Source: Victivallales bacterium (GTDB lineage Bacteria > Verrucomicrobiota > Lentisphaeria > Oligosphaerales > Oligosphaeraceae). From it: a DNA stretch of 35,352 nucleotides. Location of the stretch: contig JAFRLI010000116.1 in the NCBI GenBank assembly GCA_017431255.1, positions 1 to 35,352 on the forward strand. The letters are read 5' to 3'. Made by a program: the position numbers and the translations under genes. Under the pieces are notes generated by a model. That model saw only the letters and a program-made list of their open reading frames with translations. It ran no database searches and was not told the DNA's origin. Below, piece by piece: positions 1 to 35,352 of this stretch (its first letter is position 1; every line of letters starts with the position of its first letter).

Positions 1-152
1 AGAAGCAGGCCGTCCTCGCACAGCGTCCAGGTCATACTCCCGATGACGCCCCCGTCGACGACGGGCGGGAGGTCCGTATAGACGACCGGAATGCCGTTCT
101 GACGCGCATAGGCGGCCGCGGCGGAGCCCAGCGGCGCGTGAACGGCCACCAT
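1..152 (-). other. Open frame at the left edge, possibly foreign to lepB
   Basis: Read on the minus strand from an ATG at 152-150, this frame stays open for 50 codons to the window edge. Its composition is protein-like (it contains GIPVVYTDLPP and a run of small residues before it). The lepB frame over the same bases gives an Arg/Ser/Pro-rich tail typical of out-of-frame reading, and the stretch is very GC-rich. Either a frameshift lies near 130-160, or unrelated sequence is joined here (assembly chimera or recombination), or a separate gene begins just inside the lepB end. I could not assign it to a family with confidence. Confidence 0.35.
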
Positions 153-1420
153 ACTACACACGCGGTGCCGACGAGATTCCGGCGTGGGACGGTTCCCCAG
201 TAGCGGCTGTCTTTGCTGTTTTCGCTGTTGTCGCCCAGCATGAAATACTGTCCTTCGGGGACGCGGAAGGAATCTTGTCCATTGGTGAGGTATTGTGTGT
301 GCGGCATATTGGCGTAGCCGTGGTAGCCGCCTTGGCAGGAGTGGACGCGACGGAAGCCCTTGGCGACTTCATCATATGGCTGGAAATCGGCATCGCCTGG
401 CTTTTTGAGCCAGAGTTTGTGGTCGCGGATGAGGAGTTCGTCTCCTGGGAGACCGACGAGGCGCTTGATGTAGAATCGTCCGCCAAAGCCCGTCCCGTCG
501 GGGTCGGTCAGACCATCGGTGACGAATACCATCACGTCGCCGCGTCGTGGTTCACGCCAGCAGAGACTGGTGCGGTTGACGAAGAGGTGGTCGCCGAGCG
601 AAAGGTATCCCTGGGCGAGGACATCGCCCTGGCGGAAATACCCTTTTTCGCGCTCTTCCTGGGTTAGGGCGGCGCGTTCTCCGAAATAGCGGTAGATGCG
701 AAGCCGCTGGAAGAACTCGGCGTGTGTGGGATTCTTTGCCTGTTCGACGAGGGTTTGCAGGACGTTGTCAGGTTCGCCGGGCAGGAGATAGGTCTGGTCG
801 CCGATGCGAAATGCGGTGCGCGGCAGGAGCGGAAGGGACTTCACCGGGGTGAGGCTTTCGGGATCGAAATACCCATTTGCACGCACGACAGCGTCCATCG
901 TGCGGCGTGAATAGTTCAGATAGGACCAGACTTTGGCAGGGACGGAAGTTGGCAGCGGTGTGCGGTCCGCCTCTTCGAAATGGATTCCGAACAGCGTGAC
1001 CTGCATCGAACCAGTCGGGATTTTGAAGGGTTGCAGGAACAGGGCACGGATGCCGAAGGCGACCGCGAGCACCACCAGAAGCATTTCTGCACGAGTGCCG
1101 ATGGCGGCACCGGGTTTGGGTCTGGGAAGTTTCGCAGTCGTGGCAGGATTCTCTTGGACGGCGAGGCATTCCTCCACGGCGGCCTTGTCCCCTTTCGTAC
1201 GGACTTCATGCACATTCGCGATGAGTTCCTCCAAAAAAGAGACCTTTTCGGGCGGCAGGATGTCCAAATCGCGCTCCAGCGTGGCTTTATAGGACTTTTC
1301 AAACTCCTTGAGAGCGTGGCGTTTCTTCGCGAGACCTGTGCGGAGCAAATCCTCGATGTTGTTTCCGAAGAAGAACCAGATGACCGCGATATCGAGTAGA
1401 ATGACGAACCAGAGTGGCAT
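32..1420 (-). CDS. lepB: Signal peptidase I, C-terminal end suspect
   Basis: Membrane-bound serine/lysine protease that removes signal peptides from exported preproteins (peptidase family S26). A membrane segment is at residues 3-18 and a second at about 112-130, followed by IPTGSMQ with the nucleophile Ser138. The catalytic Lys319 lies in FYIKRLVGLPGD, and the conserved LGDNSENSKDSRYWG box is at 395-409. About 180 residues separate Ser and Lys, longer than in E. coli LepB; long insertions occur in other phyla. After WWPFTRRW (424-431), where these enzymes normally end, the frame runs on for about 31 Arg/Ser/Pro-rich residues that look non-native, so the true 3' end is probably altered near 130-160. 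It starts 4 bp after the lepA stop and is the last gene of the bamA operon. The family call is firm; the stop is not. Confidence 0.92.
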   Translation of the reverse strand: MPLWFVILLDIAVIWFFFGNNIEDLLRTGLAKKRHALKEFEKSYKATLERDLDILPPEKVSFLEELIANVHEVRTKGDKAAVEECLAVQENPATTAKLPRPKPGAAIGTRAEMLLVVLAVAFGIRALFLQPFKIPTGSMQVTLFGIHFEEADRTPLPTSVPAKVWSYLNYSRRTMDAVVRANGYFDPESLTPVKSLPLLPRTAFRIGDQTYLLPGEPDNVLQTLVEQAKNPTHAEFFQRLRIYRYFGERAALTQEEREKGYFRQGDVLAQGYLSLGDHLFVNRTSLCWREPRRGDVMVFVTDGLTDPDGTGFGGRFYIKRLVGLPGDELLIRDHKLWLKKPGDADFQPYDEVAKGFRRVHSCQGGYHGYANMPHTQYLTNGQDSFRVPEGQYFMLGDNSENSKDSRYWGTVPRRNLVGTACVVWWPFTRRWAPPRPPMRVRTAFRSSIRTSRPSSTGASSGV

Positions 1421-1424
1421 GGTG

Positions 1425-3242
1425 TTATTTCTCGTCTTCGTTGTTGGCTTTCAGGACGGCGACAAACGCCTCCTGCGGGATGTTCACATTGCCGATTTCC
1501 TTCATGCGCTTCTTGCCCTCGCGCTGCTTGTCCAGCAACTTGCGCTTGCGCGTAATGTCACCGCCGTAGCATTTTGCAAGCACGTTCTTGCGAAGTTGCC
1601 GTACGTCTTCGCGGGCGATGATGCGCCCACCGACCGCGCCTTGAATGGCAATCTTGAACATAGCGGGCGGAATCGCCTCGCTCAAACGTTCGCAAATCAT
1701 TCTTGCACGTGCCACCGCACGCTGCGAGTTCACAAGCGACGCCAGCGCGTCCACGGGCTCTCCGTTCACGAGTATTTCAAGTTTCACGGTTTCGCCTGGC
1801 TCGTAGCCGTCTGGCTCGTAGTCCATGGAACCATAGCCGCGCGTGATGGTCTTGAGTTTGTCATAGAAGTCAAGCACGATTTCGTGGAGCGGCAGGCGCG
1901 CCGTGATCATGACGTGGAGGTGGTCGACGGTGTCGGTGCGCTCGCATACCCCGCGCTTGTCCAGCACAAGGTTCATGATGGGGCCCATGTAGTTCGATGG
2001 CGAGATAATGTGCGCCTTGATCATTGGCTCTTCGACATGGTCGATGGCACTCGCGTCCGGCATGTACTGCGGGTTATCGACCTCCTTCATCGTACCGTCC
2101 TTCATGTAGACATGGTAGATGACGCTTGGATACGTCAAAAGCAAGTCCATATTGTACTCGCGTGTCAATCGTTCCTGGACGATTTCCATGTGCAGCAGTC
2201 CTAGGAAGCCGCAACGGAAACCTGCGCCCAGCGCAACGGAACTTTCAGGCTGCGCGACGAAAGCCGCGTCATTCAGCCGCAACTTCGCGATATTGTACTT
2301 GAGTGCCTCGTAGTCATCGGTGTCCATTGGGTAGATTCCGCTGAAGACCATCGGAGAGGAACGCTGGAAGCCAGGCAGTGCCTCTTTGCAGGGGTTTGAC
2401 GCAGCGGTGACCGTGTCACCGACATGGAACGCCAACGGATCCTTGATCGCCGTGATGACGTAGCCAACCTCGCCAGGAAGCAGTTCCTTCCCTGGCTTCA
2501 TGCTTGGACTGAAGTACCCGACTTCCTTCACTTCACTCTCTTCACCCGTGCTGTACAGGCGCAACTTCATCCCAGGGCGGACGGACCCGTTCACTACGCG
2601 AACATCCACGACCACGCCGCGGTACACGTCGTACACCGAGTCGAACACAAGCGCCTGCAGCGTCTCTGGAGCATTCTCCTTGGGTGGCGGAATGCGCTCC
2701 GCGACCGCTTCCAGCAAATTTTCGACACCGACCCCCGTGCGCGCCGACACCAAAAGCACCTCCTCTCGGGGAATCGCCAAAAGTTCCTCAATTTGCTCGT
2801 AACATAGGTCGAGATTGGCGGATGGCAGGTCGATTTTGTTGATGACGGGTATGATGGTGAGATCCTGGCGCATGCAGAGGTTGGCCGTTGCGAGGGTTTG
2901 AGCCTGCACGCCTTGGGAGGCGTCCACGAGCAGGATGGCACCTTCGCAAGCGGCGAGGGAACGCGACACCTCGTACTGGAAGTCGGAATGTCCAGGCGTG
3001 TCGATGAGGTTGAACACGAAGTCGCCGCCGTTTTTGGAATGGAAGAGCATTCGCACGGGATGGGACTTGATGGTAATGCCGCGCTCCTGCTCCAAATCCA
3101 TTGCGTCAAGCACTTGGTCATGGAAGGTGCGTTCCTCGATGGTTTTCGTGTACAGCAGGAAACGGTCGGCCAAGGTGGATTTCCCGTGGTCAATATGTGC
3201 GACGATGGAGAAGTTTCGGATGTGGGAAAGGTCAGAAGGCAT
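1425..3242 (-). CDS. lepA: Elongation factor 4 (LepA), ribosome back-translocase GTPase
   Basis: Translational GTPase that acts on stalled or mistranslocated ribosomes and in 30S maturation; it associates with the membrane or cytosol. The 605-residue length matches the family (about 600). The G1 motif AHIDHGKST is at 15-23, G3 DTPGH at 81-85 and G4 NKID at 135-138. The C-terminus has the LepA-specific basic stretch KRKLLDKQREGKKRMK, which separates it from EF-G. The ATG at 3242 gives the usual N-terminus in which HIRNFSIVAHIDHG begins within ten residues. It lies 14 bp after the permease gene and 4 bp before lepB. The lepA-lepB pairing is the classic arrangement also found in E. coli, which explains the 'leader peptidase' name. 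Confidence 0.98.
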   Translation of the reverse strand: MPSDLSHIRNFSIVAHIDHGKSTLADRFLLYTKTIEERTFHDQVLDAMDLEQERGITIKSHPVRMLFHSKNGGDFVFNLIDTPGHSDFQYEVSRSLAACEGAILLVDASQGVQAQTLATANLCMRQDLTIIPVINKIDLPSANLDLCYEQIEELLAIPREEVLLVSARTGVGVENLLEAVAERIPPPKENAPETLQALVFDSVYDVYRGVVVDVRVVNGSVRPGMKLRLYSTGEESEVKEVGYFSPSMKPGKELLPGEVGYVITAIKDPLAFHVGDTVTAASNPCKEALPGFQRSSPMVFSGIYPMDTDDYEALKYNIAKLRLNDAAFVAQPESSVALGAGFRCGFLGLLHMEIVQERLTREYNMDLLLTYPSVIYHVYMKDGTMKEVDNPQYMPDASAIDHVEEPMIKAHIISPSNYMGPIMNLVLDKRGVCERTDTVDHLHVMITARLPLHEIVLDFYDKLKTITRGYGSMDYEPDGYEPGETVKLEILVNGEPVDALASLVNSQRAVARARMICERLSEAIPPAMFKIAIQGAVGGRIIAREDVRQLRKNVLAKCYGGDITRKRKLLDKQREGKKRMKEIGNVNIPQEAFVAVLKANNEDEK

Positions 3243-3256
3243 AATGATGAGAAAGG

Positions 3257-4363
3257 TCAGCCGCCGTGTTCCAGGCGGTGGAGCATGTAGACACCCGCGA
3301 CCTGGTACAGCAGGTTGGGGATCCAGATGATGTATTGAGGATGGAGGCCAGAGAACTTCTGCAGTGCGTCCCCCAGAAGCATGAAGGCATAGAATCCAAG
3401 TGCCAGCAGCACGCAGATGAGAAGACCTACGGAAAGTTCAGAACGCTTGCTGCGAATACCGAAAGGCAAACCCAGAAGCAAAAAGGAAAATGGAGACAGG
3501 GACAGCGCCATCCGCTTGTGCAGATTCACCAGTGGTTCCGTTACGTCTTTTCCCTGCTTGCGTTCCAATTCGATTTTCGCGCACAGCATTCGCAAATCCA
3601 TAAACTTGTACTTGCGGGTGAGTTTGTTCTTGTTTCGCGAGGACTCTGTGTCCAGAGGAATGCGAATGGACTTGGCAGAGAGGAAGTTGAGGTGGGATTC
3701 GTCCTGCTTTCCGTCCATCTTGAGGTTGTTGATCTGCGCATCGTCCAGTTCCAATTCCAGAACTTTCTCGATTTGGTTGAAGGCGACACGGCCGCGTTTC
3801 GCTGCGATTTCCTGGACGTTTTCCCCGCGCTTGTCTCGTATCACAATGTGCACGTCCACCAGGTCTTCTCCTTCCCGTGCTCCAATGCGAATGTTACACC
3901 CCGGGAACAGTTCGGAAAAAGAACCCGGTTCCAGCAGCGCCACGGGGGTCTCGTTCGTCGCTTCCCACCAGAGTTGATTCGAACGATACCGCAACTTCGG
4001 CGCGACTTGAAGCGACAACCATAGGCAGAATCCACTCAGCAGAAAACTCAAAAATAACGCCGGAGATACAATCTGCCATAAGGATACCCCCATTGACTTC
4101 ATCGCCACAATCTCGTTGTCCGAGGACATGCGGCTGAACACCAGCACAGTCGCAATCAGGACCGACAGCGGAAGCGTGAACCGCATCATGTCAGGCATCA
4201 GGTACAGCAGAAACTTCCCCATGAAGGCAGGAGATACGCCGCGTGACAGCAAATCCCCTGCCTGGTACAACTGACCGGAAAGCATCACAAAGGTCAACAC
4301 CCCCAGCGCCAGCAGGGCGCTGAAGGCGATGTTCTTCATGATGTACCAGTTCAGGGTTTTCAT
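3257..4363 (-). CDS. LptF/LptG-family permease (lipopolysaccharide export)
   Basis: Inner-membrane permease of the YjgP/YjgQ family, which with LptB extracts LPS from the inner membrane for transport to the outer membrane. The 368-residue length fits. The N-terminal half has hydrophobic segments at about 9-30, 50-80 and 100-118, with the conserved region FSRMSSDNEIVAMKSMGVS at about 76-94 typical of LptF/G. A periplasmic beta-jellyroll-like region follows (about 130-270), then three C-terminal membrane segments up to residue 362. It starts 6 bp after the bamA stop and precedes lepA, so it is probably cotranscribed with outer-membrane biogenesis genes. I cannot tell LptF from LptG by eye; the partner gene is not in this window. 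Confidence 0.9.
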   Translation of the reverse strand: MKTLNWYIMKNIAFSALLALGVLTFVMLSGQLYQAGDLLSRGVSPAFMGKFLLYLMPDMMRFTLPLSVLIATVLVFSRMSSDNEIVAMKSMGVSLWQIVSPALFLSFLLSGFCLWLSLQVAPKLRYRSNQLWWEATNETPVALLEPGSFSELFPGCNIRIGAREGEDLVDVHIVIRDKRGENVQEIAAKRGRVAFNQIEKVLELELDDAQINNLKMDGKQDESHLNFLSAKSIRIPLDTESSRNKNKLTRKYKFMDLRMLCAKIELERKQGKDVTEPLVNLHKRMALSLSPFSFLLLGLPFGIRSKRSELSVGLLICVLLALGFYAFMLLGDALQKFSGLHPQYIIWIPNLLYQVAGVYMLHRLEHGG

Positions 4364-4369
4364 GAATGG

Positions 4370-6733
4370 TTAGTAGGTGATGCCGATGTTGAAGTGGATG
4401 CGTCCGCTGCGTCCGTCGAGGTGGTCGTAAGTAGTTTCGATGGGGACGCCGTAGTAGATGGAGATGGGGATGGCGCGGAACTGCACGCCGAAACCGACGG
4501 AGTAGTTCAGGTCGCCCAAGTCGCACTCGAAGTCGTCCCACCAGACATTGCCGGCGTCCAGGAAGACACTCACGAACATGATGTCGCTGACGGGTTTGAT
4601 GAGTTCGGCGGTTGCGGTGACCATCGAATTGCCGCCCAGCGGGTCGTCAAATCGGTCACGGGGGGCGACGTCGCGGCGCTTGAAGCCGCGGACGGTGCCG
4701 ATACCGCCGGCGAAGTAACGGTCGAAGATGTGGATATCGTCACTGGAGGTGGAGGTAGCGTAGTCGGCGTTGAGTTTGAGGATGAAGTCGCGGAAGATCG
4801 GAGTGTACTTGGTGACTTCGAAGTTGAAGCGCCCATAGTTTTCATAAGCACCGAGGGCGGTGGTGACGAATTCGGTTTGCGCAGTGATTTGGGAGCCGCG
4901 GGTCGGGAATCGGAACGAGTCGCGGGTATCGCGGGAGAGGCGGAGGAGGAAGCGGTTGGCCCACTCGCTGCCCTCGTCGTCGGCAATGCAGTGGTCTGGA
5001 ACGAAGTCGCCCTTTTCCATGGCGCTTTCTTCCTTATGCTTGTCGACATCGCTGATGCGGATGTATTCAATGCGGTAGCCGACGCCGACGCGCCAGTTTT
5101 CCGTGTGCTCGGTGCCAGGAATCCGGAATGCGACGGGCCAGGAGAGGGTCTGGCCGAATCCGATGTTGCGCTGGTCGTATTCGTCTTCGAAGCGGTTGTG
5201 GAGGAAGATGTCGGTGCTGAGTTCGAGTCGGCGGTCGAGGAACCAGGGTTCCGTCAGGTTGATGCTGATGTTTGAGGTGCTGCTGCCGACCTGAATGCGC
5301 GTGCGCAGACGTTGTCCTGCACCCTTCGGCGGCCATTCGCCGCGCAGCAGACGACCTAGGTCAAAATTGGTTTCGCCGAATTCCACGAATGCAATCGCGT
5401 TGTCTTCCGTCGAGAATCCTGCGCCCAAGGAGAGGGTTCCCGTTGGTTTTTCGCCGAGTTCAATGCGCAGGTCGCGCAGGGCCGGGTCGTCCGTGGCGAC
5501 GGGGAGGATGTCCACTTTGTCAAAATATCCCAGGTTCATCAAACGGTTGCGGGAGATGCGGATTTTGCTGTTGTCGCTCTTGTCTCCGGGGGAGATGGCA
5601 AGTTCGCGGCGCACGACGCGCTCTTGCGTGCGCTCGTTCCCGACGATGTCAATGCGGCGGACATTCGAGGGTTCGCCCTCGTTGACATGGTATGTGATGG
5701 CGACGGTGTGGTCAGAGGAGTTCTTGTCTTCCGTGGACCAGAACTGGAGTTCGAGGTATCCGAGGCGTTCGTATTCGGCCTTCATGAGGCTGATGTCGGT
5801 CTTCTGCTTTGTGCCGTCAAAGATTTGCCCTGGCTTGAGGGTGGTACGATTGAGGAGTTCTTGTTCGGTGAACTTCTTCTGGCCTTCGATGGAGATGTTG
5901 GTGATGGTGTAGGGGGTTCCTTCCTGGAGGACGTAGGTGACTTCCACCCACTTGTCATCGTCCACAAGATTGGTTTTGACGTCGGTGACCGCAAAATCGA
6001 GGTATCCTTTGCTGTGGTAGAGTTCCTGGAGTTTGTCCTGGTCGAGCATCTTGAGTTCGGGATTGTAGTAGTTTCCGAAGCGCAGGATGTAGCGCCACCA
6101 CTGGCGTTTGGTGTAGATTTCTCTCCGCAATTCTTTTTCCGTGAAGGCGGTGTTGCCCTGGAAATAGACCTTCTTGAGTTTGTGGCGAACTTCTTCCTTG
6201 ATGACAAACGTCACCTCGACGCCGTTTGCATCTTCTGCCTGCGTGCGGATGGTCTGCACCTCTGTACCGTAGAATCCCGCATTGCGATAGCGGTTCAGAA
6301 TCTCGATACGGTCCTTTGAGAGCTGATTTTCGTCCAGCGGGATCCCCGTTTCATGCTTTGCCAGGCGGCGCAGGGACTTTTCGGTATATTCCGTGTTCCC
6401 TTGGAACGAGATTTTTACCACCATCGGCTTCGGCGCAACGGTGAAAATCACGCGGATGCGCCCGTCGTCCATCTGCTCGAACTTCGTCTGGACATCCTCG
6501 AAGTTCCCGCTTTTCACCAACTGCTTGATGTCCTCCGACACCACGTTCGGACTGAACTCCGTCCCCACGCGAGTCCCAATCATGTGCTTCACCAAGACCT
6601 CCAGACGGTCTTGCGCAATTTTCCCAGATGACGCAACTACCTGCACTTCCCCGACTTGCGCTGCCATCACGGACACGCTCATCCACACACTGGCAAACAA
6701 CACTGCCAGACGACTCAACAGTTTCCCTGTCAT
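4370..6733 (-). CDS. bamA: Outer membrane protein assembly factor BamA
   Basis: Omp85-family insertase that folds beta-barrel proteins into the outer membrane. The 787-residue protein has a signal peptide (about 1-25, cleavage near VMA-AQ) and a series of POTRA domains over about residues 26-420, with recurrent 'FxGNtxyTEKxLrr' strands (for example FQGNTEYTEKSLRRL and FQGNTAFTEKELRRE). A 16-strand-type barrel follows and ends in the aromatic terminal residue Tyr787. The hallmark loop-6 motif VRGF is at 681-684, preceded by GGIGT. The ATG at 6733 has a strong upstream AAGGAG. It is the first gene of a four-gene minus-strand operon with the LptF/G permease, lepA and lepB. In many Gram-negative genomes bamA is followed by skp, lpxD and fabZ; that neighbourhood is absent here. 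Confidence 0.96.
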   Translation of the reverse strand: MTGKLLSRLAVLFASVWMSVSVMAAQVGEVQVVASSGKIAQDRLEVLVKHMIGTRVGTEFSPNVVSEDIKQLVKSGNFEDVQTKFEQMDDGRIRVIFTVAPKPMVVKISFQGNTEYTEKSLRRLAKHETGIPLDENQLSKDRIEILNRYRNAGFYGTEVQTIRTQAEDANGVEVTFVIKEEVRHKLKKVYFQGNTAFTEKELRREIYTKRQWWRYILRFGNYYNPELKMLDQDKLQELYHSKGYLDFAVTDVKTNLVDDDKWVEVTYVLQEGTPYTITNISIEGQKKFTEQELLNRTTLKPGQIFDGTKQKTDISLMKAEYERLGYLELQFWSTEDKNSSDHTVAITYHVNEGEPSNVRRIDIVGNERTQERVVRRELAISPGDKSDNSKIRISRNRLMNLGYFDKVDILPVATDDPALRDLRIELGEKPTGTLSLGAGFSTEDNAIAFVEFGETNFDLGRLLRGEWPPKGAGQRLRTRIQVGSSTSNISINLTEPWFLDRRLELSTDIFLHNRFEDEYDQRNIGFGQTLSWPVAFRIPGTEHTENWRVGVGYRIEYIRISDVDKHKEESAMEKGDFVPDHCIADDEGSEWANRFLLRLSRDTRDSFRFPTRGSQITAQTEFVTTALGAYENYGRFNFEVTKYTPIFRDFILKLNADYATSTSSDDIHIFDRYFAGGIGTVRGFKRRDVAPRDRFDDPLGGNSMVTATAELIKPVSDIMFVSVFLDAGNVWWDDFECDLGDLNYSVGFGVQFRAIPISIYYGVPIETTYDHLDGRSGRIHFNIGITY

Positions 6734-7083
6734 GACTCTTTACTCCTTGGGTTATTTGATTTGCAAAATACACAAAACACCAACTTTAATGTAATTCCTT
6801 TTGACAGTTCTGCAAGCCGCCTCCTCATTTTCCTCGTTTCTCTCCTTTTCCAACCGCGCTAACCTCCGGCTTTACTCCTCGCCAGTTGAAATCGCAGGTC
6901 GTTTTTTCCGTTCTGTGCGACTTGAAAAAAGGAAGTTGTCTCTTAAGTTAATGTTGGTGGGAAATGTGATTTTTTCGAAAAAACATTCTAAGTCAAGAAA
7001 GATTTGATTGGAAAATGGTCCATATTTTGGGTGTGGAGGAGACAGGGTTTTCCAATTGGGTCTGAAGAAAGGAGAAAATTGCG
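6734..7083. promoter_or_regulatory. Divergent intergenic region between bamA and the ycfL-like cluster
   Basis: This 350-bp AT-rich spacer separates two outward-facing operons and should hold both promoters. On the minus strand, TTGCAG followed 16 bases later by TACATT is a weak bamA promoter candidate (about 6790-6830), and AAGGAG sits just ahead of the bamA ATG. On the plus strand, TTGAAA at 6922-6927 precedes an AT-rich stretch, and GAAAGGAG lies 9 bases before the ATG at 7084. A perfect 14-bp palindrome TTTTTTCGAAAAAA at 6970-6983 could be a protein-binding site or a small hairpin. No gene is evident in it. Confidence 0.4.
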
Positions 7084-7488
7084 ATGAAGTGGAAGAACAT
7101 GGTTTTGCTGGCGATGATGCTGGGATTGTTGCTGACGGGATGTGCGACGCGTGTTCCGGAGTATTCTGTGGAGGACGCGGAGCGTGGTCAGTTGGTGGTT
7201 GTAGGAACGGACGTCGCGAGTGCAGTTCTGGTGAAGAACGCAACGCTGTCGGAGAATGCCAGCGGGACGTTGCAGTTGTCCGTTGACGTTCAGAACGTTT
7301 CTCGCTCCTACTTGCCATTGGAGTATCGCACCTTCTGGTATCGGGAAGATGGTCGCGTCATTTCGACCGCTCTTTCCAACTGGAATCGGCGCGGTTTTGC
7401 TTCCGGCGAAACTCTCACCTTGACCGCCAACGCCATCCATCCGGAAGCCAAGTTCTCCCGAATGCAGTTCCGTCGCGCCAAAAAGTAG
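7084..7488 (+). CDS. YcfL-like lipoprotein (DUF1425 family)
   Basis: Small 134-residue lipoprotein. A signal peptide ends in the lipobox LLTGC (Cys20). The body is a single beta-rich domain in which VQNVSRSYLPLEYRTFWY and the following WNRRGF region match the pattern of E. coli YcfL (DUF1425), whose role is not established. The gene has a good ribosome site (AAGGAG, 9-base spacing) and is the first of a four-gene plus-strand cluster. The next gene is LpoB-like, 49 bp downstream; in E. coli ycfL also sits directly beside lpoB (ycfM), so the pairing supports both calls and suggests a link to peptidoglycan synthase control. The family call is from motif reading only. Confidence 0.8.
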   Translation: MKWKNMVLLAMMLGLLLTGCATRVPEYSVEDAERGQLVVVGTDVASAVLVKNATLSENASGTLQLSVDVQNVSRSYLPLEYRTFWYREDGRVISTALSNWNRRGFASGETLTLTANAIHPEAKFSRMQFRRAKK

Positions 7489-7537
7489 TTTTTCCCTTTT
7501 TCCCATATTTCCCCCAACCCAAAGGAACCCCTGAATT

Positions 7538-8131
7538 ATGATGAACCTCAAGACCCTCGCCCTTGCTGCTGTGCTGTCCCTCGTTTTCTGCGGATGTGAA
7601 TCCGTCGAAATGGTCGATACGGAACACGACCGTGGACCTGCTGTCGCCGGAATCGATTATCGTGACTTCGACGCCACTGCCCAAAATATGATTGCCAGCA
7701 TGCTCGAAACGGGTTGCCTCAACAAGCCCGATGGCGGACGATATGTCATCGCCATCAGTCGCATCAAAAACGACACGACCCGGGACTTTGACACGGACCA
7801 ACTCATGAAGACCATCCGCGTGGAACTGCTTCGCAGCGGCAAGGCCGCCATTACCACCGCTGTCGGCATCAATGGACCCGAGGACGCCATGTCGAAAATG
7901 TCCCGTGAATTGCGTGCAGACGCGGAGTTCAACCAGAACACCATCGCCGGTCAGGGACAGATGATTGCTCCCGACCTCTCCATCTCTGGAAAAATCCTGG
8001 AGCAAAAACTCCGGATTACCTCCAGCAAAACACAAATCGAATACTACTTCCAACTCTCTTTGACAGATCTCAAGACTGGCGTCGCCATCTGGGAAGACCA
8101 GCAGAAAATCATCAAGCGTCAACGTCGTTGA
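7538..8131 (+). CDS. LpoB-like penicillin-binding protein activator lipoprotein
   Basis: 197 residues, with an N-terminal signal and probable lipidated Cys20 (SLVFCGC; the -3 position is Phe, so the lipobox is imperfect). The rest resembles the LpoB fold: YVIAISRIKNDTTRDFDTDQ at about 69-88, then KTIRVELLRSGKAAI, then a final strand pair ending in GVAIWEDQQKI. In E. coli, outer-membrane LpoB reaches through peptidoglycan to stimulate the bifunctional synthase PBP1b. The linker between Cys20 and the folded domain is short here (about 20 residues) compared with the long disordered linker of E. coli LpoB, so its reach may differ. It starts with two ATG codons in a row; AAAGGAA lies about 11 bases upstream. 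The neighbours are the YcfL-like gene before it and two secreted proteins after it. Confidence 0.82.
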   Translation: MMNLKTLALAAVLSLVFCGCESVEMVDTEHDRGPAVAGIDYRDFDATAQNMIASMLETGCLNKPDGGRYVIAISRIKNDTTRDFDTDQLMKTIRVELLRSGKAAITTAVGINGPEDAMSKMSRELRADAEFNQNTIAGQGQMIAPDLSISGKILEQKLRITSSKTQIEYYFQLSLTDLKTGVAIWEDQQKIIKRQRR

Positions 8132-8170
8132 CACCATCTTTTCACCACTGAAAAAAAAGGATCTCTTCTC

Positions 8171-9559
8171 ATGAAACGTCTTGCTTTGCCCGCATTCTTG
8201 CTCAGTTTTGCCATCCCCTTCTGCTCCATCGCACAGGAGGCTTCCAACGACGCACCCGCGCAACTCTCCCAGGCCGATATTCAGGAACAGAACAAATACT
8301 CCAATCCAAACTTCATTGAGGATTCCGCCCAAAGCGTGGAAGAATGGGCGGAAACCGTCCGCGAAAGTTTTGGATTGGAGGATTGGGGAGAAAAAGACGG
8401 GAAGTTTTTCATCTTTGCTTCCCGCCCCGTTACCCTGCCTTCCACTGACCCACAATTTGGGGTTTCCCTCTCGAATGCGTTTGACCAGGTCATGACGGAT
8501 ATTCAGGAGAAACTTTGCTTCCTCCACTATGGAAAACTTGTTTTGGGCAAGGCAAGGGGGTTTATGGAGGATAATTCCACAAACAACCGTGATCTCCCGC
8601 CTCTGGAAGCCACCCCGCAATCCATGGGGAAAGTTCAAGCGTTGTTAGACAAGACTTTGGATGTTGCTTCTGCAAAGTTGGACGCGGAGCTGGTCAAGCT
8701 CGGTGTGGATCCCGGCAAAGTCCAGACGATGACGGTCAAACAGAAAAAGGTGTTTTTTTATGAGCATTTTATCAAGGATACCTTGAAAAAGGCGTCTGGT
8801 GATATTTCTGGTATTTTCCCGATGCAGACGACTGTGAAGATTGATGCGAAGGGAAGTGCGCATATCGGTGTCGTCGCCATCCAATCCTTGAAGACCATGC
8901 AGGTGGCAAAGGATATCTCGATGCAGCGCGCCTCTCTCATCCAGGGAAAGGGACAGAATTTGAAGGAATATCTTCCCAAGGATGTGACACATATGCTGGG
9001 TGACCTTGGACCTCGTCTTGTCTACGACCAAGATGGTACTCCCGTTATCGTGGCATTCGCGGTCTCGTCCTTTGTTCCAGACAGCAATGATCCTTTCATC
9101 AACTCCCGCATGCGGGAAACTGCGAAAAGCAACTGCATCGACCTGGCAGATGGTATGATTGCCGAGGTTGTCAATGGGCAGATGTCAGCGGAAAAACGGT
9201 TGCAAACGGGAGAAGAGATTGATAGGTTCATCGAGAAAGAGGTCAAGCCAGACGCAATGGCGTTTGAGAAAAACATCAAAAATATTGTGAAAATATCAAA
9301 GAACCGGAGCCAGACGAGGGCGAGCATGGACTTGCAGGGCATTTCGAGCCTGATGCCTCCCAAGGCGTTCAAACTTCCGAACGGGCAGCAGATGTTCTGC
9401 ACGGTCCGTTGCTGGAAATACAGCACGCTGCGGACGGTCAAGGCCTTTAACGAGAACAATTTTGATCGTCCCTCTCCGCAGACGCCCAAGGACAAGCAGC
9501 CCGCGGCCAAGCCAGGCTCTTTTGATGGCCGCAAGTTCAATACTCTGGAGGATTTCTAA
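8171..9559 (+). CDS. Secreted protein of unknown function
   Basis: 462 residues with a clear signal peptide (about 1-21, ending CSIAQ). I do not recognise the family. The mature protein is mixed alpha/beta, without membrane segments or cysteine pairs that suggest a known enzyme. The segment from about 225 to 330 (TVKIDAKGSAHIGVVAIQS, then GTPVIVAFAVSSFVPDS) reads as a small alpha/beta domain, and the C-terminal 40 residues are Pro/Lys-rich and probably disordered. It lies 39 bp after the LpoB-like gene with AAGGA before the ATG, and its TAA directly abuts the ATG of the CsgG-like gene, so the two are almost certainly translated together and may form a complex in the periplasm or at the outer membrane. 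Confidence 0.85.
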   Translation: MKRLALPAFLLSFAIPFCSIAQEASNDAPAQLSQADIQEQNKYSNPNFIEDSAQSVEEWAETVRESFGLEDWGEKDGKFFIFASRPVTLPSTDPQFGVSLSNAFDQVMTDIQEKLCFLHYGKLVLGKARGFMEDNSTNNRDLPPLEATPQSMGKVQALLDKTLDVASAKLDAELVKLGVDPGKVQTMTVKQKKVFFYEHFIKDTLKKASGDISGIFPMQTTVKIDAKGSAHIGVVAIQSLKTMQVAKDISMQRASLIQGKGQNLKEYLPKDVTHMLGDLGPRLVYDQDGTPVIVAFAVSSFVPDSNDPFINSRMRETAKSNCIDLADGMIAEVVNGQMSAEKRLQTGEEIDRFIEKEVKPDAMAFEKNIKNIVKISKNRSQTRASMDLQGISSLMPPKAFKLPNGQQMFCTVRCWKYSTLRTVKAFNENNFDRPSPQTPKDKQPAAKPGSFDGRKFNTLEDF

Positions 9560-10849
9560 ATGAAGAAAGCACTTTTCCTCTTTGCATTGCTTTTGTTCGG
9601 TTTGGTCTCCCTGCGTGCAGAGAACCAGAAACTCACCGTCGAAGCGACGGCGACGGGGCCCACTCGCGAGCAGGCCATCGCGAACGCGCTGGCAGAGGCT
9701 GTCCGCCAAGGGACCGGCACGCGTCTGGACAGCCAGCGGGACATTGCGGCCACGCTGGCGCAGGTGAGTGTCACCACAAATGGGCAGGGCAACCGCACCG
9801 TCAATATCCAGGAACAGACGCAGGAAAAGTTGCGTTTGCTGACGCAGGGGACGATAGCCAGCTATCGCATTCTGCAAGAGAACAAGCAGGAAGATGGCAC
9901 GTGGGAAGTCCACGTCTCTGCAGACATTCTCAAGTACGTCACGCCGGAACTTTCTCCGGATAGCCGCCGCAAGATTGCGATGATTCCGTTTGCGACGCGC
10001 GACCCGCATTTCCTCGTCGGCAACACGAAGATGGCGGCTTCCACGGTGTCGGATGACATTCTGAGCGACTTCAACATGCACTTCACGCAGTCGCGCCGCT
10101 TTGCGGTGCTGACCCGCCAGGACAATGCCGCCTTGAAGGCGGAGAAAAACCTGCTGGCAGCGGAAGGTTCCGTGGTGGAGATGGCGAAATTGGGGCAGAC
10201 GCTGGGATTGGACTATATGGTGCTCGGCACTGTCAAGCAGCTCTATATCGCCGCACCGCAGACCCGCACCATTGCAGTCTCCGGAAACGCCTACACCACC
10301 ATCGACCGCGCATTCCTCGAACTCGACTACCGCATCGTTGTTCCCGCTACTTCTCAAATCAAGTGGACCGACCATATCATCATCGACCTCGCTCCCCAGG
10401 AAATCGCGCAGTCTGGCGGTGACATGCTCCGTCTCTACCAGACGCTCGTCCAATATGCAGGCGTCCGCATCGCGGAGGCAATGGACAACATCTACCCCAT
10501 CAAGGTTCTGCAACTGCTCGTGAACGGCGAGTTCGTCCTGGACCGCGGCGGCAGCCTCATGGTTCCTGGCGCGTACTACGATGTCTTCCGCCTCGGGGAG
10601 GAAATCACCAACCCCTCCAACGGAGAATCTCTCGGACGTACCGAGGAGAAGATCGCCACCGTCCAAATCACCCGTGTCGACGCCAAACTCTCCTACGCCG
10701 GTCTCGTCCCCAACTCGGGAACCCTCACCAAGGCCGACATCGAAAACGGGGTCTACCTGAGACCTTTCCGCATGACCGCCATCCAAGGTGCTCAACCTCC
10801 CGCTCCACAACCTCCTCCCAAACCTTTCAAACTCCCCTTCGATAAATAG
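9560..10849 (+). CDS. CsgG/TolB-like secreted protein with FlgT-like N-terminus
   Basis: 429 residues. The signal peptide is 1-20 (cleavage after LRA); there is no lipobox. Residues 24-125 resemble the LPP20/FlgT N-terminal fold: ATGPTREQAIANALAEAVRQ at 31-50 is the usual 'repeated Ala-rich helix' signature. Residues 138-240 have the CsgG/TolB nucleotide-fold-like start KIAMIPF, then FAVLTRQD and GLDYMVLGTVKQ, as in CsgG, LpoB and TolB-like proteins. The C-terminal 130 residues include a beta-rich part (VLDRGGSLMVPGAYYDVFRLGEE) similar in style to FlgT C-terminal domains, then a Pro-rich tail. Its start codon touches the stop of the preceding gene. With LpoB-like and YcfL-like partners it may form an envelope complex; a secretion-channel role like CsgG is less likely because the lipidation site is missing. 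Confidence 0.75.
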   Translation: MKKALFLFALLLFGLVSLRAENQKLTVEATATGPTREQAIANALAEAVRQGTGTRLDSQRDIAATLAQVSVTTNGQGNRTVNIQEQTQEKLRLLTQGTIASYRILQENKQEDGTWEVHVSADILKYVTPELSPDSRRKIAMIPFATRDPHFLVGNTKMAASTVSDDILSDFNMHFTQSRRFAVLTRQDNAALKAEKNLLAAEGSVVEMAKLGQTLGLDYMVLGTVKQLYIAAPQTRTIAVSGNAYTTIDRAFLELDYRIVVPATSQIKWTDHIIIDLAPQEIAQSGGDMLRLYQTLVQYAGVRIAEAMDNIYPIKVLQLLVNGEFVLDRGGSLMVPGAYYDVFRLGEEITNPSNGESLGRTEEKIATVQITRVDAKLSYAGLVPNSGTLTKADIENGVYLRPFRMTAIQGAQPPAPQPPPKPFKLPFDK

Positions 10850-10861
10850 TCCGAAACTCCT

Positions 10862-10900
10862 TCCGGCCATGGAACACTCCGTGGCCGGATTACTCGTTTT
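10862..10900 (+). terminator. Probable terminator of the ycfL-lpoB-csgG-like cluster
   Basis: An 8-bp perfect inverted repeat TCCGGCCA (10862-10869) and TGGCCGGA (10882-10889) with a 12-base loop, 12 bases after the stop codon at 10849. It is followed by the loosely T-rich ACTCGTTTT. The T tract is imperfect, so termination may be partial. Confidence 0.6.
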
Positions 10901-10966
10901 GGGGTTCTGCCGATAGCAGGACACCGACTGGAAAACATCCAACGGCGACTCGCTGTTGTTCCTTCT

Positions 10967-13900
10967 ATGACAAATGATACTATCCTCCAAGTAGAAATCT
11001 CCGCGGCACCTGCCATCAATCTGGCGTTGTTGCTGAGTGGCGCCCGCGTCATTCACGAAATCCGCCTCAAAAATCTGACGGACGCACCCGTGAAGAACAT
11101 CCAGTGCCAACTTTCCACGACACCGATGTTTGTGGAGCCGGCAACATTCCTGCTGGATTCTCTCGAAGCGGGCCAGGAGGCAACCCTGGGCGATTTGGAG
11201 GTCAAACTCGACTACGCGGCGCTCGTCGGACTTGCCGATGCCATGCCCGCGCAGTATATCCTGAATGTCCTTGCGGACGGGGAACCCGTCGGCTCCGCCC
11301 GCCAGGACTTTACCGCCTACAGCGCCGACCAGTTTCTTGGCATCAACAATTACCCCGCCTCAGTCGCCGCGTTCGTGACGCCCAATATGGACGTCATTTC
11401 CCGCCTCCTTGCCGATGTTCGAACTGAACTCAAGGCCGCAACGGGGAACGACGCCATCGTCGGCTATCAGAAGGATCGCGACCGCGTCTACGAGACATGC
11501 GCGGCCGTGTATCGTGCCGTCCACAACCTTGGAATCGGTTACGTCACGCCTTCGGTTTCCATGAACGTGCCTGGGCAGCATATCCGCCTGGCGGACAACA
11601 TCTACAAGTTTCGCCTCGGTTGTTGCCTGGACCTTTCCCTCCTGATCGCTTCAGTGCTGGAACTTTGCGGGCTGCACCCTGTGCTCATCATGATGCAGGA
11701 GCATGCTTTTGTCGCTTGTCACTTGCAGGATTACTACTTCACGGAGGTTCCGATGTTCGACCTCCAGAAAATCCGCAAGATGATTGATTTGGATGAACTC
11801 GTCGCCTTCGAGACCACGATGGTGACAGGCAATGCCACCTTTGAACAAGCTGTCCAAACGGTGATTCAGAATCAATTGGGGCATGAGAGCGAGTTTCTTT
11901 GCGCCATCGATGTCTGCCGTGCGCGCCTGGGCGGCGTTCGTTCGCTTCCCTTGCGCAAAACCGAGGACGGCGTGGAGTTCGTCCCGCCCGAGACCTTCGC
12001 CGAGCAACTCGCCGAGGAAGGACGACGCAAACTTCAGGAACGAATCGACCTCAACTCCCTCGAAATCTCCCGCCGAGGCGGCCGCGTCGCCCGCTGGCAA
12101 AGCAAACTGCTCGACCTCTCTTTGCGCAATCGCCTCCTCAATGTCCGCGCGTCCAAGCAAATTGTGCCTTTGTTCTGCACGGATGTCGCAACCCTCGAAG
12201 ACCAGATGGCTTCGGGACAGACGTTCTCCATCGGCAGCGTCCAGGAACTTTTGGACGAAAAGGAGGCCCGCGAGGTCGCCGCACTCCGTTTCCTCGAATG
12301 GCCTGCGCACACACGCGACCTCATCGCCAAGGAGTTCAAGCAAAAGCGCCTCTGGGCCGATGTCCCCCCAAAGGACCTTGCTTCGCGATTGACGGGCCTC
12401 CTCCGCCAGGCTAAGACCGATTTGGAGGAGGGCGGCGTAAACACTCTCTTCCTCGCCATCGGCTTCCTTGAATGGAAATCCTCCACCCGCGATAAGAAGT
12501 CCTATTTTGCACCGCTCCTTTTGATGCCGGTCTCCCTCAAGAGAAAAGCCATCGCAGACGGGATTAAACTCGAACGGCAGGACGAAGACACCATCGTCAA
12601 TGTCACGCTTCTCGAACTCCTGCGGCAGGAGCAGCACCTCGATATTCCGGGCCTCGACCCGCTCCCCATGGATGAACATGGCATTGACGTGCCGCGCGTC
12701 CTCCAGATCTTCCGCGAAGCCGTCAAAAACCTTTCTGGCTGGGAGGTCCACGAGGAGATTCGCCTGGGGCTGTTCTCGTTCAACAAGTTCATTATGTGGA
12801 ATGACTTGGTGAACCGTATTGATGAACTGCGGGGGCACGCGCTGGTGAATCACTTGATCGAAGGCAAGTCCATGTTTGAGGATGGAGTGGAGGTATTCCC
12901 GCCCGAGGAGGTGGAATCCAACATCACGCTGGAGGAGTTGTACTGCCCGATGACGGCGGATTCTTCGCAATTGGCAGCAGTACTGTATTCCGAGCGAGGG
13001 AAGAGTTTTGTTTTGCACGGACCTCCTGGCACGGGAAAGTCCCAGACCATCACGAACATCATTGCGCACAACCTCGCGAAGGGGCGTCGCGTTCTGTTTG
13101 TCTCTGAAAAGCGTGCCGCACTGGATGTGGTGCACCGTCGTCTCTCGAAAATCGGTCTCAAGCCGTTCTGCCTCGAATTGCACTCCAACAAGGCTGGAAA
13201 ATCCGAGGTCCTGGCGCAGTTTGCGGAGGCCATGGCGATGACGAATCCAGGCACCATTCCCCAGGACTGGAACCGCACTTCCGCGGAATTGCGCTCCGTC
13301 ATGGAGCAGTTGGCCGCCTACCTGAAGGTGCTTCATCATCGCTATCCCAACGGGCGAACCGCATATCTCTGCATCTCCGACGCACTTTCTCACCAGGAAT
13401 ATACTCCGCGTCCTGAACTTGTCCAGGTCGATACGCTCCAGCAGTCCCGCGACGACTATGAGGCCACGTTCCCCCTCCTCGATAAACTCGTCTCCTCCTT
13501 CGCAGAACTCCCGCCAGGCAAGGACCCACACCACCTCTGCGCACTCAATCCCGCAGACTGGAACCCCCGCCTCGAACAGCAAATCCTTTCCACAGCAGAC
13601 GCTCTTGCACAACGTACTTCCTCGCTTCGCAAGGCATTTACCAATGCATGCGAGGTCTTGCAGTTGCCCGTCGGCAAGGAAACTTTGGGACGCGTGGAAA
13701 CTTTGCGCGGCATTGCGGTAAAATTGGCCTCGCCGCTGCCGAGGCGGTTGTTTGCACCTGCCTGCCGGGACGCGCAGGAGTTCCTGCGGCAATTCATCGC
13801 AAACCAGATTGCCATGCAGCAACTGGAATCGCGGTTGGGTTCCTATCAACTTGATGTCTTGGCGGGATTGGATTGCGATTCCATCGAAAGACGACTCCGT

Positions 13901-16222
13901 GAAAATGCCTCCAAGTTTATCCTGCTGAGGTTCTTTGCTAACCGTTCCCTCCTACAGGAACTCGCTTCGCTGAAAAAACTCGGTGCCGCCAAACTTACCG
14001 TCGAAGAACTGCAGAAAATCCTTCCCGACGCCAAGCAATACGTCCAACTCCGCAAGGAACTCCAGAACACCACCTCGCAGGCTACCGTACTTCTGGGAGA
14101 TGCCTTCCAGCCCAGTCATCCCGATTGGGAGAAACTCCAGCGTGACCTTGAGCAGGCGTGGCAGGCTGTGGACGCCGCACGTTCCTTCGCGGCACTCACC
14201 CCCGAAGCCGCAGCGCAACTGCCGTTTGTTTCGGCACAGGATTCCGCTTCGGCAGAAAACAAACTGGGAAAAGCGTTGGACGCATTCGCTTCTTCCCGCG
14301 ACGCTTTCGCGCAATTCGCCAGCACTCTGGCAGAGGCGAAGGAACTCGCGCCGTTGGAGGATACGGCGCGCACAATTGCGGGCTGCGGCGGAAACCTGCG
14401 CGTCATTTTTGCGTATTTGCGATGCCGCCAGGATGCCCTCGCCGTTCACCTCGAAAAGGCGGCACGACTCCTCGAAGAGCGCAAGACTGCGGCCGAACAA
14501 CTCTCCGGCATCTATCGCGCCTCCTACAATCGCGCCATGCTCGACAGCATCCTCGAGGCTTCCCCCACTCTCGGCAACTTCATCGCATCCGCAGAAAACG
14601 ATTCGATTCGACGATTCTGCCAACTGGATGACCATTATACTGCACTCGCGCGCGAGGTCGTCATCTCCAAAATCCTCCAGAAACTGCCGAGCCTTACCAA
14701 GATGTCCCCAGCCGAGCAATACCAATACGGTGTCCTCAAGCATGAATGCGGCAAAAAGACACGCCACAAGCCCGTTCGTCAATTGCTCGAATCGGCAAAG
14801 GACATCATGCTTCAACTCAAGCCCTGCTTCCTCATGAGCCCGCTTTCCGTTGCCCAATATCTCCCTGCGGATGGCGCCACGTTCGACCTCGTCGTCTTCG
14901 ATGAAGCCTCCCAGATCCCCGTTTGGGACGCCGTGGGGGTCATTGCGCGCGCCAAGCAGCTCATCGTCGTCGGCGACCCCAAGCAAATGCCTCCCACCTC
15001 CTTCTTTCAAAAAGGCGATACCGCCCCCGAAGACGAGGACGACTTCGAGGACCAGGAGAGCATCCTGGACGAAACCCTCGCCGCCGGCGTACACTCCTCC
15101 TACCTCAACTGGCATTATCGCAGCCGACACGAATCCCTCATCGCCTTCAGCAACCACTACTACTACAACGACCGTCTTTTCACATTCCCGGCCGCCCGCA
15201 ACAGCGAACATCTCGGCGTTCATTTCCATTTCGTTGCCGACGGTCTCTACGAACAGCGCAAACGCACCAATCGCCGCGAAGCCGAGGCAATCGTCGATTA
15301 CATTCTCGAACGATTCTCCAATCCCGCTACCAGCGGCAAAAGCATGGGCGTTGTCACCTTCAGCCAGGCCCAAAAAGACCTCATCGAAGACATTCTGGAC
15401 GAACGACGCGCGGCACGCCCGGAACTCGACCGATTCTTCGACGAGGAGGCGGAAGACCCCTTCTTCGTGAAGAACCTCGAAAATGTCCAAGGCGATGAGC
15501 GTGACGCTATCCTGTTCTCCATTTGCTATGCGCCAGACGCGAACGGGAAGTTCATCATGAACTTTGGCCCGCTCAACCGCGATGGCGGTGAGCGGCGCCT
15601 GAATGTCGCCATTACGCGTGCTAAGGAAGAAGTGGTGGTGTTTTCTTCCATCCATGGATACCAAATTGATTTGGAGCGCACGGGAGCGCGCGGTTCTGCG
15701 CACCTGCGCTATTTCTTGGATTATGCGGAGCGTGGTCTTGCAGTCGAGCGTGCGGCAGTCGCTACGGAAGCGGATGGGCTTTGCGATACGGTGGCGTCCT
15801 TCCTGGAGAAGAACGGCTGGCATGTCGAACGCAACATCGGCTGCTCTGGATTCCGCATCGATTTGGGCGTTCGCGACCCTGAACATCCTGACAACCATCT
15901 GCTCGGCATCGTTTGCGATGGTCCTGCCTACGCCTCCCAGAAAACCGCCCGCGACCGCGACCACACCAGCACCTCTGTTCTGCAATCGCTCGGCTGGCGC
16001 CTCTACCGCCTCTGGAGCGTCGAATGGCTCTACGATCGCGCGCGCGCCGAGGCGGAACTTCTCGCGGCTCTGGACCGTGCTGTGAAAAAGCAGCCTGAAC
16101 CCGTCGCCGCGCCTCTCACTCGACCCGCACCGGCGCCCGTCGTCGCAACTCCGGCACCCGCGCTTCCTTCTGCACCCGTTGCACAGGCGTCCTCTTCCCC
16201 TCTCCCACCACCCAATTTATAG
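10967..16222 (+). CDS. Transglutaminase-like / DUF4011 / SF1 helicase / Vsr-like nuclease protein
   Basis: 1751 residues. The N-terminal ~350 residues carry a transglutaminase-like core with GCCLD (Cys219/220) and MQEHAF (His246), perhaps structural. The DUF4011 signature RWQSKLLDLSLRNRLLNVR is at 376-394. SF1 helicase motifs follow: Walker A GPPGTGKS 685-692, Walker B DEASQ 1312-1316, GDPKQMPP from 1336, ENVQGDERD, and RRLNVAITRA from 1543 (Arg1551). A long helical insertion separates motifs I and II. Residues about 1607-1700 match the Vsr-like MTES_1575 nuclease fold (FRIDLGV, CDGPAY at 1650-1655, YRLWSVEWLYD). The last ~50 residues are Pro/Ala-rich. The DUF4011-helicase-Vsr order has been catalogued as an antiphage gene (Hhe, from memory). 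It stands alone, with a poor ribosome site at 10967. Domain calls are firm; the defence role is inferred. Confidence 0.9.
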   Translation: MTNDTILQVEISAAPAINLALLLSGARVIHEIRLKNLTDAPVKNIQCQLSTTPMFVEPATFLLDSLEAGQEATLGDLEVKLDYAALVGLADAMPAQYILNVLADGEPVGSARQDFTAYSADQFLGINNYPASVAAFVTPNMDVISRLLADVRTELKAATGNDAIVGYQKDRDRVYETCAAVYRAVHNLGIGYVTPSVSMNVPGQHIRLADNIYKFRLGCCLDLSLLIASVLELCGLHPVLIMMQEHAFVACHLQDYYFTEVPMFDLQKIRKMIDLDELVAFETTMVTGNATFEQAVQTVIQNQLGHESEFLCAIDVCRARLGGVRSLPLRKTEDGVEFVPPETFAEQLAEEGRRKLQERIDLNSLEISRRGGRVARWQSKLLDLSLRNRLLNVRASKQIVPLFCTDVATLEDQMASGQTFSIGSVQELLDEKEAREVAALRFLEWPAHTRDLIAKEFKQKRLWADVPPKDLASRLTGLLRQAKTDLEEGGVNTLFLAIGFLEWKSSTRDKKSYFAPLLLMPVSLKRKAIADGIKLERQDEDTIVNVTLLELLRQEQHLDIPGLDPLPMDEHGIDVPRVLQIFREAVKNLSGWEVHEEIRLGLFSFNKFIMWNDLVNRIDELRGHALVNHLIEGKSMFEDGVEVFPPEEVESNITLEELYCPMTADSSQLAAVLYSERGKSFVLHGPPGTGKSQTITNIIAHNLAKGRRVLFVSEKRAALDVVHRRLSKIGLKPFCLELHSNKAGKSEVLAQFAEAMAMTNPGTIPQDWNRTSAELRSVMEQLAAYLKVLHHRYPNGRTAYLCISDALSHQEYTPRPELVQVDTLQQSRDDYEATFPLLDKLVSSFAELPPGKDPHHLCALNPADWNPRLEQQILSTADALAQRTSSLRKAFTNACEVLQLPVGKETLGRVETLRGIAVKLASPLPRRLFAPACRDAQEFLRQFIANQIAMQQLESRLGSYQLDVLAGLDCDSIERRLRENASKFILLRFFANRSLLQELASLKKLGAAKLTVEELQKILPDAKQYVQLRKELQNTTSQATVLLGDAFQPSHPDWEKLQRDLEQAWQAVDAARSFAALTPEAAAQLPFVSAQDSASAENKLGKALDAFASSRDAFAQFASTLAEAKELAPLEDTARTIAGCGGNLRVIFAYLRCRQDALAVHLEKAARLLEERKTAAEQLSGIYRASYNRAMLDSILEASPTLGNFIASAENDSIRRFCQLDDHYTALAREVVISKILQKLPSLTKMSPAEQYQYGVLKHECGKKTRHKPVRQLLESAKDIMLQLKPCFLMSPLSVAQYLPADGATFDLVVFDEASQIPVWDAVGVIARAKQLIVVGDPKQMPPTSFFQKGDTAPEDEDDFEDQESILDETLAAGVHSSYLNWHYRSRHESLIAFSNHYYYNDRLFTFPAARNSEHLGVHFHFVADGLYEQRKRTNRREAEAIVDYILERFSNPATSGKSMGVVTFSQAQKDLIEDILDERRAARPELDRFFDEEAEDPFFVKNLENVQGDERDAILFSICYAPDANGKFIMNFGPLNRDGGERRLNVAITRAKEEVVVFSSIHGYQIDLERTGARGSAHLRYFLDYAERGLAVERAAVATEADGLCDTVASFLEKNGWHVERNIGCSGFRIDLGVRDPEHPDNHLLGIVCDGPAYASQKTARDRDHTSTSVLQSLGWRLYRLWSVEWLYDRARAEAELLAALDRAVKKQPEPVAAPLTRPAPAPVVATPAPALPSAPVAQASSSPLPPPNL

Positions 16223-16223
16223 C

Positions 16224-16366
16224 GGAAATTGTAAAACTACCGCCCAAACGCCCAAACGCCGCAAGCGAGGACGAAAAGCGAAAGCGAAGCGTGGTGACCA
16301 CGCTGAGTTAGAGCAATGAAGCCGTCGCGTCGTGACGGCGGCCGGGATGAGAGTTTTGCAATTACC
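16224..16366. repeat. 143-bp intergenic element with terminal inverted repeats
   Basis: It begins 2 bases after the helicase stop. The left end GGAAATTGTAAAACT (16224-16238) is the inverse of the right end (16352-16366, reverse GGTAATTGCAAAACT) with two mismatches in 15. Inside are two hairpins: AGCGTGG-TGA-CCACGCT at 16288-16304 (7-bp stem, 3-base loop) and GCCGTC...GACGGC at 16321-16339. A short tandem CGCCCAAA repeat lies near the left end. The right 65 bases, read on the minus strand, are clearly related to 24690-24758, so this is a member of a dispersed family. It has no coding capacity. Confidence 0.75.
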
Positions 16367-16407
16367 TCTGTAGTCATTGCTTCACCCTAAACCAAAGGAA
16401 TCTTCCC

Positions 16408-17184
16408 ATGAAAGTCTCTGTTTGTGGTTCTTTCGACCAAGTGGAACTCGCCGCACAGGCCGGTTTCGACGCATTTGACCCCGGTATTCCCAAGCATTTT
16501 TCGGCACGTATTCCGGAGGAGGAGTTCCAGGCGATGCTTCCGAAGTACCTTGCCAGCCCGCTTCCGTTTGCCGGTGGCGCAGGACTCTTCCCGGCAGATA
16601 TGCACCTCACGGGACCCGAGGCCGATATGGACGCCATCAAAGCGTTTATTGACGTCACCATGCGCCGCGCCGGTCAGGCGCATCTCCGGTGCGCGGTCTT
16701 TGGCTCAGGTGCTGCCCGCAAGGTTCCTGAAGGATTCGACTGGTCTGTCGCTGCGAAACAAATCGTCGAAGTCGGGAAATACCTCGCAGAGGCTGCTGCC
16801 AAGAACAATGTCATCATCGTTCAGGAACCCCTGAATCACCGAGAAACCAATACCTTCAACACGGTTGCGGGCGGTGCCATGCTCGTGCATGCCGTCAACC
16901 ATCCCAACTTCCGCCTCCTCAACGACTACTATCACTTCGCAGAGTGCGACAACGACCTCACTTCCCTCGCGCTCTCCACACCGTTGATTGCCCACACCCA
17001 CATCGCAACCGCAAAGAACCGTCTTGCGCCTGGTCAGGAAGAAAGCGACTTCTCCGCATGGATGCATGCCCTCAAGGCCAATGGCTACGACGGTGTGATC
17101 GCCATCGAAGGAAAGGTCACCTGGGAACTGGACGCCCTCAAGCTCGCCGTCAAGACCATTCGCGAAGCCTGGGAACAGGCATAG
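16408..17184 (+). CDS. Sugar phosphate isomerase/epimerase-like TIM-barrel protein
   Basis: 258-residue single-domain protein of the xylose isomerase-like (AP endonuclease 2) TIM-barrel superfamily, which typically isomerises or epimerises sugars using a divalent metal. Candidate metal ligands are in the expected order: Glu140 (VQEPLNH), Asp173 (LNDYYH), His198 (AHTH) and Glu234 (AIEGK). There is no signal peptide, so it is cytoplasmic. AAAGGAA lies 7 bases before the ATG. It is transcribed alone after the intergenic element and converges with the EamA-type transporter gene, 6 bp away. The substrate cannot be read from the sequence; a carbohydrate role fits the nearby sialate O-acetylesterase family gene, but they are on opposite strands. 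Confidence 0.87.
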   Translation: MKVSVCGSFDQVELAAQAGFDAFDPGIPKHFSARIPEEEFQAMLPKYLASPLPFAGGAGLFPADMHLTGPEADMDAIKAFIDVTMRRAGQAHLRCAVFGSGAARKVPEGFDWSVAAKQIVEVGKYLAEAAAKNNVIIVQEPLNHRETNTFNTVAGGAMLVHAVNHPNFRLLNDYYHFAECDNDLTSLALSTPLIAHTHIATAKNRLAPGQEESDFSAWMHALKANGYDGVIAIEGKVTWELDALKLAVKTIREAWEQA

Positions 17185-17190
17185 TTCCGT

Positions 17191-18069
17191 TTAGGAGATT
17201 CCAAGCAGGAATACTCCCACTAGCACGATGAAAAGGGCAACTGCCTTGGTGCGGATGTCCTTTTCATGGAAATAGAATGCGCCGCAGAGGAAGGAGAAGA
17301 TGACGGAGGTGCGGCGCAAAACGCTCAAGACGCCGAGTTGCGCGGCGGGATCGGCGACTGCGCAGAAGTAAAGCCAGTCGGTGAACAGGAGGCAAATCCC
17401 GATGGCGAAGATGGACCATTTCCATTGAAAGGGATTCTGTTCCCGTAGGAAGGCGACATGTGGTTGCGCGAGCCAGAAGCAGGAAAGAATGATGCAGAGG
17501 CTCACGTAGAACTGGTACTGGACGAGGTTGACATCAAGTCCCAGGACCTTGAGGAGGTAGCGGTCGTAGATGCCGCTTGCGGAGGCGAGAAGAGTCGCGG
17601 AGAATAGCAGGAGCATATTGCGCCCCTTCCAGGAGAAGCCCTCCGATTGTCCAATGCCCGTGAAGCGCCAAAGCCCGAAAAAGACGATGAACATTCCGAG
17701 GACTTGCACCCAACTGGGGTATTCCCCAAAGAAAATCACCCCGCCGATTGCAGCTCCCAGCGGGGAGGTCCCCAGTACAGGCACCGCCAGCGAGATCGGC
17801 AAGTCGTGCAATGCGTAAAAGCCCGCCGTCCAGCTCGAGGCAACGATCAGAGCCTTGAGAAACACCAGCGCCCACGCCTTCCAGCCGCATAGAAAATACT
17901 CCGCCAGGTGGCCCGTGCACAACTGCACCAGTGTCAGCGCAACCAACCCCACCAACGAGGAGAAAAACAGCACGGGCATTACGCGGTTGTTCGAAAGGGC
18001 GTGCTTCTTATTGAAATCATACAGCCCTAGCATTAGGGCCGAACTCATGATGAAAGTAAACCAAGACAT
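17191..18069 (-). CDS. EamA/DMT-superfamily transporter
   Basis: 292 residues and almost entirely hydrophobic, with about ten membrane segments in two five-helix halves, the normal size for EamA-type drug/metabolite transporters. The first half ends near FGLWRFTGIG (about 135-145). The conserved pattern LPISLAVPVLGTSPLGAAIGGVIFFGE occurs near 100-125, and its repeat in the second half near LGVLSVLRRTSVIFSFLCGAFYFHE at 240-265. Both end in the Gly/Phe/Glu pattern typical of EamA domains. The substrate is unknown. It is the last gene of a minus-strand run and lies 88 bp after the sialate O-acetylesterase family gene, so export or uptake of a sugar-related compound is possible but not shown. Confidence 0.87.
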   Translation of the reverse strand: MSWFTFIMSSALMLGLYDFNKKHALSNNRVMPVLFFSSLVGLVALTLVQLCTGHLAEYFLCGWKAWALVFLKALIVASSWTAGFYALHDLPISLAVPVLGTSPLGAAIGGVIFFGEYPSWVQVLGMFIVFFGLWRFTGIGQSEGFSWKGRNMLLLFSATLLASASGIYDRYLLKVLGLDVNLVQYQFYVSLCIILSCFWLAQPHVAFLREQNPFQWKWSIFAIGICLLFTDWLYFCAVADPAAQLGVLSVLRRTSVIFSFLCGAFYFHEKDIRTKAVALFIVLVGVFLLGIS

Positions 18070-18127
18070 GGCACAGGCAGACTGGCAGGTATCGTGCAGA
18101 ACTGTTTTTTCTCTAGGTGCCCCCTAA

Positions 18128-18156
18128 GAGTCGTGCCCTCCAGGAGTCGTGCCCTC
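18128..18156. repeat. 13-bp direct repeat, period 16
   Basis: GAGTCGTGCCCTC occurs at 18128-18140 and again at 18144-18156, in the 88-bp gap between the esterase stop and the transporter start. It ends one base before the esterase stop codon. It could be a slippage duplication or a small regulatory tandem; nothing decides between these. Confidence 0.5.
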
Positions 18157-18157
18157 G

Positions 18158-20164
18158 CTAGTGGAAGAGGGAATCGGAACGGAAGGGAATGAGGGGAAGA
18201 CCGACATGGTTGACGACATTCACGGGACACCAGCCCGTGTATGCGTAGCGAACGAAATCCGCCACAAAGCCGGTGGGCACGTGCAGGAGGATTGTGGTCT
18301 TCTCCAAGGTCGCACGCACTTTGATGATGTTCCCCGTGCGGTCGCCGACGGCAAACCCGGTGGGATCCTTGCCATCGGTGGTTTGCAAGCCATTGTGGGC
18401 GTATCGGAAGAAGACGCGGACATTCCCATCGTCCAGGAATTGCAGGTGTTTGAACTCGGGGCTGTAGGAGAAGACCTCGCGTTTGTGGTAGACGCAGTCC
18501 TCCGCCTTGAGGGCAAGACGGTAGCCGACGGTCTTCTTGTCGCGCGGGTGGATGTCAGAATGGTCTCCGACATCGAAAGCTGTAACCATTTCCACGTTTT
18601 TGAGTTCGTGGGACATCTGCGCCTGGATTTCGCGCGTGAGCCCGTAGGCGGAGAAGAAGGGGAATGGCTTGTTAATCATGTCCTCATCCCTGGAACGGTT
18701 TTCGGGGTGATGGTCATCATAGGCTGCGAGTTGCACAAGCAGAAACGGCAGATTGGGGTTGCGCCAATTCTTCCGCATGTCTTCAATGAGCATCTTGTGG
18801 ACATCGTAGTAAGTGGTCTGGCCGCTGTTGGTGCATCCCTGGTACCAGATGACGCCGCGGAATCGGTATTGCAGCCATGGGTTGATTTGCGCGTTGAACT
18901 GGGTGCAGGGATAGTTGGGACTGGTTGGGTGGTTGATGTCCTGCAGAAGATTGGGGACTGGTGGGCGAATCTCGAAGAACTTCGGCAATTCATGCACGGT
19001 CTTGACAACCATCGGCTCCTTGATTTCTAGAACGCTCTTCCAGTTGTGCGTGAGGCGCAATTGGGTGAGATTGATGCCTCCGCTGCCGAAGTGGTTGTCT
19101 GCCAGAATGGCGATGACATTGCGCCCCGCGTGCAGCAGACCAGTGGGGATGGGATATTGTCGCAGAGAGGCCCAGTAGGCGTGTTGTAGAAGGTCGGTTT
19201 CCCCGATTTTCTTCCCGTTGAGGTAGGTGGTATCGTAGTCGTTGATGAAGGGATATTCCAGGACGAGTTCCTGGTTGACGAGTTCTTCCGGCAAATCAAA
19301 GGCAATGCGAACGACGACGCGTCCCGGGCTGGGGATGCTGCAATTCTGCGACGGCTTGACTTCCCAGGCGGAATCGTCGTAGTTTGGCTGGAGGAGTTTG
19401 GAACTGACGGCGCACTCCTTTTGGAAGCGCTGGACCCAATCGATGAGGCGGTGGTAAGGTTCGGAGTTGCGGGCGTTTTCGCGAGCTTCTTCGAGTTGTT
19501 TGGGGTCGGGTGGTGGCGGGGTGCAGGGCCAGCGGTGTGCCTGGAAGGTCTGCTTGGAAATCCACGCTTCGGCGCGTGTCCCGCCCCAGGCGGTATTGAC
19601 CAGGCCAATCGTGCAGTTCAGGTCCTCTTGCAACTTCTTGCCAAAAAAGTAGGCGCAGGCCGAGAAAGGCGCGAGGCTCTGCGCATTGCACCGTTGCCAG
19701 CCGGGATTCCCTTCGGGAACCTCCTGCATCGTGCTGAACGGCGAAATGACCTTGGTCAGAGCGTGGTTGAAGAGACGAATCTGCGGATTGTCTGCCTGCG
19801 CCAGCACCTCGTCCGGGTTTGCAATCGAGAAGAACGGATTGTCGCATTTGATGGGCATCTCCATATTGGATTGCCCCGAGCACATCCACACTTCCCCAAT
19901 CATCACGTCTTCCAGCACGACAGGCTCCGCGTCCGACGCGCCAGTCAGTGTCACCACATACGGACCACCCGCCGGTGCGCTCGGAAACTCCACCTCCCAA
20001 TTGCCCTGGCGATTGGAGTCAGCGCTGAGCATCTTTCCCAGAAATTTGACATGCACGGTACTGCACGTGCTTGCTTTCCCTGCAAAATGGATAGGCTGGT
20101 TCCGCTGCAGCACCATGTGGTCAGTGAACATTCGCAGGAATCGATATTCATGTGCTAATTTCAT
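18158..20164 (-). CDS. Sialate O-acetylesterase family protein, cytoplasmic
   Basis: 668-residue member of the SGNH-type sialate O-acetylesterase family (formerly DUF303), which removes acetyl groups from sialic acid or other sugars. The nucleophile motif CSGQSNM is at 95-101 (Ser99). Block III reads WYQGCTNS at 440-447 where the usual form is WYQGESN; the C-terminal Asp/His motif is GDHSDIHPRDK at 533-543. Residues about 255-375 form a beta-jellyroll insertion (RVVVRIAFDLP, YLNGKKIGETD) of galactose-binding type, also common in the family. There is no signal peptide, unlike many polysaccharide-targeted members, so a cytoplasmic substrate is likely. It starts 10 bp after the Nudix-LipA stop and precedes the EamA-type transporter gene. 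Activity on sialic acid itself is not implied. Confidence 0.87.
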   Translation of the reverse strand: MKLAHEYRFLRMFTDHMVLQRNQPIHFAGKASTCSTVHVKFLGKMLSADSNRQGNWEVEFPSAPAGGPYVVTLTGASDAEPVVLEDVMIGEVWMCSGQSNMEMPIKCDNPFFSIANPDEVLAQADNPQIRLFNHALTKVISPFSTMQEVPEGNPGWQRCNAQSLAPFSACAYFFGKKLQEDLNCTIGLVNTAWGGTRAEAWISKQTFQAHRWPCTPPPPDPKQLEEARENARNSEPYHRLIDWVQRFQKECAVSSKLLQPNYDDSAWEVKPSQNCSIPSPGRVVVRIAFDLPEELVNQELVLEYPFINDYDTTYLNGKKIGETDLLQHAYWASLRQYPIPTGLLHAGRNVIAILADNHFGSGGINLTQLRLTHNWKSVLEIKEPMVVKTVHELPKFFEIRPPVPNLLQDINHPTSPNYPCTQFNAQINPWLQYRFRGVIWYQGCTNSGQTTYYDVHKMLIEDMRKNWRNPNLPFLLVQLAAYDDHHPENRSRDEDMINKPFPFFSAYGLTREIQAQMSHELKNVEMVTAFDVGDHSDIHPRDKKTVGYRLALKAEDCVYHKREVFSYSPEFKHLQFLDDGNVRVFFRYAHNGLQTTDGKDPTGFAVGDRTGNIIKVRATLEKTTILLHVPTGFVADFVRYAYTGWCPVNVVNHVGLPLIPFRSDSLFH

Positions 20165-20174
20165 GGATGAGCCT

Positions 20175-21503
20175 CTATCGGGATTGTGCAGCGTGCATCA
20201 GTTCTTCTGCTCGGTAGGAACTTCGAACCAGCGGACCGCAGGTTGCTTTTTGAAAATGATACTCCGTCTCGGCGATGGTCTGCCATCGCGAAAACTCCTC
20301 TGGCGAAACCATTCGCGACACTGGCCAATGTGCATGGCTGGGACTCAGGTACTGTCCCAGCGTCAGCAAGGACACCCCGGAGTCTCGTAAATTCGAAAGC
20401 GTCGCGCGAACTTCGCATTCCGTCTCCCCCAGTCCCAGCATCAGACCCGACTTCACGCAGGCACCGCGTTCCGCGGCATGCGCCAGGACCGCCAGGCTCC
20501 GCCGATAGTCCGCGCGATTGCGGACCGCAGGTGTCAAGCGCTCGACGGTTTCCACGTTGTGTCCGAACACTTCCGGCAAGGAGCCGAGAACCACGTCCAC
20601 GCTCTCCAGGTTCCCTGCATAGTCCGAACAGAGAACCTCTACGCTGGGATGTCCTTGCAACGCGTGAATGGCGTGCACCGTGGCCGCCATTTGCGCGGCT
20701 CCGCCATCGGGCAGGTCATCTCGCGTGACGCAAGTCACGACTGCATAGCGCAGTCCGAGTTCTTGCACGCTGCGGGCGACGCGGGACGGTTCGTCGCTTT
20801 CGACAGGAGAGGGGATTCCGTGCGGAACTGCGCAGAAGCGGCAGTCTCGCGTGCAGTGGTTTCCAAGGATGAGGAATGTCGCGGTACGATGTCCCCAGCA
20901 TTCCGCGCGGTTCGGGCAGTTTGCGCTCTGACAGACCGTGTGAAGTGCGCCCTGCGTCAGGCTTGCCTGGACGGATTGCAGAACGTTTCCTGTGGGAATC
21001 GCGGAGCGTATCCATTCAGGAAGTCGAAGGGGAGGGCGGCGGTGGCTTTGCAACCAATCCCGCAACGCGCCAAGTTCCGTAGCGTTTACGTCTTCGACGG
21101 CGATGACGGCGCTGTCCAGCAGGAACTGCACGGCGTTGCGGTCGGCGGGTGCCAGGTCGAGGGCGGCCATTTCGTCGGGCGTAAACCAATCGGCGAACTG
21201 CCCCTCGCGGGGACGCGGTACCTGATGCTCTCGCAGCAGGCAGTGCATGAAATGCAACCGAATGGTCTTGCCAGGATACTCATGGCGCAACGTAAACACC
21301 TCGTGCGCCGATGACAGCCGCAGACCCAGTTCCTCCTCCAATTCCCGCTGGATGCATTGCTCCGATGTCTCGCCTGCTTCCCTCTTTCCGCCAGGAAACT
21401 CCCAACTGCCCGCCAGGTGACTTCCTGGACGACGCGTCGCGAGTAAAAGGCGGTCGCCCGACAGGACGACCGCCGCACAAACTTCAAGGACGTTCGACGT
21501 CAT
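20175..21503 (-). CDS. lipA: Nudix hydrolase (MutT-like) fused to lipoyl synthase
   Basis: 442 residues in one uninterrupted frame. Residues about 5-135 are a MutT-type Nudix domain with a complete Nudix box at 39-61 (GX5EX7REUXEEXGU fits every position), as in enzymes that hydrolyse 8-oxo-dGTP or similar nucleotides. Residues about 155-442 are lipoyl synthase, a radical-SAM enzyme inserting two sulfurs into octanoylated proteins: auxiliary-cluster cysteines C191, C196 and C202, radical-SAM CX3CX2C at C217, C221 and C224, and the C-terminal RSSYRA (427-432) whose serine ligates the auxiliary cluster. All catalytic residues of both halves are present. I chose the ATG at 21503; a TTG codon lies just before it. 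It follows the Pal-like gene by 6 bp. No lipB or lplA is in the window. Confidence 0.92.
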   Translation of the reverse strand: MTSNVLEVCAAVVLSGDRLLLATRRPGSHLAGSWEFPGGKREAGETSEQCIQRELEEELGLRLSSAHEVFTLRHEYPGKTIRLHFMHCLLREHQVPRPREGQFADWFTPDEMAALDLAPADRNAVQFLLDSAVIAVEDVNATELGALRDWLQSHRRPPLRLPEWIRSAIPTGNVLQSVQASLTQGALHTVCQSANCPNRAECWGHRTATFLILGNHCTRDCRFCAVPHGIPSPVESDEPSRVARSVQELGLRYAVVTCVTRDDLPDGGAAQMAATVHAIHALQGHPSVEVLCSDYAGNLESVDVVLGSLPEVFGHNVETVERLTPAVRNRADYRRSLAVLAHAAERGACVKSGLMLGLGETECEVRATLSNLRDSGVSLLTLGQYLSPSHAHWPVSRMVSPEEFSRWQTIAETEYHFQKATCGPLVRSSYRAEELMHAAQSR

Positions 21504-21509
21504 CAAAGA

Positions 21510-22340
21510 CTACTTCTTGTCCCCAATCAGGAACTGACCACGACGATTCAGGCGATACTCGGATTCGCTCGTGGGACGCGCCACAACGGGCTTGTCTTCG
21601 CCGTAGCCAATCGTCATCATGCGGTTGCGTGCCACGCCCATGTTCGCAATGTAGTCACGCAGCGCCATCGCACGGCGCTCGGAGAGCGAGCGGTTGTATT
21701 CTTCCGTTCCGCGCTGGTCGGTGTGACCTTCGATCACGAGAACCTTGTTCGGATTCGCGGCCAGGAATGCTGCCACAGCGTCCAGAACGGGGCGTTCGGA
21801 AGCACGGATGTCGCTCTTGTTGAAGTCGAAGTAGACGCGGTCGCTCCAGGTCTGGGCGGTTCCGTTCGCCAGGAAGTTCTGCGCTGCGGAGTCCAGTGCC
21901 ACTGCGGCACCCATCTGCTGCCAGGCACCACCATTGGCACCACCGTCTGCGCCGTAGGCACCGTTCGCGCCGTAGGCACCGTTCGTGCCATAGGCACCGT
22001 TCGCGCCATTTGCGCCGCCATTCGCGCCGTAGGCACCGTTCGCGCCATTTGCGCCGCCATTCGCGCCGTAGGCACCGTTCGCGCCATTTGCGCCGCCGTT
22101 CGCGCCGTTGAAGCCGTTGGGATCATTCCCTGCACCGGGCACGAAGGGTTGCGCACCGAAGTTGTTGGCGGTGAAAACAGGAGCGTCATTGGAGTTGAGA
22201 GCGGTGGCGGGACCAACGCCGCCAGCACCGTTTCCGCCTTCGCGCAGGTTGCTCAGGTTCAGTTTCGGCTTCTTGGCGCAGCCCACGGAAATCAGGGCGG
22301 CAATGGCGGCGGTGGACAGGACTTGCAGGACTTTGTTCAT
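21510..22340 (-). CDS. Pal/OmpA-family peptidoglycan-associated lipoprotein with repeat linker
   Basis: 276 residues from the ATG at 22340, chosen because AAGGAAA lies upstream and a lipoprotein signal (ending LISVGC, Cys21) follows; the open frame to 22532 is not needed. Three parts are visible. The lipidated N-terminus is followed at 78-138 by a low-complexity linker made of Asn-Gly-Ala/Tyr units, with a 13-residue unit (ANGANGAYGANGG) repeated about three times. From about 165 comes the OmpA C-terminal domain, VYFDFNKSDIR and IEGHTDQRGTEEYN (203-216), then SLSERRA, which binds peptidoglycan. This is the Pal arrangement that tethers the outer membrane to the wall. tolA and tolB are not nearby. 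The gene lies 40 bp after the zinc-ribbon gene and 6 bp before the Nudix-LipA gene. Confidence 0.92.
   Translation of the reverse strand: MNKVLQVLSTAAIAALISVGCAKKPKLNLSNLREGGNGAGGVGPATALNSNDAPVFTANNFGAQPFVPGAGNDPNGFNGANGGANGANGAYGANGGANGANGAYGANGGANGANGAYGTNGAYGANGAYGADGGANGGAWQQMGAAVALDSAAQNFLANGTAQTWSDRVYFDFNKSDIRASERPVLDAVAAFLAANPNKVLVIEGHTDQRGTEEYNRSLSERRAMALRDYIANMGVARNRMMTIGYGEDKPVVARPTSESEYRLNRRGQFLIGDKK
21927..22109 (-). repeat. In-frame 39-bp tandem repeat inside the Pal-like gene
   Basis: About 180 bp coding for Asn-Gly-Ala/Tyr units. The clearest period is 39 bp (13 residues), present about three times between about 21990 and 22109, with shorter 12-bp sub-units at the end facing the OmpA domain. 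The copies are nearly identical at DNA level, so copy number probably varies between strains and changes the length of the tether. Confidence 0.85.
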
Positions 22341-22380
22341 CTTTGGGTTTCCTTGTTTTTGGGGTGTATGGGTTAAGGTT

Positions 22381-24519
22381 TTAGGAAATATCGTTGAGAG
22401 GTTTGGCATTGTTGAGGCACCCGGCGCTGACAATGGCGTCCTTGAGCCAGTTTGCCAGTTTGTCGGCACCTTCGGCATTGAACTGCTTCCAATCGGCCAT
22501 CCAGCGTTTGAAGGCAGTTTCGTCGAACGCATTGCAGTAGGTCTTGGCGTCCACGAGTATGGTTCCGGCGGCGTTGGCGGCCTTGCGGAGGCTTGCGGTG
22601 GCGGAATCCAGGTTGGCGGCCAAGGATGGTTCTTCGCAGGAAATGGGTTGCGGCAGCCAGCAGACGACCTTGACGCCCGCCTCTGTCAGCGCCTTCAGCA
22701 GCGCCTCCGTGTCAGCCGCGAGTTTTTCAGCATAGGCAGTGGATTGTTCGGGAGACTTGGGCCATGCCAAAGCGTCGGCGAAGACTGCAGAGAAGATGAC
22801 CACTTGCGGCTTGAACGGCAGCACATCACGCTCCAGGCGCGACAGGCAGAGCGCCGTTGTCGAACCTGAAATCCCTGCATTGACGACGCTGGTTGCCCTG
22901 CAGCGCTCCTGCAGTTTCTCTGCCAGGCGCACGGGCCAACTGGTCGCTATGTCTTCGGTTGACAAGGTGAGTTCATCACCGAGGCAGACCACACGTGCGG
23001 TCGCCGTGCTGGTCTGGGCGATGACTTCCTCCGTGATTCGGGCAGGAGGAGGTTCCTGCCAGTTTCCCGCTTTGGGGATGTAGATGACGGGGCGCTTGAT
23101 ACTGTCGAGTTCCGCGTCGGTGCGGATTGTCTGGTCGAGTTTTTTGCGGATGCAGTCTGCGCAGAGGGTTGGGAGCGGTTCAGCGCCGAGTTCAGCGCGG
23201 AGTTGCTGATGGCTTCCCACGAAGAAGGTCTTTCCGCAATCGGAGCAGGTCACTTCTTTGCTGGAGTGCTCCGCGAGGTACTGCTTGCAGTGTTCGCAAC
23301 GGCGTGGCTTGGGCTGGAGGCCTGCCGTCTGGTCGTGCAGTTGCTCCTCCTTGGAATACGTCCAAGTGTGCTTGCAACCCTGCTCGCAACATGGCATTTC
23401 CTGGTCTTGCAGCGTTTCGATTTTCTTTCGGCAATCCGGGCAGAAATGGGTTGGAGGATGTACGCGGTTTTTCGCCTTTGCCTCTACTTGCATGGAGCGG
23501 GACCAGGTCCAGGTGTTCTTGCACGCATGGTTGCGGCAGGGCAGTTGCACGTCTTTCGTACCATTGAAGAACGCAAAGCACGTTTCGCACATCCGATACG
23601 GTGGCGGGGGCACGGGCAATTCGTCCAAAATGCTCTTCTTTTTCGGCGGCACCTCTGGCTTTGCCTCCGCAGGCGCGGGAGCGGGAGCCTCCTCCGTTGC
23701 GGGGGCATTTTCGGCTGGCGTTTCCGGTGTTTCCGCTACGGGTGCGGGCTCCGCAGGCTTTTCCGCCTTTTCCGCCTTGGGATAGTCGGCAGGAGTTTTT
23801 CCCGCGGCGATGGCCTTGACAATTTGCTCGACCTGATCCATCGGGTTGTAAGTCCAGGTGTTTTTGCAGCCGTTGACGCGGCATGGCACCTCGATGGGCT
23901 TGAGTTCCCGAAAGATTTGGAGGCAGCGGTTGCACATGCGCAGTGGCGGTTTGTCGAGGGAAAGACCTGCCTTGAGGTGTTCCAACTGCTGGTATCGTGT
24001 CCAGGTAACCGTATGGTCGCAACCGCTGATGCGGCATTTGAGTTCCGTATCGTGCAGGGTATTGAGGGTATGGTAGCATTCGTCGCAGAGGCGGTGTGGT
24101 GCGCTTGCGCCGTTGAGTTCCATCTGTGCGCGTGCCGTGAGGGTCCACGTGTTCTTGCAACCCTTCAAGCGGCAGGGGACCTGGATGTCCTGAACGGATT
24201 CCATCTCCTTGCGGCATTTGTCGCAGAAACCGCGCGGCGGCGTAGTGTGTCCCAGCATCTGCGATTCCAACTGCTTGATGCGTGTCCAGACCCACGTGCC
24301 GTCGCAACCAGGCTTCGAGCACGGAACCTCCTTGTCCTCCAAGGTCTGATACTTCGCATAGCATTCATCGCACATCAACTTGGGACGCGATTGACCATGC
24401 GCCGCCGTGAACATCGCACGTTCCCCGCTGATGTGCACATGGTTTTTGCAGCCACGTACACGGCACGGGATATCCTGCTGCGGAAGAAAGTCACCAAAAC
24501 TGCCCAGACTGTCGCTCAA
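22381..24519 (-). CDS. Eight zinc-ribbon repeats plus degenerate SGNH-hydrolase domain
   Basis: 712 residues, start TTG at 24519 with an AGGAG 7-8 bases upstream; no signal peptide. Residues 17-460 hold eight repeats of about 46 residues, each with a CX4C (CX2C in the last) and a CX2C: C19/24/50/53, C67/72/99/102, C116/121/145/148, C162/167/196/199, C213/218/311/314, C328/333/360/363, C377/382/408/411 and C425/428/453/456. Between the pairs sits a conserved 'cKnTWT..r.QlE' helix-like stretch. The last repeat resembles the probable zinc-ribbon family zf-trcl. Repeat 5 carries a Pro/Ala/Glu-rich insertion (about 245-305). Residues 508-697 have the SGNH fold, but GDS is GDE (514-516), the GXND block is AVFAD, and the DXXH motif is replaced near FNAEG (680-684), so no catalytic triad remains. 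Function unknown; binding nucleic acid, protein or metal is possible. Confidence 0.85.
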   Translation of the reverse strand: MSDSLGSFGDFLPQQDIPCRVRGCKNHVHISGERAMFTAAHGQSRPKLMCDECYAKYQTLEDKEVPCSKPGCDGTWVWTRIKQLESQMLGHTTPPRGFCDKCRKEMESVQDIQVPCRLKGCKNTWTLTARAQMELNGASAPHRLCDECYHTLNTLHDTELKCRISGCDHTVTWTRYQQLEHLKAGLSLDKPPLRMCNRCLQIFRELKPIEVPCRVNGCKNTWTYNPMDQVEQIVKAIAAGKTPADYPKAEKAEKPAEPAPVAETPETPAENAPATEEAPAPAPAEAKPEVPPKKKSILDELPVPPPPYRMCETCFAFFNGTKDVQLPCRNHACKNTWTWSRSMQVEAKAKNRVHPPTHFCPDCRKKIETLQDQEMPCCEQGCKHTWTYSKEEQLHDQTAGLQPKPRRCEHCKQYLAEHSSKEVTCSDCGKTFFVGSHQQLRAELGAEPLPTLCADCIRKKLDQTIRTDAELDSIKRPVIYIPKAGNWQEPPPARITEEVIAQTSTATARVVCLGDELTLSTEDIATSWPVRLAEKLQERCRATSVVNAGISGSTTALCLSRLERDVLPFKPQVVIFSAVFADALAWPKSPEQSTAYAEKLAADTEALLKALTEAGVKVVCWLPQPISCEEPSLAANLDSATASLRKAANAAGTILVDAKTYCNAFDETAFKRWMADWKQFNAEGADKLANWLKDAIVSAGCLNNAKPLNDIS

Positions 24520-24689
24520 GGAAGGTCTCCTGCTTGCTTTACCAAAATCCCCTGCCTATGATGCAGAGGGACAAAAACACAACTTCTTAAAAAACATAAT
24601 TGCCAAACCCAAGATTGCAACCCCAAACTACACTTTTCCTCACCATTTTCTCCCCTTTTTTATATTGCCGCGCCAATTGATATCACCAA

Positions 24690-24758
24690 GGGAATTGCAA
24701 AACTACCGCCCGACCGCCTTCACGGCGCGGCGCGATGGCTTCCTCGCTCAAACTCAGC
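24690..24758 (+). repeat. Second copy of the intergenic repeat, partial
   Basis: GGGAATTGCAAAACT at 24690-24704 matches the minus-strand right end of the 16224-16366 element at 14 of 15 positions. The block ending AACTCAGC at 24758 matches at 19 of 22, with a more diverged GC-rich middle that can still form a hairpin with one mismatch. The homology stops at about 24758, and the opposite end of the element is not clearly present. The copy lies in reverse orientation relative to the first. Confidence 0.7.
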
Positions 24759-24830
24759 TTCGAGCACACAACCCCCAAATGGGTTTCATGACTCAGGCAC
24801 TCATGAAGGTTGGTCTGAGACGTGCTTCGT

Positions 24831-24865
24831 GCCCCCGATCCTGATGTTCTTCAAAAGGCGGGGGC
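24831..24865. other. GC-rich inverted repeat
   Basis: GCCCCCG (24831-24837) and CGGGGGC (24859-24865) are perfect complements separated by 21 bases, in the intergenic region upstream of the DEAD-box gene. No T run follows on the plus strand, so a terminator is unlikely. It may be a folded RNA leader or chance. Confidence 0.3.
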
Positions 24866-24943
24866 GATCATGAGGCATTACGGTATTGCCATTTTTGTGC
24901 AACTCTAGAAACACAGTTACATAGCGTTTGGGGAAAATCGTGC

Positions 24944-24960
24944 TATATTATTAGTATAAA
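24944..24960 (+). promoter_or_regulatory. AT-rich promoter candidate for the DEAD-box operon
   Basis: TATATT (24944-24949), TATTAT (24946-24951) and TATAAA (24955-24960) overlap here, the only strong AT-rich block in the last 100 bases before the gene. No good -35 box is placed 16-18 bases upstream of any of them, so the exact start is uncertain. Confidence 0.35.
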
Positions 24961-25025
24961 AAATCCGGGCTTATGGATAATAGAGGACAGGTTGGCTTTT
25001 TTATGTTGACATAGGAGAGTTTGTT

Positions 25026-26771
25026 TTGAGTAATTTCATAACGCGCTTTTTCAAGAAATTGTTTGGAGGCGCCAGTCAGGAAGTGGAGCAGGAGCCCCCT
25101 GCGCAGGAAACCGTACAAGAAGAGGCGGTGTATTTGCCGTCAGAGGGAAAGCGTCGTCGCAACGACTATGAAGGCAGTCCACTGACACGAAGCAAGGAAA
25201 ATCGGCGCGACCGCAATTCGCAAAAGCCACAACGCCCCGAACGCGAAAAAAACGTTGCGGCCAAACCGCCGCAGAACAATGCGCCGAAGCCCCCAAAACC
25301 ATCAAAACCGAAACGGGACAATGCGCCGAAGCCGCCGACGGAAAAGGAATCTTCGGGGAAGGGGATCGAGCGCGAGAAGCGGCGCGAATTGCCGTCGATG
25401 GAAGGCTGGGAGATTCCTGCGGGAGAGCGTCGTTCGGCAGACGAGGTATTGTTCCAGGACTTTGCGCTGGACGCGAGGATTTTGCGTGCGGTCTTGGAAG
25501 AGATGGGGTTCCGTGCGTGTTCCCCGATTCAGGCAAAGGCGTTGCCGCATACGCTGAAGGGCGAAGACCTCGCTGGACGCGCACAGACGGGCACTGGCAA
25601 GACCGCGGCCTTCTTGATCACCATACTGCAACATTACCTCGTAACACGCGATTCCGATGATCGAGACCCCTGGCAGCCTTTCGCCATGATTCTCGCTCCT
25701 ACCCGCGAACTCGCCATCCAAATCGCAAACGACGCCGAGAACATCGCAGCCTTCTGCCCCGAGTTCAAAATCGTCGCCGTCTACGGCGGGATGGACTTCG
25801 ACAAGCAGATGACCTCCCTCTCCCAAGGCGTCGACCTCGTCGTCGCCACGCCAGGACGTCTCATCGACTATCTGCACCGCCACGCCGTCAATCTCTCCAA
25901 AGTCTCCATCGCCGTCATCGACGAGGCGGACCGCATGCTCGACATGGGGTTCATCCCCGATGTCAAACGCATCTTCGGATACCTTTCCGAACCCGAAAAA
26001 CGCCAGACGATGCTCTTCAGCGCGACCCTCACCAAGGAGATTATGCAACTGGCCGCGCAGTGGATGCGACCCAACCCCACCATCGTTGAAATCGAACCGG
26101 AACATGTCCTGGCAGAGGGAATTGAGGAAACCACCTATGCCGCCACCACCGACCAGAAAGTGCCGATTATCCTCTGGACCCTCGCACATGAAGACTGCCG
26201 ACGCGTCCTCATCTTCCGCAACCGCAAGCGCGATGTCGAAGCCCTGGCAAACCTCCTGAAGTCCTGCGGAATCTCCTGCGAGATGCTCTCGGGGGATGTC
26301 GAGCAGAAGAAACGACTACGCATTCTGGAGGATTTCCGGACGGGGCGCACGCGAATCGTCGTCGCCACGGATGTTGCGGGACGCGGCATTCACGTGGATG
26401 ATGTCACGCATGTCATCAACTACGATTTCCCGTACGAGGCAGAGGACTATGTCCATCGCGTGGGACGAACGGCGCGCGCGGGCCACAAGGGACGCGCCAT
26501 CAACTTTGCAGACGAAGACAGTTCGTTCGTCATCCCCGAAATCGAAACCTTCATCGAACGCCCTCTGCCCATCACGCACCCCGAGGACGAGTTGCTGGAA
26601 GTACCGCCGACGCTCAAGCAGGCATTGGCGCGTGGACAATTCCACGAGAGCCACAACCACAGCGGCGCATTTGCCAATCGCGGCGGTTTCTCGAATCCTT
26701 CGTCAGGCAATCGTGGTGGTTTTGGAGGGCGTGGTGGATTTGGGAATCGGCGGCACGGTCCTCGTCGGTAG
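25026..26771 (+). CDS. DEAD-box ATP-dependent RNA helicase (RhlE/RhlB-like)
   Basis: 581 residues. Unwinds or remodels RNA in ribosome assembly, mRNA decay or cold adaptation. The first ~125 residues are basic, Pro/Lys-rich and disordered, followed by the helicase core: Q motif CSPIQA (165-170), AQTGTGKT (186-193), PTREL (225-229), TPGR, DEAD (299-302), SAT (332-334), and a C-terminal lobe with TDVAGRGIHVDD and YVHRVGRTARAG. The final ~35 residues are Gly/Arg/Phe-rich (repeated GGF), an RNA-binding tail. The start is TTG at 25026, supported by AGGAG at 25013-25017 with 8-base spacing and by the lack of another Met before residue 125. The TrmH-like gene starts 15 bp downstream, so the operon looks RNA-centred. 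Confidence 0.96.
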   Translation: MSNFITRFFKKLFGGASQEVEQEPPAQETVQEEAVYLPSEGKRRRNDYEGSPLTRSKENRRDRNSQKPQRPEREKNVAAKPPQNNAPKPPKPSKPKRDNAPKPPTEKESSGKGIEREKRRELPSMEGWEIPAGERRSADEVLFQDFALDARILRAVLEEMGFRACSPIQAKALPHTLKGEDLAGRAQTGTGKTAAFLITILQHYLVTRDSDDRDPWQPFAMILAPTRELAIQIANDAENIAAFCPEFKIVAVYGGMDFDKQMTSLSQGVDLVVATPGRLIDYLHRHAVNLSKVSIAVIDEADRMLDMGFIPDVKRIFGYLSEPEKRQTMLFSATLTKEIMQLAAQWMRPNPTIVEIEPEHVLAEGIEETTYAATTDQKVPIILWTLAHEDCRRVLIFRNRKRDVEALANLLKSCGISCEMLSGDVEQKKRLRILEDFRTGRTRIVVATDVAGRGIHVDDVTHVINYDFPYEAEDYVHRVGRTARAGHKGRAINFADEDSSFVIPEIETFIERPLPITHPEDELLEVPPTLKQALARGQFHESHNHSGAFANRGGFSNPSSGNRGGFGGRGGFGNRRHGPRR

Positions 26772-26786
26772 CCAGGAGAGAGAACA

Positions 26787-27305
26787 ATGGTAGTGGTGCA
26801 GCAAGGAGATTCGGAACAACCTCGGACGGCGGGGACCCTGCCGGTCGTCGTTGTGCTGGATAATTTGCGCAGCGCGTACAATGTCGGGAACATCTTCCGC
26901 GTGGCGGAGGCGACGCGCGCGGAGAAAATCATTGCGTGCGGCTACACGGCTGCGCCACCGCACGAAAAACTGGAGAAGACGGCGCGCGGCTGCGATCGTC
27001 TGGTTCCGTGCGAGCATGCAGAAACCTCCGCGGAGGCGGTGCGTGCGTTGCAAGCACAAGGGTATCACGTGTATGCCGTGGAGACGGTTCAGGAGGCACC
27101 GCTGTACTGGGAAGCCGAAATCGCATTCCCGGCTGCGCTCGTGCTGGGCAATGAGGCACTCGGCATCGCCCCAGACGCACTCGAACTCTGCGACGGATTC
27201 CTCGCACTCCCTGCCCTCGGTCAGAAAAACTCCATCAATGTCGGAAACTGTGCTTCCGTTATCCTTTTTGACTGCGTGAGACGTATCGGACTTGCAAAAT
27301 CATGA
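26787..27305 (+). CDS. SpoU/TrmH-family RNA 2'-O-methyltransferase
   Basis: 172-residue SPOUT-class methyltransferase that transfers methyl from S-adenosylmethionine to ribose 2'-OH of tRNA or rRNA. All three SpoU motifs are visible: motif 1 NLRSAYNVGNIFR (26-38, catalytic Arg expected in it), motif 2 LGNEALGI (120-127), and motif 3 LPALGQKNSINVGNCASV (141-158) forming the knotted SAM site. It has only the catalytic domain, with no N-terminal RNA-binding extension, as in the short TrmL/TrmH-like members. AGGAG precedes the ATG by 8 bases. It follows the helicase by 15 bp and overlaps the metallophosphoesterase start by 4 bases (ATGA), so translational coupling is likely. The target nucleotide cannot be deduced. 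Confidence 0.93.
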   Translation: MVVVQQGDSEQPRTAGTLPVVVVLDNLRSAYNVGNIFRVAEATRAEKIIACGYTAAPPHEKLEKTARGCDRLVPCEHAETSAEAVRALQAQGYHVYAVETVQEAPLYWEAEIAFPAALVLGNEALGIAPDALELCDGFLALPALGQKNSINVGNCASVILFDCVRRIGLAKS

Positions 27306-28195
27306 GAATCCGGTGTGGCAAATCCCAGGCGAACTCTGAAGTGCAAATGCACTGCATTCCCCACACCCCTCCCTCCCAGCACGCACCAAACTGGCTTCCC
27401 AAACCACGCTTTCAAGCATTCTCTTCACTCGCTACAACCATCTCCCCACTTGCGGGATATCCCGATTATCTGCTCGTCGACGTTGCTCTTCCAGGACCTC
27501 CCTCCTCCCTCGTCTTCCTCTCCGATCTCCACTGGAACGGACGGGAACTCCCGCGATTCCAACGTCTCGCCAATGCCATTCGTAACCTTGAACCGGATTG
27601 GCTCGTCTTCGGGGGCGACGCCTGCGTCTTCATGGATACCGTCCCCGGAGCCCTGGAATGGCTCGCTTCCCTGACGGCGAAACGCGGGCGGATCGCCGTC
27701 CTCGGCAACCGCGAGGCGCAAATCCCTTGGCTCGACCACGACTTCTGGAAAGACCTCTACCAGCGCATTGGCTGGACCTGCCTCTTCAACGAGGTCCTCG
27801 ACACGGGTGACGGACCTCTCTTCTTCGGAACCGAAGACGCTCGCTATGGCCATCCCGACTGGAACCCCGTCCAGCAGTTCTTCGCCATCTCGGGCACGCG
27901 ACCCGTCATCTCCATTTCCCATAACCCCGATACCGCCGCAGACCAACCAACCTCCACGTTCCTGGGAAATCTCATCCTCTGCGGACATACCCACGGCGGC
28001 CAATTCAACTTCCCTATCCTCGGCCCCCTCTACACCTCCTCCCGCTACGGAAGACAATTCTACCACGGCTGGGCCGAACGCGAAGACGGAACCCTGATGC
28101 TTACCTCCTCCGGCATCGGCGAATCAGGATTCGGATTCCTCCATCACCGACTCCACTGCCCCCCGGAAATCGTGCGCATCCAATTCCACTCCTGA
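27302..28195 (+). CDS. Calcineurin-like metallophosphoesterase with GNR substitution
   Basis: 297 residues. The core metallophosphoesterase motifs are SDLHWN (74-79), GGDA (104-107), GNRE (135-138), SHNP (206-209) and GHTHGGQ (228-234). In most of the family the third motif is GNH(D/E), its Asn binding metal and its His acting as a general acid; here His is Arg137, so activity may be altered though metal ligands remain. The first ~55 residues have no clear domain and may be over-extended: the ATG overlaps the previous stop, but a second ATG at residue 16 is possible. There is no convincing membrane segment, so a YaeI-like membrane role is uncertain. It ends the helicase-methyltransferase operon. 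Confidence 0.9.
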   Translation: MRIRCGKSQANSEVQMHCIPHTPPSQHAPNWLPKPRFQAFSSLATTISPLAGYPDYLLVDVALPGPPSSLVFLSDLHWNGRELPRFQRLANAIRNLEPDWLVFGGDACVFMDTVPGALEWLASLTAKRGRIAVLGNREAQIPWLDHDFWKDLYQRIGWTCLFNEVLDTGDGPLFFGTEDARYGHPDWNPVQQFFAISGTRPVISISHNPDTAADQPTSTFLGNLILCGHTHGGQFNFPILGPLYTSSRYGRQFYHGWAEREDGTLMLTSSGIGESGFGFLHHRLHCPPEIVRIQFHS

Positions 28196-28237
28196 CCCCC
28201 CATTTCTCTTCCTTGCTTGTTTCTTTTCTTGCGGGAG

Positions 28238-28265
28238 CGGGGGCAGCGCCCCTGTCCTTTGTTTT
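28238..28265 (+). terminator. Terminator after the metallophosphoesterase operon
   Basis: A 7-bp stem (one G-T pair) built from CGGGGGC (28238-28244) and GCCCCTG (28248-28254) with a 3-base loop, followed by TCCTTTGTTTTC. It is 43 bases past the stop codon. Confidence 0.65.
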
Positions 28266-28295
28266 CAAAAAATCAGAAAAATTCGTAGTGTGCTC

Positions 28296-28333
28296 TTGCT
28301 TTCTGTTAATATAGGTGTATAATTATGATAATT
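28296..28333 (+). promoter_or_regulatory. Promoter and possible operator of the giant secreted protein
   Basis: A perfect TATAAT at 28318-28323 lies 16 bases after TTGCTT (28296-28301), a partial -35 match. A 13-base palindrome AATTATGATAATT (28321-28333) overlaps the -10 box and the probable start site, a typical place for a repressor. The resulting leader is about 130 bases to the ATG at 28461, in which no other gene is evident. Confidence 0.5.
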
Positions 28334-28460
28334 GTCTCTATGATAGGGGCATTGTGCCTATGCCATTTGATGGGAAAGAGGGTGGGATGGCGGCGGCGTT
28401 CGTTTGAATGTAAACAATTGAATCATAAGAATCAGCAACAAACAATTGAAAGGAAAGCCC

Positions 28461-31400
28461 ATGAAAAACAACGTTTCTTCTTGGTCTCGTGTGTTGCGCG
28501 GGATGTGGAAAGCCGGTATGGCGTGCCTGCTGGCCATTGTCTGCATTCATGCTGTGTCAATGGATCTGAGAGCCGACGATGAAGCTGGTTACGTCACGTA
28601 CCCCGTCCAAAATGCCTTTTATCGACAGGATTCCGACACTTTCGCCATCAAAATACACCTCAAACCCAGTGACTTCGAGGCCACAGGCTTCCATTTTTAC
28701 CTCTCCCAGTACTATTACGATGAGGAAGAGTCCGCCGTAAAGAAGAGTGGTAAATTGGGTGCACATTTCGAAACGGATCCTTCGGTATTATCCGACCAAG
28801 GCGATGGCTTTGTCCTCAAGGATAATTTTAATGAAATGGATGTCAAGTGGACGGAGTTGGGTTTCCCGGGCCATTATTACTACTACTTTAAAGTAGAGTT
28901 ATCGGGCGCGACATCCACGGTATACGAGGGCGATTTCTACTTCGCAGAAACCGACGATGTCTGCGACGCCGGTGAAATCATCCGCGATGGCGACGACCCG
29001 AATGAGGAACTTGACATCTACCGCCCGGGCACTACCACCATCTCCGCCAACTGGGATCCGTTCACCGAGGACAACTTCCTCCCCGCCGCTGCGCGCTACG
29101 AGGTCATCTGGGCAGACCCGGACAACGAGGAAAATGTCCTTGCTACCGCCGAAACCACCGAAACCTCTGCCTCCGCAGAGGTCGAACTCGTGGATGGCGA
29201 CAAATGGTTCGTCACCGTCAAGGCTTATGACGCCAACGGCGTCATCCTTGCAACCGCGACTTCCAATGGATTCACCGCTTACCTGGACGTGACACCGCCC
29301 ACCGTCACCTCCGTCCTCGATGAAGGCATCACTGGCAGTTTCTCCACCCTCACCGCCTCCTGGGAGGCCACCGATGACATTGGCGTCACTGGCTACCGCT
29401 ATCGCCTCATCGAGAACCCCAACTCCCTCGAATGGATCGCCGATGAAGGAGAACTGAGCACCGCTCGCGACAGTTACGGCACCGTCGTGGTCGATGGTAC
29501 GATCTACATCATCGGTGGTATGGACGGCACCAGCGTCCTTGACACGGTCGAAACCTATGACCCCGAAACAACCTCCTGGACTACCCTTGACGCCACCCTC
29601 AACACAGGACGCGCCGACTTCGCAACCGCTACCACCGCCGATGGAACCATCTACGTTTTCGGCGGCTATGACAATGAAGGCAACATCGTCGACACCATCG
29701 AGGCATACGCCGATGGTGCCTGGACTGTCTGCGAGACCCCGTTCCCGGAGGAAGTCGGTGGACTCGTCGGCGCACAGGCCATCGCTGTTGCTGACAACCT
29801 CATCTGGATTTTCGGCGGCTACGACGCCTCCTGGAATCTCATCACCGCCGTCTACGAGTTTGACACGGAAGCGGGAACCATCACCCCCGTCGAAGGCGTC
29901 AACCTCTCCAAGGGACGCTCTAACTTCCAGGTAATCCTACAGAAACGCGAGGAGAGCAACTGCATCGTCGTCGCCGGTGGTCTGGACGAAACGGGAGCCG
30001 CCCTCTCCAGTATTGACATCCTCGATGTCACCAACGCCTCTGCATCGTCAATTAACATGGATACCGCCCGCACCGCCTTCGCGCTCGTTACTGTCCCCGC
30101 CGTCAGCGACTCCAATTTGGAGGACGTCCTGCTCATCGGTGGCCAGGACGCCAACGGCGCTGCCCTCGATACCGTCTACCGCGTCTCCGCAACCGGCAAT
30201 GGCGAAAAACTCACCGCCACGATGACCACTCCGCGCGCCTCCTGCGCTGCCATCTGGCTCTCCGCCTGCAACCAACTCCTCGTTATTGGTGGCGTTGACA
30301 GCGAAAGCAATCCGCTTGCCACCACCGAAACCGCTCCGGCGGATGGCTCCGTTTGGACGGAGGCCTCCAACCTCACCGCCGAGACCGGACGCTTCGGCAA
30401 CGCAGTCGCCCTCGTCGGTCTTGACGCCGACGAGACAATCGTCACGTACGGCGGTTTCTCTGGTGGGGACTTCACCACTACCACCGAGCACCGTCTCGTC
30501 ATCGAGGTCATCCAGGATTGGACCGAGACCACTGAGAAGTCCGTTACTATCACCGACCTCGATCTCATGGACGGCGCGATCTACATCTTCCAGGTCGAAG
30601 CCTCCGACGAAGAGGGCAACGTCTCCACAGTCGCCTCCTCCGCCGGCGTCACGATCGATGGCACCTACGAGATGATCGTCCTCTCCTGCGACTACTTGGA
30701 GGACGGCATGGAGACCATCCGCCGCACCTACACGGTCAACGTCTCCAAGCTGAACGAATCCTACGATGTCGTTTCCTACAGCTACACCCTCACGTGCGAC
30801 AACACCGAAGTCGCCTCCGGCACCGATTGCGCTCTCGACACTCCGATCGAGATGCAGGGTCTGGAGAACGTCGGGGCCTACGTTCTCACCGTCAAGGGCA
30901 AGAACGGCGAAGAAGTCGAACAGCAGAAGGACACCACCCTCTCCTGGACCGTCACCATGCCGGCAATCGAAGTCGAAGAAGACACCCTGCCTGACGATGG
31001 TGCGGTCGTCACCGAGAATATCCCCTGTGGCTTTAATGTGTCCTCCGATGTGACGAAGCTTGGTATCCTCGTCTACTTCCCGGAAACCGAGGAAGAAGAG
31101 CCGGATTGGAGCAAGGGACTGGAGGTGTCCGTCTCGGATGGGTATTACTATACCAATCTGGACCTCCATCCGAACTATGATCCGAAGAAAGCCGTCTGCA
31201 TGTTCCGCGCCATCTACACCGACGAGGTGCTCGGGGACATCTACAGCGAAGTGATCTCCCGCACTTACACTGTTGTGAAGAAGTGTGTGGACCTTGCCTT
31301 CAACCCTGAAATTGAAGAAGGTTGCCTCACGGCTACCGACGAACTGACCGTTACGGTCACCGACCATACCGGCGCGGGTCTCGTCACCACCTACAGCTAC

Positions 31401-34400
31401 ACGGTCACCAAGGACGGAGAAGACTACGTTTCCGAGGACGATATCGACATCGACGAACCCATCGAACTGACCGCTCTCGAAGCAGGCGAATATGTCCTCT
31501 CCGTCACGGGCGAAGGCGTCGAAGAACCCGAGACGTTCACCTTCAACGTCGTCGCAGCCACTTTCGCCTCCTTCTCTCCCGAGGTTGACGAACCCACCAC
31601 CGAGACGGACTTCACCGCCACCGTCAACCTCAATGGACTGGCTTCCTACAAATATCAGATTGACGACGGCGAAATCGTCGAAGTTACTGCGGCCGAGGGC
31701 GAGGAAATCGTCCTGACCTTCGATGTCACGGGACTCTCCACCGGACTCCACACCGTCAACCTCTGGGGCGTTGACTCCTACGGTTACGAGCAGACGGTGC
31801 CCACGGTTCAGGAAATCCAGGTCAAGAACGACATTCCTTTCGGCGATCGCCTGACCGCCACCATCACATCCGATAGCCCCTCCGTCCAGGACACCGAAAC
31901 GGCCTCCTTTACGGTGACCTTCAGCGAGGAAATCATGGCGGCACCCGCCATTTCAGCCTTCATGGTCACCAACGGCACCGTCTCCGAGGTGAGCAGTTCG
32001 GAGGACGGTTACACGGTTTCCGTTACGCCCGACGCACTCGCTGAAGGCGTCAGCAGCCAGAAACTGGAGTTGAGCCTCCTGGCAAACCAAGTCTACAGCA
32101 AAGCGAAGGGTACGGGCAACGCCGCCTCCAATACTGCTTCCATCCTTGTCTATGGCGAGGATCCCCTCCTCGCCTTCTCCTTGTCTGCCTTTGCAGTGGA
32201 CCAAGATACCCTCGTCCCCAACTGGGAACAGCCAATTGATGACGAATACCCTGTTTACAAAGGCGATTATTTCGCGGTCCTGGTCAGTGCCAGCACGCCT
32301 GACGCATTTGTCGGCGGCGAAGTCAAACTGGCTTTCGATTATAGCCGCTTCACCCTCGTGGGCCCACGGCTTGACGCCACCAAGCCGCTGGACAAGGAGA
32401 ACTTCGACGTCAATACCGCCGTCCTGGCCCCCTACAACAACGACGGCACGGAAAACGATCTCTCGCTCACGAGTGCTGACCTCGCCAAGGACGAAGGGGA
32501 TATCACCGCAGTCTCCATTTCGGGTATGGCAATCCTCAAAGGTGCCAATGGCAAGAAGGTCGTTGAGACTTCGGAAGATGGCGCCTACTTCTACTTGGTC
32601 TTCCAGGCACACAAGGAAGACGGTGCGGAGGACACGGATTTCACCCTCGAGGCGGGAAGTGGCAACCTCTACCTGAAGGATGCCGACCTCCTTGTCAATG
32701 GCGACACCTGCATCGACTACGGCGAGCCGATGGAAATCGTGGTTGCAGCGCATAAGTCCACTCTGAGAATTAGTGGCCCGGAACAGGTCAACATCGGGGA
32801 TGAAATCATGGTGTTTGTTGAAAACGACGTAGAACGCGAGGAAGACCTCGAAATCACTCTCAAATACACCATCGGCAGTAAAACGACGACTCTTGAACCC
32901 GTCACTCTCGAAGCCGGCGAATCCTCCTCCGACCCCGTCGTCTTTGTCGCTCCCGGCACCCCCGATACTGCAGATTACAAGTTGAAGCTTATGTTTAAGA
33001 GCGTATCTCCCAGTACCAAGATCGCTTCCAAGAAATCCTATATCATCAAGGTCAAAAATGCATTCGCCACTCTGACGCTCACTACAGATACCGCCTCCGT
33101 CATAAAGGGTGAAAACTTGCTAGTGACCCTAACTCTCAGTCAGGCACTTGCTGAGGATATCAATGTCACGCTTACCACCACCATCGGCGGTACCACTGAA
33201 GAATGCGGTAGCGTCACCATCGCTGCTGGAGAGACATCTGCAGATTTCAATTACCAGGTTCCCGATGACATGAAGGTAACAGGAGATTCGACCATTACCT
33301 TTAACCCCGTTTGTGAAAACCGCTACATCTCGGATTGCATTGGCGCGGATGTCACCATTGTAGACCAGTATTGCCAGGACATCTCGCTTGCATTCAGTGA
33401 CGGGGAGATCGAGGAAGGCCAAACCTCAACCCTCGTCGCGTCCTTGCCCCAAGGCATCACCGCCGGCGAGGACCTTGAGTTCACGATGGATGTCTCCAAA
33501 GGCTCTGCTGTCTACGGCACCGATTTCATCCTCAGCGACACCATTGCCATACCCAAAGGCCAAAACTCCGCCACCGTTACGCTCACTTCCTACGATGACG
33601 GCGGAGACTATGGCAATAAGGAAGCAATGGTTTCCCTCACCGCTATGACCTGCGGCGGTGTCACTTACGATAACTTCACCCCAGTCACCGCCAGCCTTGT
33701 CATCAGGGATAACTTTGTGAAACCTGGTGACTTCGATGGCAATGGCGTAATTGACTACCAAGACTATGTCAATCTCACCTCTCAGTTTGGCATTGCGGCG
33801 GGAGATCCGGATTTTGATCCTGTCTACGACCTCTATCCCGATGGCGTCATCGACTACTATGACTACGTCGTCTTGACGAGTATGATGGACGAGGAGACTC
33901 GTGGCGAGCAGTTCCGCGCTGGCGAAGTCGCTACCATCCATCTGATGACAGACAAAACCATCATTGAGGTCGGTCAGGTCTTCCATCTCTACATCTACAT
34001 GGCAGTGAACTCCGAAGAGAAAGGTGTCCGTGCCTACAGTGTCAATGTCCACTTCGGAGAGAACGTGGCGGTTGACGGTTCGTTTGACGTAGCCAACTAC
34101 CTGCAAGGCGGACTCACCTATGTTCCCAATGGAACGCTGAGTGACGGCGCCATCATCCAGTTGGGTGGCTCCATCAATCCGGCGGACAACACTTATGCCA
34201 CTACCGTGGGCCTCCAAAACTCGGATACCCTCGTCGCCGCCATCCCGTTTGTGGCGACCAAGCCTGGCAAGTCGGAACTTTCCATCCGGAATCCTCTCAT
34301 CGGCATCAAAGGCGTTGCTCTCTCTGGTGACAGTGTGATCAACGAGGATGTACTTTCCATCGAGGTCATTGAGGCGGGAAGCGAGTTCCTGACGGCCATC

Positions 34401-35267
34401 CAGACCCAGTACGACTCCGGCATGCGCAGCGTCGAACCGAACGATGAACTCATCTTCGGTATGGCGGGCGAGGCCTCCGCCACCCCGAAGGGACCGGTCT
34501 TCCCCGGCATCTATTCCCTGTCGTTCAAGGGCGGCCTCAGCAAGGATGTCCGCGAAATCGCCGACAGTGCGACCTGGACCGTCAACGCGACCGTCCCCGC
34601 CGGCGCAACCCTGACTCTCGACTGGTCCAAGTCCGCCTCCAACCAGGATGATGTCTACTCCATGCCGACCACGTACATCTTCTCCATCGCCAATGGCGAC
34701 GAGGCAAAGGATATGCGCGAGACAACCAGCATCCTCCTCGACAATGCGGGCGGCAAGTCGGAACAGGCCTTCACTCTTGACATTACGGTCACGAAGCGCC
34801 CGGCACCCGCCTACAGCCTGACCATTCCGCTCACACCTGGCTGGAACCTCATCGGCGTCCCGTGCGTCCTTGACGAGGAATCCAACGCAGCCATCGCCGC
34901 GATGGACTACCAGGTCTGGCTCCCCGAATCCCAGGCCTACGTCAGCACTGGCGAGACCACCTTCGCGCCTGGACAAGGCGTCTGGCTCTTCGCGGAAACT
35001 GCCTCCACCATCACCCTCAAGGGCGAGTATGCAGAGTCCACTGACGTTCCGCTCGTCCAGGGTTGGAACCTCGTCGCTCCCATCGCCGACAAGGACAACA
35101 CCCCACACTTCAATCCCACCAAAGGCTCCACCACCATCCCTGAAGTCTGGTACTGGACGTCCACGGGCAACAAGCGCCTCCTCGATGACGAGGAGTGTGT
35201 CATCGGCAGAGGCTACTGGCTCTATTCCAACAAGAACCAGACCCTCCAACCCAAAACAAATCCCTAA
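28461..35267 (+). CDS. Giant secreted multidomain protein (FN3, Kelch, cohesin-like, Calx-beta-like, dockerin)
   Basis: 2268 residues from the ATG at 28461 (AAAGGAA upstream). A signal peptide ends near residue 40 (LRA-DD). In order: an unidentified beta domain (about 45-170), an FN3-like domain (about 190-275), and a second FN3-like domain whose halves lie near 290-325 and 675-735, separated by a seven-bladed Kelch propeller (seven GG motifs, about 330-670). Ig-like modules follow (about 735-1235, the last a Big-type), then a cohesin-like domain (about 1235-1430), two Calx-beta-like domains (about 1533-1750), a dockerin-like pair (1757-1800) with DFDGNGVIDYQD as a complete calcium loop and a degenerate second loop, a second cohesin-like domain (about 1822-1970), and a C-terminal pair of 'GWNL...GxWL' repeats (about 2120-2260). 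No LPXTG or PEP-CTERM anchor is visible. It is probably surface-associated adhesion or scaffold material; substrate unknown. Confidence 0.85.
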   Translation: MKNNVSSWSRVLRGMWKAGMACLLAIVCIHAVSMDLRADDEAGYVTYPVQNAFYRQDSDTFAIKIHLKPSDFEATGFHFYLSQYYYDEEESAVKKSGKLGAHFETDPSVLSDQGDGFVLKDNFNEMDVKWTELGFPGHYYYYFKVELSGATSTVYEGDFYFAETDDVCDAGEIIRDGDDPNEELDIYRPGTTTISANWDPFTEDNFLPAAARYEVIWADPDNEENVLATAETTETSASAEVELVDGDKWFVTVKAYDANGVILATATSNGFTAYLDVTPPTVTSVLDEGITGSFSTLTASWEATDDIGVTGYRYRLIENPNSLEWIADEGELSTARDSYGTVVVDGTIYIIGGMDGTSVLDTVETYDPETTSWTTLDATLNTGRADFATATTADGTIYVFGGYDNEGNIVDTIEAYADGAWTVCETPFPEEVGGLVGAQAIAVADNLIWIFGGYDASWNLITAVYEFDTEAGTITPVEGVNLSKGRSNFQVILQKREESNCIVVAGGLDETGAALSSIDILDVTNASASSINMDTARTAFALVTVPAVSDSNLEDVLLIGGQDANGAALDTVYRVSATGNGEKLTATMTTPRASCAAIWLSACNQLLVIGGVDSESNPLATTETAPADGSVWTEASNLTAETGRFGNAVALVGLDADETIVTYGGFSGGDFTTTTEHRLVIEVIQDWTETTEKSVTITDLDLMDGAIYIFQVEASDEEGNVSTVASSAGVTIDGTYEMIVLSCDYLEDGMETIRRTYTVNVSKLNESYDVVSYSYTLTCDNTEVASGTDCALDTPIEMQGLENVGAYVLTVKGKNGEEVEQQKDTTLSWTVTMPAIEVEEDTLPDDGAVVTENIPCGFNVSSDVTKLGILVYFPETEEEEPDWSKGLEVSVSDGYYYTNLDLHPNYDPKKAVCMFRAIYTDEVLGDIYSEVISRTYTVVKKCVDLAFNPEIEEGCLTATDELTVTVTDHTGAGLVTTYSYTVTKDGEDYVSEDDIDIDEPIELTALEAGEYVLSVTGEGVEEPETFTFNVVAATFASFSPEVDEPTTETDFTATVNLNGLASYKYQIDDGEIVEVTAAEGEEIVLTFDVTGLSTGLHTVNLWGVDSYGYEQTVPTVQEIQVKNDIPFGDRLTATITSDSPSVQDTETASFTVTFSEEIMAAPAISAFMVTNGTVSEVSSSEDGYTVSVTPDALAEGVSSQKLELSLLANQVYSKAKGTGNAASNTASILVYGEDPLLAFSLSAFAVDQDTLVPNWEQPIDDEYPVYKGDYFAVLVSASTPDAFVGGEVKLAFDYSRFTLVGPRLDATKPLDKENFDVNTAVLAPYNNDGTENDLSLTSADLAKDEGDITAVSISGMAILKGANGKKVVETSEDGAYFYLVFQAHKEDGAEDTDFTLEAGSGNLYLKDADLLVNGDTCIDYGEPMEIVVAAHKSTLRISGPEQVNIGDEIMVFVENDVEREEDLEITLKYTIGSKTTTLEPVTLEAGESSSDPVVFVAPGTPDTADYKLKLMFKSVSPSTKIASKKSYIIKVKNAFATLTLTTDTASVIKGENLLVTLTLSQALAEDINVTLTTTIGGTTEECGSVTIAAGETSADFNYQVPDDMKVTGDSTITFNPVCENRYISDCIGADVTIVDQYCQDISLAFSDGEIEEGQTSTLVASLPQGITAGEDLEFTMDVSKGSAVYGTDFILSDTIAIPKGQNSATVTLTSYDDGGDYGNKEAMVSLTAMTCGGVTYDNFTPVTASLVIRDNFVKPGDFDGNGVIDYQDYVNLTSQFGIAAGDPDFDPVYDLYPDGVIDYYDYVVLTSMMDEETRGEQFRAGEVATIHLMTDKTIIEVGQVFHLYIYMAVNSEEKGVRAYSVNVHFGENVAVDGSFDVANYLQGGLTYVPNGTLSDGAIIQLGGSINPADNTYATTVGLQNSDTLVAAIPFVATKPGKSELSIRNPLIGIKGVALSGDSVINEDVLSIEVIEAGSEFLTAIQTQYDSGMRSVEPNDELIFGMAGEASATPKGPVFPGIYSLSFKGGLSKDVREIADSATWTVNATVPAGATLTLDWSKSASNQDDVYSMPTTYIFSIANGDEAKDMRETTSILLDNAGGKSEQAFTLDITVTKRPAPAYSLTIPLTPGWNLIGVPCVLDEESNAAIAAMDYQVWLPESQAYVSTGETTFAPGQGVWLFAETASTITLKGEYAESTDVPLVQGWNLVAPIADKDNTPHFNPTKGSTTIPEVWYWTSTGNKRLLDDEECVIGRGYWLYSNKNQTLQPKTNP

Positions 35268-35287
35268 TCCTTAACCCATAACCTACC

Positions 35288-35324
35288 GCGGACCCGCGCC
35301 ACTTGACGCGGGTCCGCTTTTTTT
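35288..35324 (+). terminator. Strong Rho-independent terminator
   Basis: A perfect 11-bp stem GCGGACCCGCG (35288-35298) and CGCGGGTCCGC (35307-35317) with an 8-base loop, followed directly by seven T (35318-35324), 20 bases after the giant gene's stop codon. Confidence 0.95.
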
Positions 35325-35352
35325 GTGGTACAGCAGCCTTCCAGCGGACCCC

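Follow-up and report, generated by a model that had tools for sequence, protein, structure and literature searches.

The window analysed here, a stretch of 35,352 nucleotides from a Victivallales bacterium, carries at positions 22381-24519 of the minus strand a gene for a 712-aa protein consisting of eight zinc-finger repeats followed by a pseudo-SGNH domain. Both the position and the strand given for this open reading frame in the first-pass annotation are correct. The gene starts with a TTG codon (24517-24519, minus strand) and has a good ribosome-binding site, an AGGAG Shine-Dalgarno sequence (24527-24531, minus strand) 7 nt ahead of the start. No signal peptide or hydrophobic segment was seen in the 712-aa protein, and its sequence suggests a cytoplasmic location. 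Downstream, at a distance of 40 nt, lies a Pal/OmpA lipoprotein gene (21510-22340, minus strand), in which a long GGANGANGAYGANG repeat separates the lipoprotein signal from the OmpA domain. It is followed by a gene (20175-21506, minus strand) encoding a NUDIX (MutT-like) domain fused to the lipoyl synthase LipA; in the relatives this pair is either fused or encoded by two adjacent open reading frames. A DEAD-box helicase gene (25026-26771, plus strand) is divergent from the target gene. The window also contains two very large open reading frames of 1751 and 2273 aa (10967-16222 and 28446-35267, both plus strand). Many relatives share the gene order target gene, pal, MutT/lipoyl synthase, and the other neighbours vary. 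A function based on an operon was rejected, since only pal and MutT/LipA recur widely and the pairing with the DEAD-box helicase is not conserved.

Seven repeats show a CX4C…CX2C pattern, all on the minus strand: repeat 1 (24361-24465, Cys19/24/50/53), repeat 2 (24214-24321, Cys67/72/99/102), repeat 3 (24076-24174, Cys116/121/145/148), repeat 4 (23923-24036, Cys162/167/196/199), repeat 5 (23578-23883, Cys213/218/311/314), repeat 6 (23431-23538, Cys328/333/360/363) and repeat 7 (23287-23391, Cys377/382/408/411). An insert of about 60 residues rich in Ala, Pro and Glu (residues 244-306; 23602-23790, minus strand) interrupts repeat 5; it is predicted with a pLDDT below 50 over residues 250-287 and is absent or short in most homologues. 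Repeat 8 (23152-23247, minus strand, Cys425/428/453/456), which is zf_Tbcl-like, shows a CX2C…CX2C pattern. The eight cysteine quartets reported earlier are thus borne out: seven open with CX4C, the eighth with CX2C, and every one closes with CX2C. All 32 cysteines are invariant in 29 homologues sharing 30-52% identity with the query, and the quartets therefore do not arise by chance. In addition, Trp, Arg, Gln and Pro are conserved between the cysteine pairs. The metal held by the quartets is presumably zinc.

Comparison with the zf_Tbcl profile (PF13451) gave repeat 8 a score of 25.5 bits in the genome search (cut-off 24) and 19.9 bits in the whole-protein search, and none of repeats 1-7 scored above the cut-off singly. 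Similar to zf_Tbcl, repeat 8 is built of CX2C, a QQL helix and CX2C, whereas repeats 1-7 use CX4C and the eight units stand in tandem. Since the last repeat scores in the genome search as zf_Tbcl, a 'probable treble clef' domain, the name 'zinc ribbon' used earlier is not the best term for these repeats. CX4C knuckles are nothing unusual among zinc fingers at large. The AlphaFold2 model of the full protein has a mean pLDDT of 84.9, mostly above 90 in the array and about 90 in the SGNH half, but the pTM of 0.46 indicates that the placement of the two parts relative to each other is not fixed by the model. Each modelled repeat consists of a strand, a CX4C turn, a second strand, a helix and a CX2C that opens a second helix. 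CX4C at the hairpin turn and CX2C at the helix N-terminus is the expected arrangement, and it is predicted in every repeat. The secondary structure of the repeats, modelled without metal, fits that of a treble clef, with no separate primary hairpin. A three-repeat fragment was predicted with a pLDDT of 94.3. Foldseek, which is weak on small zinc fingers, found no match of the array fragment in the PDB at E ≤ 0.001.

The C-terminal domain (residues 505-700; 22420-23007, minus strand) matches Pfam Lipase_GDSL_2 (PF13472) over residues 512-685 with an E-value of 9.8e-15, and its model resembles TesA-type structures, with fold matches to AlAXEase, E. coli TesA (TM about 0.8 on the target) and 4rsh (0.86). 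Thus the SGNH fold proposed earlier is supported by both profile and model. The domain shares with the TesA type the fold and block II, in which the NAGI motif is intact and the oxyanion Gly is retained, and its profile score lies above the cut-off. However, it differs from TesA-type hydrolases in lacking the Ser, the GxND Gly and Asn and the DxxH His, in being joined to a zinc array and in having no visible signal peptide. In block I (22972-22980, minus strand) GDE replaces GDS and the nucleophile is lost; in block III (22774-22791, minus strand) SAVFAD stands in place of GxND, with loss of the Gly and the oxyanion Asn; and in block V (22477-22494, minus strand) DWKQFN replaces DxxHPN, with loss of the His. 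The loss of the Ser, GxND and DxxH motifs noted in the first-pass annotation, with the fold-side block II kept, is therefore correct for the query.

The same loss was found throughout the family. Among 46 homologues the nucleophile position is occupied by Glu in 23, Asp in 18, Cys in 3, Ser in 1 and Gln in 1, so that the catalytic Ser is gone in 45 and replaced by an acidic residue in 41. The GxND Gly occurs in none of the 46 and the GxND Asn in 3, and the DxxH Asp and His are present in 16 and 4, respectively. Homologues with an intact triad, which would have contradicted the idea of a dead domain, were not found, as no member of the 46 has Ser, Asp and His together. By a simple motif scan, GDS and GxND are retained in most of the other SGNH proteins that these genomes encode, and several also have DxxH. 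Ten positions of the SGNH half (Asp515, Asn547, Arg561, Arg564, Asp565, Phe569, Ser577, Pro625, Asn681 and Gly684) are invariant in 29 homologues. Between close pairs, dN/dS ranges from 0.08 to 0.20 in the SGNH half and from 0.03 to 0.12 in the array, indicating that the dead domain is maintained rather than decaying. Gene decay was rejected on the family-wide triad loss together with these low values, and the sequence comparisons indicate a real protein family rather than a decayed gene. That the dead domain is under strong purifying selection also supports the earlier proposal of a binding module.

Of the 60 relatives sampled, 48 belong to the same order, and 46 of these have an array-carrying homologue, compared with 1 of the 12 from elsewhere; in the order of Oligosphaera it is present as a single copy per genome. 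Genome collections were scanned with two short peptide patterns, which distant homologues may escape; in a phylum-wide sample, 25 of 388 genomes matched, all of them of the same family or order. The named homologues belong to Lentisphaerota MAGs and to the isolate Oligosphaera ethanolica. No homologue was found in plasmid and phage collections, on which ground a mobile or phage origin was rejected, and a defence gene was likewise rejected for want of a meaningful PADLOC match. No family in Pfam, NCBIfam or PADLOC covers the whole protein, and no paper on the architecture or the family was found in a literature search that left subscription papers and preprints largely outside its reach. Both results agree with the earlier view that the family is undescribed.

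Outside the phylum, array homologues were found in 14 of 379 Myxococcota genomes sampled. The proteins L097-L100 (Myxococcota/Deltaproteobacteria) are 400-420 aa long and have eight repeats with the SGNH domain absent, and three of the longer Myxococcota homologues (L137-L139) have the full eight quartets. L140-L145 and L147 have fewer repeats, and some members carry RG-rich or long K/R runs. A FYVE match of one Myxococcota homologue was barely above the cut-off and was taken as a zinc-finger cross-match. The eight-repeat proteins (L097-L100, L137-L139) resemble the present array in repeat number and order, in the last CX2C and in a similar N-terminal GSL motif, but they have no SGNH domain and are unnamed and uncharacterised. 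Matching repeats 1-7 across the two phyla, the same order ranked 15 of 5040 permutations, and repeat 8 is distinct from the others in both phyla. Therefore, the array was inherited or transferred as a whole. The array probably stood alone first, as it does in Myxococcota, and the SGNH domain would have been added later in the Oligosphaera lineage. The array genes of L138, L139, L098 and L100 adjoin trigger factor-clpP-clpX or lie near clpX.

The start codon was compared between the target gene and its neighbouring open reading frames using one Shine-Dalgarno criterion for both. The target gene starts with TTG in 34 relatives, GTG in 7 and ATG in 3, with 3 unclear, counts that are not independent as the sequences are related; the neighbouring open reading frames gave 29 TTG, 29 GTG and 104 ATG. 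A non-ATG start (TTG or GTG) is thus found in 41 of 44 homologues, spanning most families of the order. No Rfam match was found in the window, and ungapped anchoring of the relatives revealed no conserved leader upstream beyond the ribosome-binding site. An RNA leader or riboswitch was accordingly rejected as the cause of the TTG start. One may speculate that the non-ATG start reflects low or autoregulated expression.

A precedent for an SGNH domain kept after loss of its triad is the OSK domain of Oskar, for which RNA-binding evidence has been presented (PMC8662646) and which has been included among RNA-binding domains (PMC9487903). Oskar keeps the triad-less SGNH fold for binding and has it fused to an N-terminal module of a different kind (PMC8662646, PMC7250577). 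The present protein likewise combines an SGNH-fold domain without its triad with a separate N-terminal module, but Oskar is an insect protein with a LOTUS domain where the zinc fingers stand here. The Pfam OSK profile matched none of 21 family members, so the parallel would be one of function, not of descent.

Based on these results, the protein is best classed as a binding protein, and it probably works by binding, perhaps to RNA, rather than by catalysis. Our preferred reading, to which we give a probability of roughly 0.4, is a cytoplasmic, single-copy, non-enzymatic RNA- or RNP-binding protein of the order containing Oligosphaera. With its eight Cys4 zinc fingers the array would offer multivalent binding; the SGNH domain at the C-terminus, its triad lost, would be retained as a second binding surface. 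The likeliest ligand would be RNA or a ribonucleoprotein, for example ribosomal or messenger RNA. The array may provide affinity and reach, and the pseudo-SGNH domain specificity or a protein contact, like OSK in Oskar. RNA is proposed because of the Oskar precedent, the RG-rich or polybasic tails of some array homologues and the mild positive charge of the array, whose net charge averages +10, compared with -8 in the SGNH part. However, the query array, at +5, is nearly neutral and has no RG tails, the conserved neighbours pal and MutT-LipA give no hint of RNA, the unmatched OSK profile confines the Oskar likeness to function, and the non-ATG start comes without a conserved leader. The more specific proposal, that array and dead SGNH domain jointly grip ribosomal or messenger RNA as an independent bacterial parallel of Oskar, with the conserved UUG start keeping expression low, is doubtful.

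A protein-protein scaffold or adaptor, in which zinc fingers and inactive SGNH domain alike would serve as docking sites for proteins involved in folding, proteolysis or envelope assembly, is a possible though tentative alternative. Zinc fingers and pseudoenzymes frequently serve as protein adaptors. The array gene adjoins trigger factor-clpP-clpX in two Myxococcota genomes and lies near clpX in two others, and the target gene precedes pal in the Oligosphaera relatives, which is consistent with such a role. However, the neighbours vary between the phyla and within Myxococcota, and the basic or RG-rich tails point towards nucleic acid. A DNA-binding protein, namely a regulator or nucleoid protein that uses its tandem fingers on duplex DNA, is unlikely. 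Tandem arrays often read DNA, and C2H2 DNA-binding arrays are among the weak hits that the array gave in profile and Foldseek searches, but none of these was significant at E ≤ 0.001, the fingers are not C2H2 and the array is only mildly basic.

It is improbable, too, that the SGNH half has remained enzymatic through a rebuilt active site, in which the acidic replacement of the Ser would bind a metal or catalyse another reaction together with Asp515, Ser577, Asp582, Asn547 and Arg564. Although the replacement is non-random and Asp515, Asn547, Arg561, Arg564, Asp565, Ser577 and Asn681 are invariant, the losses extend to the His and to both GxND residues, Gly and Asn, and the query deviates at several otherwise near-invariant sites such as Cys662 (usually Phe) and Asp666 (usually Gly). 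A zinc store or sensor, with the 32 cysteines holding eight zinc ions for buffering, is very improbable: the eight predicted sites and the gene for ArsP_2 (a putative heavy-metal exporter) upstream of the array gene in Myxococcota (L098 and L100 by Pfam, a similar open reading frame in L099) would fit it, but the residues conserved between the cysteine pairs (Trp, Arg, Gln and Pro) and the fixed order of the repeats suggest a structured array, and no metal gene recurs beside the target gene in the Oligosphaera relatives.

Given that the gene occurs order-wide as a single copy under strong purifying selection, without a full-length family name, it probably has a basic role in these bacteria. 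The family provides a bacterial instance, alongside Oskar OSK, of an SGNH domain kept after the loss of its triad, and it allows the question whether the SGNH fold is prone to turn into a binding domain. The array-only homologues of Myxococcota are a natural control against which the contribution of the dead domain can be judged.
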